In this document: piece by piece, positions 1 to 64,000 of the stretch
Position numbering within the stretch: position 1 is the first letter of the stretch
Layout of the letters: the number at the start of each line of letters is the position of its first letter
Assembly (NCBI RefSeq): GCF_029582805.1
Contig: NZ_JAKKUT010000001.1
Location: 427,068 to 491,067, forward strand
Length of the DNA: 64,000 bases
DNA from: Candidatus Synechococcus calcipolaris G9
Lineage (GTDB): Bacteria; Cyanobacteriota; Cyanobacteriia; Thermosynechococcales; Thermosynechococcaceae
Direction: 5' to 3'
Translations under genes and position numbers: made by a program
Notes under the pieces: generated by a model
Databases searched by the model: none
What the model saw: the letters and a program-made list of their open reading frames with translations, nothing else
Told to the model about the DNA's origin: nothing

Positions 1-192
1 GCTCACCAATTCTATTTCGTCTTCAAAAAACCAGGTACTAGATTGATCATCAAAGGTGACGACTAAACCGATCGCACTGCCATCGGTCATTTTGTAGCCC
101 TTGATTTCTCCGACTTTCCCTAGTTTTTTGATCACATCCTGGGCGACGCGATCGCGAATCCGGCAGACGCGCACTTTTTGCCCCACGTCCAT
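1..192 (-). CDS. petP: PetP-like DUF2862 protein, 3' end cut by the window
   Basis: The reverse strand reads an open frame from an ATG at 190-192 to the window edge (64 codons, no stop). The translation starts MDVGQKVRVCRIRDRV and contains KLGKVGEIKGYKM and TWFFEDE. This matches the short SH3-like DUF2862 family, which includes PetP, a small peripheral subunit of the cyanobacterial cytochrome b6f complex tied to linear electron flow. The family is usually about 65-75 residues, so only a few residues are probably missing. The family call rests on the motif pattern. The specific PetP role is inference, since some cyanobacteria have more than one DUF2862 protein. Confidence 0.75.
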   Translation of the reverse strand, partial: MDVGQKVRVCRIRDRVAQDVIKKLGKVGEIKGYKMTDGSAIGLVVTFDDQSSTWFFEDEIELVS

Positions 193-284
193 AGCTACTC
201 CCAAAACTCGTTAATCCTTGGTCATCCTACCAGGAAATTGCCGCTCAATTTACACCTTGTTGATTTAACTGCTAAATTTTTGGT

Positions 285-3200
285 CTAGGAGCTAAAGTCG
301 CGCCGTTTTTGTAGGAAGGGAAGGGCGATGAGCATCACTAGAATCAGGATGCCTTGATTGCGCCAGTGCCGCTGAACATTGACATTAAACATATAACCCT
401 GATCTTTGTTAAAGCGACTAATGGTGCCTTCCGCCTCGTTGATGGCCCGACTCCGTTGCCGATTCCACTCTAGGTAGGTGTCTTGCCAGGTCTCCATATC
501 CGCTTGATATTGCTCGACCCGTGCTTGGTAGTCTTCCAGTTCAAAGGGATCCTCCGGCGGATCCCCTGGAGATGTGGGTTTGACTGGCTCCGGCTCATTG
601 ACTGCGGGATCGTACTTCGCCTGAATTCCTGGAAAGTTGCAGGTTTCAAAGAGTCCTGGGCCGTAGCAGAGGCACTCTTGTCGCTGTTGTTCTTCGCTGA
701 GGGCATCCCGTTGTTCGGCGGTCAGAGTTTGCCAGCAGGGATCTCGGGCAACATCTTGGCCCAGTCCGGTGAGGGTGACCATGGATTCAAAGGGCCATTT
801 AATCACGGTCATGTGGTTAATGATTTTGCCGGGTAAACCCAAGGAGTCCACGGGTTGAATGCCACCACTGAAAATAATTTGGGGGACGAGACACATCAAA
901 ATAAGTAGGGGAACAATGTTTTGACTGGGGGCAAAGGCAGAGACCACTAACCCCATGATCATCCCGCCAAAAATGGCCAGGGCAAGGGTGATGTACATCT
1001 CAAAGGTGATTGACCAATCCCCGGGAATATTCACCGCTAGTTTGGTGACGAGTAGGTAGGTGGCCCCTTGATACAGGGACAGCATCAGGGCGATCGCCAC
1101 CTTGGAGGAGATATAGGGCAATATCTGTAGGCCAATCATCCGTTCCCGGCGATAGATTTCCACCTCCTTGACCAAATCCCGCATTGTTGTCATTGCGCCG
1201 ATCATCACCGCAATCAGAGTCGTGACAAAAATCATCGTTAAGGCCTGGCCCGCATTACCAGTCAACGGGTCAAACACATCCCGTTTCCAGGAGACGAAAC
1301 TCAACATTCCCAGCAACGGGGCGATCAGCAGAGTCAGGAGTAAGTTACTGCGATCCTGGGCGAGAATGGCAATATTTCGCTGAGTAAGAATAATAAATTG
1401 CTGCCAGGCGGAAATGCGGGCTTTCCGTTCATCGGGTTTGGGCCGCGATCGCTGGCGGCGGGTGTTTTCTTCTGGGGGACGGCTACTGAGTACCCGTTGT
1501 CGGCCAATCACATATTCTTGGTACAACTGGGATTGCCGATAGGCCTGCTCTAGGTCGTGGGGGCTGGGGGCATTGGGGTTTTTCTCTTTGTCCAGGGCGC
1601 GGTAAATTCCCGAAAAATCATCTAGTTTAATGCCCCGGAATTGGGTAGCAAAGGTATGACGAAAATAGTCCAGCATTTGCTCTGGCGGGCCAAAATAGGC
1701 TAATCGCCCGCCCTCGGCCATGTAAATCACCAGATTACATTCACGAATGTTTTGGGTAGCATGGGTAATGATCAAGATGGTACGGCCCTGATCGGCTAAT
1801 TGCCGCAGCAGGTACATCATGTCTGCCTCTGTGCCAGGGTCTAAACCGGAGGTGGCTTCATCTAGGAAAAACAGACTCGGCTGGGTCAGGAGTTCCGCAC
1901 CAATACAGACCCGTCGTTGCTGGCCACCGCTCAAACGGGAAATGGGTATGTCGCGGCGATGGGAAAGGCCCAATTCACTTAACACTGCTTTGACCCGTTC
2001 TTGCCGTTCTTTGCCTGTGGTATCTGGGGGCATTCGCAGCAGGGCGGCGTATTCTAGGGCTTGGCTAATGGTGAGTTCTTCGTGGATGATATTTTTCTGG
2101 GGAACATAGCCCAGTTGGGTTTGAAAGGCTTGGTAGTTACGATAAAAATTCGTTCCATTCACTAAGACCGAACCACTGGTGGCGGGCCGTAAGCCATTCA
2201 GGGTATCCAAGAGGGTTGATTTACCACTGCCACTGGGGCCCAAAATCGCCACAAATTCCTGGGGCAAAATTGACAAAGAAACATCATGGAGAATGCAAGT
2301 TCCTTTACCCACTACTTTGCTGAGGTTGAGGGCATCTAGGCGCAGATTTCCTGATTCAGCGTACTGGGTGAGGGTTTCGTCAATATTTAGAACTAGGCGA
2401 TCGCAACCGACCCGAATGCTGTCTCCCACCCGCAGGAGGGTGGCATCAATCACTTCCTTGCCGTTAACAAAGGTGCCGTTACTAGAGCCGAGGTCAATGA
2501 GAATAAACTCTCCGTCCCGGCGGTTAATCTGGGCATGGGCCCGGGATACGGTGGGATGTTCAATTACTAGGTCATTATTGGGATCTCGACCAATGGTGAG
2601 GGTGACTCGCCCAATCAGGGAAATGGTATTGACGGGAACAGAGAAATCGCTGGATTCAGGCTCGGGAATGCCTAAAATTGTTTCGGTGCTGACATTACCA
2701 ACTTGGGTACCGGGCACCATGCGGACGGGCTGACGTTGGTTCTGAATACTTTCTGGATATTCAAATCCGAGAAATGTCAAGCTAATTTGGTCTGACAAGT
2801 CGTAGCGATCGCCAATTTGTAATTCCCTAGCTTCCGCCATCTCAGGATGGGCTAAGTCAACCAACGTCAGGCGATCGCCCTGATCCATGATCCGTAAATG
2901 ACACAGGGCAATATCCGGTTCATCGAGAACAATGTCACAGGCTGTATTGCTGCCTAAAAGGGATGTGGTGTCCAGGAGTCCCCAGTCTTGATACCACGTC
3001 GAAGTGCGGACTTGAATCACCGGCAGGCGATCGCCCCGGAGAACCAGATTCGTTTCGCCGGAACTAGTCCATTCCAGCCGAAACCGGAGAGCCGAGTCCC
3101 CTAAACTAAGGAGGTCTCCATCTTCCAAAGGCGTAGGAATATTGGCCGCTAGCTTTTGGTTATTGAGGCGAGTACCATTGTTACTACCCAAGTCAGTGAT

Positions 3201-3371
3201 GCAGTAATGACTCTGAATCCACTCAATGCGGGCGTGGTAACGGGATACAGAAACATCATTGAGGACGAGGGTATTATCCGATGCCCGACCAATACGAATT
3301 TCTGTACCATTCAGGCTGAGGCCCTGGGGCCCCATTTGCTTAACCAGTTCTAACCAAGCTGGCCGACTCAT
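285..3371 (-). CDS. FHA-domain ABC-2 exporter (ABCG-like), fused ATPase and permease
   Basis: This 1028-residue protein joins a regulatory front end to a complete ABC half-transporter. FHA domains lie near residues 24-95 (RIGR...SRYHARIEW, DLGSNNGT) and 256-330 (TIGRDPNNDLVI, SRAHAQI, DLGSSNGTF). A degenerate FHA-like stretch (about 135-190) lacks the GR and SNGT signatures. The ATPase has Walker A GPSGSGKST (about 377-385), signature LSGGQQRR (about 480) and Walker B LFFLDEATSGLD (about 500). A permease of roughly six hydrophobic segments follows (about 690-1022), broken by a long Pro/Glu-rich soluble loop (about 870-1000) containing several cysteines. FHA domains bind phosphothreonine, so the transporter is probably gated by a Ser/Thr kinase. 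The substrate is unknown. It stands alone, with no partner gene beside it. Confidence 0.88.
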   Translation of the reverse strand: MSRPAWLELVKQMGPQGLSLNGTEIRIGRASDNTLVLNDVSVSRYHARIEWIQSHYCITDLGSNNGTRLNNQKLAANIPTPLEDGDLLSLGDSALRFRLEWTSSGETNLVLRGDRLPVIQVRTSTWYQDWGLLDTTSLLGSNTACDIVLDEPDIALCHLRIMDQGDRLTLVDLAHPEMAEARELQIGDRYDLSDQISLTFLGFEYPESIQNQRQPVRMVPGTQVGNVSTETILGIPEPESSDFSVPVNTISLIGRVTLTIGRDPNNDLVIEHPTVSRAHAQINRRDGEFILIDLGSSNGTFVNGKEVIDATLLRVGDSIRVGCDRLVLNIDETLTQYAESGNLRLDALNLSKVVGKGTCILHDVSLSILPQEFVAILGPSGSGKSTLLDTLNGLRPATSGSVLVNGTNFYRNYQAFQTQLGYVPQKNIIHEELTISQALEYAALLRMPPDTTGKERQERVKAVLSELGLSHRRDIPISRLSGGQQRRVCIGAELLTQPSLFFLDEATSGLDPGTEADMMYLLRQLADQGRTILIITHATQNIRECNLVIYMAEGGRLAYFGPPEQMLDYFRHTFATQFRGIKLDDFSGIYRALDKEKNPNAPSPHDLEQAYRQSQLYQEYVIGRQRVLSSRPPEENTRRQRSRPKPDERKARISAWQQFIILTQRNIAILAQDRSNLLLTLLIAPLLGMLSFVSWKRDVFDPLTGNAGQALTMIFVTTLIAVMIGAMTTMRDLVKEVEIYRRERMIGLQILPYISSKVAIALMLSLYQGATYLLVTKLAVNIPGDWSITFEMYITLALAIFGGMIMGLVVSAFAPSQNIVPLLILMCLVPQIIFSGGIQPVDSLGLPGKIINHMTVIKWPFESMVTLTGLGQDVARDPCWQTLTAEQRDALSEEQQRQECLCYGPGLFETCNFPGIQAKYDPAVNEPEPVKPTSPGDPPEDPFELEDYQARVEQYQADMETWQDTYLEWNRQRSRAINEAEGTISRFNKDQGYMFNVNVQRHWRNQGILILVMLIALPFLQKRRDFSS

Positions 3372-3504
3372 AAGACATTTTGCTTCTAGATGATGGCCGT
3401 CAGTGTAGCGGATTACGGGGGCATTACGAAATGTATACTGCGGCTAGGTGCAAGGGAGATCATTTACCCCGATTTTTTCCCATAGCCATCTTTTCCAATC
3501 AAAC

Positions 3505-4683
3505 CTAAGAGGGATAACTCCTGCCCCAGCCCGTAATGGCTTGAATTCGAGAGCGAGTGCGATGCCATGTTTGACGCATCCAGTTGGGAGCCTTCGGGGG
3601 CGTTGCTTGGACTGGAAAATCGATGGGTTCAGCGACAAAGGTCGAGGAGAGGGAAAAGTTAGAAGAGAGGGAAGAGGATACCGATGGGGATCGCGGCACT
3701 AATCCCAAATTAGCCCCCGTTGGTCGCAGCGATCGCTGGCTACTTAAAGCAGAACCTAGGGCTTGGCGACCCATGGTCATAGCAAAATTACCAATGCCTG
3801 AGGGAATTAAACGGGCAAAGGCACAATGGGTATCCTGGGGATAGTTCTTCACATCTCCATGGACGACCAAGGTAGAGGAGTCCCCACCATCAAGGGCCGT
3901 GGCATCGGTCACACCCCGGTCAAGAAGAAACTGTTGTAACTGGGCAAAGGACACCCCTGGGGAACCATTGTTACCCCGACCATCCGCCACCAGAAAAACA
4001 TACTCGTTCTGCCGCCGCCCCACAATCGTTTTTGGATGATTATCTGCATCCGCGTGTTGGGGTTGGCCATTCAGGATGAGATGACGCTGACCCGCAATCA
4101 CATGGTGGGGAGCCGAAGGCAATTCACCTTGGTAAAATTCCATGCCCCCTTGGGCGGGAAAGTTCACAATCGCCCCAAAATCTTGGCGATGGGGCCGCAC
4201 CTGTTGACCATTGACAAAATATGCTCCTTCAACCATTGAGGGAATGGTTCCCTGGCCCGTGAGGCAGGTTTGGCGGAGATCTGCATAGGGAATACGAATA
4301 TCCAAGGTTCCTCTGATCCACCGCTGGTAGTCATTAAAGCCATTCACTTGTCCCGGTTGAATCCATTGATAGAAGTTGGTATTAATTGCTGCCAGGGTAT
4401 TATTCCGCCGGGCAAAGGATTCCGTTGTTTCTAAATAGGTATCGGTGCCACTGCTATTGGGCGAAGTCATGACAACATTCACCTGATCCATTTGGGCTGC
4501 AACGAAGTATACAGCGGTTCCTTGAATGGAATGCTGGGAATAATGGACACCGGGGGCAATTTGACTGGCAAGGACAACTTGAGTAGCAACTAATGTAGCT
4601 AACATGGTTTGTTCCCTAAAGATTCTTGACCATTTTGACGATAGGTGAGGGTAAACAGTTTCCAATTTCCCCATGATCAACAT
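3505..4683 (-). CDS. Phosphodiester glycosidase family (NAGPA/DUF2233) exported protein
   Basis: The C-terminal two thirds carries the NAGPA fold signature: AAINTNFYQW early, then GRRQNEYVFLVADGRG and the hallmark ALDGGDSSTLVV. The family includes the mammalian uncovering enzyme that cleaves GlcNAc phosphodiesters and bacterial proteins thought to trim cell-wall or polysaccharide phosphodiesters. A basic stretch followed by a hydrophobic run (KWSRIFREQTMLATLVATQV) suggests export. The start is uncertain: a TTG at 4689, ATG at 4683, ATG at 4674 and ATG at 4605 are all in frame. The last has an AGGGA-like ribosome site but loses the basic part of the signal. The last 100 residues are Ser/Pro-rich low complexity. 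Substrate unknown. Confidence 0.75.
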   Translation of the reverse strand: MLIMGKLETVYPHLSSKWSRIFREQTMLATLVATQVVLASQIAPGVHYSQHSIQGTAVYFVAAQMDQVNVVMTSPNSSGTDTYLETTESFARRNNTLAAINTNFYQWIQPGQVNGFNDYQRWIRGTLDIRIPYADLRQTCLTGQGTIPSMVEGAYFVNGQQVRPHRQDFGAIVNFPAQGGMEFYQGELPSAPHHVIAGQRHLILNGQPQHADADNHPKTIVGRRQNEYVFLVADGRGNNGSPGVSFAQLQQFLLDRGVTDATALDGGDSSTLVVHGDVKNYPQDTHCAFARLIPSGIGNFAMTMGRQALGSALSSQRSLRPTGANLGLVPRSPSVSSSLSSNFSLSSTFVAEPIDFPVQATPPKAPNWMRQTWHRTRSRIQAITGWGRSYPS

Positions 4684-4786
4684 AATCAATTCTAGACCTT
4701 AGAAAATATTTGGGGGGCGAGTAGGTTTGTCTAGTAGCAGTTGTGGCGGTAGTGGGTCGGGGGCAGTTAGCAAGGTTAATACAAGA

Positions 4787-4814
4787 TTAAATATCAGCAA
4801 TTTAATATCAGCAA
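4787..4814. repeat. Two-copy tandem repeat, 14-bp unit
   Basis: The unit TTAAATATCAGCAA (4787-4800) is followed directly by TTTAATATCAGCAA (4801-4814), with one mismatch. It lies just past the 3' end of sufR. It is one of several two-copy tandem duplications in intergenic DNA of this window. Confidence 0.7.
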
Positions 4815-4829
4815 TCCAAACCATGTAAA

Positions 4830-5504
4830 TTAATTAATGGGTGAAATTAAATAGCCACAGCGATGTTCCCCATCCACCATCCAGTGGGTTCGCTTCACCT
4901 GGCAATGTTCTAAGGCAATGGCAAACATTTCAAGTTCATGCTCACAGATTGTCGGAAAGGTTTGGGCTACGCTGGAAATGGCACAGTTATATTCTGTAAA
5001 TAGGTAAGCATTTGGGTTCTCGGCATCGGTGACGGGATAGTATTCTGCCATGTAACCTTCGGCGTAGCGTAGTTTCACCAGTTGGGCAAGGCGATCGCCC
5101 AGGGGGCCATTGCCCAGTTGCTTACGATAATCTAGGGCCTTTTGTTGCCATGCCTTTTGGAGAATATCCTGCATCTGCTCTGGGCTAACGGTGGCGGCCA
5201 CCGCTCCCAGTAATTCTACCGCAAAGCCATTGGGGGTAGCCCCTTCCTGTAATTGTTGGAGATGGCGTAACTGCTCTCGACCCGACGGACTCACCCGATA
5301 GAGGAGTTGGGGCCGGCCCACGCCCATTTGGGTGGTCTCGTACTCAATGAGGTGTTCTTCTTCTAAATCTTTGAGATGTCGCCGCACCGCTTGGGGGCTA
5401 ATTCCCAAAATTTCAGCAATATCCTGGGCCGGCGATCGCCCCTGCTTGAGTAGGCAATGGAGAATATCTTGCTTCGTAGAGGATGTGGTATTCACGATAT
5501 TCAC
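4830..5504 (-). CDS. sufR: SufR, iron-sulfur-cluster-sensing repressor of suf genes
   Basis: A 224-residue DeoR/ArsR-like winged-helix protein. The N-terminal helix-turn-helix (KQDILHCLLKQGRSPAQDIAEILGISPQAVRRHLKDLE) is followed by a C-terminal domain with the spaced cysteines expected of SufR: YNCAIS, TICEHE, EHCQV and HRCGYL. Known SufR proteins are Fe-S homodimers that repress the suf operon when holo. The gene is divergent from sufB, and two perfect CAAC-N6-GTTG operators lie between them, which strongly supports the name and autoregulation. The start used is a GTG at 5504; a second in-frame GTG sits three codons later at 5495. Neither has a strong ribosome site. Confidence 0.93.
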   Translation of the reverse strand: MNIVNTTSSTKQDILHCLLKQGRSPAQDIAEILGISPQAVRRHLKDLEEEHLIEYETTQMGVGRPQLLYRVSPSGREQLRHLQQLQEGATPNGFAVELLGAVAATVSPEQMQDILQKAWQQKALDYRKQLGNGPLGDRLAQLVKLRYAEGYMAEYYPVTDAENPNAYLFTEYNCAISSVAQTFPTICEHELEMFAIALEHCQVKRTHWMVDGEHRCGYLISPIN

Positions 5505-5563
5505 GCCAGGGTGACAGATACAGCTATACAGATGCTAGGCATGCAAGGCAGTGACTTGACTAA

Positions 5564-5581
5564 AACAACATGAGTGTTGTT
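5564..5581. promoter_or_regulatory. SufR operator 1 (AACAAC-N6-GTTGTT)
   Basis: A perfect inverted repeat AACAAC ATGAGT GTTGTT in the sufR/sufB divergent region, nearer sufR. It contains the established SufR core CAAC-N6-GTTG (5566-5579). Its centre is 37 bp from the centre of operator 2. Published SufR regions also have two such sites, so autorepression of sufR from this one is likely. Confidence 0.85.
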
Positions 5582-5597
5582 AAACTATCAGTGAGAC

Positions 5598-5621
5598 TTA
5601 AACAACTTGCTTGTTGTTTAA
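5598..5621. promoter_or_regulatory. SufR operator 2, 24-bp perfect palindrome
   Basis: TTAAACAAC TTGCTT GTTGTTTAA is a perfect palindrome around the SufR core CAAC-N6-GTTG. It is longer than operator 1, so it is probably the tighter site. A TATACT sequence (5622-5627), a plausible -10 for sufB, follows immediately, so bound SufR would block polymerase. The sufB start codon is at 5673. Confidence 0.88.
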
Positions 5622-5672
5622 TATACTATAGCCTAGGCCCAGCCTGTCCCTTACGAAAGTCGAGAACACTAC

Positions 5673-7109
5673 ATGTCCGCAACGGTGCAGTCCCTCGTTA
5701 ATCAGCCCTATAAGTACGGCTTTATCACGGAGATCGAATCTGAAAGCATTCCCCGTGGTCTCAGTGAAGACGTGATTCGCCTGATCTCTGCCAAAAAGAA
5801 TGAGCCAGAGTTTATGCTGGACTTTCGGCTGCGGGCCTATCGCCAGTGGTTAAAAATGACCGAACCCACCTGGCCCAATGTAGACTATCCCCCTATTGAC
5901 TACCAAAATATCGTTTATTACTCTGCCCCCAAGAAAAAAGAAAAACTGAGTAGTCTGGAGGAAGTGGATCCCATCCTTCTGGAAACCTTTGAAAAACTAG
6001 GGATTCCCCTCTCGGAACAAAAGCGGCTGAGTAATGTGGCGGTGGATGCCATCTTTGATAGTGTCTCTGTGGCGACCACCTTTCGGGAAGAACTGGCTAA
6101 GGAAGGGATTATCTTCTGTTCGATTTCCGAGGCCTTGCAGCACCATCCAGACCTTGTGGAACAATACCTGGGTAGTGTGGTTCCCGTGGCGGATAACTTC
6201 TATGCGGCCCTGAATTCAGCGGTCTTTACCGATGGTTCCTTTGTGTACATTCCCAAAAACACCCGTTGTCCCATGGATTTATCCACCTATTTTCGGATTA
6301 ATAATGGCGAATCGGGGCAGTTTGAACGCACCCTAATTATTGCCGAAGAAGGGAGCTATGTCAGCTATTTGGAGGGGTGTACCGCGCCCATGTTTGACAC
6401 CAATCAACTCCATGCTGCCGTCGTGGAATTGGTAGCCCTCGATAACGCTGAAATCAAATATTCCACGGTGCAAAACTGGTATGCCGGGGATGAAAATGGC
6501 AAGGGCGGCATCTATAACTTTGTCACCAAGCGGGGAATGTGCCGCGGCCATGACTCAAAAATTTCCTGGACTCAGGTGGAAACCGGCTCCGCCATTACTT
6601 GGAAATATCCCAGTTGTATCCTAGTGGGCGATCGCTCCGTGGGGGAATTTTATTCCGTGGCCCTCACCAATAATTGCCAGCAAGCCGATACGGGTACAAA
6701 AATGATCCATGTGGGCAAAGACACCCGCAGCACGATTATTTCTAAGGGTATTTCGGCGGGGCGATCGCGTAATAGTTACCGTGGTCTAGTGAAAGTTAGC
6801 CCAAAAGCCGAGGGGGCCCGGAACTACTCCCAGTGTGATTCCATGCTCATTGGTGATAACTCTGGAGCCAATACGTTTCCCTATATCCAGGTACAAAACA
6901 ACACCGCCCAAGTGGAGCATGAAGCCTCTACCTCCAAGATTGGCGAAGATCAACTCTTTTACTTTAGTCAACGGGGCATCTCCGCCGAGGATGCTGTCTC
7001 GATGATCATCAGTGGTTTTTGCCGGGATGTTTTTAATCAATTGCCCATGGAGTTTGCGGTTGAAGCCGATCGCCTCTTGAGTTTGAAATTAGAAGGCAGT
7101 GTCGGCTAG
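5673..7109 (+). CDS. sufB: SufB, Fe-S cluster assembly scaffold protein
   Basis: Full-length SufB (478 residues). It includes [19 protein letters not shown], the conserved [15 protein letters not shown] stretch, [19 protein letters not shown] and [21 protein letters not shown], all family hallmarks near the C-terminal beta-helix core. SufB, with SufC and SufD, receives persulfide sulfur and builds Fe-S clusters, chiefly for photosystem I and ferredoxins in cyanobacteria. It is expressed from a promoter overlapped by SufR operator 2. Unusually for cyanobacteria, sufC, sufD and sufS do not follow. The next 1.8 kb is scarred, AT-rich accessory DNA, so the usual operon is either split or was rearranged here. 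Confidence 0.97.
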
Positions 7110-7119
7110 ATCAAAATAG

Positions 7120-7540
7120 GGTAGTGCCAAACTAGATAAGGATGCATTGTAATCATGTCATGAAGGATCAAATTGCTCCAAGATAGTTTTCTACTTTTTT
7201 GGAGGATGATAATATTTTCCTAACTAGACGTGACACTCGCTGGCGCAAGGTGCAGTTGGACTAGTCAATATAGCTGGTTTTACCACCGTCTTTACCTACA
7301 CATTGATGTTGCTTCCTTGGAAAGATACCCACGTAGGCTGACTAAAAATCGGTGTAGGCAACTGCGCAGTTGATACACTGCTGACAACGTATCCCACAAT
7401 CCCTTCGCACCCTCTCAAGTGCGATCACCAACATACCCCAATTTCTCTTGTTTGACATCATAATGCCAGCCAAATCCATTGCTTGTTACCGTTGCTGCCC
7501 ACAAACGGCCACGTCTCATCACACTGGATGGTTAAGTGCC
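7120..7540 (-). pseudogene. Degraded IS1-family transposase (InsB-like) remnant
   Basis: No intact frame exists, but the reverse strand reads recognisable IS1-type transposase in pieces. LTIQCDETWPFVG and NKQWIWLA start at about 7535. After frame changes come GYVGDRT, then CAVAYTDF, then GKTSYID and CTLRQRVSRLVRK, then SKKVENYLGAI near 7165. Stops replace the expected Trp and Arg codons, for example after YTDF and SYID. The segment ends at GGTAGTGCCAAAC (7120-7132), which looks like an IS1-type terminal repeat, 11 bp past sufB. The zinc-finger (InsA-like) part is gone. This is an old insertion scar and explains the 600-bp gap after sufB. Confidence 0.8.
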
Positions 7541-7717
7541 TTTTTTTTGCCGTACCTATAAGTTACTCACAAAAAGTAATTTTTATTTTATGTGAAATAA
7601 TTATATACAAAAACTATACATTATATAATTTCTCAAATAGACCAAAATTTAGCTTTTTTATTGAAGAAAACTTTGAATGAACAACACTAGTTTCCTCGGA
7701 GATTCAACGATACGATA

Positions 7718-8086
7718 ATGGACACATTTGACTATCAGGCTTCTCGACATTTTTTAGAGCAAAAGTATTTAACTTTAAGGGCAAAACGGCATGCTTTATG
7801 GCAACAAGCTTACTCCGACTGTCAAAGTATTATTACAATGATGATTGAGAACTATCACCCCAAACGTATTATTCAGTGGGGATCAGTTTTATATCCGAAG
7901 CATTTTTCTGAAGTATCGGATATTGATTTAGCTGTAGAAGGTTTGGAAACACAAATATTCATGAAACTTTTTTCTCAGGCAGAAGATATGACAAGTTTTT
8001 CGTTGGATTTAATTCAATGGGAATATATTCATCCCTCATTTCAAGAAATTATTTTAATGAAAGGTACTATTGTTTATGGTGAATGA
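7718..8086 (+). CDS. MNT-type nucleotidyltransferase antitoxin (MntA-like)
   Basis: A 122-residue minimal nucleotidyltransferase. The catalytic signature is visible as GS (residues 55-56) followed after ten residues by SDIDLAV (67-73), with two aspartates placed for metal binding. Members of this family pair with HEPN RNases and silence them by AMPylating or oligo-adenylating the toxin. The next gene, a HEPN-like protein, overlaps by 11 bp, which supports a two-gene toxin-antitoxin operon. Base composition is far more AT-rich than the flanking sufB and binding-protein genes, and dead transposases lie on both sides, so the pair was probably acquired horizontally. Confidence 0.82.
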   Translation: MDTFDYQASRHFLEQKYLTLRAKRHALWQQAYSDCQSIITMMIENYHPKRIIQWGSVLYPKHFSEVSDIDLAVEGLETQIFMKLFSQAEDMTSFSLDLIQWEYIHPSFQEIILMKGTIVYGE

Positions 8087-8567
8087 AGACATTTTGCTCT
8101 TGGTTGGTGAAATTAATAAAAGTCTTGAAGTGCTTAATGATATAAATGCACTTTATGATAATTATGCTGCTATTTTTAGTCAAAAGGATCAGCGAGATAT
8201 ACGGGATGCAGTTTTGCTTGCCGACATTTTATGTAACACTTATACTTGCATAGAAACGCTTTTATTGCGAATTTCTCGTTTGTTTGAAAATCATCTTGAT
8301 TCAGAACAATGGCATAAAGAGTTATTACGAAAAATGCATATTGAGATTCCAGGAATTCGTAAAGCTGTACTTTCTCAAGAAACCTATGAGCTTTTAGATG
8401 AACTAAGGCGGTTTCAGCATTTCAAAAGATACTATTATGATTTTAAGTATGACTGGTCACGGTTAGATTTCTTGCGTAATGTCTATGAAAGAGTCTTTCC
8501 CTTAGTTAAGAACGACATGGAAGAATATGTGACATTTCTAATGGGTCAAGCGCAAGTCAAAGAATAG
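8076..8567 (+). CDS. HEPN/HepT-like RNase toxin
   Basis: An alpha-helical protein of 163 residues starting at the ATG 8076 (a TTG at 8070 is also in frame). The segment DELRRFQHFKRYYYDF (about 108-123) resembles the HepT-like catalytic helix, where an Arg and a His separated by a few residues plus a Tyr form the RNase site. Here R111/R112, H115 and Y119-Y121 are the candidates. It follows the MNT antitoxin with an 11-bp overlap, the usual order in cyanobacterial MNT/HEPN modules. The spacing differs from the classical R-x4-H-x-Y motif, so activity cannot be assumed. The gene is AT-rich. Confidence 0.75.
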   Translation: MVNEDILLLVGEINKSLEVLNDINALYDNYAAIFSQKDQRDIRDAVLLADILCNTYTCIETLLLRISRLFENHLDSEQWHKELLRKMHIEIPGIRKAVLSQETYELLDELRRFQHFKRYYYDFKYDWSRLDFLRNVYERVFPLVKNDMEEYVTFLMGQAQVKE

Positions 8568-8574
8568 AGTTTTT

Positions 8575-8903
8575 ATGAATTAAAAGGACAATTGTTGACC
8601 GAAAGTATCAACTGAAGCTTCTCGAATTAGTGTGTGCTTGGTGTGCAGAACGCAAGCTTGTTTTAGGTCAAATCCCTGTGAATATTGGGTCTAACGAGAT
8701 AACGGCCATTCCGGTTCTCCTTGAGCAACTGGACTGTAAGAAGGCGATCATCGCCATTGATGTAATGGGAAGGCATGCGGCGATTGCCAAGCAAATCTGT
8801 GCGGCTCAAGAAGATGATTCTTGAATTTGTATTCACAATGGGGTGAGTAACTTTAGCATCTTGAAGCGATTAGCCTTGAATCTCTTCCTCAACCCCTGAT
8901 GAA
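8575..8903 (+). pseudogene. ISAs1-family transposase remnant
   Basis: A 64-codon open stretch (8630-8824) reads VCAWCAERKLVLGQ, SNEITAIPVLLEQLD and IIAIDVMGRHAAIAKQI. This is the DDE-region signature of ISAs1/H-repeat transposases, where SNEITAIP and IDAMG are conserved. Downstream, after a gap in homology, VSNFSILKRLALNLF (8844-8890) matches the C-terminal end of the same family. The N-terminal part, the middle and the terminal repeats are missing. It is the second dead insertion sequence bounding the MNT/HEPN pair. Confidence 0.8.
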
Positions 8904-8922
8904 TCTTTTAATTTTGATGAGT

Positions 8923-10227
8923 TTACCCTGACCCTTGGCCTAAAACTCGTCGTGTTTCCCCAGCGGCTTGCTGCATTGCATTCTCTGCACTCAATTGTCC
9001 GGTGATGGCAGCACTGAGATACCGCTGCAAAATATCAGAGACTTGAGCATACTGACCAATGGGGGGACGCAGGACAGCCGTTTCCGCAACGGCTAATAAT
9101 TGGGGATAGTAGTCATATTTGGCCAAGACTTGGGGATCCGTAAAGAGCGATCGCCGGCTAGGAAGATAGCCATAATCTAGAACAAACTGGCGTTGGGAGG
9201 CTTCACTGGTAAAAAAATCAATCACCCGCCAGGCTGCATCGGGGTGGGCTGTCGTTGCTGCCATACCAAACCCCCAACCTCCTTGACAGGCTCCACTGGT
9301 GTGTCCAGGGGCATGAACCATGGGTTTGAGTCCCACCTTGCCGCGAATGGCTGAATTGGGTTGATTCACTTCTGGCCAGACATAGGGCCAATTACGCAAA
9401 AAGGCCGCATTACCATTGCGAAACAAGCGCAGGGTATCTTCCTCCAGATAGCTGGTGACTCCCGCCGGTGAAACCCCAGTTTTGATCACCTCCTGCAAAA
9501 AATTAACCGCCGCGATCGCCTCAGGCTGATCTAGGCCCACATCACGGGTTTCCGGGTCAATCCAAAAGCCACCATAGCCATGCAAAATTTCCGTAAAGCC
9601 CGCTGCTAAGCCTTCATACTGAAGTCCCTGCCAGACATAGCCCCAATCCACCACTCCCTGCGCCTGCAATTGTTTGGAATGATCAATTAACTCCTGAAAT
9701 GTTTGGGGGGGAGCGAGTCCTTTGTCTGCCAATAAATCCTGACGGTAATACAACATACCCACATCGGAACGGAAGGGCATTCGATATAGGCCATTCTCCA
9801 CCTGTCCCGCTTCAATATCTGTCCGGAGAAAATCCTGCAAGTCTTCGTCACTTACCCACGCCGATAGATCCTGGAGCCAACCCGCTGCGGCAAACTTTGG
9901 AATCCAGACAATATCGGCAAAGACCAAATCGTAGGGCGAATCCCCCAGCAGAAAGGAACTGGTGTACAAATCCTCCACTGTATTACTAGCATTAGGTCCT
10001 CGCACAATATTGATACGAATATCTGGGTTCTGTCGCTCAAATTCCTGAACAAGGGGCTGAAGTTGATCTGCCTCTAGCGATCGCACCAAAAAAGAAATTG
10101 TCACGGGGGATTGCGATCGCCCTCCAGGTCCCCACAGAATCAGGGCAGCAACCAAACCACTCAGCAGGGCCCAACGCAGGAACCGCGAGGGCAACCACCG
10201 GTGCAAATGTTTCGGGATTTTTTTCAT
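8923..10227 (-). CDS. ABC transporter solute-binding protein, family 1 (sugar type)
   Basis: A 434-residue exported binding protein. A basic N-terminus (MKKIPKHLHRW) leads into a signal/anchor helix (RWALLSGLVAALILWG), then a type-1 solute-binding fold: VTISFLVRS, LVQEFERQNPDIRINIV, SPYDLVFADIVWIPKFAAAGWLQDL and GGWGFGMAATTAHPDAAWRVIDFF. The pattern fits the maltose/trehalose/glucosylglycerol-type binding proteins of bacteria. No permease or ATPase gene is adjacent, so those subunits must be elsewhere, and the ligand is not certain. I use the ATG at 10227; a TTG at 10239 extends it by four residues. It is divergent from the 2TM-DUF3181-ubiA cluster. Confidence 0.82.
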   Translation of the reverse strand: MKKIPKHLHRWLPSRFLRWALLSGLVAALILWGPGGRSQSPVTISFLVRSLEADQLQPLVQEFERQNPDIRINIVRGPNASNTVEDLYTSSFLLGDSPYDLVFADIVWIPKFAAAGWLQDLSAWVSDEDLQDFLRTDIEAGQVENGLYRMPFRSDVGMLYYRQDLLADKGLAPPQTFQELIDHSKQLQAQGVVDWGYVWQGLQYEGLAAGFTEILHGYGGFWIDPETRDVGLDQPEAIAAVNFLQEVIKTGVSPAGVTSYLEEDTLRLFRNGNAAFLRNWPYVWPEVNQPNSAIRGKVGLKPMVHAPGHTSGACQGGWGFGMAATTAHPDAAWRVIDFFTSEASQRQFVLDYGYLPSRRSLFTDPQVLAKYDYYPQLLAVAETAVLRPPIGQYAQVSDILQRYLSAAITGQLSAENAMQQAAGETRRVLGQGSG

Positions 10228-10343
10228 GGCGATCGCCAAAAATCAACAGCTATCTCGATCCTACGCTGGGTAGCGATCCCCAAAGTGCGCTAGATTAATA
10301 TTTAGTTACATTTTCCATTTGTCAGCACGTTAGACTTTTTCCT

Positions 10344-10595
10344 ATGCCGCCCCGTTGGCCCCGTAAACCCGATCGCCGGGATCCTGCCTACCGTCGTCTG
10401 GGCGATCGCATCAACTTTGCCCTCCATGTTGCCTTTTTTGCGGCAATTAACTCTGGGGCATGGTTTTTTCAAGAATTTTTAGAGAAAGATTGGCACTGGC
10501 TGCCCTGGTTTAGTGGAGCATGGCTCCTGCTGATCCTCAGCCATGGGATCTATATTTTTGCCCTTGCAGACTACGATGGGGGAATTGCCGAATGA
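10344..10595 (+). CDS. Small 2TM-domain membrane protein
   Basis: An 83-residue protein with a basic, Pro/Arg-rich N-terminus and two hydrophobic helices (INFALHVAFFAAINSGAWFF and WLPWFSGAWLLLILSHGIYIF). This is the 2TM-domain layout seen in cyanobacterial hypothetical proteins. Its stop codon overlaps the start of the DUF3181 gene (ATGA at 10592-10595), so the two are translationally coupled, with ubiA following 9 bp further on. No function is known. Linkage to ubiA hints at a membrane or quinone-related role, which is inference only. Confidence 0.72.
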   Translation: MPPRWPRKPDRRDPAYRRLGDRINFALHVAFFAAINSGAWFFQEFLEKDWHWLPWFSGAWLLLILSHGIYIFALADYDGGIAE

Positions 10596-10894
10596 GTCAA
10601 GAAAGTCGGGTCATCGAAGCCCTAGGGGACGTCATTGGCCGCAATATCTACATTGATGTGGCCCGCTGGCATCTCTATCTTGCCGAGGCAAAACTCCACA
10701 TTCGCCTTGCCGAAGAATTTTATCCCCTCGCCGTGGATGGGCCCATTAGTCGTGACCAAGTGGATCAGGTACTCGCCAGCATCCGGGTTCCCGTGGGGGG
10801 CAATCAGCGGCAATTACCCTTAAACGAACTGATTCCGGTGGCAGTCCAGGGGGACTTGGTAGACCTATTGGAGCAATTTTGCCAGGAACTTTAG
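10592..10894 (+). CDS. DUF3181 family protein
   Basis: A 100-residue soluble protein starting MSQESRVIEALGDVIGRNIYIDV and containing WHLYLAEAKLHIRLAEEF and VPVGGNQRQLPLNELIP, which is the DUF3181 pattern confined to cyanobacteria and plastids. The start is the ATG at 10592, which overlaps the previous stop by 4 bp; longer upstream frames run through the 2TM gene and are not credible. It sits in a tight run with the 2TM protein and ubiA. The role is not established. Confidence 0.82.
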   Translation: MSQESRVIEALGDVIGRNIYIDVARWHLYLAEAKLHIRLAEEFYPLAVDGPISRDQVDQVLASIRVPVGGNQRQLPLNELIPVAVQGDLVDLLEQFCQEL

Positions 10895-10903
10895 GGGGGA
10901 AAC

Positions 10904-11776
10904 ATGGGCGTTGCCGGAAAATCACTCTCTACCCCAGGGGCAATCATCAAGTTATTGCGGTGGCACAAACCCTCAGGGCGATTAATTTTAATGATTCCAG
11001 CCCTATGGGCCGTGTTTTTTGCCAGTGAGGGGATACCGCCATGGGCCTTAATTGGCCTCATTATTGGCGGCAGTTTGGCCACCAGTGCGGCGGGGTGTGT
11101 GATTAATGATCTCTGGGATCGGGACATTGATCCCCATGTACAGCGAACGCGGCAACGGCCCTTGGCCAGTCGGCGGCTATCCGTGGGGGTAGGTATAGGC
11201 GTCCTAATGATTTCACTACTCTGTGCCGGGGGCATCGCCCTCTTCCTCAATCCCCTCAGCTTTGGTTTGGCAGTGGCAGCCCTGCCCGTGATTCTCTGTT
11301 ATCCCTTAGCCAAGCGTTTTTTTCCCATTCCCCAACTGGTCTTGTCCCTGGCCTGGGGCTTTGCCGTTCTCATTGCCTGGACAGCGGTAACTGCCCGTTT
11401 AGAACTGGGAACCTGGCTCCTCTGGGCTGCGGTGGTTGCTTGGACAATGGCCTTTGATACCATTTATGCCATGGCCGATCGCCCCGATGATCGACGTTTA
11501 GGGATTCAGTCCAGTGCCCTCTTTTTTGGGGAGCGAGTTGCCCTAGCGATCGCCAGTTTCTACGGTCTAACCCTAGTTTTTCTAGCCGCCACGGGTTGGA
11601 TTCAAGGGCAGGGCTTCGGATTTGCCCTCGCACTCGCCATCTCCGGTTATGCTTGGTTGAAACAATCCCTAACACTACGATCGCCCCATTTACCGGCGAC
11701 GATTTACGGTCAGTATTTTCGGGAAAATGTTTGGCTCGGCTGTCTCATTGGCGTGGGGATCGCTGTTCCCGTTTAG
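10904..11776 (+). CDS. ubiA: 4-hydroxybenzoate polyprenyltransferase (UbiA family)
   Basis: A 290-residue integral membrane prenyltransferase with eight or nine hydrophobic segments. Both Asp-rich motifs are intact: NDLWDRDIDPHVQRT (about 68-82) and DTIYAMADRPDDRRLG (about 185-200), which bind Mg-prenyl diphosphate. The family joins a polyprenyl tail to 4-hydroxybenzoate. In cyanobacteria this is the committed step toward plastoquinone. The motif QRTRQRPLASRRLS is typical of the 4-hydroxybenzoate branch rather than the chlorophyll synthase or homogentisate branches. It is the last gene of the 2TM-DUF3181-ubiA cluster. Confidence 0.88.
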   Translation: MGVAGKSLSTPGAIIKLLRWHKPSGRLILMIPALWAVFFASEGIPPWALIGLIIGGSLATSAAGCVINDLWDRDIDPHVQRTRQRPLASRRLSVGVGIGVLMISLLCAGGIALFLNPLSFGLAVAALPVILCYPLAKRFFPIPQLVLSLAWGFAVLIAWTAVTARLELGTWLLWAAVVAWTMAFDTIYAMADRPDDRRLGIQSSALFFGERVALAIASFYGLTLVFLAATGWIQGQGFGFALALAISGYAWLKQSLTLRSPHLPATIYGQYFRENVWLGCLIGVGIAVPV

Positions 11777-11864
11777 TCTTTTCACTATCACTAAGTCCGG
11801 AAAAATCCGGTAAACTAAACTCCACAAGTTAAAATAGGATGGGGATTCATTCCTAGGATGTTCT

Positions 11865-12512
11865 ATGACCTCTGCTTCTTCCGTTGCCCGTGCTGACTTA
11901 GCGGAATTGCGCCGCCTTAAAGCCCTATTGCCCCCCGAACTACAAAGTTGGGTCATTATTGAACCGGCTAATGGGATTAATGCCGCGTTAATTACCTGCG
12001 AAGAAATTGGTAAGGACGAGGTGGAGATCCAGATCGACCTGGCCCGCTGGGATCAACTGGCAAAGGATCAGCGAAATTTACTGTTTTGGCACGAAGTCGC
12101 CCGCATCCAAAATGATACGATTCCTCGGGATGGTTGGGAGATGGCAGCCCTGGCCATTGGTTTAGGGGGAGCCGTCGGTGAGCTATGGGTACAGGATGGC
12201 CTATTGCTCCTATTAGCCGTTGGCTTATGTGGCTTTTCCGGTTGGCGACTCTATCAGCGGAATAATGGCGAAAAAATTCTCAAGCAGGCGATCGAAGCCG
12301 ATGAAAAGGCGATCGCCCTCGCTACCCGATTTGGCTATACCCTACCTAATGCCTACAAAAGTCTAGGCAGTGCCCTCAAAGTTCTCGTCGAGCAAACCCC
12401 AGGACGGCGGAAACGGAAACGTTACGAATCCCGCCTGCGGGCCCTAAAACAAAGTGCCGCCAAGGCCAAGGCGCGGATGCGTACCACTCAAGATGAACCC
12501 ATGACCCAGTAA
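11865..12512 (+). CDS. DUF3318 family membrane protein
   Basis: A 215-residue protein of the cyanobacterial DUF3318 family. The N-terminal soluble part has LAELRRLKALLPPELQSWV and WDQLAKDQRNLLFWHEVARIQ. Two closely spaced hydrophobic helices (AALAIGLGGAVGELWVQDGLLLLLAVGLCGFSG) follow, then a basic helical tail (GRRKRKRYESRLRALKQ). The HEVARIQ stretch resembles a short metalloprotease-like HE motif, but no full HExxH is present. A short CCGGA-AAAA-TCCGG hairpin precedes the gene. Function unknown; it is often found near photosynthesis or quinone genes. Confidence 0.78.
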   Translation: MTSASSVARADLAELRRLKALLPPELQSWVIIEPANGINAALITCEEIGKDEVEIQIDLARWDQLAKDQRNLLFWHEVARIQNDTIPRDGWEMAALAIGLGGAVGELWVQDGLLLLLAVGLCGFSGWRLYQRNNGEKILKQAIEADEKAIALATRFGYTLPNAYKSLGSALKVLVEQTPGRRKRKRYESRLRALKQSAAKAKARMRTTQDEPMTQ

Positions 12513-12539
12513 AGCCGCCCCTAGGCTGGTAAGCTCTTG

Positions 12540-12693
12540 GAGTTTGTCCACTTTTTTCAGTCAGGGTCAGCTATGGCGATCTTGGCTTTGAATTCTGCAC
12601 TGTACTGTCTGCGTTTTTTGCTCATGAATAACTCCTATCATTTTTCGAGTGATTCAAAGCTTAAGCACCTATCCAGTTTTTGGGGGCCACTAT
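12540..12693 (-). mobile_element. IS3-family insertion sequence scar (OrfA start and one terminal repeat)
   Basis: On the reverse strand an IS3-type end, TATAGTGGCCCCCAAAAACT (about 12675-12694), lies about 50 bp before a short reading frame MSKKRRQYSAEFKAKIAIADPD (12625 down to a stop at 12557). That frame is the start of an IS3-group OrfA, whose helix-turn-helix usually continues much further. The rest of OrfA, all of OrfB and the other terminal repeat are gone. It is a deletion scar with no coding capacity. Confidence 0.78.
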
Positions 12694-12748
12694 AGGTTGC
12701 TTTATGGCAATGGGTTTTTACCCGGATTGAGATCAGGAAATAAAATAT

Positions 12749-12892
12749 ATGCCTACCTTGGATGTAGTCCGGGAAATAGCCAAAGTTTGCGATCGCTTAA
12801 AAGCTAATGGTGTCCCTACCAAGTTAGTCCGATCTAGGATTGCTGTCAAAACTGTGGAAAAATTGTTCTATGCTTTGTTAGGCGCTCTCTGA
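12749..12892 (+). CDS. Possible 47-residue ORF, unknown
   Basis: An ATG-initiated frame of 47 codons (MPTLDVVREIAKVCDRLK, then NGVPTKLVRSRIAVKTVEKL). The pattern 'helix, GVPT, VRSRI, VEKL' loosely recalls the N-terminal helix-turn-helix of KfrA-type DNA-binding proteins, but the match is weak. A hairpin with a long T run follows 20 bp downstream, which would fit a real short transcript. It lies between an IS3 scar and hemH, so a gene fragment is equally likely. Confidence 0.3.
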   Translation: MPTLDVVREIAKVCDRLKANGVPTKLVRSRIAVKTVEKLFYALLGAL

Positions 12893-12912
12893 TTTGATGA
12901 TTGAAGATAATT

Positions 12913-12944
12913 AAAAGGATGTCTTGGATGTCATCTTTTTTTTT
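12913..12944 (+). terminator. Rho-independent-type hairpin with T run
   Basis: AAAAGGATG (12913-12921) can pair with CATCTTTTT (12932-12940) through one G-U pair around a 10-base loop, and nine T residues follow on the + strand. This is a plausible intrinsic terminator between the IS3 scar/47-codon frame and hemH. Confidence 0.5.
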
Positions 12945-12985
12945 GGCTCTAGATCATTAGACTAAAGAGAATGGGACAGACGTCG

Positions 12986-13009
12986 GAATTGTAGGTAGAA
13001 TTGTAGGTA
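12986..13009. repeat. Exact two-copy tandem repeat, 12-bp unit, upstream of hemH
   Basis: GAATTGTAGGTA occurs twice head to tail (12986-12997 and 12998-13009) and ends 12 bp before the hemH ATG. The duplication lies in the leader, so it may change spacing to the ribosome site. It belongs to the set of two-copy intergenic duplications seen across the window. Confidence 0.85.
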
Positions 13010-13021
13010 TTGGTAAAAATC

Positions 13022-14179
13022 ATGGGGTCAACAGGGGTATTACTACTGAATTTGGGGGGGCCCGATGGGCCAGAGGACGTTCGCCCCTTTCTCTACAATC
13101 TTTTCTCTGACCCAGAAATTATCCGTCTGCCCTTTCCCTGGCTGCAAAAACCCCTGGCCTGGTTCATTTCCACCAGTCGGGCCCGAAAGTCTCAAAAAAA
13201 CTACGAAGAAATTGGCGGTGGTTCTCCCCTGCGCCGCATTACCGAAGAGCAGGCCGCTGCCCTGAAGACCTGTTTACAGTCCCGTGGCGTGGATGCAGAG
13301 CTTTATGTGGGAATGCGCTATTGGCATCCCTTCACCGAAGAGGCGATCGCCCAGATCAAGGCCGATGGCATTGGTGAACTGGTGGTCTTACCCCTCTATC
13401 CCCAATTTTCCATTAGTACCAGTGGCTCCAGTTTTCGCCTGTTAGAGGCCCTCTGGGAAAAGGATGCCCAACTGCAAGCCATTCGCTATAGTTTGGTTCC
13501 CTCCTGGTACGATGCCCCTCGGTATGTGGAATCTATGGTGGAGCTAATCCGCCAAGAATTGGCACACTGCCCAGCGGAAACAACCATTTTCTTTAGTGCC
13601 CATGGCGTCCCCCGCAGCTATGTCACCGATGCTGGGGATCCCTACCAAGACGAAATTGAAGCCTGCGTGGCCCTGATCATGGCCGCCCTAGGGCCCGATC
13701 ATCCCCATGTTTTGGCCTACCAAAGCCGCGTTGGCCCGGTGGAGTGGCTCCAACCCTACACGGAAGATGTGATTATCGAACTTGGGGCGGCCGGCGCGAA
13801 GCATTTGGTGGTGGTTCCCATTAGCTTTATCTCTGAGCACATCGAAACCCTCCAAGAAATCGATATTGAATACCGTGAGTTGGCAGAGGAATCGGGGATT
13901 GAAACGTTCCGGCGAGTACCTGCCCTCAATACCTACCCCGGCTTTATTGCGGCCCTGGCAGATTTAGTCACCGATGCCTTGGCGGCTCCTCCCTGTACCT
14001 TTAGTGAGGTCAATACCTCCCGTAAGCGAGTGAAACTCTATCCCCAAGAACGGTGGGAATGGGGCATGACCACCGCCGCCGAACGCTGGAATGGCCGCTT
14101 GGCCATGCTGGGATTTTTGGCCCTGCTCCTAGAGCTAATTAGTGGCCAGGGCCCCCTGCACATGTTGGGCTGGCTATAA
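13022..14179 (+). CDS. hemH: Ferrochelatase with C-terminal chlorophyll-binding-like helix
   Basis: Ferrochelatase inserts Fe2+ into protoporphyrin IX to make protoheme. The catalytic domain (about 1-320) has [40 protein letters not shown] with the catalytic His, [13 protein letters not shown] and [19 protein letters not shown] linker leads to a C-terminal helix, [22 protein letters not shown]. This is the CAB/HLIP chlorophyll-binding motif that cyanobacterial and plastid type-2 ferrochelatases carry and that links heme synthesis to chlorophyll status. The start is the ATG at 13022; the longer frame uses a TTG at 13010. At 385 residues it is normal length. Confidence 0.96.
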
Positions 14180-14240
14180 CCCTCTTCAGTCAAAATAGTC
14201 CTAGTTCCATTAGATTAGGTAGGTTAACAGGAGGGGTAAA

Positions 14241-14471
14241 ATGACAGAAACAGCGGAAAGGCTGAAGTTTGAGCTTTCTCAACTCTCTGTTAAGGATCGT
14301 GCAGAGCTTGCTTACTTCCTCATTCATTCGTTAGATGAGGAGGTCGATTATGACGTTGAGAGTACTTGGGATGTTGAGTTAATGAGACGGATGCAAGAAA
14401 TCAACGAAGATGCTGCCTCCGGTAAACCATCTAACCAAGTATTCACTGATCTAAGAGAGAAATATTTGTGA
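14241..14471 (+). CDS. Addiction-module antitoxin (Unstab_antitox-like)
   Basis: A 76-residue acidic protein, MTETAERLKFELSQLSVKDRAELAYFLIHSLDEE. This is the 'putative addiction module component' pattern (LPxxERAxLAxxLLxSL) of small antitoxins that partner RelE/ParE toxins. A ribosome site AGGAGGGG lies just upstream. The stop overlaps the toxin's GTG start by 4 bp (GTGA, 14468-14471), giving tight coupling. It probably wraps the toxin with its C-terminal tail. There is no obvious DNA-binding motif, so autoregulation is uncertain. Confidence 0.87.
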   Translation: MTETAERLKFELSQLSVKDRAELAYFLIHSLDEEVDYDVESTWDVELMRRMQEINEDAASGKPSNQVFTDLREKYL

Positions 14472-14770
14472 AGCCTGTCATTCTTCATAGCGAAGCAATT
14501 GAGGAGCTAGATGCCGGAGTTGCCTACTACGAAGATCAAAAGGCAGGTTTAGGACTTGATTTTCTAGTGGAAGTCGAACAAGCTCTCGGTAGGATTCAAC
14601 AGAATCCAAATTTAGGAGCAGTCTACAAAGTCACAGGCCTAAGTCGGTATGTAATTCAAAGGTTTCCTTTCTTAGTTTTTTACGCAGAGCTTGAAGATTG
14701 CATTTGGGTCATTGCAATTGCCCATGGAAGGCGTAGACCTGATTACTGGAGAGAACGACAGATAGAGTAG
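14468..14770 (+). CDS. ParE/RelE-superfamily toxin
   Basis: A 100-residue protein with the ParE/RelE fold pattern. It has an N-terminal strand and helix pair (VILHSEAIEELDAGVAYYEDQKAGLGLDFLVEVEQAL), then IQQNPNLGAVY, SRYVIQRFPFLVFYAELEDCIWVIAIAHGRRRPDYW. The ending 'AHGRRxPxYW' is typical of the family's ParE-like branch paired with Unstab_antitox proteins. It starts at a GTG that overlaps the antitoxin stop. Whether it poisons gyrase or cleaves mRNA cannot be told from sequence. Confidence 0.88.
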   Translation: MKPVILHSEAIEELDAGVAYYEDQKAGLGLDFLVEVEQALGRIQQNPNLGAVYKVTGLSRYVIQRFPFLVFYAELEDCIWVIAIAHGRRRPDYWRERQIE

Positions 14771-14871
14771 CACCGGACGCAAGCTAACAGCCCCAATGCA
14801 GCGGATAGTTGAACGTCGCTGGCGGTGAGTTTAGGATTATCTGCCGCCGCTGATTGGGAACGTTATAAAAA

Positions 14872-15714
14872 TTAATCAAGATCAAATTGCCGCCTTTCTC
14901 TTTGGGCCATGGCCAGGCGATCGCGGAGATCATCCCATGCCTCCGCTTCAATTTGCAGAATTAAATCCTCCAAGGAGCGGCGATAGGTCTTTAGGCAGCC
15001 CAGTAATGCCCCTTGGTTAAACTGAGCCATCATTTGCCCTAGCTCTGGATTTCCCCCGCCAACGCGGCTCGTATCCCGAAACCCCGAACTAGCTAGGTCT
15101 TGAGCTAATTCATAAATATCCCGATCGCCCCCGTTGGCACAGGCTAAAATCAGGGCACTACTCACCATCACCGGTAAATGAGAGATCCAAGCCACGGCAA
15201 GATCGTGGGTTTCTGGAGTTGTCCGATATAACCGACTTCCCAAGGATGTGATCAGGGTAGCTAGGGTCTCCACATCCGCCGGGTTAGTCCGCTCCGTTGG
15301 GGTTAACACATAGGGACAATTCGCAAATAGGTGATGTTGGGCCGCTTCAATGCCCGTTTCCGCCGTCCCTGCCATGGGATGGCCGCCGACATAGTGGGGC
15401 CAAAGTTGTTCCAGAGGGGGTACGATCGCCCCCTTCACAGAGCCAATATCCGTCAAGATGGCATTGGCATTCAAATGGGGAATGATTTGCCGTGCCAAGG
15501 ACACCATCTGCCCCAAGGGAGGACAGAGAAATACCACCTCACTGGAGCTTAAAATCCCCAGATCCGTACTTCCGGCATCAATGGCCCCTCGTTCTAGGGC
15601 CCGTTGCCAGGTCTGCGATCGCCGACTCACCCCCAGAACCCGATGCCCCAAGGCACGGAAATCTAGCCCTAGGGAGCCGCCCATCAAGCCCAAACCAACA
15701 ATACCAATGTCCAT
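14872..15714 (-). CDS. tyrA: Prephenate/arogenate dehydrogenase
   Basis: A 280-residue TyrA. The N-terminal Rossmann dinucleotide motif is GIVGLGLMGGSLG (about 4-16). GGHPMAGTAETGIEAA and DLAVAWISHLPVMVSSAL mark the prephenate/arogenate-binding domain, with the catalytic His in the SHLP segment. It oxidatively decarboxylates arogenate (the usual cyanobacterial substrate, NADP-dependent) to tyrosine. No chorismate mutase or ACT domain is fused. It is the last gene of the run psbH-tatA-pth-tyrA, starting 13 bp after pth. Confidence 0.93.
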   Translation of the reverse strand: MDIGIVGLGLMGGSLGLDFRALGHRVLGVSRRSQTWQRALERGAIDAGSTDLGILSSSEVVFLCPPLGQMVSLARQIIPHLNANAILTDIGSVKGAIVPPLEQLWPHYVGGHPMAGTAETGIEAAQHHLFANCPYVLTPTERTNPADVETLATLITSLGSRLYRTTPETHDLAVAWISHLPVMVSSALILACANGGDRDIYELAQDLASSGFRDTSRVGGGNPELGQMMAQFNQGALLGCLKTYRRSLEDLILQIEAEAWDDLRDRLAMAQRERRQFDLD

Positions 15715-15727
15715 AAGCTTAAAAAAT

Positions 15728-16348
15728 TTAAGGGCCGGCGATCGCCACTGTCTTGCCGTTATAGTGATTCATTGCCGTCTCTACCCCATCTCTAACGGCC
15801 ACATCAATGGCGGCAATCGTTAGGGTCAAAACCTCTGGTAACGCATCCCGTTCCGCCTGGGAAAAATTGCCCAATACGTAGGGAACCGCATTGCGGGGCC
15901 CCGTTTGTTGCAGTCGTAAACCATAGGCAATCCCCACTTTTAAGCGGGGAAAGTCTTGGCTATGGGTATGCTGAATAATTGATTTTATGCCATTGTGGCC
16001 GCCGGTAGAGCCACTCAACCGCAGCCGCAGTCGTCCAAGGGGTAAATCTGCATCATCGTAGATCACCAAGAGGCTAGAAATGGGCAACTTAAACCAACTG
16101 AGAACCGCCTGCACCGATCGCCCCGAATGGTTCATATAGGTGAGGGGCTTAAGCAGTCGCAGCCGCTGACCTCCCACCTGGCCTTCGCCATACTCTCCCT
16201 GGAAACGATTGTGGGGATGTAACGACACATGCCAATGGGCCGCCAAGGCATCCACCACCCGAAAGCCGATGTTATGACGAGTTGCCTGATACTCGGCCCC
16301 AGGATTACCCAGGCCAACAATCAAGGTCGGTTGAATCGCGTCGCCCAT
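15728..16348 (-). CDS. pth: Peptidyl-tRNA hydrolase
   Basis: A 206-residue Pth that cleaves the ester bond of peptidyl-tRNAs dropped by stalled ribosomes. LIVGLGNPGAEYQATRHNIGF carries the conserved Asn and the catalytic His (RHNIGF). LLKPLTYMNHSGRSV, VIYDDADLPLGRLRLRLSGSTGGHNG and LKVGIAYGL complete the active-site signature. It begins 4 bp after the tatA stop, so the two are co-transcribed. Confidence 0.96.
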   Translation of the reverse strand: MGDAIQPTLIVGLGNPGAEYQATRHNIGFRVVDALAAHWHVSLHPHNRFQGEYGEGQVGGQRLRLLKPLTYMNHSGRSVQAVLSWFKLPISSLLVIYDDADLPLGRLRLRLSGSTGGHNGIKSIIQHTHSQDFPRLKVGIAYGLRLQQTGPRNAVPYVLGNFSQAERDALPEVLTLTIAAIDVAVRDGVETAMNHYNGKTVAIAGP

Positions 16349-16352
16349 GGGT

Positions 16353-16604
16353 CTAGGCAGTGGGTTCCTTGGACGACGTTGACTCAGACTCCAAAGGGGT
16401 TGACTCGGTCGTCCCGCTATCCTGCTCTAGGGCCGTTGTCTGCCGCTTCACTTCATCCTGAAATTCCCGGGACGCGTCCTGGAAGCCACGCAAGGCCTTA
16501 CCCAAGCTACGACCGATTTCCGGGAGTTTTTTCGGGCCAAAGATCAGCAGCGCAACGACTAGAATGACCACCATTTCTGGTAGGCCAATGCCAAAAAAAT
16601 TCAT
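16353..16604 (-). CDS. tatA: Twin-arginine translocase subunit TatA/TatE
   Basis: An 83-residue protein with the TatA layout. A short N-terminal transmembrane helix starting FGIGLPEMVVILVVALLIFG is followed by the amphipathic helix KKLPEIGRSLGKALRGFQDA and a polar, Ser/Thr/Glu-rich tail. TatA oligomers form the pore for folded twin-arginine substrates across the thylakoid and cytoplasmic membranes. It begins 2 bp after the psbH stop, suggesting one transcript with psbH. Confidence 0.93.
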   Translation of the reverse strand: MNFFGIGLPEMVVILVVALLIFGPKKLPEIGRSLGKALRGFQDASREFQDEVKRQTTALEQDSGTTESTPLESESTSSKEPTA

Positions 16605-16606
16605 GG

Positions 16607-16807
16607 CTACCCTAGAGCTTTCCAGCCCACGTCAACCCCATCCAGAATCAGGGTGGAATTATAGATTTCTAAAATAATCAACAAAAAGACCAAAAACAGT
16701 CCCATGAAGACGGCCATGAGCGGAGTTGTACCCCAACCGGGGGCCACTTTGCCGTATTCGGAGTTCAAAGGACGGAGAACATCGCCTAACCAAGTACGTC
16801 TTGCCAT
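16607..16807 (-). CDS. psbH: Photosystem II protein PsbH
   Basis: A 66-residue PsbH ([20 protein letters not shown], then [20 protein letters not shown]) with its single transmembrane helix and the [13 protein letters not shown] end. It stabilises the acceptor side of photosystem II and supports assembly. It heads the run psbH-tatA-pth-tyrA on this strand and is divergent from psbN, the conserved cyanobacterial arrangement. Confidence 0.97.
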
Positions 16808-16853
16808 AGATGCCTTAAGGAGATTAATGAACAGAACTTTAACGTTTCGTAAT

Positions 16854-16882
16854 ATTATAGAGGCATATCCTGCACAAGTTAA
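16854..16882 (-). promoter_or_regulatory. Predicted psbH promoter
   Basis: On the reverse strand, TTAACT (16882-16877) and a perfect TATAAT (16859-16854) are separated by 17 bp, giving a sigma-70-type promoter about 45 bp before psbH. It probably drives psbH-tatA-pth-tyrA. The -35 is a partial match (four of six). Confidence 0.6.
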
Positions 16883-16891
16883 GACATACCC

Positions 16892-17023
16892 ATGGAATCT
16901 GCAACAGTTCTTAGCATTAGCATTGCCGCCATCTGTATAGGTATTACGGCTTACTCAGTTTACCTATCCTTTGGCCCACCCTCCAAGGAATTGGCGGATC
17001 CCTTTGATGATCACGATGATTAA
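16892..17023 (+). CDS. psbN: PsbN protein
   Basis: A 43-residue frame [20 protein letters not shown] followed by [20 protein letters not shown] ending HDD. The single transmembrane helix and the FGPPSKxLxDPFxxHxD tail are diagnostic of PsbN. It is not a photosystem II subunit but is needed for assembly and repair of its reaction centre. It lies opposite psbH, as in other cyanobacteria and chloroplasts. Confidence 0.95.
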
Positions 17024-17075
17024 CATTTTGGGGATTAAAATCCTTGGGAATTCAAAAAACTAAACAATAGTCCGC

Positions 17076-17798
17076 TCAATCTGCGGGTTCTTCCAGAATA
17101 GCCTGTAGCCAGGGGGGCGGATCCGGAATGGGATTGCCTAGGCGATCTAGGAGCATCCAGGCAACGATATGGACAATGAGGGCGTAGACCGTAGATTGCA
17201 TCAGAACCAACAGCAATGCCACCCCCTGCACCATCCACAGGTCTAAAACCAGTAAGATATTTAGCTGCACTAGGGCCCAATCAATAAAGCTCGTGACTTG
17301 CTGATTAAAGTAAATCCAAAGATTCTCTCCCAAGAGTAAGGATATCAGGGCCACTTGGAAAAAGAAACCCACCGTGCCCAAGATGCCCCCCCAGAAGATG
17401 GAGACCCCCCAACTTTGCTGTTTCCGCCAACATCCACCAAAGACCACGCCCATAATCCCATGGGGTATAAGGTACTGCAAACTCCGGGGCGGCCCCATTA
17501 AAACGGACAGAAGCAGGGCACTGACAATGGCGGCCATCCAAGCGGCCCGTCGATGCCAACGCAGATACACTAGGGCAATGGGAATAGGGAAAAATATCCG
17601 TAATAGCGGCCCAACCGGAAAGTAGAAATTAATCAGCCAAATCAAGGCGGCGGTACTGGCTAGAAAGGCCGTCTCTGTAATCACCAAGGTGCGTTGAATG
17701 CGTTGCCGTACTAAGGACTGGGCAAAGTCATGATCTACGATCGCCCCGGACTCATTTTCTGGAAACAGTTCATCATCACTGAGGGGGGGAGGATTCAT
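17076..17798 (-). CDS. DUF2232 family membrane protein
   Basis: A 240-residue polytopic membrane protein with about six hydrophobic stretches, for example TAFLASTAALIWLINFYFP, AAWMAAIVSALLLSVLMG, ILGTVGFFFQVALISLLLG and ALLLVLMQSTVYALIVHIV. The motif GPPRSLQYLIPHGIMGVVFG with the cysteine-containing GGCWRKQQSW is characteristic of cyanobacterial DUF2232. The N-terminal 25 residues are acidic and cytosolic-looking. The family may relate to S-component-like transport modules, but this is not proven. Confidence 0.82.
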   Translation of the reverse strand: MNPPPLSDDELFPENESGAIVDHDFAQSLVRQRIQRTLVITETAFLASTAALIWLINFYFPVGPLLRIFFPIPIALVYLRWHRRAAWMAAIVSALLLSVLMGPPRSLQYLIPHGIMGVVFGGCWRKQQSWGVSIFWGGILGTVGFFFQVALISLLLGENLWIYFNQQVTSFIDWALVQLNILLVLDLWMVQGVALLLVLMQSTVYALIVHIVAWMLLDRLGNPIPDPPPWLQAILEEPAD

Positions 17799-17846
17799 AG
17801 GGTATCTTGGCAGAGATTAATAAATACGAGGTAAAAATGCGACGGG

Positions 17847-18428
17847 TTAAAAAATACTAATGGGAATATTGGGATTCAGCCAAACTCGGCACACTAAATC
17901 GGAGGCCCTGTTACCAACAAAATCTGGTACTGCCTGACCTTGGGAGTCTAGAACATTGGGAACAAAGGGAACCGTAACCGCTGCAAAATCACAGATATAG
18001 GCTCCTAAAACCGTTTGGCGGCGATCGCGAATGATTAGATGATAGCCATAATTACTGGCACTGGTTCCCAAATGATTGACCAGGGAAAATCGCTCAAAAT
18101 AGCCATAGCGGGCCCACTCGCGATCGGAAACAAGCATATCGACTCGCCCACCCACCCAATCCTCTACGGGATGGGCTTGCCAAGATTCAACGATCCCGGC
18201 ACCAAACTGATCAACGCTCCACCATAAACTAGGAACCGTTAACCCCAACTGGGAGGGGTGGCGACTGGAGATTACATCCCCCGTTGTCGGTGTCTCTAGC
18301 ACCTGGCGCACCGCATTGGGCATCCCCCCAGGGGTGACATTGGCCTGCCCCGCCCCCATTAGGGCCAACAGGAGGCCCATGCCGCCTAATCCGCCCCATA
18401 GCCCCTGGTAAGCGTACCCCTTAGCCAT
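17847..18428 (-). CDS. Conserved exported hypothetical protein
   Basis: A 193-residue protein. The ATG at 18428 lies 6 bp after the desC stop and gives a good signal peptide (MAKGYAYQGLWGGLGGMGLLLALMGAGQAN). A longer frame reaching 18545 overlaps desC and is not credible. The mature part has GLTVPSLWWSVDQFG, DMLVSDREWARYGYFERFSLVNHLG, YGYHLIIRDRR and SDLVCRVWLNP. I recognise it only as a cyanobacterial hypothetical family. Its close coupling to desC suggests a shared transcript. Confidence 0.7.
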   Translation of the reverse strand: MAKGYAYQGLWGGLGGMGLLLALMGAGQANVTPGGMPNAVRQVLETPTTGDVISSRHPSQLGLTVPSLWWSVDQFGAGIVESWQAHPVEDWVGGRVDMLVSDREWARYGYFERFSLVNHLGTSASNYGYHLIIRDRRQTVLGAYICDFAAVTVPFVPNVLDSQGQAVPDFVGNRASDLVCRVWLNPNIPISIF

Positions 18429-18433
18429 TCGTT

Positions 18434-19291
18434 CTAGCCATCTATCGATGTTGCGGTACTGGTATCCACTAACCGAACCTTGGTAGCCAAGCCTAGGGCC
18501 TGGAGCACGCGAATCGTCATCCAAGTGAAGTCTACCTCCCACCACTTGAGACCATGGCGGGCTGAGTGGGGATAGGCATGGTGATTATTATGCCAACCTT
18601 CCCCATAGGAGAGCAGGGCTACCCACCAACAATTGGTCGAAGCATCGGCACAGTCAAAATTCCGGTAGCCAAACTGATGGGTGGCACTATTGACAAACCA
18701 GGTAATATGGTAGACCACCACTAAACGGACAAAAATACCCCAGACAAGAAAGGGAAGACCACCCCAGGCATAGAACAGCAGAGCTAGGACAATTTGAATG
18801 GGGATAAAATTTTTATTTAAGAGCTGATAAAACTTATCATCCTTAATATCTTTGGTTAAGCGTTCAATTTCTGACTTGGCGGGAATATCGTAGAGCATCC
18901 AGCCCATGTGACTCCACCAAAAACCCTGGCGGGAATTATGTTGATCCGCATCGGTATCGGAATGAATATGATGATTACGGTGCAGTCCAACCCATTCAAA
19001 GACACTTCCTTCACAGGCAAGGGTTCCACAAAATACAAGCACGTATTCCAGCCATTTAGGGGTTTGAAAACTACGGTGACTCAGGAGTCGGTGCCAGCCC
19101 AAGGTAATTCCTAGTCCACCGGTAATCCAATAAAATGTAACCGCTAATCCCACCGCCGACCAACTAAACGTTCCAGGCAAAAAAACAAGTAAGGCCCCAA
19201 GGTGGATAATGGCCATAAAAATAATGGTTTTCCAGTTGGGGATAAGACTTGATGGCGGTAAGGCAGATGCAGGACTCGACGTTGAACTCAT
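18434..19291 (-). CDS. desC: Acyl-lipid delta-9 fatty acid desaturase
   Basis: A 285-residue membrane desaturase with the three histidine boxes of the class: GWHRLLSHRSF (box HxxxxH, about 67-72), GLHRNHHIHSD (HxxHH, about 104-108) and GEGWHNNHHAYPHS (HNNHH, about 240). Four hydrophobic segments flank them. DesC introduces the first double bond at delta-9 of lipid-bound stearate and so sets membrane fluidity. No other des gene is adjacent. It is co-oriented with the hypothetical gene 6 bp downstream. Confidence 0.93.
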   Translation of the reverse strand: MSSTSSPASALPPSSLIPNWKTIIFMAIIHLGALLVFLPGTFSWSAVGLAVTFYWITGGLGITLGWHRLLSHRSFQTPKWLEYVLVFCGTLACEGSVFEWVGLHRNHHIHSDTDADQHNSRQGFWWSHMGWMLYDIPAKSEIERLTKDIKDDKFYQLLNKNFIPIQIVLALLFYAWGGLPFLVWGIFVRLVVVYHITWFVNSATHQFGYRNFDCADASTNCWWVALLSYGEGWHNNHHAYPHSARHGLKWWEVDFTWMTIRVLQALGLATKVRLVDTSTATSIDG

Positions 19292-19380
19292 AGATCAATC
19301 CAAAAAGAATAATTGAACAGAGATAGACCGCCCAATAGCGATACCTAAAAGATTTACACCAAATATGAGGTTAACGCATC

Positions 19381-20607
19381 ATGGACTCAGCCATTGTGCC
19401 ATCAGCGGCGCGGGCACTAGCTCCCATCTTTTCGGAGATTGATGGTCAAGTCAAGACCAATTTAGGGCGGGTTCTACGGGCCTTTCGTCAGCACAAGGTC
19501 GGCAGTCATCATTTTGCCAGTGTCTCCGGCTATGGACACAATGATTTGGGACGAGATGTCCTCGATCGGGTCTTTGCGGAGGTGATGGGGGCGGAGGCGG
19601 CTATGGTGCGGGTACAGTTTGTATCGGGAACCCATGCGATCGCTGCGGCTTTGTTTGGTATTTTGCGGCCGGGGGATGAACTCCTGGCTGTGGTCGGTAA
19701 ACCCTACGACACCCTCGAAGAAGTGATTGGTACCCGTGGCCAGGGCCAAGGCTCCCTGAAAGACTTTGGCATTAGCTACCGCGAAATTGCCCTCACGGAT
19801 CAGGGAGAACCGGACTGGGGAGCGATCGCCACCGCCATTGAACCCCAAACTCGCATGGTATTAATTCAACGCTCCTGTGGTTACAGTTGGCGCCCCAGTC
19901 TGGGCATAGAGCAGATTGCTCAGTTAATCCAATTGATCAAAAAACAAAACCCAGAGGTGGTCTGCTTTGTGGATAACTGCTACGGCGAATTTGTCACATC
20001 CCAGGAACCCACCCACGTTGGCGCAGATCTAATCGCTGGCTCCCTGATTAAAAATCCAGGGGGGACCATTGTCACCGCAGGGGGCTACATTGCCGGCCGT
20101 CAAGACTATGTGAATGCTGCCGCCTGTCGATTAACCGCGCCGGGGATTGGCCGAGAGGGAGGGGCCACCTTTGAGCAACACCGACTCCTCTTCCAGGGTC
20201 TATTTCTTGCCCCCCAGATGGTGGGAGAGGCCCTCAAGGGTAATTATTTAACCGGTTATGTGTTTGATCAATTGGGCTATGAGGTCAACCCAGCCCCTCG
20301 GGAGCCGCGTCGCGATGTGATTCAGGGGATCAAACTAGGCACCCCCGAAAAATTAATCCAGTTTTGCCGAATCTTACAGAGCTATTCCGCCGTAGATTCC
20401 TACCTAGAACCAATTCCGGCTCCCATGCCCGGCTATGACACTCCCCTAGTGATGGCCGGGGGCACATTTATTGATGGCAGTACCGCCGAGTTATCCGCCG
20501 ATGGCCCGCTGCGATCGCCCTACGTGGTTTTTTGCCAAGGGGGAACCCACTGGACCCATGTGGCCCTGGCCCTTGAAGCCATGGTTGAGGCCATTGGCCC
20601 AGCCTAA
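19381..20607 (+). CDS. PLP-dependent methionine gamma-lyase-like family protein
   Basis: A 408-residue PLP enzyme of the cystathionine-beta-lyase-like family once called 'aluminium resistance protein'. Signatures are HFASVSGYGHNDLGRDVLDRV, AMVRVQFVSGTHAIAAALFG, CFVDNCYGEF, ADLIAGSLIKNPGGTI with the PLP lysine, and GGYIAGRQDYV. The substrate in cyanobacteria is not established. Sulfur amino acid lyase activity is the family-based guess. It is divergent from desC. Confidence 0.85.
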   Translation: MDSAIVPSAARALAPIFSEIDGQVKTNLGRVLRAFRQHKVGSHHFASVSGYGHNDLGRDVLDRVFAEVMGAEAAMVRVQFVSGTHAIAAALFGILRPGDELLAVVGKPYDTLEEVIGTRGQGQGSLKDFGISYREIALTDQGEPDWGAIATAIEPQTRMVLIQRSCGYSWRPSLGIEQIAQLIQLIKKQNPEVVCFVDNCYGEFVTSQEPTHVGADLIAGSLIKNPGGTIVTAGGYIAGRQDYVNAAACRLTAPGIGREGGATFEQHRLLFQGLFLAPQMVGEALKGNYLTGYVFDQLGYEVNPAPREPRRDVIQGIKLGTPEKLIQFCRILQSYSAVDSYLEPIPAPMPGYDTPLVMAGGTFIDGSTAELSADGPLRSPYVVFCQGGTHWTHVALALEAMVEAIGPA

Positions 20608-20638
20608 TCCACTTAAAACCTGCGTAAATAAGACCGGC

Positions 20639-21931
20639 TTAAAGCGTACTGAAGACCGCCTTAGCTGCGGCCAGGGTTTCTTCAATTTCGCGATCGCCAT
20701 GGGCCAAGGAGGTAAAGCCAGCTTCAAACTGGGACGGAGCTAAATACACCCCATGCTCCAACATACCCCGATGGAAGGCGGCAAATTTAGCAGTATCGGC
20801 CTGTTTAGCATCGTCGTAGCTATGCACCGGCCCGGCGGTAAAGAACATACCAAACATGCCACTAATATGGCCACCACAGACGGCATGGCCCGCAGACCTG
20901 GCCAATTCCAGTAATCCCTGCACCAAGGTTGCCGATACCCGATCTAAATGCTCATAGGCCCCAGGACGACTAAGGATTTCTAGGGTTTTAATCCCGGCAG
21001 TCATGGCCAAGGGATTCCCCGAGAGAGTTCCCGCCTGATAGACCGGCCCCGCAGGTGCAATCATCGCCATAATATCGGCTCGGCCACCGTAGGCTCCCAC
21101 CGGTAACCCACCACCAATGACTTTACCTAGGGTTGTCAAATCGGGTGTAATCCCAAATTTTTCCTGGGCACCGCCGTAGGCTAAACGAAAGCCCGTCATC
21201 ACTTCATCAAAAACCAAAAGGGCACCATACTGCTGGGTGAGTTCCCGCAGGCCTGCCAAAAAGCCCGGATCCGGCACAATAAATCCGGCATTCCCCACCA
21301 CTGGCTCAAGAATCACCCCACAAATATCTTCGGGGTACTCAGCAAAAAGCTTTTTCACCGCTTCTAGATCATTGTAGGGAGCGGTTAGGGTACTGGCGGT
21401 AGTTGCCTTGGGTACGCCCGGAGAATCGGGCAATCCAAGGGTGGCAACCCCTGACCCCGCCTTTACCAAAAACATATCGGCATGGCCGTGGTAACAGCCT
21501 TCAAACTTAATGACTTTATCCCGCCCCGTAAAGGCCCGCATCAGTCGCAGGACTGCCATACAGGCTTCCGTTCCCGAATTAACAAACCGCACCATTTCGA
21601 CACTAGGAACGGCGGCAATGACCATTTCGGCGAGGACATTTTCTAACACACAGGGGGCCCCAAAACTGGTTCCCTTATCCAAGGCCTCATGGAGAGCGGC
21701 AATGACTTCTGGGTGAGCATGGCCGACAATGGCTGGCCCCCACGTGCCCACATAGTCAATGTATTGATTTCCATCCACATCCCAAATGGATGCTCCCTGC
21801 ACCCGGTCAAACACAATCGGTTGACCACCCACGGATTTGAAAGCTCGCACGGGTGAACTGACGCCACCGGGCATGAGTTTTTGGGCAGCAGTAAAAATAT
21901 CTTGAGATTTGGTTGTATTTAAGGCAGACAA
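20639..21931 (-). CDS. hemL: Glutamate-1-semialdehyde 2,1-aminomutase
   Basis: A PLP enzyme that converts glutamate-1-semialdehyde to 5-aminolevulinate, the entry of all tetrapyrroles. It shows [72 protein letters not shown] and [18 protein letters not shown], which contains the PLP lysine. I place the start at a TTG (21931-21929) because AAAGGAG lies 8 bp upstream and the resulting 430 residues match the family. The ATG-led longer frame from 21985 adds 18 residues not seen in HemL. It is divergent from the NmrA-like gene. Confidence 0.95.
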
Positions 21932-22046
21932 AATGATCTCCTTTTGCGGTATCAGTGATGTCTTGAAACGCTCTCTGTTGCTCAAGCTTATCAGATCAGG
22001 TTATATTACTAGCAGATAAAAATATGTCCCCAGGAAGTGATTGCCA

Positions 22047-22796
22047 ATGACGACTCTTGTGGTTGGAGCAAGTGGTGCAACTGGAAGGCTGCTAGTAAGG
22101 GAGTTGTGTGATCGGGGTGAATATGTCAGAGTCATTGTGCGATCGCCCCATAGGCTGCCCGAAGCCCTAATAAATCACGATCGCTTAACCGTGATCTGTG
22201 CCAGTATTTTGGAACTTAGGGATGACGAGATCGCTCAGTATGTTGGCGGCTGTGACGCGGTAGCTTTTTGCCTGGGGCATAATATGACCTTGAAAGGTAT
22301 TTTTGGTCATCCGCGTAAACTGGTGACGGATGCCACGCGCCGAGTATGTAATGCCATTAAAGCCAACGCATCAGATAAATTAGATCAGTCAGACAGGTTA
22401 GATAAACCAACTAAATTTGTACTCATGAACACGGCGGGTAATAGCAATCGCGATCGCCAGGAGCCGATTTCCTTTAGACAACAGTGCGTTATTTGGCTGC
22501 TTCGTGTGCTTTTGCCTCCCCATTTGGACAATGAACAGGCTGCGGACTATCTACGCACTAAGATTGGACAGAATGACGGGGCGATCGCGTGGGTTGCTGT
22601 TCGTCCAGACAATTTGATCAATGAGGATCAGGTCACACCATACGAGGTCTATGCTTCACCGACTAGGAGCGCGATTTTTGATGCAGGCTTAACCAGTCGC
22701 ATTAACGTTGCCCACTTCATGGCTGACTTAATCACTAGGGAGGAGATATGGAACGAGTGGAGGGGACAGATGCCTGTGATCTACAACGCGGTATAA
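22047..22796 (+). CDS. NmrA/atypical SDR-family NAD(P)-binding protein
   Basis: A 249-residue extended-SDR protein with TLVVGASGATGRLLVRELCDRG (Rossmann GxxGxxG), an acidic turn region, VAFCLGHNMTLKGIFGHP, KFVLMNTAGNSNRD and AIAWVAVRPDNLINED. It lacks a clear YxxxK pair, as in NmrA-like redox sensors. It starts at the ATG 22047; a TTG at 22041 is also in frame. The gene is isolated and function is unassigned. Confidence 0.8.
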   Translation: MTTLVVGASGATGRLLVRELCDRGEYVRVIVRSPHRLPEALINHDRLTVICASILELRDDEIAQYVGGCDAVAFCLGHNMTLKGIFGHPRKLVTDATRRVCNAIKANASDKLDQSDRLDKPTKFVLMNTAGNSNRDRQEPISFRQQCVIWLLRVLLPPHLDNEQAADYLRTKIGQNDGAIAWVAVRPDNLINEDQVTPYEVYASPTRSAIFDAGLTSRINVAHFMADLITREEIWNEWRGQMPVIYNAV

Positions 22797-22928
22797 GCAA
22801 GTGCCGTGCATTAAAAGAAAGCAATCGTTGACTTAGTCGCCCAACCAAAAGCCTTATACAGACGAAAATGGTTCCTATCGATCTGGAAGAAAAGATCATC
22901 TTCACTAGTCTTTGGAGAATAATGCAAT

Positions 22929-23150
22929 CTACTTAGCTGGCTGGCTGCTACGCGATGATTCTAATTTCTGCCTAATTGCTGCCTGAATCTTTGCATCAAA
23001 ATCAGGATCGCTCGGGCTTGCAATGAGAGATTTTGGACGCTGACTGAACCTATCCAAATACGCCTGAAAAGCAGCTTGATCTTGGCGGTTTGACAGAAAG
23101 TACCGTTTTAATTCGGCATCACTCATGGCATCAAAATTCACTTGACTCAT
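22929..23150 (-). CDS. DUF6887 family small protein
   Basis: A 73-residue protein: MSQVNFDAMSDAELKRYFLS, then RQDQAAFQAYLDRFSQRP and DPDFDAKIQAAIRQKLE. This 'MSDxELKxYxLxNRxDxxAFxAYxDR' pattern is the DUF6887 family, common in cyanobacteria next to DUF6888. Its ATG overlaps the upstream DUF6888 stop by 1 bp. Size, overlap and mobility suggest a toxin-antitoxin-like pair, in which this acidic protein would be the antitoxin. That role is inference. Confidence 0.8.
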   Translation of the reverse strand: MSQVNFDAMSDAELKRYFLSNRQDQAAFQAYLDRFSQRPKSLIASPSDPDFDAKIQAAIRQKLESSRSSQPAK

Positions 23151-23338
23151 CAGAACACCTCTCCATTCGGCACAATTTCAAACTCAAGATATTCACCATA
23201 TCCGGCTAAGACATACACGTTGCCAGTCCGACGATCAAGACAAACTAGATGAATCGGTTGTAACATGACATACGTCAACTGATAGCTAACGCGGTATAGA
23301 CTCTCTAGCTGAGCAGCCGTAGGCATTTTGTCACTCAC
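23150..23338 (-). CDS. DUF6888 family small protein
   Basis: A 62-residue protein with QLESLYRVSYQLTYVMLQPIHLVCLDRRTGNVYVLAGYGEYLEFEI, the DUF6888 pattern. The start shown is a GTG; an ATG four codons later (23326) is an alternative. It is coupled to the DUF6887 gene that follows. The pair is scattered among cyanobacterial genomes in many copies, as expected of mobile small modules. Biochemistry is unknown. Confidence 0.8.
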   Translation of the reverse strand: MSDKMPTAAQLESLYRVSYQLTYVMLQPIHLVCLDRRTGNVYVLAGYGEYLEFEIVPNGEVF

Positions 23339-23748
23339 GTCACCCGTTGCCTATCTTAACAGATGCTTCGAGTTCAAACGGACTCAAACGGCTGTGATTG
23401 TCTTTCGTTCTTTGGTTAGTTGCATAGTATCCAGTACAGTTTGTTCAATCTCATTTTGTACTGTTTTTATATATCCTTTACAATGACTACCCTTTTATTT
23501 TCTGTCCATGGGCATAGTTTTTAGGTAAGCTCGTAAAGCCTCATGGAAAAGGTAGTCTATCTTTGTAAATCAACGATATCAAGGTGCAAGGAAGATAGAG
23601 TGGAAAGAACGGAAATTCATCCTGACCCATTTCACACTATCAATCTTAGGTAGTCTAGAAAACATCAAATTCCAGGAAAAAAAATTAACTTATATAGATA
23701 GACCCAAAAGTCAGGATTGTTCATCGTATAAGTTGAGGTAGCCCAACG
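23339..23748. other. Intergenic, AT-rich, possible antitoxin relic
   Basis: No intact gene is visible in these 410 bp. On the reverse strand at about 23570-23505 a stop-free piece reads KIDYLFHEALRAYLKTMPMD and ends at a stop, with DIVDLQR in a neighbouring frame just before it. This resembles the end of a small antitoxin-type protein that has lost its start. It lies between the DUF6888 gene and the kinase. Confidence 0.3.
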
Positions 23749-25758
23749 GTGTTCTCGACGGGGGAGATAGCCGAAAATTCCGAAAAGATAATCAGGGCGG
23801 GGCTGAATCATCAGCTTGTGGATAACCGCTATTATATCCTGCGTCTTTTAGGAACTGGGGGGTTTGGAGATACCTACCTTGCCAAAGACATCGGCCGCCC
23901 CAGTAATCCCCTCTGCATCATTAAACATCTAAAACCCGCCAGTCTCACCCCCGATTTTTTGGCCCAATTGCAAGGACTGTTTCATCGCCAAGCAGAGTTT
24001 TTAGGGCGATTAACCCACCATGATCAAATGCCCAGTCTGGTGGCATCCTTTGAAATCAATCAGGAATTTTATATCGTCCATGACTATGTGGAAGGCCACA
24101 CCATGGATCGGGAATTTCTACAGGATTATCGCTGGACAGAAACCCAGGTTACGGATTTATTACGAGATGTCTTAGGTATTCTCTGTTTTGCCCATGCCCA
24201 AGGGGTGGTTCACGGAGATTTGAAGCCGGAAAATTTAGTGCGCCGCTACCGGGACAATCGGGTTGTGCTCGTGGACTTTGCAACGGTACGTCAAGTTCAG
24301 AAACAGGTGGTGACAACAGATGGTCAGGTTCTAGTCACCATTTCTGTTAGTACTCCAGGCTATACGACGGATACAGCAACAGGAACAGTCACCCCCGACT
24401 ATAGCCGCGATATTTATGCCGCTGGATTATTGGCCATTCGTGCCTTAACGGGACTGCCCCTAGAAGCTCTAAAAACCGATAAAAACAGTGGTGAAATTAT
24501 CTGGGAGGCCCAAGCTCTGGCAAATTTTGAACTGGAAGCGTTCATTAGCCGCATGGTGGATCCCGACCCAGAAAATCGCTTTACCAATGCAAAGGAAGCT
24601 TTGCGGGGCCTCCTCCATCTCACGGATTTCTATGTACCAGAAAGTGTTCAGTTACAAACCAATGAATTAGAGGTATCGGAAGAAACCCCCGATCCGCCGG
24701 CAACGATTACGCCAACCCTACCCAATTCCCTCCATGGGGAACTTCTCTCCCCAGAACAACTGGAAAACCTGGACTCCTGGCTACCCGGTAGTAATGGATC
24801 CGCGATCTCAGCTAATCGCCAATCATCTACCCCATCAGTCACCAAAAAAACCTCAACAAAAAAAACATCTGAAAATCCAAGTAATCCCAAAACCCTGTTG
24901 TCTCTGATCCAAAATCAGCAGGGATTACTTCTTTGGGGTGGGGCTGGCCTCCTGTTTCTGTTGGGGGCGATCGCCCTGGTGACGGGTTTCAGTGGTTCCC
25001 AGGACAATCAATGGCAAACGGTCATGGACCAGGCGAAACAAAAATACATTGCCGGAGAATTTCAAGGCTGTATTGATCTGGCTCAACAAATTCCTGAGGA
25101 GGATGGGTTATATTCCCAGGCCCTTACCCTGGTTCAGGACTGTCGTTTGGGCCCGGCCCAGCGGCTGGAACAACAGGGAGATTTGGCCGCAGCCCTTGCA
25201 GCCCTAGAGCAGATACCACCAGAGGATCCCGTCTATCGAGCAGCACAGCAGCGGATGGCAGAGTGGTCAGATCAGCTTCTGTCCCAGGCTAATCAAGCCT
25301 ACCAGGGAGGAGATTTAGACCAGGCTGTGCGTTTAGCCCAAGCCATCCCTGAGCAAAGCCCCACCTATGAAGACACCCAGGCGGCGATCGCCAGTTGGCA
25401 AGCAGAAGGGCAACGGAATCAAATTCTCCTCACCCAAGCTCGTCAAGCTTTTGATCAGAGAAATTGGCAAGAAGCGATCGCCTTAACGGAGAAAGTCACC
25501 CTCTTGGGCCAACCAGTTCCCGAAGGCTCAGACTATTGGCGACAACACATTGAACCCCTGGTTGTGAATGCCCAAAACCAACTGGCTACCTCCCAAGCCA
25601 ATCCCGTTGCCCAGCCCGAGTCTACCCCAACACCGGGGTCGGGATCAGGGGCCACCACCGAACCTCCTCCTCCTGAAGAAAGACCCATCCTAGGGGAAAC
25701 AGAGAACTTGAATCCCCTCGAAACTGGCGAAGATATGCAGCAGCGGCAAGAACCTTAA
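23749..25758 (+). CDS. Membrane Ser/Thr protein kinase with TPR-like C-terminal region
   Basis: A 669-residue protein starting at a GTG. The kinase domain (about 25-290) has ILRLLGTGGFGDTYLAKD (Gly loop), CIIKHLKP (ATP lysine), VVHGDLKPENLVRRY (catalytic loop, HGD in place of HRD) and VLVDFATVRQ (DFA in place of DFG), then SVSTPGYTTD. A transmembrane helix (LLLWGGAGLLFLLGAIALVTGF, about 395-417) leads to an outer part of repeated AxAAL/AIPE helices resembling TPRs, with a Pro/Thr tail. The GDLKPEN and DFA changes occur in other cyanobacterial kinases, but activity should not be assumed. Partners are unknown; the FHA-ABC exporter is one phosphothreonine reader in this window. Confidence 0.87.
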   Translation: MFSTGEIAENSEKIIRAGLNHQLVDNRYYILRLLGTGGFGDTYLAKDIGRPSNPLCIIKHLKPASLTPDFLAQLQGLFHRQAEFLGRLTHHDQMPSLVASFEINQEFYIVHDYVEGHTMDREFLQDYRWTETQVTDLLRDVLGILCFAHAQGVVHGDLKPENLVRRYRDNRVVLVDFATVRQVQKQVVTTDGQVLVTISVSTPGYTTDTATGTVTPDYSRDIYAAGLLAIRALTGLPLEALKTDKNSGEIIWEAQALANFELEAFISRMVDPDPENRFTNAKEALRGLLHLTDFYVPESVQLQTNELEVSEETPDPPATITPTLPNSLHGELLSPEQLENLDSWLPGSNGSAISANRQSSTPSVTKKTSTKKTSENPSNPKTLLSLIQNQQGLLLWGGAGLLFLLGAIALVTGFSGSQDNQWQTVMDQAKQKYIAGEFQGCIDLAQQIPEEDGLYSQALTLVQDCRLGPAQRLEQQGDLAAALAALEQIPPEDPVYRAAQQRMAEWSDQLLSQANQAYQGGDLDQAVRLAQAIPEQSPTYEDTQAAIASWQAEGQRNQILLTQARQAFDQRNWQEAIALTEKVTLLGQPVPEGSDYWRQHIEPLVVNAQNQLATSQANPVAQPESTPTPGSGSGATTEPPPPEERPILGETENLNPLETGEDMQQRQEP

Positions 25759-26588
25759 TTAAGATAATGTCCGCAACCACCGATCCAAGTCATTATATGG
25801 CACTGAAATCCAACAGAGCTTCCCCCAAGGATTCCAATTGCTCTAGGGATATGATGATTGATTTGGGCCACAAATGTATCAGGGATGGGCCCCACTCGGC
25901 GGCTGAGTTGACGCAGAATGAGCGTACAGGCTTCCTCCCGTTGACCCTCTTGCCGTCCTTCTTGCCGTCCTTGTTGGAGAATGTCTTGGTAAATCACAGA
26001 TTCGCGCATTATCCCCTCCCGAAAAATGGTTTCAATAAGCTCCTTACTGTACTGTAACCCAGCCAATAGTTGAACGATGGTACTGAGTTCTTGGCGAGAC
26101 TGCTCCGATTCAATTTGACTAATTTGATTAGCGACGGATTGCAATAGGGCTGCTTCGTTTTTTGTTTTCCCTAAGACGGCAAAGGGCAATAGGGCGGGAA
26201 TATTAAAAAATTGTTTGGGGTCTTCCTCCCAGAGTTTAACTACGCGATAGCGATGGGTCGTCGTCGGCAACTCGAACACATCGGGCACATGAACCCTTGT
26301 CCGCCGTAGCAAAATCAAGACCTGGATAATCTCACATTGATAGTTGCGATAGATTCTTAGCCAATAGTCCAGCATCCGCAGAGGCAATGTCGGCTCTGGC
26401 TCGACTTGAAATTCTAAATGGAGAATACAGTTCTGGGTTCGTACTAATGTTACGGAATCGGCACGGATCGGTTCCAAGTTCAGTTCTGTTTTCAGGATTG
26501 AGACATTTTCCGAGGAATCCTTGAGGAGCCACTGGGTAAAGGCGGTAGGATATTTTTCTGCTAGGTATTTACAAAGGTTGTCGCGCAT
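25755..26588 (-). CDS. Rpn-family (PD-(D/E)XK) recombination-promoting nuclease, frameshifted C-terminus
   Basis: The protein resembles Rpn/transposase_31-type nucleases with NVSILKTELNLEPIRADSV, ILHLEFQVEPEPTLPLRMLDY (the LHxEFQ nuclease core) and RVVKLWEEDP. The linker GRQEGRQEGQREEA is typical. The usual C-terminal DUF4351 helix is present in the DNA but out of frame: ISLEQLESLGEALLDFSAI is read in the next frame, and NDLDRWLRTLS plus stop in the third. Two single-base changes, near 25853 and 25795, therefore divert the annotated frame into 30 unrelated residues. It converges on the kinase gene and overlaps it by 4 bp. Confidence 0.82.
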   Translation of the reverse strand: MRDNLCKYLAEKYPTAFTQWLLKDSSENVSILKTELNLEPIRADSVTLVRTQNCILHLEFQVEPEPTLPLRMLDYWLRIYRNYQCEIIQVLILLRRTRVHVPDVFELPTTTHRYRVVKLWEEDPKQFFNIPALLPFAVLGKTKNEAALLQSVANQISQIESEQSRQELSTIVQLLAGLQYSKELIETIFREGIMRESVIYQDILQQGRQEGRQEGQREEACTLILRQLSRRVGPIPDTFVAQINHHIPRAIGILGGSSVGFQCHIMTWIGGCGHYLN

Positions 26589-26629
26589 TTCCCTACTTTA
26601 GGCAGGCAGTTGTCCAGAAAATGACCCCA

Positions 26630-27277
26630 CTACCAGGCTTTTGGCTTAAATTTATCATCATTGAGAATCACCATACTATCCCCGGACTGGGCTAGGACAA
26701 ATAAGCCCTGATGATAGGCATAGCGGGCAACCTCTGGCGGAACGACCATGCCAGCCACGGCTCCCATTAGTTTCATGGATCGATGTTGGGGGGATAAGCG
26801 TCTAAATTTGGCAATGCGTTCGAGATGCTCATTCACATCAGTGTGGCTGAGTTTACTTTTGACTTCGACGGCAACGGCTTCATCCCCATTGACCACGAGT
26901 AAATCAATTTCTAGGCTATCTTCCCCTGCTTCAATGGTGACATCACTGGCAAGTTGACGCACGGCAATACCCCGCTCTCGAAAGAGACGCACAGCAGCGG
27001 GACGGACTTGCCATTCGACAAATTCGCCGAGGCGGTTGCCTAAGTTACCAATTTGTTGATTCACTTGCTGGATTTGGCGATCGGTCTTGCGAGCCTGATC
27101 TTTGAGAACTTGCTCCGTTTCCTGAAAGCGGCGTTCTGCTTCCTGGAATCGACGTTCTGCTTCCTGGGATTGCTCCTTGAGAAGCTGCTCTGTTTCTTGA
27201 AATCGGCGTTCGGTTTCTTTTTGGGCTACGGCGAGTTCACCCAATAAACGCCACACATCATCGGCAGTGGTTGCCAT
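26630..27277 (-). CDS. Coiled-coil plus PD-(D/E)XK-like protein (DUF3782 type)
   Basis: A 215-residue protein. Residues about 15-75 are a heptad-like coiled coil built from repeats of RFQETEQ/RFQEAER (near-identical 21-bp units at about 27110-27215). The C-terminal part has SLEIDLLVVNGDEAVAVEVKS, the D...ExK core of a restriction-like nuclease fold, followed by HLERIAKFRRLSPQHRSMKLMGAVAGMVV. The family is common in cyanobacteria and often near Rpn-type genes, as here. A DNA-processing or defence role is only inferred. Confidence 0.78.
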   Translation of the reverse strand: MATTADDVWRLLGELAVAQKETERRFQETEQLLKEQSQEAERRFQEAERRFQETEQVLKDQARKTDRQIQQVNQQIGNLGNRLGEFVEWQVRPAAVRLFRERGIAVRQLASDVTIEAGEDSLEIDLLVVNGDEAVAVEVKSKLSHTDVNEHLERIAKFRRLSPQHRSMKLMGAVAGMVVPPEVARYAYHQGLFVLAQSGDSMVILNDDKFKPKAW

Positions 27278-27322
27278 GGCTTTGACCCTAGATTTTTATG
27301 GCTTGTCTATCTTCTAGGATAC

Positions 27323-30300
27323 CTAACGGCACTGCTCCGCTAGGACAGACTCTACGGGTACACCATTAATCTCTAAGACTGTCTCTTCTCCTTCTTCGAG
27401 CAATTGACAGAGGCTCTGCTCTAAGGGCATCTCCTCCTCTTCTTGACCTTGCAAAATGGTGGATAGGTTAGAGGGTAGGGGCAAATCTACCGGAGTAAAA
27501 ATGATCGGGGGTGCAGAACCTGAGCTTGAGCTAGTTGGAGCCATTGGAGGTGCTGGCGAAGATGGTGGAGATGGTACGGCAGGTATATTGATCGTTGGTG
27601 CGGTTGAAAGAATCACCGGACTGGATGTAACCGGAGGTAAGGGAGGTGCTGCCACACTATAAACAAAACCATTCCCAGCAAACCCTGATGGTGCGGGATA
27701 GGTCGTACTAAACTGTTGTGAGCCTCCCAAGACTGACCAGCCATTGATATTTCCTTCTGGACTGGTGGCATAAACCAGCCAACGTCCCCCTGCTATTAAC
27801 GCATTCACTCCGGCATTGTTGATAAAGTTTTGGTCAGCAGCCAAGGTAATATCTTGGGTGGCATTGATCGGTTGATTCAGCGTAATATTGCCGGTAGTGG
27901 ATTGCAACACCACCGTCTGACTATTTTCAATCCCATCTGGATTCACCGTATCCACTGCCAAATCGGTTCCTGTCACCACAGTAATATTGCCTGTAGTATT
28001 GGCTGCAATGGTTTGGATTTGATTATTAGGATGATCTAACGTGGTATCGCCTGAACCCGTAATCGCCACGCCTTGTGCAATAATTGGGGCCGTTTGAGTA
28101 ACCGTTCCACCGGAATTCAGTGTGAGATTATTGGCACCAACATTTAGGGCAGAATTAATTTGAATACCACCGCTACTGTTCCGTAACTGCAAATTGTCAT
28201 TAAAGGGATGGACAGTTCCAGCAACTTCAATGAGGCCAGTACCATTCTCCGACCCAATCGTGATTAAGCTAAACCCATCTTGAATTTTACTGAGGGCAGT
28301 ATTGCTAAGATTGAGCGTGCCTGTTGCACCATTACCAATGCCAATCGAGGTTGCCGGATCAAGGGGGCGAATTAGTAAAGTCCCGTTGCCAGTGGTTTCC
28401 AGTTGCATCCAATCTAAGTTTTGCCTATCTGCGGTTAAGGTAATCGAGTTGGTGCTAGTGCCTCGAATGACACCCTGTAAGAAATCGCCAGCACCCGAAG
28501 TTCCGCCAGAGGTAAAAATACCTGGATCATTATTTGCACTACTACCTGTAACAGAAATATTGCCCCCGCTAATGATTTGTCCGCCCCATTGCTGCAGAAT
28601 TCCAAAGTTATTTGCCCCACCTGTTGCTTGGGAGTGTCCGGTCAGGTCAACCGTGCCACTGGTACTGGTGATAGTTGCTCCTTTTCCAGTTAGAAATATC
28701 CCGTAATTACTGGAACCACCCGTGCCACTTGTGCCGGAATAAATGATGTTACCTGTGGTGGTACGAGTAATCGCATTACTGTTAGTGGCATCGGTATTAC
28801 TCTCATGATAAACACCATGATTTCTACCATTGTCACCCATCCCACCCTGGCCCGTTAGCGAAATTTGACCGCTGCCACTCTCGATCAGGGTTGTTGTATT
28901 TGCAACCCCATTGCCGAAGTAAATGCCGTGATTCCGTTCAGAGCCAGTTCCCACTGTTCCACCTTTACCCAGGTAGGTAATGCTTCCAGAACTGCTTATA
29001 ACTTGGGAACCGCCAGTTTGACTAATGCCACGATTCCCAGAGCCGATATTGCCCCCGCGTCCTGAAAGGTTGATATTCCCACCTGTAGTCGTCAGATTGG
29101 CATTATTTAAGTTGATGCCAACAAAATTTCCGCTAGCTGGAGTTGCCCCTTGGTTAGCATTGAGAGTGATGCTACCATTTCCAGTAGAAATATTGCTACT
29201 CGTTAATGCAATCGAGCGGTCAGCATCAAGTAAGACATTCTGATTGGTTGTGGTAATGCTGCTGCCAGAGTTGCCAATAATGTTCTGCCCGGCCTGTAAG
29301 GTGATGCTGCCTGCTGTTTCTGTAGTATTTCCCGTGGATAAGTTGCCGTTGAGATTGATTGTGCCTGTACCTGTGGGCGTGCGAATTAATACATTGTCCT
29401 GAAATGCCGCCGTCCGAATATCAATATTTCCGCTGCCAGTTGCGCTACCAATCGTGATTTGACTAAATCCATCCCCTAAGCGGTTAATTTCGGCAGTATC
29501 CAGGTTAAGGGTTCCCATTGCCCCGTCGCCAATGCCAATCGTGGTGCTTGCGGTTACGGGTTGAATAAACAGTTGACCATTGGTGCTTTGGACTGTGCCA
29601 GAGAGTAAATCAAGTTCATTCGTATTGAGCGTTATGGTGCCACCACTCCCTGCTTGAATCGCTCCAGTTGTGTTGGAATTCAGGGTGATTTTGCCAGCAG
29701 CTCCAGTGGTAATAGTAAGAGGGGCATTGGCGGCTGTTGCGCGAACACGGGATGGATTGACCGGTGAAGGATTTATCAAGTTGAAGTTACGTCCGGCCGT
29801 GGCCTGGAAACCATTGGCCCCGGTTGCCGTTAACCAAGTCGTGTTTTGTACCGTAATATCTCGATCTGCATTCAAAATAATTTGTGATGCTGTAATATCT
29901 CCATACTGATTGGTAAAGGGCTGTGTTCCGAGAATAATATCTTCACCCGCATCGAGCGTAACAATATTACTCGGGCCAATGGCTTCAAACGGAGAATTAG
30001 TAGCTCCAGCGATGACGTTAATTGTGCCGCCAGCGGTTAAAGTAACATTTCCTGGAGTCCGAATCCCACGGGTTGTATTGACAGTACCCACGGTAAAACT
30101 ATCGGCATCGGTATAACTAATAGCTCCAGTGGTATTGCTAGCCAGGGTGGTGATGTTATTACTCGTATTGGTCAGGGTAAAGGTACCAGCCCCTAAAAGT
30201 TCTAAACCATTGGCAGTAATCACTCCTGTTCCATTTTGAGTCACATTTCCCGCTGCATTGAGGGTAATGTTGCCTGTTGAGGTTAAGCCTGTTGTATTAA

Positions 30301-32410
30301 CGGTGCCAATTGCAAATCCATCGGCATCCCGGAAACTAATGGCTCCGGTGGTATTGCCTGCCAAGGTGGTGATGTTGTTACCGGCATTCGTCAGGGTAAA
30401 AGTACCAGCCCCTAAAAGTTCTAAACCATTGGCGGTAATCACTCCTGTTCCATTTTGAGTGACACTTCCCCCGGCATTGAGGGTGACATTCTCCCCAGTA
30501 TTGATGGTGTTGTTAATAGCAATGTCATGAGTACTGTTTAAAACAACTGGGCCAGTGGTTGAACTTAAGGGGCTATTGACAATCACACTAGAACCAGCCG
30601 TCAACCCATTATTCGTGGCTGTAATCCCGTTGGGAGCCGTGATTCGGTTCAAGGTAATATTGCCCGTTTCGGCGGCGGTGCCAGTTCGTCCATCTCCTGT
30701 GCTAATGGTGGCTGTTAAAGAACTAATCGCTGATGGGAGGATGGTACTACCAAATGTAATAAACGCAGGCCCATTGTCGCGATTCGCAGCAATGACACCA
30801 TTTGCATTGGATTCATTAGCCACTAAAACGATATTGAGATTTGGTTGAGAAAACGAAATGTTAAAGTTAATGGAGCGTCCGGCCTGGAGTGTTAGAGTAC
30901 CATTAGCCGGATTTAAAAAAGTATATCCATTGTTTGGATCAATAGAGATAATATCATTGTTCGCTTGTAGCGTTACGCTTGCTGTCGTCAGTGCATTCGC
31001 TAAACTAAAAATCGTGATTGTGACATCATCTGCTGGATTATTGGCAAACAAGAGGTTTGTCACAGAAGAAGGTGGGCCGCTTGGCTCTATGGATATATTT
31101 TTGGGATCAAGCAAGAGGGTTCCGGTTTGTCCCAGAGTTGCACGTAGATCCGTCATACCGTCATAAACAAGACGTTCTCGACCCGAAACTTCGGCAAAGC
31201 CGCCATCGCCACCTAATATCCCGCCTTGGGCTGAAATAAATCCATGAAAGATGGTGCTGTTATCCGCCCAATTAATCACCGTGCCGCCCTGACCTTGAGT
31301 TACTGCATCGGCATTCATGACGGTGTTGTTGTCCACATACAGGTGTTGGGCATTGAAACTACTATCTAAGCGACCTGTGCCTGCACTATCCCCTAGATAA
31401 TCTCCACCTCCCAAGATGGTGCCGCCCCCCGCACCTCCAGAGGCATTCAACTGGGCATTCACAAAGGCAACATTAGAGCCAAGAACATTAATCTGTCCCC
31501 CCACTCCCTCAGGACTCGACACATCCATCGTGCCACTAGCAACCGTCGTTGCCCCCTCCACTGGCATATTCACCTTACTGGGGTCATGCACCAAGCTAAT
31601 CGAGCCATCGGGATTATGTACCACACTATTGACCCGTGGACGATCTGTTCCCCCCGTAATTAATCGGGGTAAGTCAACGGCTTCAATCACCCCATCTTCG
31701 GGAATCCGATCCGCCGGAATCTCTAAACTGAGGATCATTCCCTCCTGGGAAATCCGTACCATTCCCGTCTCTGGAACCGCCTGAATTGTGATCCGTCCCC
31801 CCGGAGCCGATAGGGTTCCTGTATTGAACACCTGATGACCCATCAATGTTAAATTTTGCGCTGGGCCAACGGCTAAATTCCCTTCATTGACGATAATTCC
31901 CGTGCTTAAAAACTCAAACCCGGTGGGGTTCCCGACGAGGTTGGCGTAGTCATTAAACCCATTAATGTCAAAAACGCCGCCGTCAAAATGTACTCGATGA
32001 GCCGTTGAGGCATGGAACGCTGCCGGTACGTTTAACTGGGCATTGGGCCCGAAAACAATTCCTGCTGGATTGAGCAAATAGAGGTTGCTATTGCCTCCCG
32101 TTACCTGAATTAAGCCATTGATATAGCTGACATCGCCACCATTCACGCCCGCCAGGATATTTTGAACCTTGGAATTGGATAAAAAATTAGCAATCTGACC
32201 ATCACTAAGACCAAATTGCTTAAAAAGGTGAAATAAATTTTTGCCATCTCTGGAAAACGCACCACCGCCAATATCAAACTGCTGACCATTTACGGTAACG
32301 GTTGTACCTGTGCCTCCAACGGCTGGTGTAATCTGGGCGATCGCAGGTAAGGGAAGAAGACAACCCAACACGGCAAGAGGAGCAAACCATCGACGGATGA
32401 TGTTAAACAT
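27323..32410 (-). CDS. Two-partner-secretion (FHA-type) filamentous exoprotein
   Basis: A 1695-residue secreted protein. A signal peptide (MFNIIRRWFAPLAVLGCLLPLPAIA) leads to a TPS domain with the filamentous hemagglutinin signature: ITPAVGGTGTTVTVNGQQFDI, NLFHLFKQFGLSDGQIANF, GGDVSYINGLIQV and NLYLLNPAGIVFGPNAQLNVPAAF. A long beta-helix of Asn/Thr/Gly repeats follows, then a Pro/Ser-rich linker and a short acidic C-terminus with two cysteines (SLCQLLEE, LAEQC). Export needs an outer-membrane TpsB partner, which is not adjacent. One 73-residue segment is duplicated. It probably acts as a surface adhesin. Confidence 0.9.
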   Translation of the reverse strand: MFNIIRRWFAPLAVLGCLLPLPAIAQITPAVGGTGTTVTVNGQQFDIGGGAFSRDGKNLFHLFKQFGLSDGQIANFLSNSKVQNILAGVNGGDVSYINGLIQVTGGNSNLYLLNPAGIVFGPNAQLNVPAAFHASTAHRVHFDGGVFDINGFNDYANLVGNPTGFEFLSTGIIVNEGNLAVGPAQNLTLMGHQVFNTGTLSAPGGRITIQAVPETGMVRISQEGMILSLEIPADRIPEDGVIEAVDLPRLITGGTDRPRVNSVVHNPDGSISLVHDPSKVNMPVEGATTVASGTMDVSSPEGVGGQINVLGSNVAFVNAQLNASGGAGGGTILGGGDYLGDSAGTGRLDSSFNAQHLYVDNNTVMNADAVTQGQGGTVINWADNSTIFHGFISAQGGILGGDGGFAEVSGRERLVYDGMTDLRATLGQTGTLLLDPKNISIEPSGPPSSVTNLLFANNPADDVTITIFSLANALTTASVTLQANNDIISIDPNNGYTFLNPANGTLTLQAGRSINFNISFSQPNLNIVLVANESNANGVIAANRDNGPAFITFGSTILPSAISSLTATISTGDGRTGTAAETGNITLNRITAPNGITATNNGLTAGSSVIVNSPLSSTTGPVVLNSTHDIAINNTINTGENVTLNAGGSVTQNGTGVITANGLELLGAGTFTLTNAGNNITTLAGNTTGAISFRDADGFAIGTVNTTGLTSTGNITLNAAGNVTQNGTGVITANGLELLGAGTFTLTNTSNNITTLASNTTGAISYTDADSFTVGTVNTTRGIRTPGNVTLTAGGTINVIAGATNSPFEAIGPSNIVTLDAGEDIILGTQPFTNQYGDITASQIILNADRDITVQNTTWLTATGANGFQATAGRNFNLINPSPVNPSRVRATAANAPLTITTGAAGKITLNSNTTGAIQAGSGGTITLNTNELDLLSGTVQSTNGQLFIQPVTASTTIGIGDGAMGTLNLDTAEINRLGDGFSQITIGSATGSGNIDIRTAAFQDNVLIRTPTGTGTINLNGNLSTGNTTETAGSITLQAGQNIIGNSGSSITTTNQNVLLDADRSIALTSSNISTGNGSITLNANQGATPASGNFVGINLNNANLTTTGGNINLSGRGGNIGSGNRGISQTGGSQVISSSGSITYLGKGGTVGTGSERNHGIYFGNGVANTTTLIESGSGQISLTGQGGMGDNGRNHGVYHESNTDATNSNAITRTTTGNIIYSGTSGTGGSSNYGIFLTGKGATITSTSGTVDLTGHSQATGGANNFGILQQWGGQIISGGNISVTGSSANNDPGIFTSGGTSGAGDFLQGVIRGTSTNSITLTADRQNLDWMQLETTGNGTLLIRPLDPATSIGIGNGATGTLNLSNTALSKIQDGFSLITIGSENGTGLIEVAGTVHPFNDNLQLRNSSGGIQINSALNVGANNLTLNSGGTVTQTAPIIAQGVAITGSGDTTLDHPNNQIQTIAANTTGNITVVTGTDLAVDTVNPDGIENSQTVVLQSTTGNITLNQPINATQDITLAADQNFINNAGVNALIAGGRWLVYATSPEGNINGWSVLGGSQQFSTTYPAPSGFAGNGFVYSVAAPPLPPVTSSPVILSTAPTINIPAVPSPPSSPAPPMAPTSSSSGSAPPIIFTPVDLPLPSNLSTILQGQEEEEMPLEQSLCQLLEEGEETVLEINGVPVESVLAEQCR
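30056..30493 (-). repeat. Two tandem 219-bp copies inside the exoprotein gene
   Basis: Two in-frame copies of about 219 bp (73 residues) lie at 30056-30274 and 30275-30493. The shared core encodes NGTGVITANGLELLGAGTFTLTN followed by NNITTLA and NTTGAIS. Copies differ at scattered third positions and a few residues, so the duplication is recent but not brand new. It adds one turn-set to the predicted beta-helix. Confidence 0.85.
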
Positions 32411-32516
32411 TTTTTTTGGCAGAAAATGTAGGCAGAAAATGAGATGTGAATCAGTATGGCAGGGGGATTTTTAACTGTCAAGAATTCGTTATATTTCTTT
32501 TAATTTATAGTCATAT

Positions 32517-32615
32517 GGGCACCTCGATTAATTCAAAATTCGGGGCGATCGCAAACGAAATTTCAATGATTTCAGCCTCTATTTTTGGCAGATCGAGCAA
32601 TTTTTCGAGGTGCCC
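32517..32615. repeat. 99-bp inverted-repeat element, MITE-like
   Basis: GGGCACCTCGA (32517-32527) is matched exactly by its reverse complement TCGAGGTGCCC (32605-32615). Extending inward six bases adds four more matched positions of six. The 65-77 bp between contains a HIP1 site and no gene. A TA dinucleotide lies near each end. Size and structure fit a small non-autonomous element. No second copy was seen in this window. Confidence 0.6.
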
Positions 32616-32736
32616 TAAAGGGACTGAAGATCGATAAAAAGGTATGAGGCTAAAGAATAGCCACCATCACCACTAGCTTTAATGGGTGAAAATAGATCAG
32701 CCTAAAAATTCGTCATACTTTGACAAAGGAAATATA

Positions 32737-32976
32737 ATGGCGACCATTCGTACAGTTTCAGGTAACCCTGAGGATGTTTGGGATGAGTTGGATTGGCAAG
32801 ACATGAGTTCTGCCGAGCAGGCTCTATGGGAAATATTAGGGTGGGATGAATCGAGTTGGAATGAAGAAACAGATCCACCCGAGTCCAGTGATCAGTACTG
32901 GGAAGATTTAAGTTCCGAAGAGCAGGCAGCCGCCAAAAAACTGGGGTATACCCAGGAACTTTGGGATGAGGAGTAA
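32737..32976 (+). CDS. Small acidic repeat protein (LxWxDLSxxEQxAxxxLGYxxxxWDEE)
   Basis: A 79-residue, strongly acidic, Trp-rich protein, using the ATG at 32737 that follows AAAGGAAATATA; the longer frame from 32686 adds 17 residues. It consists of two copies of one motif: WDELDWQDMSSAEQALWEIL with GWDESSWNEE, and YWEDLSSEEQAAAKKLGY with TQELWDEE. Similar single-motif proteins occur in cyanobacteria and marine algae, where the function is not known. It lies alone between the inverted-repeat element and the histidine kinase. Confidence 0.6.
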   Translation: MATIRTVSGNPEDVWDELDWQDMSSAEQALWEILGWDESSWNEETDPPESSDQYWEDLSSEEQAAAKKLGYTQELWDEE

Positions 32977-33042
32977 CCAACGAATTTTCGGCATCTTTTT
33001 CCGGCCACAATCTATCCTTACCCGTTTAACACTTGGGTTGAC

Positions 33043-34341
33043 TCAATAGGGTAATGTCACTAAAAAAGTTGTTCCCTGTTCCATCTGACTATCCACACTG
33101 ATCTGGCCGCGGTGTTCATGGGCAATACTCTGGGCGATCGCCAGGCCCAGGCCCGTACCTTCACTACTGGTTTGATTCCAACGATAAAAGCGATCGAAGA
33201 GATGGGGTAAAGCCTCTGTTGGAATACCGGGGCCACTGTCTTTACAGCAAAATTCATAGCTCTGCCCCGTGGCTTTGAGGCTGAGGCTCACCTGCCCCCC
33301 CGACGGCGTGTATTGGAGGGCATTACTGATGAGATTACTTAGCATCCGACTGAGGTGATCCCCATTTCCCTGGATCAGGAAAGCCGTATCCGGTGAATCC
33401 GTTGGGGCATCTCCAATATCAAGGGATAGCTTAATCCCTTTAGCCGCAGCGATCGCCCCCTGTTCTTCTAGGACAGCCATCAGTAGGGCATCGAGGGGGC
33501 ACCATTCCCAGGTTTGGGGAATCACACCGCTATCTTGACGCACCAGAAACAATAAATCATCCACTAAACGACCCAGGCGGCGAGTTAACCGCTCAATCAC
33601 CTGGAGTTGCTGCTGTTGTTGCACGGGATCCCCTTGAGCTAGGGCGACCTGTACATTGGTTTGAATCAGGGCAATGGGATTGCGTAGCTCGTGGGAAACA
33701 TCGGCGGAAAATTGTTTGAGGTAGGCATAGGATTCCCGAATGGGTTCCATGGCTAAACGGGAGAGAAACCAACCACTGATTCCCACTAACGTCACCATCA
33801 CCAACAGACCAATGCCCAACTCCAGGAGTAGATCCTGACTAGGGCGGGTTACTTCAAACCAGGGATGGCTCACCCGTAAATAGCCGATCACCCGATCCTC
33901 CAACATTAAGATCGTCGTCATTTGTCGCAACCACCGATCGTCATCCCGATCATCCTGTGCCAGGGAGCGATCGCCAGGAATACGAACGGTTTGGGCAACT
34001 TTAGTTAAATTGAGGGGAATATTTAATGGCTCGGAAAAGGTAGACCAGCGTAAGTCTTGCGTGGGACTAAATCCTTCTAAATCAATGTGATCCTCTTCTA
34101 GGGCAGCATTGGCAATGGGATTACTCCCCAGACTAATTTGCCAGTTGATTTGCTCAGGTCGCTGAGGTTCAACCACTAGGGAACGAGTCACCACCTCAAT
34201 CACATGGCTGAGGGTATCATCCACCCGATCTACTAGGGTGATGCGGACATAGAAGAAAAAGCCACTGGCAAAAACCAGCAGGAGCAGGGCCGTAATGGCA
34301 GTGTACCAAAGGGCCAAGCGTCGCTGGGTGGAACGAAACAT
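33043..34341 (-). CDS. Membrane sensor histidine kinase (RppB/NrsS-like), no adjacent regulator
   Basis: A 432-residue kinase. The N-terminus RRLALWYTAITALLLLVFASGFFFYV is the first membrane helix. A periplasmic sensor of about 140 residues is followed by a second helix (LLLELGIGLLVMVTLVGISGWFLS). The cytosolic part has FSADVSHELRNPIALI (phospho-His about 217), NLISNALQYTPSGGQ (N box), DSGPGIP and GTGLGLAIAQSIA (G boxes). The first lines resemble RppB/NrsS metal and redox sensors, but the HAMP domain is weak. No response regulator is next to it. It is divergent from the DUF2808 gene, and the shared intergenic region holds a TCATCT direct-repeat site. Confidence 0.88.
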   Translation of the reverse strand: MFRSTQRRLALWYTAITALLLLVFASGFFFYVRITLVDRVDDTLSHVIEVVTRSLVVEPQRPEQINWQISLGSNPIANAALEEDHIDLEGFSPTQDLRWSTFSEPLNIPLNLTKVAQTVRIPGDRSLAQDDRDDDRWLRQMTTILMLEDRVIGYLRVSHPWFEVTRPSQDLLLELGIGLLVMVTLVGISGWFLSRLAMEPIRESYAYLKQFSADVSHELRNPIALIQTNVQVALAQGDPVQQQQQLQVIERLTRRLGRLVDDLLFLVRQDSGVIPQTWEWCPLDALLMAVLEEQGAIAAAKGIKLSLDIGDAPTDSPDTAFLIQGNGDHLSRMLSNLISNALQYTPSGGQVSLSLKATGQSYEFCCKDSGPGIPTEALPHLFDRFYRWNQTSSEGTGLGLAIAQSIAHEHRGQISVDSQMEQGTTFLVTLPY

Positions 34342-34358
34342 TTGAATGATTTTTCCCT

Positions 34359-34380
34359 GAACGATCTACGAACGATCTAC
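34359..34380. repeat. Exact two-copy tandem repeat, 11-bp unit
   Basis: GAACGATCTAC occurs twice head to tail (34359-34369 and 34370-34380), 17 bp from the histidine kinase start codon in its leader. Confidence 0.8.
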
Positions 34381-34454
34381 CGCTATCAACATCTGTCCCG
34401 GTACTTCTATCACGTATGTCTCTCCATCACTTACAAAAATAAACTCCCCAAAAC

Positions 34455-34486
34455 TTACATAGTAGTAATTTTACATAGTAGTAATT
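34455..34486. repeat. Exact two-copy tandem repeat, 16-bp unit
   Basis: TTACATAGTAGTAATT occurs twice head to tail (34455-34470 and 34471-34486), ending 5 bp before the TCATCT direct-repeat operator of the DUF2808 gene. It may affect or extend the control region. Confidence 0.85.
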
Positions 34487-34490
34487 TTCG

Positions 34491-34511
34491 CTTCATCTGG
34501 GACTCATCTTC
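34491..34511 (+). promoter_or_regulatory. Candidate response-regulator operator (TCATCT-N5-TCATCT), DUF2808 promoter
   Basis: TCATCT at 34493-34498 and 34504-34509, start-to-start 11 bp, in a 21-bp block that is 20/21 identical to the block at 37553-37573. An 11-bp direct repeat is the classical layout for a head-to-tail OmpR/PhoB dimer. A weak -10-like sequence follows about 10 bp downstream (TCATAA, 34520-34525), so the site would overlap the -35 position, as in class II activation. The DUF2808 start codon is 50 bp further on. Confidence 0.65.
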
Positions 34512-34561
34512 AAGGCCGATCATAAAACTATGACGCATTACGAATTCCTCGGAGAACACCT

Positions 34562-35107
34562 ATGAAACGCTTCAAACATCAGTTTATTTCAGCCCTTGTC
34601 CTCTCAAGTCTATCTTTGGCATTACCGGCGAAGGCCATAGAATTCCCTAGTGGTGAAACTGCCTTTGCAAGCCCTCCTGCCCTAGTGAGTGCCATCACTC
34701 CCACCAATGAGCGTGGTATTTGGGGCCCAACCTACTACTTCACACTCACTGTTCCTGAGACAGCGGGAGTACCCGTTCAGGCAGTCAAAATTAGCCAAGG
34801 AACCAATCAAGAAACTATTCATTTTATTGGCCACGAAAGTCGGGCCTTCCAGGGAACTCGCCAGGCCCAGGGAACTTCGATTCCACTCATGAGTATAGGC
34901 GGCCCAGATTTAGATCCCCAGGAAACCCTAGTGGTATTTGAGCAGCCCATCATGCCAGGTAGTACGGCCACAATTGCCCTCAAAGCTCAGCGGAATCCCG
35001 AATTTTCTGGAACCTATGTGTTAGGAATGACAGCAATTCCCGTAGGGGACAATGGTCGGCCCCAGTTCCTTGGCTATCAACAAATTTCAATCTACGGCGA
35101 TCTCTAG
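34562..35107 (+). CDS. DUF2808 exported protein
   Basis: A 181-residue exported protein. A signal peptide (MKRFKHQFISALVLSSLSLALPAKA) is followed by a beta-rich domain with IEFPSGETAFASPPALVSAI, YYFTLTVPETAGVPVQAVKI and NPEFSGTYVLGMTAIPVG, the DUF2808 pattern. These cyanobacterial proteins are often strongly regulated by environmental signals. A ribosome site (CGGAGAACACC) precedes the ATG. The promoter carries the same direct-repeat operator as the redox cassette, so the two are probably co-regulated. Function unknown. Confidence 0.87.
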   Translation: MKRFKHQFISALVLSSLSLALPAKAIEFPSGETAFASPPALVSAITPTNERGIWGPTYYFTLTVPETAGVPVQAVKISQGTNQETIHFIGHESRAFQGTRQAQGTSIPLMSIGGPDLDPQETLVVFEQPIMPGSTATIALKAQRNPEFSGTYVLGMTAIPVGDNGRPQFLGYQQISIYGDL

Positions 35108-35137
35108 TTGTTCCTGTTAGCTAGTTGTTCCTGTTAG
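35104..35137. repeat. Exact two-copy tandem repeat, 17-bp unit
   Basis: CTAGTTGTTCCTGTTAG occurs twice head to tail (35104-35120 and 35121-35137). The first copy overlaps the stop codon of the DUF2808 gene. Confidence 0.88.
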
Positions 35138-35245
35138 GGACTATTTCCGCCCATTAGTTTCATATCTTCAATCCTCTCTTCGATCCTCAAACATCTTTTA
35201 TCATTAGCTCAGAATCTATCCTTGGTTCTTGAGCTATTTTTCTAG

Positions 35246-35920
35246 CTAATCACGTAGAACATAGCCTACACCACGAATGGTATGGATTAAGCGTTGAGGA
35301 TTTTTTGCTTCTAGTTTAATTCGTAAGGCACGAATATATACTTCAATAATGTTTGACTCTCCCATAAAGTCATATTTCCATACATGCTCTAAAATTTGAT
35401 CACGAGTCATGACTTGGCGAGGATGGCGAAGAAGAAATTCTAGGAGATCAAACTCTTTTGCCGTTAGATCAATGGGTTGATCGGCTCGGTAAACTTCACG
35501 GGTTAGACAGTTTAATCGTAAATCTTCAAATTCATAGGTTTCAGGATCACTTGATTCGTTGCGCCGCAGTTGTGCCTTTACCCGTGCTAATAATTCTTCC
35601 ATGCTAAAGGGCTTGGTTACATAGTCATCGGCTCCAGCATTCAGGCCTGTGACGCGATCGGGAATATCGTCCTTTGCCGTTAGCATGATAATGGGAATTT
35701 TCTCCCCGGTACTGCGTAGACGTAAACAGAGATCTAAGCCAGAAACACCGGGCAACATCCAATCTAAAATTAGTAAATCTGGTTGGAGGTTGCGGGCTTG
35801 GACTAAGCCATCCATTCCGTTGGCCACTGTTGTTACGGTATAGCCTTCGAGCTTTAATTCAGAAGAAATGAAGCCAGCCAATTTGGGATCATCTTCAATG
35901 ACAAGGATGTGGTGGGTCAT
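35246..35920 (-). CDS. OmpR-family response regulator
   Basis: A 224-residue two-domain regulator. The receiver (1-120) has HILVIEDDPKLAGF, phospho-Asp D53 in LLILDWMLPG, IIMLTAKDD and the lysine in VTKPFSMEELLARV. The DNA-binding winged helix (about 128-222) has LTAKEFDLLEFLLRHPRQVMTRDQILEHVWKYDF and RLIHTIRGVGYVLRD. It overlaps the upstream kinase by 4 bp, so the pair is an operon. OmpR-class proteins bind direct repeats about 10-11 bp apart, matching the two TCATCT-N5-TCATCT sites flanking this gene region. I infer it controls both. Confidence 0.93.
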   Translation of the reverse strand: MTHHILVIEDDPKLAGFISSELKLEGYTVTTVANGMDGLVQARNLQPDLLILDWMLPGVSGLDLCLRLRSTGEKIPIIMLTAKDDIPDRVTGLNAGADDYVTKPFSMEELLARVKAQLRRNESSDPETYEFEDLRLNCLTREVYRADQPIDLTAKEFDLLEFLLRHPRQVMTRDQILEHVWKYDFMGESNIIEVYIRALRIKLEAKNPQRLIHTIRGVGYVLRD

Positions 35921-37365
35921 TTAGGGGGTATCCAAATAGGGATCATGATTGTAAAAATACTGCCTTCCTGGGGGCTAGATCGCAGGGTAATGCGGCCCTG
36001 CATTCCTTCGACTAAGCTTTTGGCGATCGCCAGGCCCAAACCAGTACCATCCCGTGAGCGGGTCATGGATTCATCTACCCGGTAGAATCGTTCAAAGATC
36101 CGTTGCTGATGGGGGAAGGGAATACCAATGCCATGATCTTGAATATGAATGAGGGCCCATTTTTCCTTTTTTTCTAACACCAAGTCAATGGGTTCCTCTG
36201 GTTCAGAATATTTAATCGCATTATCGACTAAGTTAATAAGCACCTGTTGTAGTCGATCTTGATCGGCACAGACGACAATATCTTCTTGAGTGATTAATAA
36301 ATTGATTTGACGATGACTCACTTTTTGACTCATGGCAGCAACTTCAGCAACCAAGGTATTCAAAATCACTGGGGCAAGCCGAAAATGTAAATGGCCGTTA
36401 TCAACTCGCGCAAGATCCAGTAAATCCTGAAGCATACGGATGGTGCGTTCGGTTTCTGCGGTTGCCGTTTCCAGGGCGTGTTGTTGATAGGTGTTCAAAT
36501 TTGTACCCCGATGGAGTAAGCTTCTGAGGTAGCCGACGACAACGGTGAGGGGGGTTCGCAATTCATGGGATACATTACCAACAAATTGCTGTTGTTGCTC
36601 CCAAGCCCCGGATAGGCGAAATAACATTTCATTAAATGATTTGGCTAGGCCTAAAATTTCATCGGGGGCGCGATTGAGTTCTAGTTTGGCTCCCTTCAAG
36701 TCATCGGCGGAAATAGCACTGGCAACCTGGCTCATCTGCTCTAGGGGTTCCATGGCTTTACAAATTCGTTTGGAAATGGCCGCAATCAGAATGGCGATCG
36801 CCAAGAAACTCACCCACAGGAGTCGCCATAGGCCGGCATTTAATTTTTGTTGATCTTCAGTAATGTCTTGCACCAGGTAAAGTTTGCCAAAGGATTCCCC
36901 GGCTAAATTCAAGGGGGTTCCACACAACACAATATCGCGATCGCCAAAACGAACCACTTGGGGACGTTCAGGAATATTAGCCAAGGTATGTACCTGACGA
37001 ATCGTTGGGGAGGCCGGTTCAAGATGGGGAGAATGGGCTAACAGGTTTCCCTCTGGACTTTCCACCCAAATGGCTAATCCGGGGCTGGCCACTCGATGAA
37101 TCGTTTGTTCTAAACCGGTTTCCACTTGGTCAAAGTCACTATAAAGCTCCAATTGCTCTGGAAAACGCATGGCAATGTATTCTAGGGTTTGTTTGTGGCC
37201 AGCTACCAGGTTTTGCTCTAGTTGCCAACCCGCCCAAACCGTGACACTACCCAGGCCAAGAATCGACAGGATGACGAGTTCTAGGGTCAGCCTAAATTGC
37301 AAGGAGGAGGTAGAAAGTTGCCTACGGGAAAAACGGCGAAGGATACTGGAAAGGATCGGATGCAT
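35917..37365 (-). CDS. Membrane sensor histidine kinase, operon partner of the regulator
   Basis: A 482-residue kinase. The first helix (LTLELVILSILGLGSVTVWAGW) and the second (LLWVSFLAIAILIAAISKRI) enclose a periplasmic sensor of about 130 residues. A HAMP-like segment with PLEQMSQVASAISADDLKGA follows. GNVSHELRTPLTVVVGYLRSLL (phospho-His about 265), LINLVDNAIKYSEPEEP, IQDHGIGIPFPHQQRIFERFYR and GTGLGLAIAKSLV complete the transmitter. Its stop overlaps the regulator start (ATGA-type, 35917-35920). It is transcribed divergently from the redox cassette. A TCATCT half-site also lies in this strand's leader (37444-37439). Confidence 0.92.
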   Translation of the reverse strand: MHPILSSILRRFSRRQLSTSSLQFRLTLELVILSILGLGSVTVWAGWQLEQNLVAGHKQTLEYIAMRFPEQLELYSDFDQVETGLEQTIHRVASPGLAIWVESPEGNLLAHSPHLEPASPTIRQVHTLANIPERPQVVRFGDRDIVLCGTPLNLAGESFGKLYLVQDITEDQQKLNAGLWRLLWVSFLAIAILIAAISKRICKAMEPLEQMSQVASAISADDLKGAKLELNRAPDEILGLAKSFNEMLFRLSGAWEQQQQFVGNVSHELRTPLTVVVGYLRSLLHRGTNLNTYQQHALETATAETERTIRMLQDLLDLARVDNGHLHFRLAPVILNTLVAEVAAMSQKVSHRQINLLITQEDIVVCADQDRLQQVLINLVDNAIKYSEPEEPIDLVLEKKEKWALIHIQDHGIGIPFPHQQRIFERFYRVDESMTRSRDGTGLGLAIAKSLVEGMQGRITLRSSPQEGSIFTIMIPIWIPPK

Positions 37366-37678
37366 AGGATAGGTTCAAGATTTTTGATTCTACTGTATAG
37401 AATTTTGCCCTAGGGTGAATGACTCGGGACTAAAGCTAAGATGAATTTTCGCTGAAAATGTGAAGGACGCACCCGATGGGTTTTGACTATGAATTGGGTG
37501 AACTGGGGTGGCGACATCGAGGGGAAGGTTTTTTATCTGTTCCCTAGGCGATCTTCATCTGAGACTCATCTTCCTTGAATTTAATAGAGCCTAAGGGAGC
37601 TTAGACAGGATTGTGGCGATCGCAGGTTCTTGGCTCCCCCATCACTCACGTATATTTTTAGTTTGAGGAACCCCATTG
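37366..37678. other. Divergent control region between kinase and redox cassette
   Basis: This 313-bp stretch has no gene. It holds one full direct-repeat operator (37553-37573), a single TCATCT on the reverse strand (37444-37439) with degenerate neighbours at 11-bp steps, a TAATAG -10-like sequence (37582-37587) and the GAGGAA ribosome site (37663-37668) of the lipoprotein gene. The degenerate reverse-strand half-site could allow weaker autoregulation of the kinase/regulator operon. Confidence 0.45.
37553..37573 (+). promoter_or_regulatory. Candidate response-regulator operator (TCATCT-N5-TCATCT), redox cassette promoter
   Basis: TCATCT at 37555-37560 and 37566-37571, again 11 bp start to start, within a 21-bp block identical at 20 positions to the DUF2808 site (34491-34511). 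A TAATAG -10-like sequence starts 10 bp after the second repeat, the same geometry as the other site. The lipoprotein start codon is at 37679. Confidence 0.7.
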
Positions 37679-38257
37679 ATGAAAATTCGATATTTTTCGT
37701 TTCTCGTCCTAGTCTCCCTTTTAGGTCTGGGTGGCTTTACCGCCTGTGGCAATCCCTCTGCCTCCACCGATGAAACGTCAACCATTTCCCAGGCCGATCC
37801 CTGTGCATCAAAGGATCCCTGCGCTGGTAAAGACCCCTGTGCCGGAATGAACCCCTGTGCATCAAAGGATCCCTGCGCTAGTAAAGATCCCTGTGCCGGT
37901 AAATCCATTGGTGGCCCCCTTGCGGCCCAGGTTCAGGGTAAACCCGTTGTCGTCGATATTTTTGCCACTTGGTGTCCGGCCTGTACAAACATTGCCCCCA
38001 CCTTAGAAACCCTGAAAACGGATTACGGAGATCAAATTACGTTTGTGGTATTAGATGTGAGTAATCCTGCCACCACCGCCGCAGCGGAAGCCAAGGCCAA
38101 AGAACTCGGGTTAAGTGACTTTTTGGCTGCCAACAAAACCCAAACAGGCATGGTGACAATCATTGAACCAGAAACCGGTCGAATTCTGGCCCAACACCGC
38201 AATAATCCCAACCTGGCAGATTACACCAAGGTACTTGACACTGCCACCACCCAGTAA
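37679..38257 (+). CDS. Thioredoxin-like lipoprotein with six DPCA[S/G]K repeats
   Basis: A 192-residue lipoprotein. The signal peptide ends in GLGGFTAC, with Cys23 as the lipidation site. Residues 40-75 are six consecutive six-residue repeats (DPCASK, DPCAGK, DPCAGM, NPCASK, DPCASK, DPCAGK), giving six cysteines at exact six-residue steps. The thioredoxin-like domain follows with VVVDIFATWCPACTNIAPTL (C99/C102), TFVVLDVSNP and VTIIEPETGRILAQH. The resolving CxxC is intact, so it is likely a membrane-tethered thiol oxidoreductase. The Cys repeat could bind a soft metal or relay electrons; this is inference. The start is the ATG at 37679, not the TTG before it. Confidence 0.88.
   Translation: MKIRYFSFLVLVSLLGLGGFTACGNPSASTDETSTISQADPCASKDPCAGKDPCAGMNPCASKDPCASKDPCAGKSIGGPLAAQVQGKPVVVDIFATWCPACTNIAPTLETLKTDYGDQITFVVLDVSNPATTAAAEAKAKELGLSDFLAANKTQTGMVTIIEPETGRILAQHRNNPNLADYTKVLDTATTQ
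37796..37903 (+). repeat. Six 18-bp units encoding DPCAxK, arranged as a 54-bp duplication
   Basis: The Cys-repeat region is six 18-bp units. Units 1-3 (37796-37849) and 4-6 (37850-37903) are near-identical at the DNA level, so the array grew by one three-unit duplication. Unit 3's last codon is ATG (Met) and unit 4 begins with AAC (Asn), the only departures from the DPCA[S/G]K pattern. Confidence 0.9.
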
Positions 38258-38270
38258 CCGCCTGTTACCC

Positions 38271-38298
38271 ACGTAAACCTGAACACGTAAACCTGAAC
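38271..38298. repeat. Exact two-copy tandem repeat, 14-bp unit
   Basis: ACGTAAACCTGAAC occurs twice head to tail (38271-38284 and 38285-38298) between the lipoprotein and ccdA-like genes. Confidence 0.85.
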
Positions 38299-38356
38299 TT
38301 GCTTCCTAACTTCCTTGATTCGTTGCCGATGTGCCCTTCCATCTAGGACTCTATTT

Positions 38357-39232
38357 ATGATACCTCCTCCAAAATCTTCCCCTGAAGAGGCGATCGCCCC
38401 TCACACCTCACCCCCCTCCAAAGCCTCTAAAACCAAACAAAAATGGATTCTTTATGGCGGTCTAGGATTACTGGCCCTAGTCCTAGTGATCACCCTGGGT
38501 TCAACCCTTGGCCACCCCCTAGAGCGGGCCATTTCAATCGTGGAAAACTCCTACCAGAAGTGGTTCGATCAGCAGGATACCACCAATCCTTTAGTGCTAT
38601 TGCCGCTGGCCTTTTTAGGGGGCGTATTGGCCAGCATCTCACCTTGCATCCTGGGTCTTTTACCCGTCAATTTGAGTTACATTGGTACCCTGAAAATTAA
38701 ATCTCGCTGGGATGCCTTCACAAAAGCAGGCTTATTTGTTTTAGGTGCTGTAACCATCTTGAGCTTATTTGGACTAGTCTCCTCCTTTGCTGGAGCCGTG
38801 ATGGTGGAATATCGGGGCTATATCAATATTACGGTGGGACTCATTATGGCGGTGATGGGACTATGGCTCATGGGAGTTATCCAGATTCCGTTGCCGCAAT
38901 TAAATCTGAATTTACCCCAAAAAGCTGGCCCCTACGGCGTGGGTCTAACCTTTGCTCTAGTGAGTTCCCCCTGTGCCAGTCCCGTCCTCTTTGCCGTTTT
39001 AGCGGCGGCGGCAGCTACCGGTTCCCAACTATTAGGCACACTGACGATGGTGAGCTACGCCTTGGGATATACCATTCTTATTTTCTTAGCCAGTCTTTTT
39101 ACGGCCCTAGCTAAACAGAGTAATAAATTACTCAAGCATTCGGAAACAATTATTCGTTTAGGAAGTATCGCCTTAATCATGACCGGGGCATACTACCTGT
39201 TCACGGGAACCAAATGGTTTATGGGAGTTTAG
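38357..39232 (+). CDS. CcdA-family thiol-disulfide electron transporter
   Basis: A 291-residue membrane protein of the CcdA/DsbD-beta family. After a cytosolic Pro/Lys-rich N-terminus and one helix comes the six-helix core. Conserved cysteines sit in ASISPCILGLLPVNL (C97) and LVSSPCASPVLFAVL, the pair that carries electrons across the membrane. The family moves reducing power from cytosolic thioredoxin to periplasmic or lumenal CxxC proteins. The start is the ATG at 38357; an upstream frame adds 14 unlikely residues. It lies between the thioredoxin-like lipoprotein and a cytosolic thioredoxin, which are natural acceptor and donor. Confidence 0.9.
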   Translation: MIPPPKSSPEEAIAPHTSPPSKASKTKQKWILYGGLGLLALVLVITLGSTLGHPLERAISIVENSYQKWFDQQDTTNPLVLLPLAFLGGVLASISPCILGLLPVNLSYIGTLKIKSRWDAFTKAGLFVLGAVTILSLFGLVSSFAGAVMVEYRGYINITVGLIMAVMGLWLMGVIQIPLPQLNLNLPQKAGPYGVGLTFALVSSPCASPVLFAVLAAAAATGSQLLGTLTMVSYALGYTILIFLASLFTALAKQSNKLLKHSETIIRLGSIALIMTGAYYLFTGTKWFMGV

Positions 39233-39236
39233 TTTT

Positions 39237-39578
39237 ATGTTTGAACCGATTTCAGATACTGCACCACCAATGAAGGGTCAAAAGTTGCTAGCCCACCTGC
39301 AACAAACAACCGATCAGCCAATTTTGGTGAAATTTGTGGCCCCCCACTGTGCCGCGTGTAAAACCCTAGCCCCAGTGTTAGAGCAACTGATGGAGCAACA
39401 CCAGGATAATCTCCATCTAGTAACGATTGACATCACCCAGGAGCCAGAATTAGCCATGGATTTAGGGGTACGCACAGCCCCCACTGTGGTGCTATTTGCA
39501 AAGGAAACTCTGCGGGGTAAAGTGGATGGCTTAAAACCTAAAAACGTGTACTCAGACTTAGTGGAAGCCCTGTTGTGA
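39237..39578 (+). CDS. Thioredoxin-family protein with HCAAC active site
   Basis: A 113-residue soluble thioredoxin fold: QPILVKFVAPHCAACKTLAPVLEQL (C38/C41), LVTIDITQEPELAMDLGVRTAPTVVLF with the cis-proline in TAPT. The usual WCGPC is replaced by HCAAC, which would change its redox potential. No signal peptide is present. It starts 4 bp after the ccdA-like stop and is the likely cytosolic electron donor to the CcdA-like transporter. Confidence 0.88.
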   Translation: MFEPISDTAPPMKGQKLLAHLQQTTDQPILVKFVAPHCAACKTLAPVLEQLMEQHQDNLHLVTIDITQEPELAMDLGVRTAPTVVLFAKETLRGKVDGLKPKNVYSDLVEALL

Positions 39579-39643
39579 TTTTTAATGTGATGAGGTCAAA
39601 CAACCTTTGCGATAAATCGTTGCAGTGATTGAGGGTCATACCC

Positions 39644-40624
39644 ATGAAATGTCTATTTAGAAAACTACTGATTGGTAGCTCCATATCCATGTTTTTTCTC
39701 ATTCTTTTTAGCCTTCGTTTTGGGGAACAGACTAAGTTTGAATTAACAAGTCATGGACAAGAAAATTTCAACTTGAGTCAAGCCCAGCCAACAACGCCGA
39801 GGATTCATCCACGGGATCTGCTAGAGGGCGGCCCCCCCAAAGATGGGATTCCCAGTATTGATACCCCACGGTTTGATACGGCCCAGACAACCCCTTTCTC
39901 CCCGAAAGAACTGGTAATTGGTGTGGTGGTCAATGGTGAAGCCCGCGCCTATCCCTTTGGTATTCTCAACTGGCACGAAATTGTCAATGATCGGGTCGGA
40001 GATGTCAATATTACGGTTTCCTACTGCCCCCTATGTGACACAGGCGTTGTTTTTGAGCGTGGTAACACCACCTACGGCGTATCGGGTAAATTATTTCAAA
40101 GTTGTTTGGTGATGTACGACCGTGAAGATGATACATATTATGCCCAACCTTGGGCCTTGGGGATTATGGGCCCGGAGGTGAATCGTTCCCTAGCCCGCAT
40201 CCCCGGAGTGAAAACCACCTTAAAACAATGGTTAGCCCAGCACCCAGAGAGTCAAATTCTATCCACAGAAACGGGTTATCAACGGGATTACTTTCGCTAT
40301 CCTTACCGAGATTACTACACCAGTAGCCAACTCATCTTTCCTGTCCGCAATCAAGGCCAGCGGGACTTACACCCCAAGGCAATTGTCAGTTATATCTGGG
40401 AGGCAGATCAGCAGACACCCACAAACGAATTTTCGGGAGCTAGTCATCAATTTTCCCATGGTGAATTAAAGCAGGTGGGAACGCAAGTGATTGATTTTAA
40501 TGGCCGTCAGATTCGGGGGCGTTGGCATCCCCAGAAGGAAACCGTCATTGTTGAAGAATTAGATGGAACGGTCATTCCAAGTACGACAGCCTTTGCATTT
40601 GTTTTCCCAGCATTTTTTAACTAA
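39644..40624 (+). CDS. DUF3179 exported protein with CPLC motif
   Basis: A 326-residue protein. A signal peptide (KCLFRKLLIGSSISMFFLILFSL) is followed by DUF3179 with PRDLLEGGPPKDGIPSI, VVNGEARAYPFGILNWHEIVND, NITVSYCPLCDTGVVFER and KLFQSCLVMYDRE. The family is found in bacteria and archaea, and its role is unknown. The CPLC and later Cys suggest a thiol or metal site served by the redox proteins around it. The start is the ATG at 39644 with GAGGG upstream; the TTG at 39629 is less likely. Confidence 0.87.
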   Translation: MKCLFRKLLIGSSISMFFLILFSLRFGEQTKFELTSHGQENFNLSQAQPTTPRIHPRDLLEGGPPKDGIPSIDTPRFDTAQTTPFSPKELVIGVVVNGEARAYPFGILNWHEIVNDRVGDVNITVSYCPLCDTGVVFERGNTTYGVSGKLFQSCLVMYDREDDTYYAQPWALGIMGPEVNRSLARIPGVKTTLKQWLAQHPESQILSTETGYQRDYFRYPYRDYYTSSQLIFPVRNQGQRDLHPKAIVSYIWEADQQTPTNEFSGASHQFSHGELKQVGTQVIDFNGRQIRGRWHPQKETVIVEELDGTVIPSTTAFAFVFPAFFN

Positions 40625-40697
40625 GTTTTTCAAGGTTTTTTAAGGCTTTTCAAGTTTTTAGTTTGTCTAAAGTTCTATACCCACGTTGGAGTATTCT

Positions 40698-41342
40698 ATG
40701 AGTTTTGCCACTGATTTAGCGACCCTGACCCAGAATATGCAACAGCAAATACCCACGGAGATCAAAGAAACCATGATGTCAGCCATGGCCGATCTGATGA
40801 ATTCAGGGTTGGGCGATCGCGCCCTAGGGATTGGGGATGGCATTCCCCGGTTCAGTCTGCCCAACGCATTGGGGGAAGTTGTCAATATTCAAGACTTACT
40901 CAACCATGGCCCTGTGATTATCTGCTTCTATCGGGGCGGCTGGTGTCCCTACTGCAACCTAGAATTACATGCCCTTGAGCAAACCCTGCCCCAATTCAAA
41001 GCTTTGGGTGCTAACCTAGTTGCAATTTCTCCCCAAACCCCAGATCACACCCTTTCTACCGTCGAAAAACAACAACTTTCCTTTGAGGTCTTGAGCGATC
41101 GCGGTAATCAGGTGGCGCGTCAATTTGGTCTAGTCTTTACCGTGCCGGAGATATTACGGCCGATTTACCAGCAGTTTGGTATTGATCTACCCGCTGCCAA
41201 TGGAGATGTTTCCTTTGAGTTACCCGTAGCTGCCACCTATGTGGTTAAGGCAGATGGCACGATCGCCCATGGATTTGTGAACGTGGATTATACCCAGCGT
41301 CAGGATCCTCAAGAGATTTTAGCTGTGTTGAAAAAAGTCTAG
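40698..41342 (+). CDS. Peroxiredoxin-like protein (AhpC/TSA) with WCPYC motif
   Basis: A 214-residue soluble protein. The Prx-like core is [46 protein letters not shown] (C83/C86), with [19 protein letters not shown] and [15 protein letters not shown]. It belongs to the CxxC-type 'redoxin' branch rather than classical Prx with TxxC. It starts at the ATG 40698 (GGAG upstream) and overlaps the convergent chlB end by 4 bp. It closes the redox cassette and is the likely cytosolic peroxidase or thiol oxidase. Confidence 0.88.
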
Positions 41343-42865
41343 GCTCCCACAGATTCCTTGGCGGCATAGAGAACTTCCACATTGATTTGGCTAATGCCGC
41401 GATCGCGGGCAAATTTTTCCGTGTTCCGTTTCACCTTGCCGCGGACAAAACCAGGAATCTTATTGAGTTCCGCTAGACCATCCTCAGTCCAGGCCAGATC
41501 CGACTCCGCTGAGATGCCCTTATGAATCACCTCTTTCGTATCATGCCCGCCAAAGATTTCTAAAAGGTGATCTTCCATGCCCAGGGTAAAGGAGTTGTAG
41601 ATCAAATCCACCAGTTGGTTGGTTCCTTCGTAGCCTAGGTAGGGGCGATAGCCAATGGGGAAGTTTTGAATATGAATGGGGGCGGCAATCACACCACAGG
41701 GAATATTTAAGCGTTTGCCCACATGACGCTCCATCTGGGTACCAAAGATGGCCGAAGGCTCTACCCGGGCGATCGCATCGCCAACTGCACCATGATCATC
41801 TGTAATCAATACCTCGTCACAGAAGTCTTGCACCTGCTCCTTGAACCAGTCGGCATCGTATTTACAATAGGTTCCGGCCCAAACCACATGGATGCCCATC
41901 TCCCGCGCGAGAACTTTGGTCAGGGCAGCGGCATGGGTATTATCGCCAAAGACCACCGCCTTTTTGCCCGTCAAATTTTGGCAGTCAATGGAGCGGGAAA
42001 ACCAAGCGGCCTGAGACACATGGGTCGTTTGTTCTTCAATGAATTTTTCATAATTGGCATCATGGCCCCGTTGATTCAAAATGCCTTGGATCGCCCGAAT
42101 GCAGCGCGCCGTTTCAACCACTCCCATGGGGGTAATATCCACGTAGGGCATATCAAAGTTTTTTTCTAAGTAGCGGGCGGTCATGCCACCAATTTCCCGG
42201 TAGGGGACTAGATTAAACCAGGCTTGGGGCAACTTGCACAGTTCGGTAACGGAGGCTCCATCGGGAATAACGGCATTGATCTGAATTCCCATATCCGCCA
42301 TTAGTTTTCGCAACTCACGGCAGTCATGCTGGTTATGAAAGCCAAGGGTCGTAATCCCAATAATATTGACGCTGGGCATTGCGGTTTTGGCTTGGGGTAG
42401 GGTGCCCTCTTTCGCTGCCTTATCCAGGTAGTACTGAACAATTTGATCTAGGGTGCGATCGGCGGCCTGGAGTTCATTCACCCGGTAATGGTTCACATCC
42501 GCCAGAATGACATCGGATTGGGTGGTTAAACTGGCTCGACTGACAAAGTTTTCCAGATCTTCTTGCAAAATACTAGAGGTACAGGTGGGGGTGAGGACAA
42601 TCAGATCCGGGTGTTCCTCGGCATCCTTGCGGGTAATATTGTCTACGACCTTTTCCTGGGAGCCACGGGCTAGGACATGGCGATCGACAATACTGGTCGT
42701 TACCGGCGTAAAGTTCCGCTCCCGCTCTAGCATCGATCGCATCACATTGAAATAGTCATCCCCAAGGGGAGCGTGCATGATCCCATGGACATTTTGAAAG
42801 GAACTGGCAATGCGGAGCGTACCTATGTGGGCCGGGCCAGCATACATCCAGTAGGCTAATTTCAT
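41339..42865 (-). CDS. chlB: Light-independent protochlorophyllide reductase subunit B
   Basis: A 508-residue ChlB that, with ChlN and ChlL, reduces protochlorophyllide in the dark. It begins [23 protein letters not shown] and contains [17 protein letters not shown] with the cluster Cys, [49 protein letters not shown] and [13 protein letters not shown]. It is nitrogenase-like and oxygen-sensitive. chlL and chlN are not in the window. It is convergent with the redox cassette, overlapping its last gene by 4 bp. Confidence 0.97.
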
Positions 42866-43031
42866 GCTTCAACTCCTAAACCAAGTGAGGATCAAATATA
42901 AATAAATGGGGATAGCTAGGCAGATCCTACCAAGGCCCTGTTACCAAGGTGGGAATATTACAGTGTTGATCGTGTTTCGTGATATTTCTTAATTTTAGGG
43001 ATTGTAAATCTAGGGTTTGGGGGATGGGCAG

Positions 43032-43679
43032 ATGGCCGTGAGTAATGATCTAACTATTCAGGTGATAATATTACTGGGCATTTTGCTGGGAAGTTGTGGG
43101 GTTGCTCCCATTCCCAAGCCCCAGTTAGGCAGCGATCGCGACTTGGATTTTAGTCAGCTAGAAACCTATTTGGCCGCCAAAAATTGGCAAGAGTCCGATT
43201 ACGAAACCTATACCCTGATGGCGGCATCCCTGGGAAAACGAGTCCCGATAGTAGAGCCATTGGAGCCGTCAGATCTATTAGAACTTCCCTGCGCCGATCT
43301 CAATAGCCTGGATCAATTGTGGCATTATCACAGTAACGGACGATTTGGCTTTACGATCCAAAAAAATAACTATGTTGCTGCGGGGGGGAGATTAAAGGCA
43401 ACATCTTCATTGAGTACGGATCGGTTGGTTAATTTTACAGATCGCATTGGCTGGTATAGCCAGCCACTTAAACGCTTTGTCTCCTATCGGGATGCTGATG
43501 TCACCTATCGAGAGGATCCCGACTTCTTGCCTCCAAAGGGATTTTTGCCCTTTGTCTGGTGGGCGGCAGGTGTGCGGGATGTTTTTTTAAGTGGTGGGGG
43601 TGGCCAATTAGTGGAAGTAACGCCAGAACTTGCCAGTCATTTATTTTCCCGCTTAGATGAGTGCCAAACTTCGCCATAA
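43032..43679 (+). CDS. GUN4-domain lipoprotein
   Basis: A 215-residue protein. A lipoprotein-type signal ends LLGILLGSCG, then the GUN4 domain: LETYLAAKNWQESDYETYTLMA, LPCADLNSLDQLWHYHSNGRFGFTIQKNNY and FLPFVWWAAG. GUN4 proteins bind porphyrins and stimulate Mg-chelatase. An extracytoplasmic, lipid-anchored version would act at a membrane, unlike soluble GUN4. The start is the ATG at 43032 (a TTG at 43017 is also in frame). The neighbouring chlB fits a tetrapyrrole theme. Confidence 0.8.
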   Translation: MAVSNDLTIQVIILLGILLGSCGVAPIPKPQLGSDRDLDFSQLETYLAAKNWQESDYETYTLMAASLGKRVPIVEPLEPSDLLELPCADLNSLDQLWHYHSNGRFGFTIQKNNYVAAGGRLKATSSLSTDRLVNFTDRIGWYSQPLKRFVSYRDADVTYREDPDFLPPKGFLPFVWWAAGVRDVFLSGGGGQLVEVTPELASHLFSRLDECQTSP

Positions 43680-43718
43680 TGCCTGTGGATCCAAATCACA
43701 TCGGGTCTGGAAAAATGC

Positions 43719-43731
43719 GGCTATAATAGCC
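43719..43731 (+). promoter_or_regulatory. TATAAT -10 element of the HD-GYP gene
   Basis: A perfect TATAAT (43722-43727) sits in the small palindrome GGCTATAATAGCC, 37 bp upstream of the HD-GYP start codon. No clear -35 is visible. Confidence 0.45.
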
Positions 43732-43767
43732 CAAATGATCTAAAGGAAACCTTTTCCGGGGGAATTC

Positions 43768-45411
43768 ATGACCTTAACACCCCACACGATTGGGGACGAA
43801 CTTAGTCTCACCCAGTTTCAAGATAATCAAGAACAACTGGTTGAAGAACTGGTGGAAATTGGGGTTGCCCTATCCGCCACCCAAGACCTAGGTACCTTAC
43901 TCAATCTGATCCTATCCAAGAGTCGTGAAATTACCTGGAGTGATGCCGGTAGCGTCTTTTTGATTGATCGGGAGGCTGATCCCCCCTGTCTCTGGTTTAA
44001 GACGGCCCAAAATGACAGTTGTGCTACCCCCACTCTCCTTGAGTTTTCCATCCCCCTCAGCTATGAAAGTTTGGTGGGCTATGTGGCCCTCTCCGGTGAG
44101 ACCTTAAATATTAGTGATGCCTATACCCTGACGGGGGAGGAAACCTATCAGTTCAATCGCTCCCTAGATGATAACCTGGGCTATCGTACCCGTTCCGTGC
44201 TAGTGGTACCGATGCAAAATATCCAGGGCCAGGTGATTGGCGTTTTGCAGTTAATTAATCGGAAAACAAATCCGCGCATTAAAATCACACCGGAAAATGC
44301 CACGGTTGTCACCCAGGCCTACAGTCCTTCCGAAGAACGAATCCTGCGATCGCTGGCCAGCCAAGCAGCTGTTATTTTAGAGCGGAATCATTTACTCGAT
44401 AGCATTGAAAACCTATTTGAAGGGTTTGTTACCGCATCCATCCAGGCCATTGAAGCTCGGGATCCCACCACCTCAGGACATTCCGAACGGGTAGCAGCCC
44501 TCACGGTCTATCTGGCGGAACGATTAAATGGTGTGTCCTCAGGGCCCCTTCATAATGTTGTCTTTAGCGATCGCCAACTCCAAGAAATTCGCTATGCCGC
44601 CCTCCTCCATGATTTTGGTAAAGTAGCGGTTCCCGAAACGATCCTAAATAAAGAAAAGAAAATTTTTCCCGAACAACTTGAAATTATCCGGCAGCGATTT
44701 GCCCTAGTGCGACGCACCCTGGAGATGGACTGCACCCAAGCCAAGCTGGATTATGCCCTGAAACATCCCCATCGCCATGACTCAGGCGAAGAAGACCCCT
44801 GTGATCACTGTGCCTATTTCCGTGAACTTGATCAAACCCTAGCCCGTCAATTGCATCTTTTAGACGACTACTGGCAGATACTAGAGCAGGCCAATGAACC
44901 CAAGGTATTAGAGGAAGAACCCCTGGCCCGTCTCAAGGATATGACCCAGTTTTTCTACCGAGGTATTGATGGCCAAGCCTATCCCCTGCTCACTGTGCCC
45001 GAACTAGAACAATTAATGATTCGCCGTGGCAGTTTGACCCAGAAAGAACGGCAGATGATTGAATCCCATGTTACCTATACCTATAAATTTTTGTCCCGCA
45101 TTCCCTGGACGGATCATCTCAAGGATGTTCCCATAATTGCCTATGGCCACCATGAACGCTTGAATGGTGGTGGTTATCCGCGCGGGATTGGCCAGGCTGA
45201 GATTCCCATTCAAACCCAGATGTTGGCAATTGCTGATATTTATGATGCCCTTACCGCCAGCGATCGCCCCTACAAGAAGAGTTTACCCGTCTCCCGTGCC
45301 TTGAGTATTCTCCGGCAAGAAGCTGCGGACTTTAAGGTGAATAGCGATCTGGTGCAACTGTTTGAGCAACAGCAAATTTTCCGAATTTTAGGACATATTC
45401 TTGATCAATGA
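43768..45411 (+). CDS. GAF plus HD-GYP domain protein, probable cyclic-di-GMP phosphodiesterase
   Basis: A 547-residue soluble protein. The GAF domain (about 35-205) has LGTLLNLILSKSREITWSDAGSVFLID. The HD-GYP domain (about 225-540) has SGHSERVAALTVYLAERL, IRYAALLHDFGKVAVPETILNKEKKIF (HD metal site) and IIAYGHHERLNGGGYPRGI, the GYP region as HHERLNGGGYP. Full HD-GYP proteins hydrolyse cyclic-di-GMP, and the metal ligands are intact. An insert of about 100 residues separates the HD and GYP parts and contains DPCDHCAYF, a possible metal-binding CxxC. Its signal input is unknown. Confidence 0.88.
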   Translation: MTLTPHTIGDELSLTQFQDNQEQLVEELVEIGVALSATQDLGTLLNLILSKSREITWSDAGSVFLIDREADPPCLWFKTAQNDSCATPTLLEFSIPLSYESLVGYVALSGETLNISDAYTLTGEETYQFNRSLDDNLGYRTRSVLVVPMQNIQGQVIGVLQLINRKTNPRIKITPENATVVTQAYSPSEERILRSLASQAAVILERNHLLDSIENLFEGFVTASIQAIEARDPTTSGHSERVAALTVYLAERLNGVSSGPLHNVVFSDRQLQEIRYAALLHDFGKVAVPETILNKEKKIFPEQLEIIRQRFALVRRTLEMDCTQAKLDYALKHPHRHDSGEEDPCDHCAYFRELDQTLARQLHLLDDYWQILEQANEPKVLEEEPLARLKDMTQFFYRGIDGQAYPLLTVPELEQLMIRRGSLTQKERQMIESHVTYTYKFLSRIPWTDHLKDVPIIAYGHHERLNGGGYPRGIGQAEIPIQTQMLAIADIYDALTASDRPYKKSLPVSRALSILRQEAADFKVNSDLVQLFEQQQIFRILGHILDQ

Positions 45412-45436
45412 TTTCTGATAACTAGGCATGAATGTC

Positions 45437-45787
45437 CTAGCGATCGCTGCCAAAGTAAAACCCAAGCACTGCCCCAATTAGCCCAGTTTGGGATGCAATC
45501 AGTAGGGTAATAATATCCTTGGCGTAGGTATAGGTGATCTGTCGATCCTCATTGGCTTGAATGGGAATCACCAACAATAGAATCATAATAATAATTGCAC
45601 TGGCATTAATCGCAATCAGTAGGAAAAATAACATCCAGGCCAACTTGGCCCGGGCGCGATCGCGGTCAGGTTCGCTACTTTTGAGAGGTTCCCTGTCAGC
45701 CAGATAGACATTCTCTGGGCTAGATAGCGGTTCTGATTCAGATAGAGGTAATGGCGATTCAGGGTGGGGAGATTGAATTTGTGACAC
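45437..45787 (-). CDS. Small two-helix membrane protein, unknown
   Basis: A 116-residue protein starting at a GTG. An acidic, Ser/Pro-rich cytosolic N-terminus (about 1-48) is followed by two transmembrane helices (LAWMLFFLLIAINASAIIIMILLLVI and IITLLIASQTGLIGAVLGFYFG). I do not recognise the family. It resembles cyanobacterial hypothetical proteins with 'TGLIGAVLGFYFGS' ends. Confidence 0.6.
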   Translation of the reverse strand: MSQIQSPHPESPLPLSESEPLSSPENVYLADREPLKSSEPDRDRARAKLAWMLFFLLIAINASAIIIMILLLVIPIQANEDRQITYTYAKDIITLLIASQTGLIGAVLGFYFGSDR

Positions 45788-45792
45788 AGTAT

Positions 45793-45810
45793 ATTCCTTG
45801 AATTCCTTGA
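45793..45810. repeat. Exact two-copy tandem repeat, 9-bp unit
   Basis: ATTCCTTGA occurs twice head to tail (45793-45801 and 45802-45810) just upstream of the two-helix membrane protein start. Confidence 0.7.
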
Positions 45811-45823
45811 TTGCCGGCGATCG

Positions 45824-46360
45824 CTACCCAAGGCTGTTGAACTCTGACCGATATTTTACCGTTCCACTCCATCCCTCCATCGCGCCACGTTTGATTTCCA
45901 ACGCCATAAACACCTCATCGGGCACTGGATACTCACATCCTAACCCCTTCTCTTTAGCTGGCCTAAATCCAAATCGCCGATAGTATTCTGGATATCCTAG
46001 TACAACAACCGCACTAACTCCTAGGCGATCGCACTCTTTTAAGCCATGCTGAATCAGCAATGACCCAATTCCTTGCCGCTGATAGTCAGGGAGTACGGCC
46101 ACGGGTGCTAACCCAAGCACCAAAACGTCATCTAAGTTATTGACGCCAGCTCCAGCAATGGTAACAGGACTGAAAAAAATGTGGCCAACAATTTGTCCGG
46201 ATTTAACAGCAACAAAGGAAAAAGTAAACGCAACACCGCGCAACATATCAACCAAGTTGGCCTCGCCCTCTCGCCCAAAGGCTGCCACATTTACCCGGCG
46301 AACTGCTGGGATGTCCTCTGATTTCTCTGCTCGAATTTTTATAGGGCTTAGTTTAATCAA
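45824..46360 (-). CDS. GNAT-family N-acetyltransferase
   Basis: A 178-residue acetyltransferase of the YhbS-like branch: IRAEKSEDIPAVRRVNVAAFGREGEANLVD, SGQIVGHIFFSPVTI, VLGLAPVAVLPDYQRQGIGSLLIQHGLKECDRLG (acetyl-CoA P-loop QRQGIG) and VVLGYPEYYRRFGFRPA. The start is a TTG, and the family core begins within a few residues. The substrate is unknown. Confidence 0.9.
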   Translation of the reverse strand: MIKLSPIKIRAEKSEDIPAVRRVNVAAFGREGEANLVDMLRGVAFTFSFVAVKSGQIVGHIFFSPVTIAGAGVNNLDDVLVLGLAPVAVLPDYQRQGIGSLLIQHGLKECDRLGVSAVVVLGYPEYYRRFGFRPAKEKGLGCEYPVPDEVFMALEIKRGAMEGWSGTVKYRSEFNSLG

Positions 46361-46393
46361 TTAATCGTCATCTTGAATGCTATTTAATGGGTA

Positions 46394-47440
46394 TCAGTTC
46401 TTCAATCCGGAAGCAGAGAAATCAAGCCTAAACAGTTTTTCTGCGTTCGTTTGGTAAATCTTGCGCCTCTCTTGGTCAGAAATCATCACACTGTCCAGGA
46501 AGGAAACAGCTTCTTCAATGGATTCATAAGGATAATCGGCAGCAAATAGAAGGGCATCGGAGCCAAGCACATCTAAGGCATGACGCAAAGCCGGTGGGGA
46601 ACAGACGCCGCTAGTGGTAATGACAAAATGCTCCTTAAAATATTCGCTAGGGAGGCGAGGCATTTTCTGAACCGCGCCAATTTTCACCTGGAGCAAGTAG
46701 CGGTTATCCAGCCGCTGTAGCCAGTAAGGCAGCCCTTCCCCCATATGTCCCAAAATGATCTTGAGCCTGGGGAAACAGTCAAATACACCGCCCATGATAA
46801 GGCGTAAGGCATGGGTGGCGGTTTCAACCGTGAATCCCCAACCCGCAAAATAAAGTCCATAATCCAGAAAAGGGGCGATCATTGCCGGAGATGGGGTGCG
46901 GGGATGGAGATAAATGGGTACCTGGTTGGCCTCAGCAGCGGCAAAAATTTCCCAATACTTTTGGTCATCCAGATATTCGCCAAAGGTGTGGGAGTTGATG
47001 AGTACGCCACATAGATCAAGCTGCTGGATAGCTCGTTCGATTTCCAGGGCGGCGGCGGTGGGGTTCTGGGGGGCAACAGCCGCTAATCCAGCAAAACGAT
47101 CAGGATGTGCTTTGACCGCTGCGCTTAACCGATCATTTGCCTGTCGCGCCAACGCCGTAGCTAATTCAGCCCCAAACACTTGCACACCTGGCGATGTAAT
47201 TGAAAGCACCTGCATAGCGATGCCGGTAGCATCCATGTGGGCAATGCGCGCCGCTCCTAGGTCTATAAGCTGCTCATGGATGAGGCGCGTACTGGGGCTG
47301 TCAGCCAGAATTGTTTCACCCATTTTGCGGAAGCCTGGTTCCCTTGGTGCGCCTTCTGCCAGCAGTTTAGCCCACTCATCAGCAATCTCCTGGGTGACAA
47401 ATGCTTCTTCTATGGCAATTCGTTTTATTGACTGTTCCAT
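46394..47440 (-). CDS. Amidohydrolase_2 family metal-dependent hydrolase/decarboxylase
   Basis: A 348-residue TIM-barrel protein resembling gamma-resorcylate or 2,3-dihydroxybenzoate decarboxylases. RIAIEEAFVTQEI at the N-terminus carries the ExA metal motif. GFAGLAAVAPQNP-like FAGLAAVAPQNPTAAALEIERA, LCGVLINSHTFGEYLDD, YLHPRTPSP, KIILGHMGEGLPYWLQRLD and LLFAADYPYESIEEA supply the His and Asp ligands. The substrate in a cyanobacterium is not clear. It is followed upstream by the prophage remnant. Confidence 0.85.
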   Translation of the reverse strand: MEQSIKRIAIEEAFVTQEIADEWAKLLAEGAPREPGFRKMGETILADSPSTRLIHEQLIDLGAARIAHMDATGIAMQVLSITSPGVQVFGAELATALARQANDRLSAAVKAHPDRFAGLAAVAPQNPTAAALEIERAIQQLDLCGVLINSHTFGEYLDDQKYWEIFAAAEANQVPIYLHPRTPSPAMIAPFLDYGLYFAGWGFTVETATHALRLIMGGVFDCFPRLKIILGHMGEGLPYWLQRLDNRYLLQVKIGAVQKMPRLPSEYFKEHFVITTSGVCSPPALRHALDVLGSDALLFAADYPYESIEEAVSFLDSVMISDQERRKIYQTNAEKLFRLDFSASGLKN

Positions 47441-47503
47441 CGGGTTAAAAGCTAACGAAATCTTGCCCTTTCAAACACAAGCATAGCCCGAATTTCAGCA
47501 GGG

Positions 47504-48316
47504 GTGACGATGTACCCGCCCTGCGGATGGGGCTGTCAGTGCAGTGTGGTGACGCTCTCCGAGCGGGATTTGGAACACATGGGCAAAGATGAGCCTGATA
47601 ACCCACCGATGATTGGCGGCGTGATAGATGTGGTTGACCCCAAGACCGGCAAGGGGACAGTGGCAAAGGTGGAGGCAGGGGCAGGCGATTATGTGCCTGG
47701 GGAGTCCAATGTCAAAGAACGGCGGCGGCAAATCATTCAGCGGCTTGATCCGCAGTTGCAGCAACGGATAATAGCAGAAGTTCAAGGACATGCACCAGGA
47801 ACCGCCGTGAACCCCATTGCCCAGAAACGCTTTGCCTACGAAGCCGCTGGTTCGGAGTATGAGAAGCACTATTTCGATGAGCAAACCGGGGGTTATGTGC
47901 TGATTCATGAGGGGCACAATCGAAGTGCAAGCTTTGAATCGGAAGTCTTTGTGGCTGAAACGTTTGCGCGTCAGGGCTATCGAGTAGAGTTGGTTGATGA
48001 GGAGGGAGAAGACGGGCAAAGACGATTTGATGCCCTAGTCGATGGGGAGTCGTGGGAGTTCAAGGAGTTGACCGCCAAGGCGAAAAACATTCGAGGAGCT
48101 TTCCAGCGTGGACTGGTTCACGGCCGGTCGCAAGCCCCTCGAATTGCTTACCATGTCAATAGGCAGGTTGATGTTCAGGATCTAAATATTGGGCTTGACC
48201 GTGCCATACACATTGACAAGAAAACCCAAAGAATCTTGAAAGTTGCCTTGATTTACGGCGATGGCAGGATTCAAGTATTGGAAAGGGAGGAGATTGATGC
48301 AGGACAAAAATTTTGA
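47504..48316 (+). CDS. Truncated MuF (gp30-like) protein fused to a nuclease-like toxin domain
   Basis: The first 30 residues, MYPPCGWGCQCSVVTLSERDLEHMG, are the C-terminal end of a Mu-like head-morphogenesis protein (motif YPPxGWGCxC). The rest of that protein is deleted. The C-terminal half, from about residue 140 (SFESEVFVAETFARQGYRVELV), then DALVDGESWEFKELTAKAKNIRGAFQRG, looks like a PD-(D/E)XK or CdiA-CT type tRNA nuclease (D..ExK). MuF-CT fusions are known phage-borne polymorphic toxins. A likely immunity gene overlaps the end by 20 bp. The start is GTG 47504 or ATG 47510. Confidence 0.75.
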   Translation: MTMYPPCGWGCQCSVVTLSERDLEHMGKDEPDNPPMIGGVIDVVDPKTGKGTVAKVEAGAGDYVPGESNVKERRRQIIQRLDPQLQQRIIAEVQGHAPGTAVNPIAQKRFAYEAAGSEYEKHYFDEQTGGYVLIHEGHNRSASFESEVFVAETFARQGYRVELVDEEGEDGQRRFDALVDGESWEFKELTAKAKNIRGAFQRGLVHGRSQAPRIAYHVNRQVDVQDLNIGLDRAIHIDKKTQRILKVALIYGDGRIQVLEREEIDAGQKF

Positions 48317-48536
48317 AGATATTAAAGAACGAATTGAGATTGGATTGAGTAATGACTTTCCACTTCAGTCCAGGCTGATTATGCTTGGTGAAATATTCTG
48401 CTCTGTTGGTCACGGGCTAATTACCCCTAATCAAGGGTATGAACTTGAGGACTTGCTGGGGTTAGATCAACTTATTGAAGACTATGACAGAGTCCGAGAA
48501 ATGGGGTTTTCAGGCGAGTTCGTGTCAGTAGCATGA
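48297..48536 (+). CDS. Probable immunity protein of the MuF toxin
   Basis: A 79-residue acidic protein, MQDKNFEDIKERIEIGLSND then LGEIFCSVGHGLITPNQGYELEDLLG. A strong ribosome site (GGGAGGAG) sits inside the toxin's 3' end, and the frame overlaps the toxin by 20 bp. I do not recognise a named family. Position between a MuF-type toxin and gpG, small size and charge make immunity the natural reading. Confidence 0.65.
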   Translation: MQDKNFEDIKERIEIGLSNDFPLQSRLIMLGEIFCSVGHGLITPNQGYELEDLLGLDQLIEDYDRVREMGFSGEFVSVA

Positions 48537-48880
48537 CCAGTATCCGCGTCACCCTGGAAGACCAAGGGCTGCAAACCGTCCTGAACCGGCAAGCCGATCG
48601 CCTGGGCAATCCCAGAGAAATGTTTGCCGAGATTGGGGCATACATGGACATGAAGACCCGTACCCGGATTCGTCAGCTAGGCAGCCCCCAGGAAACCATT
48701 ACCGTAATGGAGGGGCAGCACTGGGCCCCGCTGGCGGCGGCAACCATTAACCGCAAGCGACGGAAGCGCAAGAAGCAAAAGAAGCTCCAGCAGGATGGGG
48801 AGCTATTGGGGACGATTACCTACCAGGCAAATTCGCAGCAGGTGGAGATCGGTGAAATTGTGCGGGATTATCTGAGTTAG
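48533..48880 (+). CDS. Truncated phage virion morphogenesis protein (Mu gpG-like)
   Basis: A 115-residue protein with IRVTLEDQGLQTVLNRQADRLGNPREMFAEIGAYM and HWAPLAAATINRKRRKRKKQ, which matches the Mu gpG / PF05069 pattern (WAPLSPATIARK). The family usually continues past VEIG... with a YAxIHQFG end, which is absent here. The frame stops at IVRDYLS just where it meets the FAD oxidase gene. It overlaps the immunity gene by 4 bp (ATGA). It is the downstream edge of the prophage remnant. Confidence 0.75.
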   Translation: MTSIRVTLEDQGLQTVLNRQADRLGNPREMFAEIGAYMDMKTRTRIRQLGSPQETITVMEGQHWAPLAAATINRKRRKRKKQKKLQQDGELLGTITYQANSQQVEIGEIVRDYLS

Positions 48881-50310
48881 GTCAAACCAGGTAACAGTCC
48901 CTGGGGATCCCACTGTTGTTTCTGCAATTTCAGTAACTCTAGCAAAGGCCCATAGGCTAAACGTAGTTCCTGATCATAAACGTTGGTTCCGGGATGTCTC
49001 TGGACAATATAGTAGTGATTCGCTAGGGGGAGCAAAGCTTCAAATACCTGATCTGCCCAGGCTCTACCCTCCTTTGCACCGGAAGACTCATTGGGGTTCC
49101 ATACCGCAGTAACCACAATGGACCACTCCGCATTTCGCCCTGTGTAGGCAGTGGCTAGTGGGGGTATATCGTTGACCACACCACCCACATGCTGGAGATC
49201 GATTTGGCACATATGATTGGGGACTGTGGCGATCGCCCTCTGTAATAGTTTTGCCAAGGTATTAACCTGTCCTCGGGGCAGAGAGAGGGAATAGACCCAA
49301 GTTCTGAGGCGATGTTGTCGGGGTGGCAACGAAACTGGGTCTTTCCGGTTTGTGCCGTCTTGGAACGGTAGTTCAAAGGGGGGTAATGCCTCCAACCCTT
49401 CTGCCTCAAAGATCCAGTCACTAGAAAGCTGACCCAGACCTGAAATTGCCGCAATATCTTCCAGCGGAGCTACTGCATAGGTCATCACAGCGGGTATTTG
49501 GGTGTCAGGAGTATAACCGAGAATAAAGGAACAGGATGCCCCCTGGGGCAAGCTTTCAGCTATGGCTAATAATGCCTGTAACTGCTCAAGGTCAGCAATG
49601 TGACGCTGTAGTTGTAGTCGTTGCCGCTGAAAAGTACGCAGGGTTGCCTCTGTGATAATTGCCAAAAATATTGCGCCCCCTCTGAGCAAGGTCCACATTG
49701 GCTTATCTCCACTGCTGGCAGAGATGGTAAAGGACTGACCATCAGCCCTGACTCCCCTTAACTCTGCGATCGCATCCACGGTCAAACCTAGACTGCGGCT
49801 CAGGTGCCCTACTCCTCCCATGGTGAGCAAGCCAAATCCTGGTGTACCATAGGCCCCCACTGGAATCATGGAGCCGTAAGGGGCCAAAGTTTCAAGAATT
49901 TTGCCCATGGTTGCACCCCCCTGCACCCTGACCCTATTTCCTTCTACGGTTACTCGATTAAGTTCCGGAGCAAGATCAAGCATGAGGCTACCATCAACGG
50001 CACAAAAGGAACTATGGCCACCACTGCAAACACTGATGGGCATATTGCGACTGGCGGCATATCTGACTGCTTCTTGTACGTCCGCCAACGAGGTAGGCTG
50101 AATGATGAGCGCAGGTTGTTGGGTCGAGGCAGTACCATTGATTAAACGACCTAAATTTGACTCATACTGACTACTTCCTGGAGTTAATAAAGGTAAATCA
50201 GTCAATTTCTCTTGATCTTTCATATAGTCTTGGTTGACATCCTCACTATCATAAAGGGCAAAAGATTCCCTTAGATTGTATTCAAAGTCAGTTTCCATCC
50301 CTGATGCCAT
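48877..50310 (-). CDS. FAD-linked oxidase, BBE-like
   Basis: A 477-residue flavoprotein with an FAD_binding_4 domain: PALIIQPTSLADVQEAVRYAAS, PISVCSGGHSSFCAVDGSLMLDL with the His that usually binds FAD covalently, VRVQGGATMGKILETLAPYG and GLLTMGGVGHLSRSLGLTVDAI. The C-terminal BBE segment has YYIVQRHPGTNVYDQELRLAYG. Bicovalent flavin is common in this family, and the substrate is usually a sugar or alcohol. It is on the same strand as the amidohydrolase gene, with the prophage remnant between them. Confidence 0.87.
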   Translation of the reverse strand: MASGMETDFEYNLRESFALYDSEDVNQDYMKDQEKLTDLPLLTPGSSQYESNLGRLINGTASTQQPALIIQPTSLADVQEAVRYAASRNMPISVCSGGHSSFCAVDGSLMLDLAPELNRVTVEGNRVRVQGGATMGKILETLAPYGSMIPVGAYGTPGFGLLTMGGVGHLSRSLGLTVDAIAELRGVRADGQSFTISASSGDKPMWTLLRGGAIFLAIITEATLRTFQRQRLQLQRHIADLEQLQALLAIAESLPQGASCSFILGYTPDTQIPAVMTYAVAPLEDIAAISGLGQLSSDWIFEAEGLEALPPFELPFQDGTNRKDPVSLPPRQHRLRTWVYSLSLPRGQVNTLAKLLQRAIATVPNHMCQIDLQHVGGVVNDIPPLATAYTGRNAEWSIVVTAVWNPNESSGAKEGRAWADQVFEALLPLANHYYIVQRHPGTNVYDQELRLAYGPLLELLKLQKQQWDPQGLLPGLT

Positions 50311-50406
50311 CAGCCATTGCTCCCATAATCACTGATCACAACTGGTTACAAATGTGTGGCTCGTTGAGTCGTTCCTGAAAGCCGTTAAGATACTGATACC
50401 TGAGTA

Positions 50407-51138
50407 TTGAGTATTCGTGCGGTGAGTTCTTCCCCTAAGGTTGGCATTATTGTTTTTCCTGGCTCAAATTGCGATCGCGATGTGGCCCATATTACCCAAG
50501 ACATCCTAAATTGGCCGACGCGATTCATCTGGCATCAAGAGAAAGATGTGGCAGATTGTGATCTGGTGGTCATTCCCGGTGGGTTTAGCTACGGAGATTA
50601 TTTACGCTGTGGGGCGATCGCCCGCTTTTCGGCCATTATGCCCGCCGTCAAGGATCATGCTGAGGCCGGTAAATGGCTGCTGGGAATATGTAATGGCTTT
50701 CAAGTTCTCACCGAAGCGGGTTTATTACCGGGGGCCCTCGTTCGCAATCGGGATTTACATTTTATCTGCGATCGGGTGCATTTACGGGTTGAGACGAATC
50801 AAACCCCTTGGAGCCGTAACTTTCACACAGAGCAGGTGATTAATTTGCCCATTGCCCACGGCGAAGGCTGTTACTATGCTGATGCCGATACTCTTAAAAG
50901 CCTAGAGGATCACCAGCAAATTCTCTTCCGCTATTGCCAACCCCAAGGCCAGTGGGATGCAACCAGTAACCCCAACGGCTCCCTCCACAATATTGCGGGT
51001 ATTTGTAATCGCCGTGGAAATGTTCTCGGTCTGATGCCCCACCCAGAACGGGCCGCCGATCCCCAGATGAATCAGGCCCATTTACCGGAATCCCATTCCC
51101 TCGATGGTTTAACCCTCTTTAGATCACTCTTAAACTAG
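50407..51138 (+). CDS. purQ: Phosphoribosylformylglycinamidine synthase subunit I
   Basis: The glutaminase subunit of FGAM synthase in de novo purine synthesis. GIIVFPGSNCDRDVAHI, LVVIPGGFSYGDYLRCGAIA, LLGICNGFQVLTEAGLLPG (nucleophile Cys) and GLMPHPERAADP (His/Glu of the triad) are all present. The frame opens at a TTG (50407). A GTG at 50422, giving the more usual short N-terminus before SSPKVGI, is equally likely. purL and purS are not adjacent. Confidence 0.96.
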   Translation: MSIRAVSSSPKVGIIVFPGSNCDRDVAHITQDILNWPTRFIWHQEKDVADCDLVVIPGGFSYGDYLRCGAIARFSAIMPAVKDHAEAGKWLLGICNGFQVLTEAGLLPGALVRNRDLHFICDRVHLRVETNQTPWSRNFHTEQVINLPIAHGEGCYYADADTLKSLEDHQQILFRYCQPQGQWDATSNPNGSLHNIAGICNRRGNVLGLMPHPERAADPQMNQAHLPESHSLDGLTLFRSLLN

Positions 51139-51156
51139 ATAACTTCTAAATGACTG

Positions 51157-51933
51157 CTAAAAGGCAGGTAGCCACTCATCCCCTCGCAGGAGACGAATTT
51201 GGGCAATGGTAAAAATTGTCGGGATAATGCGGCCATAGTTTGTAGCGATCGCCCGCCAGCCCAAATCAGCAGCGAACCAGATCCACAGAGCCGTACTGGC
51301 AAAGGCTAAAACACTCCGACCGAGGGCATACTTGGTCGCCCCCATGGCCATCCCCTTACCTACGAGGGGGGTAATGGACAGCTTATAACCCGCCAGCTTA
51401 ATGGCAAATTGACGGGCCACCTGCTGCACTAACAGGGGACGAATGAGGGAACTAACGGCGATCGCCGCACTACCTTCAAGAACTAGGCGAATGGTTTCCA
51501 CGGAAATTTTGCGGCCCTGGCTCAGTTGGGGTAAGGAGTCTTCAATTTGCGAGACAAGAACCTGGCGATCGCGATCGGGTAATTTTTGCCACATCCGCTG
51601 TAGGAGGCCCAGAAAGATTTCCAGCTCTAATTCATTAGTCGTCCAACTGGGGGAAAATTTCAGTTTCAGGTAACGACAGACCCGCATCAAGGTTTGCCGA
51701 TAGCTAATTTGTTGGCTTTGACCCTTGAGAACCGTAAGACCATCGGCGGCTAAAAAGCGAAACCGGGCCTCAATCTGATCCAGCCAATCTTGGCGATCCT
51801 GGCACTGTACCTGAATTGGATCAGGGGTCCGCAGGTAATCAATGGGATTCAGCTTCCGTCGGAAAAGAATTTCGGTCAAGTCTTGTAGTTCCTCTTCCGT
51901 TGCCAATTCCAAAGCCGCCCGTAACTCATTCAT
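51157..51933 (-). CDS. YaaW-like DUF3944/ubiquinol-cytochrome C chaperone-type protein
   Basis: A 258-residue protein. From the ATG at 51933 it reads MNELRAALELATEEELQDLTEILFRRKLNPIDYL, the YaaW N-terminal pattern. Later IRLVLEGSAAIAVSSLIRPLLVQQVARQFAIKLAGY and VGKGMAMGATKYALGRSVLAFASTALWIWFAADL give hydrophobic helices. The E. coli YaaW family has no settled function. The longer frame to 51969 adds 12 residues without a ribosome site. Confidence 0.75.
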   Translation of the reverse strand: MNELRAALELATEEELQDLTEILFRRKLNPIDYLRTPDPIQVQCQDRQDWLDQIEARFRFLAADGLTVLKGQSQQISYRQTLMRVCRYLKLKFSPSWTTNELELEIFLGLLQRMWQKLPDRDRQVLVSQIEDSLPQLSQGRKISVETIRLVLEGSAAIAVSSLIRPLLVQQVARQFAIKLAGYKLSITPLVGKGMAMGATKYALGRSVLAFASTALWIWFAADLGWRAIATNYGRIIPTIFTIAQIRLLRGDEWLPAF

Positions 51934-52126
51934 TGTGTATTTTCTCCAGGACTGAAAAGCCAGGAACAATCCATGACGATTATAAAAGCCATTTCCCTAA
52001 TTTTGGCAACAGTTTTGACAACGGATTGTCAATTTACTGGATCATAACGCCTGCCCAGAGTAACGCAAAGTAACCCAAGTGTTATTATCAAAGAGTTTAT
52101 CGCTAGAACCTGTGGGGATACCCTCA

Positions 52127-52534
52127 ATGTCTCAAGAGACTGAAACCACGACAACTGAGGCAGCACAGCCCAAAAAAACTGCTAAAAAAGAAAAGCCCCC
52201 CGCCTTAGAAGATAAGCCCTTTGGCGAATTTATGAATCAGGACTATCTACCCGCCCTCAAGGCCGCCTTCACCGCCGCCAAGATTGATGACTTCCAGGCC
52301 ACCCTAGAGGGCAATATCCTCTCTGGAGAATGGGGCGAAGGGCAGCGGCAATTTAAGCTTTATTTTCTAGATGGCACCCTACAAGGACGGAAAGCCTTCG
52401 TGGAAACAACCAATGGGATTCCCCCCAGTACCATTGAGCCGTTCCTGTGTGATGAACGCAAGATCACCCTCCCCCTACTCGTCTTTGGCGTTATGCAGCG
52501 TTTAAATGCCCAAAAGTGGCTAGGAGGTAATTAA
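52127..52534 (+). CDS. DUF2996 family protein
   Basis: A 135-residue protein with an acidic/Lys-rich Thr/Ala N-terminus and a C-terminal DUF2996 domain: DKPFGEFMNQDYLPALKAAFTAAKIDDFQATLEGNILSGEWGEGQRQFKLYFLDGTLQGRKAF. The start is the ATG at 52127. Its TAA overlaps the bcp ATG by 1 bp. The family is confined to cyanobacteria and plants and has no assigned role. Confidence 0.85.
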   Translation: MSQETETTTTEAAQPKKTAKKEKPPALEDKPFGEFMNQDYLPALKAAFTAAKIDDFQATLEGNILSGEWGEGQRQFKLYFLDGTLQGRKAFVETTNGIPPSTIEPFLCDERKITLPLLVFGVMQRLNAQKWLGGN

Positions 52535-52995
52535 TGGCTGTGGCCGTTGGCGATCGCGCCCCGGATTTTAGTCTCCCCTCAGGGACAGGTACCACCATTC
52601 ACCTCCAGGACTACATCGGCAAAAAGCCCGTCGTTCTCTATTTCTATCCCAAATCCGATACACCGGGTTGCACCGTTCAAGCCTGCTCCTTTCGGGATGC
52701 CTACACCGTTTTCCAGGAATTGGGAGCCGAAGTAATTGGTCTGAGCAATGATTCCGTTGCCGCCCAGGATCGATTTGCCAAAAACCATCAGTTGCCCTTT
52801 ATTTTGCTCAGTGACGAAGGAAATCAGGTACGGAAACTGTACGGCGTACCCGGGCCGATTTTTGGCATGGTTCCCGGCCGGGTCACTTACATCATTGACC
52901 AAGAAGGAATTGTCCGCCATATTTTTGACTCGATGCTTAACTTTTCCGCCCATGTGGATGAGTCCCTAAAAATTCTGCGGCAACTTCAGGATTAA
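52534..52995 (+). CDS. bcp: Thioredoxin-dependent peroxiredoxin (Bcp/PrxQ)
   Basis: A 153-residue PrxQ: DFSLPSGTGTTIHLQDY, VVLYFYPKSDTPGCTVQACSFRDAY with peroxidatic C46 and resolving C51 (atypical two-Cys), EVIGLSNDSVAAQDRFAKNHQLPFILLSDEG and GRVTYIIDQEGIVRHIFDS. It detoxifies peroxides at the expense of thioredoxin. It starts on the last base of the DUF2996 stop. Confidence 0.95.
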   Translation: MAVAVGDRAPDFSLPSGTGTTIHLQDYIGKKPVVLYFYPKSDTPGCTVQACSFRDAYTVFQELGAEVIGLSNDSVAAQDRFAKNHQLPFILLSDEGNQVRKLYGVPGPIFGMVPGRVTYIIDQEGIVRHIFDSMLNFSAHVDESLKILRQLQD

Positions 52996-53203
52996 CCCCC
53001 AAAATTACCCTAAGCGTGTCCGAGAATACAAATCTTTTTATTCTTTTTATGGCTTGCCCTAGCCAAGGGCCAAAGTCTGGGCTAAGATTGTAGATCCATT
53101 CAGATAGTGTTAGGGCGATCGCTTGCGTGATTACGTGCTACACCCACCTGTGTTAACGCTAAACTTTTTTCTCCATTCGTTAAGGAGCTAGGAACATACT
53201 CGC

Positions 53204-54196
53204 ATGGTCAATCAGGAACAAACCTTTGATGTGGGCTTTACGCACGCTGATTTTGCCGCCTTACTCGACAAATACGACTATCACTTTAACCCAGGAGATG
53301 TCGTCCCGGGGACAGTTTTTAGTATTGAGCCGAAGGGCGCACTGATTGACATCGGCGCAAAAACGGCTGCTTATATCCCGATTCAGGAAATGTCGATCAA
53401 TCGGATTGATACCCCTGAGGAAGTGCTGCAATCCAATGAAACCCGTGAATTTTTCATCCTCGCCGATGAGAACGAAGACGGTCAGCTTACCCTTTCCATT
53501 CGTCGCATTGAGTATATGCGGGCCTGGGAACGGGTGCGGCAATTACAGGCGGAGGATGCCACGGTGCGCTCCCAGGTCTTTGCCACCAATCGGGGGGGAG
53601 CCTTGGTGCGGATTGAAGGTCTACGGGGCTTTATTCCCGGCTCCCACATCAGTACCCGTGTCAATAAAGAAGAACTGGTGGGTGAAGAACTGCCCCTCAA
53701 GTTTCTAGAGGTGGATGAAGAGCGGAATCGCCTCGTTCTCAGCCATCGTCGCGCCCTCGTTGAGCGGAAGATGAACAAGCTAGAAGTCAGCGAAGTGGTG
53801 GTGGGAACCGTGCGCGGTATTAAACCCTACGGTGCCTTTATTGATATTGGTGGCGTGAGTGGTCTTCTCCACATTTCCGAAATTTCCCATGACCACATTG
53901 ATACGCCCCACAGTGTCTTTAATGTCAATGATCAACTCAAGGTGATGATTATTGATCTAGATGCGGAGCGGGGTCGGATTTCCCTTTCCACCAAGCAACT
54001 GGAACCGGAAGCGGGAGATATGGTCAAGAATCCCCAGCTTGTCTACGAAAAAGCGGAAGAAATGGCGGAAAAATATCGGGAAGAACTGCGTATGAAAGCA
54101 GAGGCTGCCCGGATGCCCGTAGAGGCGATCGCCGAGGACGAATCGGAATCCTTCAGCAGTGATAGTGAAGAAGAAGCCATCCTCCAAGAAGCCTAA
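53204..54196 (+). CDS. rpsA: 30S ribosomal protein S1 (cyanobacterial short form)
   Basis: A 330-residue S1 with three S1 RNA-binding domains (about 36-105, 123-187 and 201-269), against six in E. coli. Key segments are [50 protein letters not shown] and [31 protein letters not shown] Ser/Glu-rich tail ends it. It helps load mRNA lacking strong Shine-Dalgarno sequences. The 3' end overlaps the pdxA start by 38 bp. Confidence 0.95.
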
Positions 54197-55226
54197 ATCT
54201 AAGAGGCTTAAGCCTCGCCTAGCCCTAACTCTGGGGGATCCTGCTGGAATTGGCCCAGAAATTATCCTTAAGGCCCTCACACCTACTGGGGGCCTTGATT
54301 CGGATGGTCTATCTGCCATTACCATCTTTGGTAGTCGTCGGATTTTAGAGCAAACTTACATCCAACTCCGCCAGCAAGGTCAAGACCCTATTGATCCTGC
54401 CTCCTTGACCATTGTGGATTTGGAGACGGCGGCGTTCATTGAACCGGGCCAGCCCAGTGTTGCCAGTGGAGCCGCTAGTTTTGCCTATCTGGATCAGGCC
54501 ATTGGCCGCACTCTAGGGGGAGAGTTTGATGGGATTGTCACCGCTCCCATTAGTAAGGCGACCTGGAAAACAGCGGGCTACGATTATCCGGGGCAAACCG
54601 AAGTGTTGGCGGAGCGGGCAGAAGCAGCGGCGGTGGGAATGCTCTTTTTAGGGCGATCGCCACGCACGGATTGGGTCTTGCGAACCTTGCTGGCTACTAC
54701 CCACATTCCCCTGCGGAGGGTTCCTGATCGCCTAACTCCAGACCTTCTTAGCCAAAAATTAGATCTACTCATTCAGGTTTTATCTGAATCCCTCGGGCTA
54801 ACAACCCCCAGAATTGCCCTGCCTGGATTAAATCCCCACAGTGGCGAACAGGGGCAATTGGGTCAGGAAGAAATCACGTGGTTGATTCCCTGGCTAGAGG
54901 ACAAACGGCGGCAATATCCCCAGGTGACATTGGTGGGGCCGGTTCCCCCGGATACCCTATGGATTGGAGCCGCCCAGGCCTGGGGAGCCACGTCTAATGA
55001 TGGAATCACCTATCCTGCCTACGATGCCTATTTAGCCCTCTACCATGATCAGGGGTTAATTCCGGTGAAGATGTTAGCCTTTGCGGAAGCGGTGAATACT
55101 ACCATCGGCCTACCCTTTATTCGTACCTCGCCGGACCATGGTACAGCCTTTGATATTGCCGGCCAAGGAATCGCCAGTTCCCGTAGTTTAGAGGCGGCGA
55201 TCGCCTGGGCCGCAGAGCTTGCCTGA
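54159..55226 (+). CDS. pdxA: 4-hydroxythreonine-4-phosphate dehydrogenase
   Basis: A PdxA of about 355 residues in pyridoxal 5'-phosphate biosynthesis. [20 protein letters not shown] at the start, [76 protein letters not shown] (His metal ligand) and [15 protein letters not shown] are family motifs. It starts at GTG 54159 or 54165, inside the end of rpsA in another frame, so translational coupling is likely. A Lys-rich N-terminus of 20 residues precedes the core. Confidence 0.93.
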
Positions 55227-55294
55227 GCCACCCCAAGGGATTCAGCCCCCAAAACCACGTAAAATGAGCAGAGGGTGTTTATTTTGTTTGATCT

Positions 55295-55705
55295 ATGGCG
55301 AGTCGCCGTCCCCGCAGTCAAGACACAATCCTCAGTATCCTCAAGGTTTTAGCACGGCCCATTTCTGCCCAAGATCTCTATATTGAATTGCGTACCCAAA
55401 ATCAACCCTTGGGTTTAGCAACGGTCTACCGAGGCTTGGATTCCCTGAAAGTGAGTGGTGTCGTTCAAGCCCGGCCCCTGGCCAGTGGCGAAGTTGTTTA
55501 TAGCCTGGTTCAACAGGATCAGCACCATTTAACCTGTCTACAGTGTGGTGTATCCATCCCCATCCATGTCTGCCCCGTCCAAGAACTTGAGTCGGAATTA
55601 CGGCGATCTCAGCAGTTTGAAATTTATTACCATACCCTAGAGTTTTTTGGTCTTTGTAAAAATTGCCAAGCACAGATGCAACTATCGGCTACCGTGGATT
55701 CCTAG
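55295..55705 (+). CDS. Fur-family metalloregulator, probably Zur
   Basis: A 136-residue Fur-family repressor. The winged helix SRRPRSQDTILSILKVLARPISAQDLYIELRTQNQPLGLATVYRGLDSL is followed by a metal-binding dimer domain. HHLTCLQCGVSIPIHVCPV and FGLCKNCQAQ give two CxxC pairs for structural zinc. Short length and lack of an extra Cys cluster favour Zur over Fur or PerR, but this cannot be settled from sequence. Confidence 0.87.
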   Translation: MASRRPRSQDTILSILKVLARPISAQDLYIELRTQNQPLGLATVYRGLDSLKVSGVVQARPLASGEVVYSLVQQDQHHLTCLQCGVSIPIHVCPVQELESELRRSQQFEIYYHTLEFFGLCKNCQAQMQLSATVDS

Positions 55706-55757
55706 GGTTTCTGAGGATGGTATGGTCTATGTCATATATCAGGCAGTGGAGCGGGTG

Positions 55758-55946
55758 ATGGATCAACTAACGACCCAATTTGTCTGTCTCCGTTTACCCC
55801 TAGAACGCCCACCCCTAGCTCTCCAAAAGACTATTGTTCAGGCCCTAGAGGAGTACGGTACTCCCTTACGTTGGGCCATTACCAGGATTGAAGGAGATCA
55901 GGTGGTGATTGAGGCCGTTGTCTTGGTAACGACCCAGGTAAAATAG
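55758..55946 (+). CDS. Small conserved cyanobacterial hypothetical protein
   Basis: A 62-residue protein MDQLTTQFVCLRLPLERPPL with QALEEYGTPLRWAITRIEGDQVVIEAVVLV. The ATG at 55758 has GGAG upstream. The longer frame from 55647 overlaps the Fur-family gene in another phase. I recognise it only as a short cyanobacterial hypothetical. Confidence 0.6.
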   Translation: MDQLTTQFVCLRLPLERPPLALQKTIVQALEEYGTPLRWAITRIEGDQVVIEAVVLVTTQVK

Positions 55947-56032
55947 GGAACGGAGACTAGAAAACCCTAAGCTACTAAAAAGCTATTAAAAACTAAGCTA
56001 CTACTGGCGATCGCTACTGAGGATGCCCCCCA

Positions 56033-57019
56033 ATGGATTTGGTTACGCTTGAAAATTGGCTGGATAATGCCGCTTTTGCAATTTTATTTCTAACAATGCT
56101 CATCTACTGGGGGGGGGCCGCGTTTCCCCGATTTGACTGGTTGCCCAGTCTAGGTCGCACTGGCATGGCGATCGCCAATCTATGTATTGCCGGCCTTTTG
56201 CTATCCCGTTGGCTGGAGGGGGGCTATTTCCCCATTAGTAATCTCTATGAGTCCCTCTTTTTTCTCTGTTGGGGCTTGACGACCATGCATCTTGTGGCCG
56301 AGAGCATTAGTGGCAATCCCTTAGTGGGGGTGGTGACGGCTCCTGTGGCCATGGGGATTACCGCCTTTGCCGCCCTGTCCTTGCCCCCGGACATGCAAAC
56401 CTCCGCCCCCCTGGTTCCCGCCTTAAAATCCAATTGGTTAATGATGCATGTGAGTGTGATGATGCTCAGTTATGCCACATTGATGGTCGGCTCCCTGCTG
56501 GCGATCGCCTTTTTAGTCGTGACCTGGGGGAAACCCATCGAACTGAAAGGGAGTTCCATTGGCACCGGTGGCTTCCGCTCGGTCAAATCCTCTGCTCAGG
56601 TGTCCTCTCCTGGGGAACCGGATCCCAGTGCCCCCCTAAGCAACACAGGGGGAACGGCTCTCTTGACTGCGGCCACCCCAACCCTTTCCATTCAGCGTTT
56701 AACGTTGGCTGAAACCTTAGATAATCTCAGCTATCGCATGATCGGCCTGGGATTTCCCCTCTTAACCATTGGCATTATTTCTGGGGCAGTTTGGGCCAAT
56801 GAAGCCTGGGGTGCGCCCTGGAGTTGGGATCCCAAGGAAACCTGGGCCTTGATTGTTTGGCTTGTCTTTGCCGCCTATCTCCATGCCCGGATTACCCGCG
56901 ACTGGCAGGGTCGTCGTCCGGCGATTTTAGCCACGGGAGGATTTGTCGTGGTTTGGATTTGCTACCTAGGGGTTAATCTCCTCGGCAAGGGGTTACATTC
57001 CTATGGCTGGTTTTTCTAG
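56033..57019 (+). CDS. ccsA: System II cytochrome c biogenesis protein CcsA
   Basis: A 328-residue membrane protein with about eight helices. The WWD heme-handling signature is [29 protein letters not shown] (about 265-293). Conserved His sit in [21 protein letters not shown] and GKGLHSYGW. With Ccs1/CcsB it delivers and attaches heme to apocytochromes c on the lumen side. A Ser/Pro-rich cytosolic loop (about 175-225) is unusually long. It is 32 bp from tilS. Confidence 0.93.
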
Positions 57020-57050
57020 GGGTTAGTTTTTCTACATCCTTGGGGTTGCC

Positions 57051-58031
57051 ATGGCTTGGGGATGGGTTCAGGCCCGTTTACATCAATTGTTACGCCAACA
57101 CCCCTGGTTGCCCCCCCATGGCTCCCTTTTGATTGGCGTTTCCGGTGGTCAGGATTCCCTTTGTTTGCTACGGCTCCTCATTGATTTACAGCCCCATTGG
57201 CATTGGTCATTGCAGGTGGTGCATTGCAACCATGGTTGGCGAGAGGATGCCCAAGCCAATGCCGAGTTTGTCCAAACCCTAAGTGAAACCTGGGGAGTGA
57301 CCTGTCGAGTGGCGATCGCCCCTCCAGAGATTAAAACTCAAAAAACCGAAGCGGCGGCGCGGGCATGGCGATATCAGGTCTTCACAGAGATGGCCCAAGG
57401 GCAAAACTGCTCCCATGTGGTCACGGGCCATACCGCCAGTGATCAAGCGGAAACGGTGTTATTGAATTTGCTGCGGGGCAGCGGTTTGGATGGCCTATCC
57501 AGTTTGACCTGGCAGCGATCGCTTACCCCAGAGATTAGTTTGGTGCGCCCCCTGCTATGGATAACTAGGGATGAAACCGCCAGCTTTTGTCAAGGCCAGG
57601 GTATTTCCCCTTGGCCCGATGCCACCAATGAGCAACTCACCTATCGCCGCAACCGCATCCGCCAGGAATTGATCCCCTACCTGCAAGAACATTTCAATGC
57701 CCAGGTTGAACCGGCCCTTGCCCGCACATCTGACCTCCTCCAAGGCGATCGGGAGTACTTGGAAGCCCAGGCCCTAGCTCTCCGTCTTACCCTAGAGCAG
57801 AGCCATCCCCCTGGTCTACATCGGGTCATGCTGGGCCAGGCCCATCTGGCTTTACAACGCCGAGTTGTGCGGCAATTTTTGCAGCAGCACCTATCACGGA
57901 GATCAAATTATGCCCAAATCGCAAAATTTCTCCACCTCCTCACGGCCCCTAACCATAGCCAGACCGATCCCTTTCCTGGTGGGGCGATCGCCCGCGTTGA
58001 TCACCCCTGGATTCAGTTGATTTTTCCCTGA
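57051..58031 (+). CDS. tilS: tRNA(Ile)-lysidine synthetase
   Basis: A 326-residue N-type ATP pyrophosphatase that converts C34 of tRNA-Ile(CAU) to lysidine. The PP-loop is LLIGVSGGQDSLCLLRLL (about 26-43). VVHCNHGWREDAQANAEF, VTGHTASDQAETVLLNLLRGSGLDGL and WPDATNEQLTYRRNRIRQELIPYL complete the TilS core. The C-terminal domain is short, as in other cyanobacteria. It lies between ccsA and glnB. Confidence 0.95.
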   Translation: MAWGWVQARLHQLLRQHPWLPPHGSLLIGVSGGQDSLCLLRLLIDLQPHWHWSLQVVHCNHGWREDAQANAEFVQTLSETWGVTCRVAIAPPEIKTQKTEAAARAWRYQVFTEMAQGQNCSHVVTGHTASDQAETVLLNLLRGSGLDGLSSLTWQRSLTPEISLVRPLLWITRDETASFCQGQGISPWPDATNEQLTYRRNRIRQELIPYLQEHFNAQVEPALARTSDLLQGDREYLEAQALALRLTLEQSHPPGLHRVMLGQAHLALQRRVVRQFLQQHLSRRSNYAQIAKFLHLLTAPNHSQTDPFPGGAIARVDHPWIQLIFP

Positions 58032-58045
58032 CTTCTCGGAATAGT

Positions 58046-58059
58046 GTATCGAATGCTAC
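58046..58059 (+). promoter_or_regulatory. NtcA-type box (GTA-N8-TAC) upstream of glnB
   Basis: GTA (58046-58048) and TAC (58057-58059) separated by eight bases match the NtcA consensus. A -10-like TAGATA begins 23 bp downstream (58083), close to the 22-bp spacing of NtcA-activated promoters, and no -35 is visible. glnB is a known NtcA target in cyanobacteria, so nitrogen control is likely. The imperfect -10 lowers certainty. Confidence 0.6.
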
Positions 58060-58089
58060 AAGTCAGAGGAGTTTGACAATGGTAGATAA

Positions 58090-58482
<393 letters not shown>

Positions 58483-58517
58483 AATAGTTCATAGTTTTGT
58501 TTTTAAGACCCATTTCC

Positions 58518-60557
58518 CTAGGGCCAATCCTGCCAATTCTCATTAAAAATGGACATCCCTGGAAAGGCAATGGGGTTTTCGTTTTCCTGAAGGCGATGCT
58601 GAAGCCGAGCTAAGTGGGGACTGTACAGGGGTAGGGGATCCGTTAGTTCATGGGGACGAATTTGGTGTTGTAGGACGTAGGCAGCAGTGGTACCGGCCCC
58701 GGCTCCCATGGACCATTCAATGGACTGGACTCGATAGGCAGCGGCGGCAATGTGACCCATGGCAATATTTTTACCGGTGACAATTAAATTATTCACCTTG
58801 GGCGGGATCAGCGATCGCAGCGGAACTTGAAAGGGATAGGTTTCACTAGCCCCCTGCCGTTCGCCGGGCCGTTCAATATTACCTGGGCGCTCGGGGGGAG
58901 AGTCAAGCATACAGGGATGAAAATCAATGGGGTAATGGCCAATGCCAATACTGTCAGGATAGAGTCGCGATCGCCTGCGCCAATTGATTTGCTCCAAAGA
59001 GCGATTTCCTAAAAGCAGATCAATACCCCCCAGACCTCCCATCAGGGCCGCTAGTTCACGATACATGGCCGGGGGTAAATGCTGACGGTAGTAGTCATCC
59101 CCAGGATAGTTTTTCCGGGATATGTCAATTTCATCAATATCAAATCCCTGGGGCCAGGCCGGACTATAGCGGCCAATGAGTCGCCGTCCTTCCCGGATAT
59201 AGGGGAATTTAGAAAGACCGTGCATTGTTCCCATGGGGGAATCCAAACCACTTAGGTAACGTAGGTAAGGATTAGGCTGTTTGATGCCTGGGCCCAATTT
59301 AGAATCGGTTGTTCCTGCAACTAGCCAATAAAAATAACCCTGAGCTAATTCTTCTCCTCCCCGTAAGCTTTCAATACGGTAGCCCCCTTGCCATTGCCCC
59401 GGCTCTAACTGTCCTTGGGCTATCAACTGAGATCGGGTCAGCAAGAGATTATCTTCAGGGGTTCCCGGGCCATAATCATTGCCACCGCCCCAGTTTTGCA
59501 TAGAAATATCCCCTGGCGTCACGGAGCGAAAATCCTGGCCCGGTTTTGCACTATAGATGCGGCGATAGCTAAAAACTAACTCAGGTTCTTGACCATAGCG
59601 GGGTAAATCAAAACTATAAAAGGGTTCGTACTGGGGATAGAAGGGGGGCATCTCTGGGGTCTGGGCCTGGTCAGTGGCAACCATGGCAAAGGTATAGGTG
59701 AAAGCTTGGGGGCAGTAGGGATAGGCAGAGGTACTCGATGCCGAGGGATTACTAGCCGTTAGGGGATCAATACCCAGACGGTAGGGAATATCCGCCAAGG
59801 CTAAAATTTCTCCGGTTTCCGTCGCTTCAATGACGATCCAATCCCCCTGATCGCGGGGTACAAATTGAATGAGTTGTTTACTAAATAGCTCAGAGTCCTC
59901 AATCTTGTAAGCATCGGCTAGGGTGTGGGAGAGGGGATAGGTATTCAGGGGAGGGGCATTGGCGGCAGGCTTGTGTTGAATCCCTAGGACAGACGTTACA
60001 AGCATTCCGGTGGTATCCTGCGGATCCGCTGCCATCGTCAGGTCTTTAACAACCGTATTCAGAAAGAGTTTTAGGGTTCCCCGGTGTTGACGTTGCCGCT
60101 CTTGCAGCATCTCCATAATCACGTGATGCCCCTGGGCTGGTAAAAAGCAAACTAAACTGACCCAGCAATCCCCTGGGCGTGGATTCTGATTGAGTTCAAT
60201 TAACCGCGATCGCAGGTGATTATAGCCCTGGGGAAAAAATAGGCGTTCCCGTTGTCGGGGCCGTTCATCCAAGGCCGATGTACCCTGGGCGGAAATTTGC
60301 CCGCCGAGCCAGTCGGTCAGTTCGGTCAGACAAACCGTTTGTCCTTGGCGTAAAACTTCATCGACGGCAGCAGCACCAGCCAATCCGCCGCCAATGACTA
60401 AAACATCACACTCGACTTGCTTAACCGATTGTCCCGAATCAGGTTGGGTTGCTTGGGTAGGGGACAACCCCAGACTGAACACTGCCCCTAGGATCATTGA
60501 AAATAGGGCGATCGCAGGTATCTTTTTGGGAATGAACAAAAGTATGAAGGCAGCCAC
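58518..60557 (-). CDS. FAD-dependent oxidoreductase (FAD_oxidored type), exported
   Basis: A 679-residue protein starting at a GTG. An N-terminal signal or anchor (IPAIALFSMILGAVFSLGLSP) is followed by the Rossmann motif CDVLVIGGGLAGAAAVDEVLRQG and LTELTDWLGGQISAQGTSALD. WIVIEATETGEILALADIPYRLG and LIVTGKNIAMGHIAAAAYRVQSIEWSMGAGAGTTAAYVL are the family's central and C-terminal FAD contacts. Such proteins are common in cyanobacteria. The substrate is unknown. Confidence 0.85.
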   Translation of the reverse strand: MAAFILLFIPKKIPAIALFSMILGAVFSLGLSPTQATQPDSGQSVKQVECDVLVIGGGLAGAAAVDEVLRQGQTVCLTELTDWLGGQISAQGTSALDERPRQRERLFFPQGYNHLRSRLIELNQNPRPGDCWVSLVCFLPAQGHHVIMEMLQERQRQHRGTLKLFLNTVVKDLTMAADPQDTTGMLVTSVLGIQHKPAANAPPLNTYPLSHTLADAYKIEDSELFSKQLIQFVPRDQGDWIVIEATETGEILALADIPYRLGIDPLTASNPSASSTSAYPYCPQAFTYTFAMVATDQAQTPEMPPFYPQYEPFYSFDLPRYGQEPELVFSYRRIYSAKPGQDFRSVTPGDISMQNWGGGNDYGPGTPEDNLLLTRSQLIAQGQLEPGQWQGGYRIESLRGGEELAQGYFYWLVAGTTDSKLGPGIKQPNPYLRYLSGLDSPMGTMHGLSKFPYIREGRRLIGRYSPAWPQGFDIDEIDISRKNYPGDDYYRQHLPPAMYRELAALMGGLGGIDLLLGNRSLEQINWRRRSRLYPDSIGIGHYPIDFHPCMLDSPPERPGNIERPGERQGASETYPFQVPLRSLIPPKVNNLIVTGKNIAMGHIAAAAYRVQSIEWSMGAGAGTTAAYVLQHQIRPHELTDPLPLYSPHLARLQHRLQENENPIAFPGMSIFNENWQDWP

Positions 60558-60607
60558 AGCACCAGCTTAATCACAAACCATCATTCGCAATGGGGGACAA
60601 CCGAATG

Positions 60608-61783
60608 TTAGCTGACCTTGGCTAGATGGAGCACAACACCCAAACCTGCCCCCATGTCTTCCGGGCTAACTTTGCCATCATTGTTGGCATCTAGGGCATC
60701 AAAGACGGCATCGGTTCCTAGCCACTCTTCGCGGGTAATGGTGCCATCGCCATCAAGATCATAGACATGGAAGAGGTCTTGCGCTGCATGGCTAATCACA
60801 GCCCCCCCATCTAAACGGGCTAACTGCCGGGCCAGCATATCCTCTAGGGTTTCTAGGGCTTTTGTAAAACCTTTAATTCCCTCATCTAGTTTTTCCGAAG
60901 CCATCTTATCTTGGGCGTGCATCTGATCAAAGGTGGCCTTATCCATGGTGAGTTTTTCAATATCCATGGCAGCAGATGTGCTGGCATCTAGCTTGCGGGG
61001 AAGATCCGCTTCGGTGGTTTGTAACTCCTTGAGCAGGGCGGGAGAAATGGTGAGGAGATCACAGCCCGCTAATTCAGTAATTTCACCAATATTGCGGAAG
61101 CTGGCTCCCATCACTTCGGTGGAGTAGCCGAATTTTTTGTAGTAGTTGTAAATTTGTGTTACGGAGATCACGCCTGGATCCTCCGGGGCGGGATAGCTAC
61201 TGCGGCCCGTATTCTTTTTGTGCCAATCTAAAATTCGTCCCACAAAGGGAGAAATCAATGTTGCCCCCGCTTCCGCACAGGCGATCGCCTGGTGGAGGCC
61301 AAATAGGAGGGTGAGATTACAGTGGATTCCTTCTTTTTCGAGAATTTCTGCGGCCTTGATTCCTTCCCAGGTGGAGGCAATTTTGATCAAGACGCGATCG
61401 GGGCCGATTCCGGCGGCGGCATACTGGGCAATCAGCTCCCGCGCTTTGGCGACGGTGGCATCGGTATCGTAGGATAGACGGGCATCAACTTCGGTGGATA
61501 CACGGCCAGGAATGATTTGCAGAATTTTTAGGCCAAAGGCCACGGCCAGGCGATCGAAGGCCAGGGAGACCACCTGCTGTTGGGGCGCACCAGAGCCAGC
61601 ATCGGCCTTAGCCTTGAGCAGGGTTTCATCCACAATGGATTGGTACTCCGCCATCTGGGCCGCAGCGGTAATTAACGAAGGATTGGTGGTTGCGTCCCGG
61701 GGGGTAAACTTTTCAATGGCTTGAATATCACCTGTATCGGCGACAACAATGGTCATTTGCCGCAGTTGATCCAGAAGATTCAT
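60608..61783 (-). CDS. tal: Transaldolase with C-terminal EF-hand pair
   Basis: A 391-residue protein. Residues about 1-325 are a TalB-type transaldolase: [66 protein letters not shown] with the Schiff-base Lys, [33 protein letters not shown]. The tail adds two EF-hands, [12 protein letters not shown] (342-353) and [12 protein letters not shown] (365-376), with all calcium-ligand positions filled. Cyanobacterial transaldolases with this extension are known, but calcium control of the pentose phosphate pathway is not proven. Confidence 0.94.
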
Positions 61784-61906
61784 GGGTTAGGTCTCCAGTC
61801 GTTATTTCTACTTTACCCAAGACTTTTGATCCATGGGCAGAACATAACAACAACTTAAGAAGTTCCCTAGACGCTCCCTAGGCGTTTGATGACCTTGGCG
61901 GAAAAT

Positions 61907-62356
61907 CTAGGCGGCCGCCACTTGACTGAGGGGTTTCCAACCCACTTGGCGATCGCCCCCCACCTCAATCACAACCTTGACCCGAGGCTCTAGGGTCGGC
62001 AACAGTGCCAGGTAGGCAAATTCCTGCTGGGATAGTTTCTTACCATCAATCAACCAGAGGACTAAGCCCTTTGAATTGGCCGGCAATTGCTCAAGGTGAT
62101 AGTTGACCAGGGGAGGACGAAAATAAACCCGAATATCTTCCTTGCCAGTGTGGGCCGGGCGTACCCCATGGACTTGGGTGAGATAGCTGCTTAAATCCCC
62201 TAATCCGGGGGCAGATAAATGGAGCGTTGTATATCCTGCACTCCGCAACCGCCGCTGATAGCGACCTTCAAAGCCCCCCTCGGGAGGAACGACCATTGCT
62301 AGTGCCCCCGCTTGCTCCAAATCCTTGACAAATTGATTACCCGCAATCAGTGCCAT
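61907..62356 (-). CDS. ndhN: NAD(P)H-quinone oxidoreductase subunit N
   Basis: A 149-residue NdhN, a cyanobacterial/plastid-specific subunit of the NDH-1 complex used in cyclic electron flow and respiration. The pattern is FVKDLEQAGALAMVVPPEGGFEGRYQRRLRS, GYTTLHLSAPGLGDLSSYLTQVHGVRPAHTGK and FRPPLVNYHLEQLP. The protein is soluble and belongs to the hydrophilic arm. It is on the same strand as the transaldolase gene, about 120 bp upstream of it. Confidence 0.95.
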   Translation of the reverse strand: MALIAGNQFVKDLEQAGALAMVVPPEGGFEGRYQRRLRSAGYTTLHLSAPGLGDLSSYLTQVHGVRPAHTGKEDIRVYFRPPLVNYHLEQLPANSKGLVLWLIDGKKLSQQEFAYLALLPTLEPRVKVVIEVGGDRQVGWKPLSQVAAA

Positions 62357-62469
62357 CGTCTTAACTCCCCAGAGAAGTCATCTTAGTTAAACTATCTTGC
62401 CTAAACTAAATGTAAGCTGTAAAGTCAACTTACGCCAAATGCTCTGATTCTAATTTTTTCCCCTCCCCA

Positions 62470-63921
62470 ATGACCTCTGGTTTACCCTCCCCTGCTTCTA
62501 TTGCTGCGATGAAAGCATCCCCTAGTCCAGTCTTGGCTCTGAAGCAACTGGTCTCTCGTTTGCAACGGGAAAATAGCAAAATTCAAGAGCTTTTAGCGTC
62601 CCTTAGCTTTGCTCTGCGAAGTTTTAATAATCTTAATCAGTTTTTTGAACTTATTCCCCTCATTACCAGCCGAGTAACGGAAGCGGATGCGGCGGCCTTG
62701 ATCCTATTTCGCTCCGATGGCCAGATACGTCTGGAACAACTCCATTGCCATGCCAGTGAACAATGCCCCAATATTCGTTCGGCCCTGGAAACAGCGACTC
62801 GCACCCTGGCGGAAAGTCTGGCAATGCTGGCTGAAGAACAGGCGAAGAGTCAACAGAGTGTAGAGGATACCCCCGATCAACGGAATCAAACGGACGATCG
62901 CCGGTATATGGAAGAATCTCTGGATCGGCAATTGAGTATTCGCTTACCAAATGATATTGCCTACCATGGTACGGCAATTCTCGTTAAAGATTCCCAAATG
63001 GCGGAACGGGGACGGCTCTACATCTTTAGTCAAAACCCTGATTATGAATGGACAGAAACCCGGCAACAGTTAATCCAGGTAATTGCGGATCAGACAGCCG
63101 TTGCCATTGCCAATGATGAGTTAGCCATTAAACTGCGAGATCGCCAACGCTTGGATCGGGAATTGGAAATTGGTGCGGAAATTCAGAAGCGGCTGCTCCC
63201 CCATCAATGTCCCGATATTCAAGGACTTGCCCTAGCGGCCACCTGTAAGACCGCAAGTTGGGTGGGGGGCGACTACTACGATTTCATTCCCATTACCTAT
63301 GGTCTGGCGGATAAAACGGCCCTCGCCGATGGTCGTTGGGGCATTGCCATTGGGGATGTGATGGGAAAGGGCGTGCCCGCTGGATTAATCATGACGATGA
63401 CCCGTGGAATGCTGCGGGCAGAGGCCTTAAATGGCCATCGTCCCAGCCGGATATTGCAACATCTGAATCGGGCCATGCAGCCGGATTTAGAAAATTCCCA
63501 CCGTTTTGTCACCCTATTTTATTCGGAATACAATCCCCAAACCCATCTGCTCTCCTACAGTAATGCGGCCCATTTACCCCCCCTCCTGTGGCAGGAAGAA
63601 ACCCAAACGGTGCGTCGCTTGGATACCTATGGAATGCTCATTGGCCTGGATGCGGGGAGTCAGTATCAAGAAGCGGAGGTGCGCCTACAGAGGGGGGATA
63701 CCCTGATTTACTACACCGATGGCATTACAGAGGCCGATGATCCCAAGGGCGATCGCTACCAGGAAGAACGTCTTGCAGAAGCCCTGGCGGATGCCTGTCG
63801 CCAAAATCTAGACCCCACTGCGATCCAGGATTATATCTTTGATCAGGTCGATGAATTCATTGGCCCCAATGGCCATATTGGCGATGATATGACCTTAATT
63901 GTTTTACAAATTACGGATTAG
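62470..63921 (+). CDS. GAF-PP2C (SpoIIE/RsbU-type) protein Ser/Thr phosphatase
   Basis: A 483-residue protein. A short coiled segment and GAF domain (about 50-225) with FFELIPLITSRVTEADAAALILF and IADQTAVAIANDELAIKLRDRQ lead through a linker (ELEIGAEIQKRLLPHQCPDI) to the PP2C domain: SWVGGDYYDFIPI, GRWGIAIGDVMGKGVPAGLIMTMTRGMLRAE, GDTLIYYTDGITEADDPKGDRYQEERL and GPNGHIGDDMTLIVLQ. The metal Asp residues are present. RsbU-type phosphatases act on anti-anti-sigma factors, but no such gene is nearby. It ends 79 bp before the window edge; 63922-64000 shows nothing. Confidence 0.92.
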   Translation: MTSGLPSPASIAAMKASPSPVLALKQLVSRLQRENSKIQELLASLSFALRSFNNLNQFFELIPLITSRVTEADAAALILFRSDGQIRLEQLHCHASEQCPNIRSALETATRTLAESLAMLAEEQAKSQQSVEDTPDQRNQTDDRRYMEESLDRQLSIRLPNDIAYHGTAILVKDSQMAERGRLYIFSQNPDYEWTETRQQLIQVIADQTAVAIANDELAIKLRDRQRLDRELEIGAEIQKRLLPHQCPDIQGLALAATCKTASWVGGDYYDFIPITYGLADKTALADGRWGIAIGDVMGKGVPAGLIMTMTRGMLRAEALNGHRPSRILQHLNRAMQPDLENSHRFVTLFYSEYNPQTHLLSYSNAAHLPPLLWQEETQTVRRLDTYGMLIGLDAGSQYQEAEVRLQRGDTLIYYTDGITEADDPKGDRYQEERLAEALADACRQNLDPTAIQDYIFDQVDEFIGPNGHIGDDMTLIVLQITD

Positions 63922-64000
63922 ATGCCCCAATTAGACATCACTAGTTGATTACCATTGGGATGTAGAGGTGGGTCGGTCAACCGTGCATAGTTTAGTTGAG

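Follow-up and report, generated by a model that had tools for sequence, protein, structure and literature searches.

Membrane electron carriers of the CcdA family work together with thioredoxins of the TlpA/HCF164 type in cytochrome c maturation, in a DsbD-like supply of electrons, and SoxV/SoxW is another CcdA–thioredoxin pair. In the window, by which we mean the whole 64,000-nucleotide stretch of Candidatus Synechococcus calcipolaris G9 analysed here, there is a comparable pair, a CcdA-family carrier encoded beside a membrane-anchored CxxC fold, although this one has a ladder of regularly spaced cysteines before the fold, lacks the cis-proline and comes with its own two-component system. The ladder itself recalls metallothioneins, being a short, disordered, cysteine-rich repeat, but it is exported, carries one cysteine per unit at a spacing of 5–8 residues, without CxC or CxxC, and is fused to redox domains. 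Bufferins are secreted cysteine-rich peptides with a neighbouring gene for an MNIO metalloenzyme and are alike in combining such a peptide with an adjoining metalloenzyme gene, although their repeat and partner are unrelated to those of the ladder; bufferin identity was rejected, MNIO (PF05114) being absent from this genome in a search that detects the controls and G323. A further likeness is to thiosulfate handling by Sox and TsdA, a SoxA/TsdA cytochrome domain being present on many non-cyanobacterial ladder proteins among the matches listed, although a search of this genome found no YeeE/YedE-type sulfur transporter. While the CcdA–thioredoxin pair is already known, the ladder and its surrounding module appear to be undescribed in the open-access papers searched, from which the ladder peptide strings are absent (bar one unrelated text match), and the broader class of ladders could be the more novel part. 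Oxygen-using bacteria must manage reactive extracytoplasmic thiols and sulfur species, and the upkeep of reduced exported thiols is poorly known.

The ladder-thioredoxin gene (37679–38257, plus strand) encodes 192 aa, predicted to be a lipoprotein by a lipobox read as FTAC at residues 20–23, with an atypical Phe at −3. In the translation, cysteines fall at position 23 (lipobox), at 42, 48, 54, 60, 66, and 72 (ladder), and at 99 and 102 (WCPAC), and Pfam Thioredoxin (PF00085) matches residues 86–135 (E = 8e-11), with WCPAC as the CxxC of a fold spanning 86–191. This bears out the initial annotation, which had described a lipoprotein with six cysteines exactly six residues apart, followed by a WCPAC thioredoxin fold. 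When the protein sequence was shuffled 200,000 times, six cysteines at this spacing never arose, the longest run being five, reached once. The array, also detected by TRF, consists of six 18-bp units (37796–37903, plus strand) encoding [DN]PCA[SG]K/M, in the order DPCASK-DPCAGK-DPCAGM-NPCASK-DPCASK-DPCAGK, and an NPSA stretch immediately after the lipobox cysteine is a weak seventh unit. Its 54-bp halves (37796–37849 and 37850–37903) are identical at 47 of 54 positions (87%), differing in five codons of which three change the amino acid, and the best-matching units are 1/4 (16/18) and 2/5 (17/18), with 3/6 at 14/18. From this pairing and the identity of the halves, a duplication of three units that doubled the array is well supported at the sequence level, as had been proposed, although the word "recent" was too strong for 87% identity and the event was probably not very recent. 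A minus-strand ORF overlapping the gene (37642–37908) was discarded as an artefact of the repeat. In a structure model built from five sequences, residues 1–65 are disordered (pLDDT < 50) and the thioredoxin domain is folded, resembling PDB thioredoxins at E 2e-5 and also TlpA/ResA-type proteins.

The ccdA gene starts 99 bp downstream (38357–39232, plus strand) and encodes a CcdA/DsbD-type membrane electron carrier (match to CcdA 5vkv, E = 3e-13) whose orthologue adjoins nearly all copies of the thioredoxin family; a second, diverged CcdA, 31% identical, is encoded elsewhere in this genome. On the same strand follow a second thioredoxin with a CAAC motif (39237–39578), in which a signal peptide was not seen and which is probably the cytoplasmic donor to CcdA, a DUF3179 protein (39644–40624), the sole copy in this genome, and an AhpC/TSA-type peroxiredoxin assigned by profile match (40692–41342); the last two belong to the conserved module at some loci only. 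Divergent from this operon, on the minus strand, lie a sensor histidine kinase (35917–37365), which is orthologous, by its sensor domain, in about 20 cyanobacterial thioredoxin–CcdA loci, the window included, and an OmpR-type response regulator (35246–35920, profile match).

We read this locus as a regulated extracytoplasmic thiol-redox module fed by CcdA, with a rough probability of 0.4. We infer that CcdA would relay electrons from the cytoplasmic thioredoxin to the WCPAC motif in the fold of the lipoprotein, and that this fold would hold in the reduced state both the six ladder cysteines of the attached tail and those on other ladder proteins. The tail would act as a disordered, multi-site array of reactive thiols, able to accept sulfane sulfur or oxidising equivalents and recycled by the attached fold, while a thiol-dioxygenase-like cupin (see below) may handle cytoplasmic thiols and the divergent kinase/regulator pair would turn the module on in response to an inducing signal. 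Besides the disorder of the modelled tail, we count in favour of this reading the near-constant presence of ccdA beside family members, the linkage of ladders to the cupin, the ladders on other redox proteins, the conserved kinase/regulator pair with its promoter boxes, and the SoxA/TsdA domains, YeeE/YedE transporters and DUF3179 proteins found at non-cyanobacterial ladders among the matches listed. With modest confidence, sulfur/thiol chemistry is preferred to metal detoxification because the recurrent partners are thiol and sulfur proteins and no metal efflux is found nearby.

The fold itself has a feature that would also suit a different cargo. The cis-proline before the third core strand is absent from the ladder-thioredoxin, where TQTG-M stands in its place, and, judged by direct reading of the strand, proline is absent at this position in 79 of 80 family folds. 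This residue has been described as more conserved than CxxC itself and as a possible guard against metal binding (PMC2757866), and P75 mutants of human TRX1 bind a [2Fe-2S] cluster (PMC6210436). Together with the disordered, cysteine-rich tail of the model and the carriage of ladders by YHS domains, this would fit a metallothionein-like, membrane-held trap for soft metals or metalloids (Cu, Zn, Hg, arsenite) whose thiols are maintained by the fold and CcdA, a possibility that we hold as somewhat unlikely, yet as a serious competitor of the thiol module. A Pseudanabaena plasmid adds to it, having an orthologous system among arsM, arsS, arsR, and a MerA-like oxidoreductase, with Trx, DUF3179, Prx, and DUF2808 on the same plasmid as these arsenic genes, and we count this island and the missing cis-proline against the thiol module. 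At the other ladder loci, however, ArsM was found in 0/186 and ArsS in 4/186; motifs of P1B-type ATPases, multicopper oxidases, and RND pumps occurred in 0/186, the MerA-like proteins near ladders score under the mercuric reductase cut-off, and the spacing of 5–8 comes without the CxC/CxxC pairs typical of metallothioneins. A copper-resistance (CopRS-type) reading was set aside, as the HK matches on plasmids comprised no copper sensor and there were no copper-export motifs nearby.

The thioredoxin domain of the ladder protein is present in 57 of the 390 cyanobacterial genomes searched, and our family table comprises about 80 thioredoxin members. Across these the ladder has 0–11 units, and 0–7 inside one genus, so that the predicted variability in copy number is found and the ladder evolves fast in length; the weight that had been placed on an exact spacing of six is not sustained, the cysteines being 5, 6, 7, or 8 residues apart according to lineage. 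Some members are lipoproteins and others have a plain signal peptide, the ladder being present in 27/29 of the former versus 15/51 of the remaining members (Fisher p = 2e-8, kinship ignored), and the thioredoxin tree requires about 10 ladder gains or losses. Many genomes have tandem thioredoxin pairs with one of the two copies ladderless. Orthologues lacking the repeat in the same context, which the initial annotation had named, together with unchanged behaviour, as evidence against its proposal, do exist: at L225, for example, kinase, promoter box, and CcdA are all kept and the unit has decayed to NPGAAK. With the genetic setting thus unchanged in ladderless orthologues, the core CcdA–thioredoxin pair can do without the ladder, and we count these orthologues against the thiol module.

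Rapid change in copy number and the decay of units in some lineages (NPYAAK, NPFAAK, NPGAAK) are also what would be seen in a nearly neutral, low-complexity repeat spread by replication slippage, but this we regard as very unlikely. The differences between adjacent units are largely silent, those at third codon positions being frequent (Ala 57/126, Cys 47/126) and those at the first two Ala positions numbering 3/126, so that in the Ala codon synonymous changes are far more numerous than replacements; the codons for Pro and Cys, by which the units were found, were excluded from this inference. The bias suggests that the amino acids of the ladder are under selection, in line with what had been proposed for the array. 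Furthermore, the cysteine is missing in only 3 of 181 [ND]PxA units, one of them the NPSA stretch of this protein, the same peptide recurs in several phyla on secreted proteins that have nothing else in common, and its linkage to the cupin is strong.

A combination of ladder and thioredoxin had been considered unusual, a view that gives way to the wide distribution of the ladder across bacteria. A pattern scan of GTDB contigs gave at least 117 ladder stretches; among the matches listed, Proteobacteria have the most, and Rokuibacteriota, Nitrospinota, Methylomirabilota, and cyanobacteria are represented as well. The 55 long ladder proteins among the matches listed include 35 with a SoxA/TsdA cytochrome c domain, eight with cytochrome P460, four with thioredoxin, two with YHS, and one with TPR, and they are outnumbered there by stand-alone secreted ladder proteins of about 80–130 residues. 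Within the 390 cyanobacterial genomes, the six-spaced pattern was found in 58 and the seven-spaced one in 23, as against four for a reversed control pattern, the hosts being YHS, DM13-like (assigned by eye), thioredoxin, and stand-alone proteins; the second ladder gene of this genome, on contig 6, encodes a YHS protein. Two proteins have ladders at both ends, a small OB-like protein (L077:3072–3596) and a TPR protein (L066:340–924). Present by itself or on thioredoxin, YHS, DM13, and cytochrome c proteins, and tied in cyanobacteria to a thiol-dioxygenase relative and a conserved regulator but in other phyla to DUF6969, the ladder offers a testable handle on several uncharacterised genes at once, namely DUF3179, DUF2808, DUF6969, and the cupin. 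This range of hosts bears also on whether the tail could be a thiol relay or docking arm whose sole task is to pass reducing equivalents from the fold to distant envelope substrates (e.g., apocytochromes or the peroxiredoxin). The fusion to a CcdA-fed thioredoxin fold and the peroxiredoxin in the operon would agree with such a role, but an identical type of tail is found stand-alone and on proteins without the fold, and ladderless copies adjoin CcdA, making it quite unlikely.

The cupin is a partner closely tied to ladders in cyanobacteria. By profile it resembles dioxygenases of known structure that act on 3-mercaptopropionate, mercaptosuccinate, and cysteine (E 1e-16 to 6e-13), and its three-His metal site (H109, H111, and H163) is invariant in 14 sequences. 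In the Ser-His-Tyr motif of thiol dioxygenases, however, an invariant Asn177 stands in place of the His, as judged by eye from the alignment, so that the protein is predicted to be thiol-dioxygenase-like, with uncertain activity. It is present in 71/75 ladder-bearing cyanobacterial genomes versus 113/315 without a detected ladder (p = 3e-22, kinship ignored), and lies within 6 kb of the ladder in 32 of the 45 genomes with listed positions. It stands between kinase and thioredoxin in 19/51 thioredoxin–CcdA loci and near YHS and stand-alone ladder genes in 10/20 loci; in this genome it lies 16 bp behind the YHS-ladder gene. Among thioredoxin loci alone the ladder–cupin link reads 23/7/0/17, which on well-supported branches of the thioredoxin tree amounts to one independent contrast, and the sharing of the cupin by ladders on different host proteins is the stronger argument. 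The 113 cupin genomes without a detected ladder, and the fact that the thiol-dioxygenase link rests on neighbourhood, we count against the thiol module. Nothing on this cupin was found in open-access papers.

Outside cyanobacteria, among the matches listed, DUF6969 is encoded in 68/115 ladder loci, the YeeE/YedE-type sulfur transporter in 21/115, a MerA-like FAD oxidoreductase in 20/115, DUF3179 in 16/115, and TVP38 in 14/115. Most of the genomes checked encode DUF3179 and DUF6969 only once, so that their nearness to ladders greatly exceeds what chance would give, with the reservation that the loci are themselves related. DUF6969 (e.g., L036:2419–3114) has an invariant His-rich core, YYYHxHR...EHGHFH; its fold was modelled confidently (pLDDT 88) with no match in the PDB, and the open-access papers searched held nothing on it. 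Grouping the cupin and DUF6969 in one family was rejected, as comparison shows them to be unrelated. The MerA-like oxidoreductase, often fused to TVP38, recurs near ladders in several phyla (L264:6456–8045; L089:2013–4226).

That ladder genes of different architecture have one neighbouring cytoplasmic enzyme in common per phylum could mean that the cysteines are enzymatically modified before export, by the cupin in cyanobacteria or DUF6969 elsewhere, in analogy to the action of MNIO enzymes on bufferin precursors, and the frequency of DUF6969, its single copy, and its many invariant His would agree. The unrelatedness of the two enzymes, the lack of an identified leader or recognition element, the occurrence of the cupin in many genomes without a detected ladder, and the fact that for no known member of the thiol dioxygenase family did this analysis show an action on peptides make this distinctly unlikely. 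A broader proposition, which we consider unlikely, is that [DN]PC[AG] ladders as a whole are undescribed, widespread, exported multi-thiol modules on many redox proteins, with cysteines modified or processed by a dedicated cytoplasmic enzyme, the thiol-dioxygenase relative in cyanobacteria and DUF6969 in other phyla, and under a dedicated regulator.

Regulation of the thiol module is indicated by the sequence between the divergent genes. A Gibbs search of 20 such regions returned two strongly conserved boxes, with information contents of 19.6 and 19.5 versus 9.7 in shuffles. Box B (CATCTGAGACTCATCTTC, 37556–37573), 105 bp upstream of the ladder gene, is found in 20/20 divergent regions, and box A (AAGATGAATTTTCGCTGA, 37438–37455), 73 bp upstream of the kinase gene, in 18/20. 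The reverse complement of box B contains GATGA-N6-GATG, and in each of the boxes GATGA-type direct repeats of 11-bp period can be discerned, an arrangement often used by OmpR-family regulators. Only two exact box B sites exist in the 3.3-Mb genome, that of the ladder gene and another (34494–34511) 50 bp upstream of the gene for a secreted DUF2808 protein (34562–35107, plus strand), a probable member of the ladder operon's regulon. In the Pseudanabaena plasmid, box B stands before the thioredoxin–CcdA operon and between the Trx–Prx operon and DUF3179. The YHS-ladder/cupin locus of this genome has no box B, and is therefore probably outside the control of the kinase/regulator pair; it has an ECF sigma/anti-sigma pair instead, as do about ten thioredoxin loci without the kinase. 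At L261:7008–8308 an ECF sigma and an anti-sigma gene lie beside the YHS-ladder/cupin pair, with homologues in about ten ladder-thioredoxin loci.

A small version of the ladder system is carried by plasmid pAQ7 of Picosynechococcus sp. PCC 7002, where a stand-alone ladder lipoprotein is encoded opposite cupin, kinase, and regulator. Ergothioneine genes adjoin the system in this strain, and were discarded as a general feature since other loci do not share them. The pAQ7 lipoprotein (L281:13273–13554, 93 aa) has no listed gene, a hypothetical protein (RS16885) that overlaps it being annotated on the opposite strand. In the window, a perfect 16-bp tandem duplication (34455–34488) lies directly upstream of the DUF2808 box B, and a filamentous-haemagglutinin-like secreted protein of 1695 aa is encoded on the minus strand at 27323–32410.
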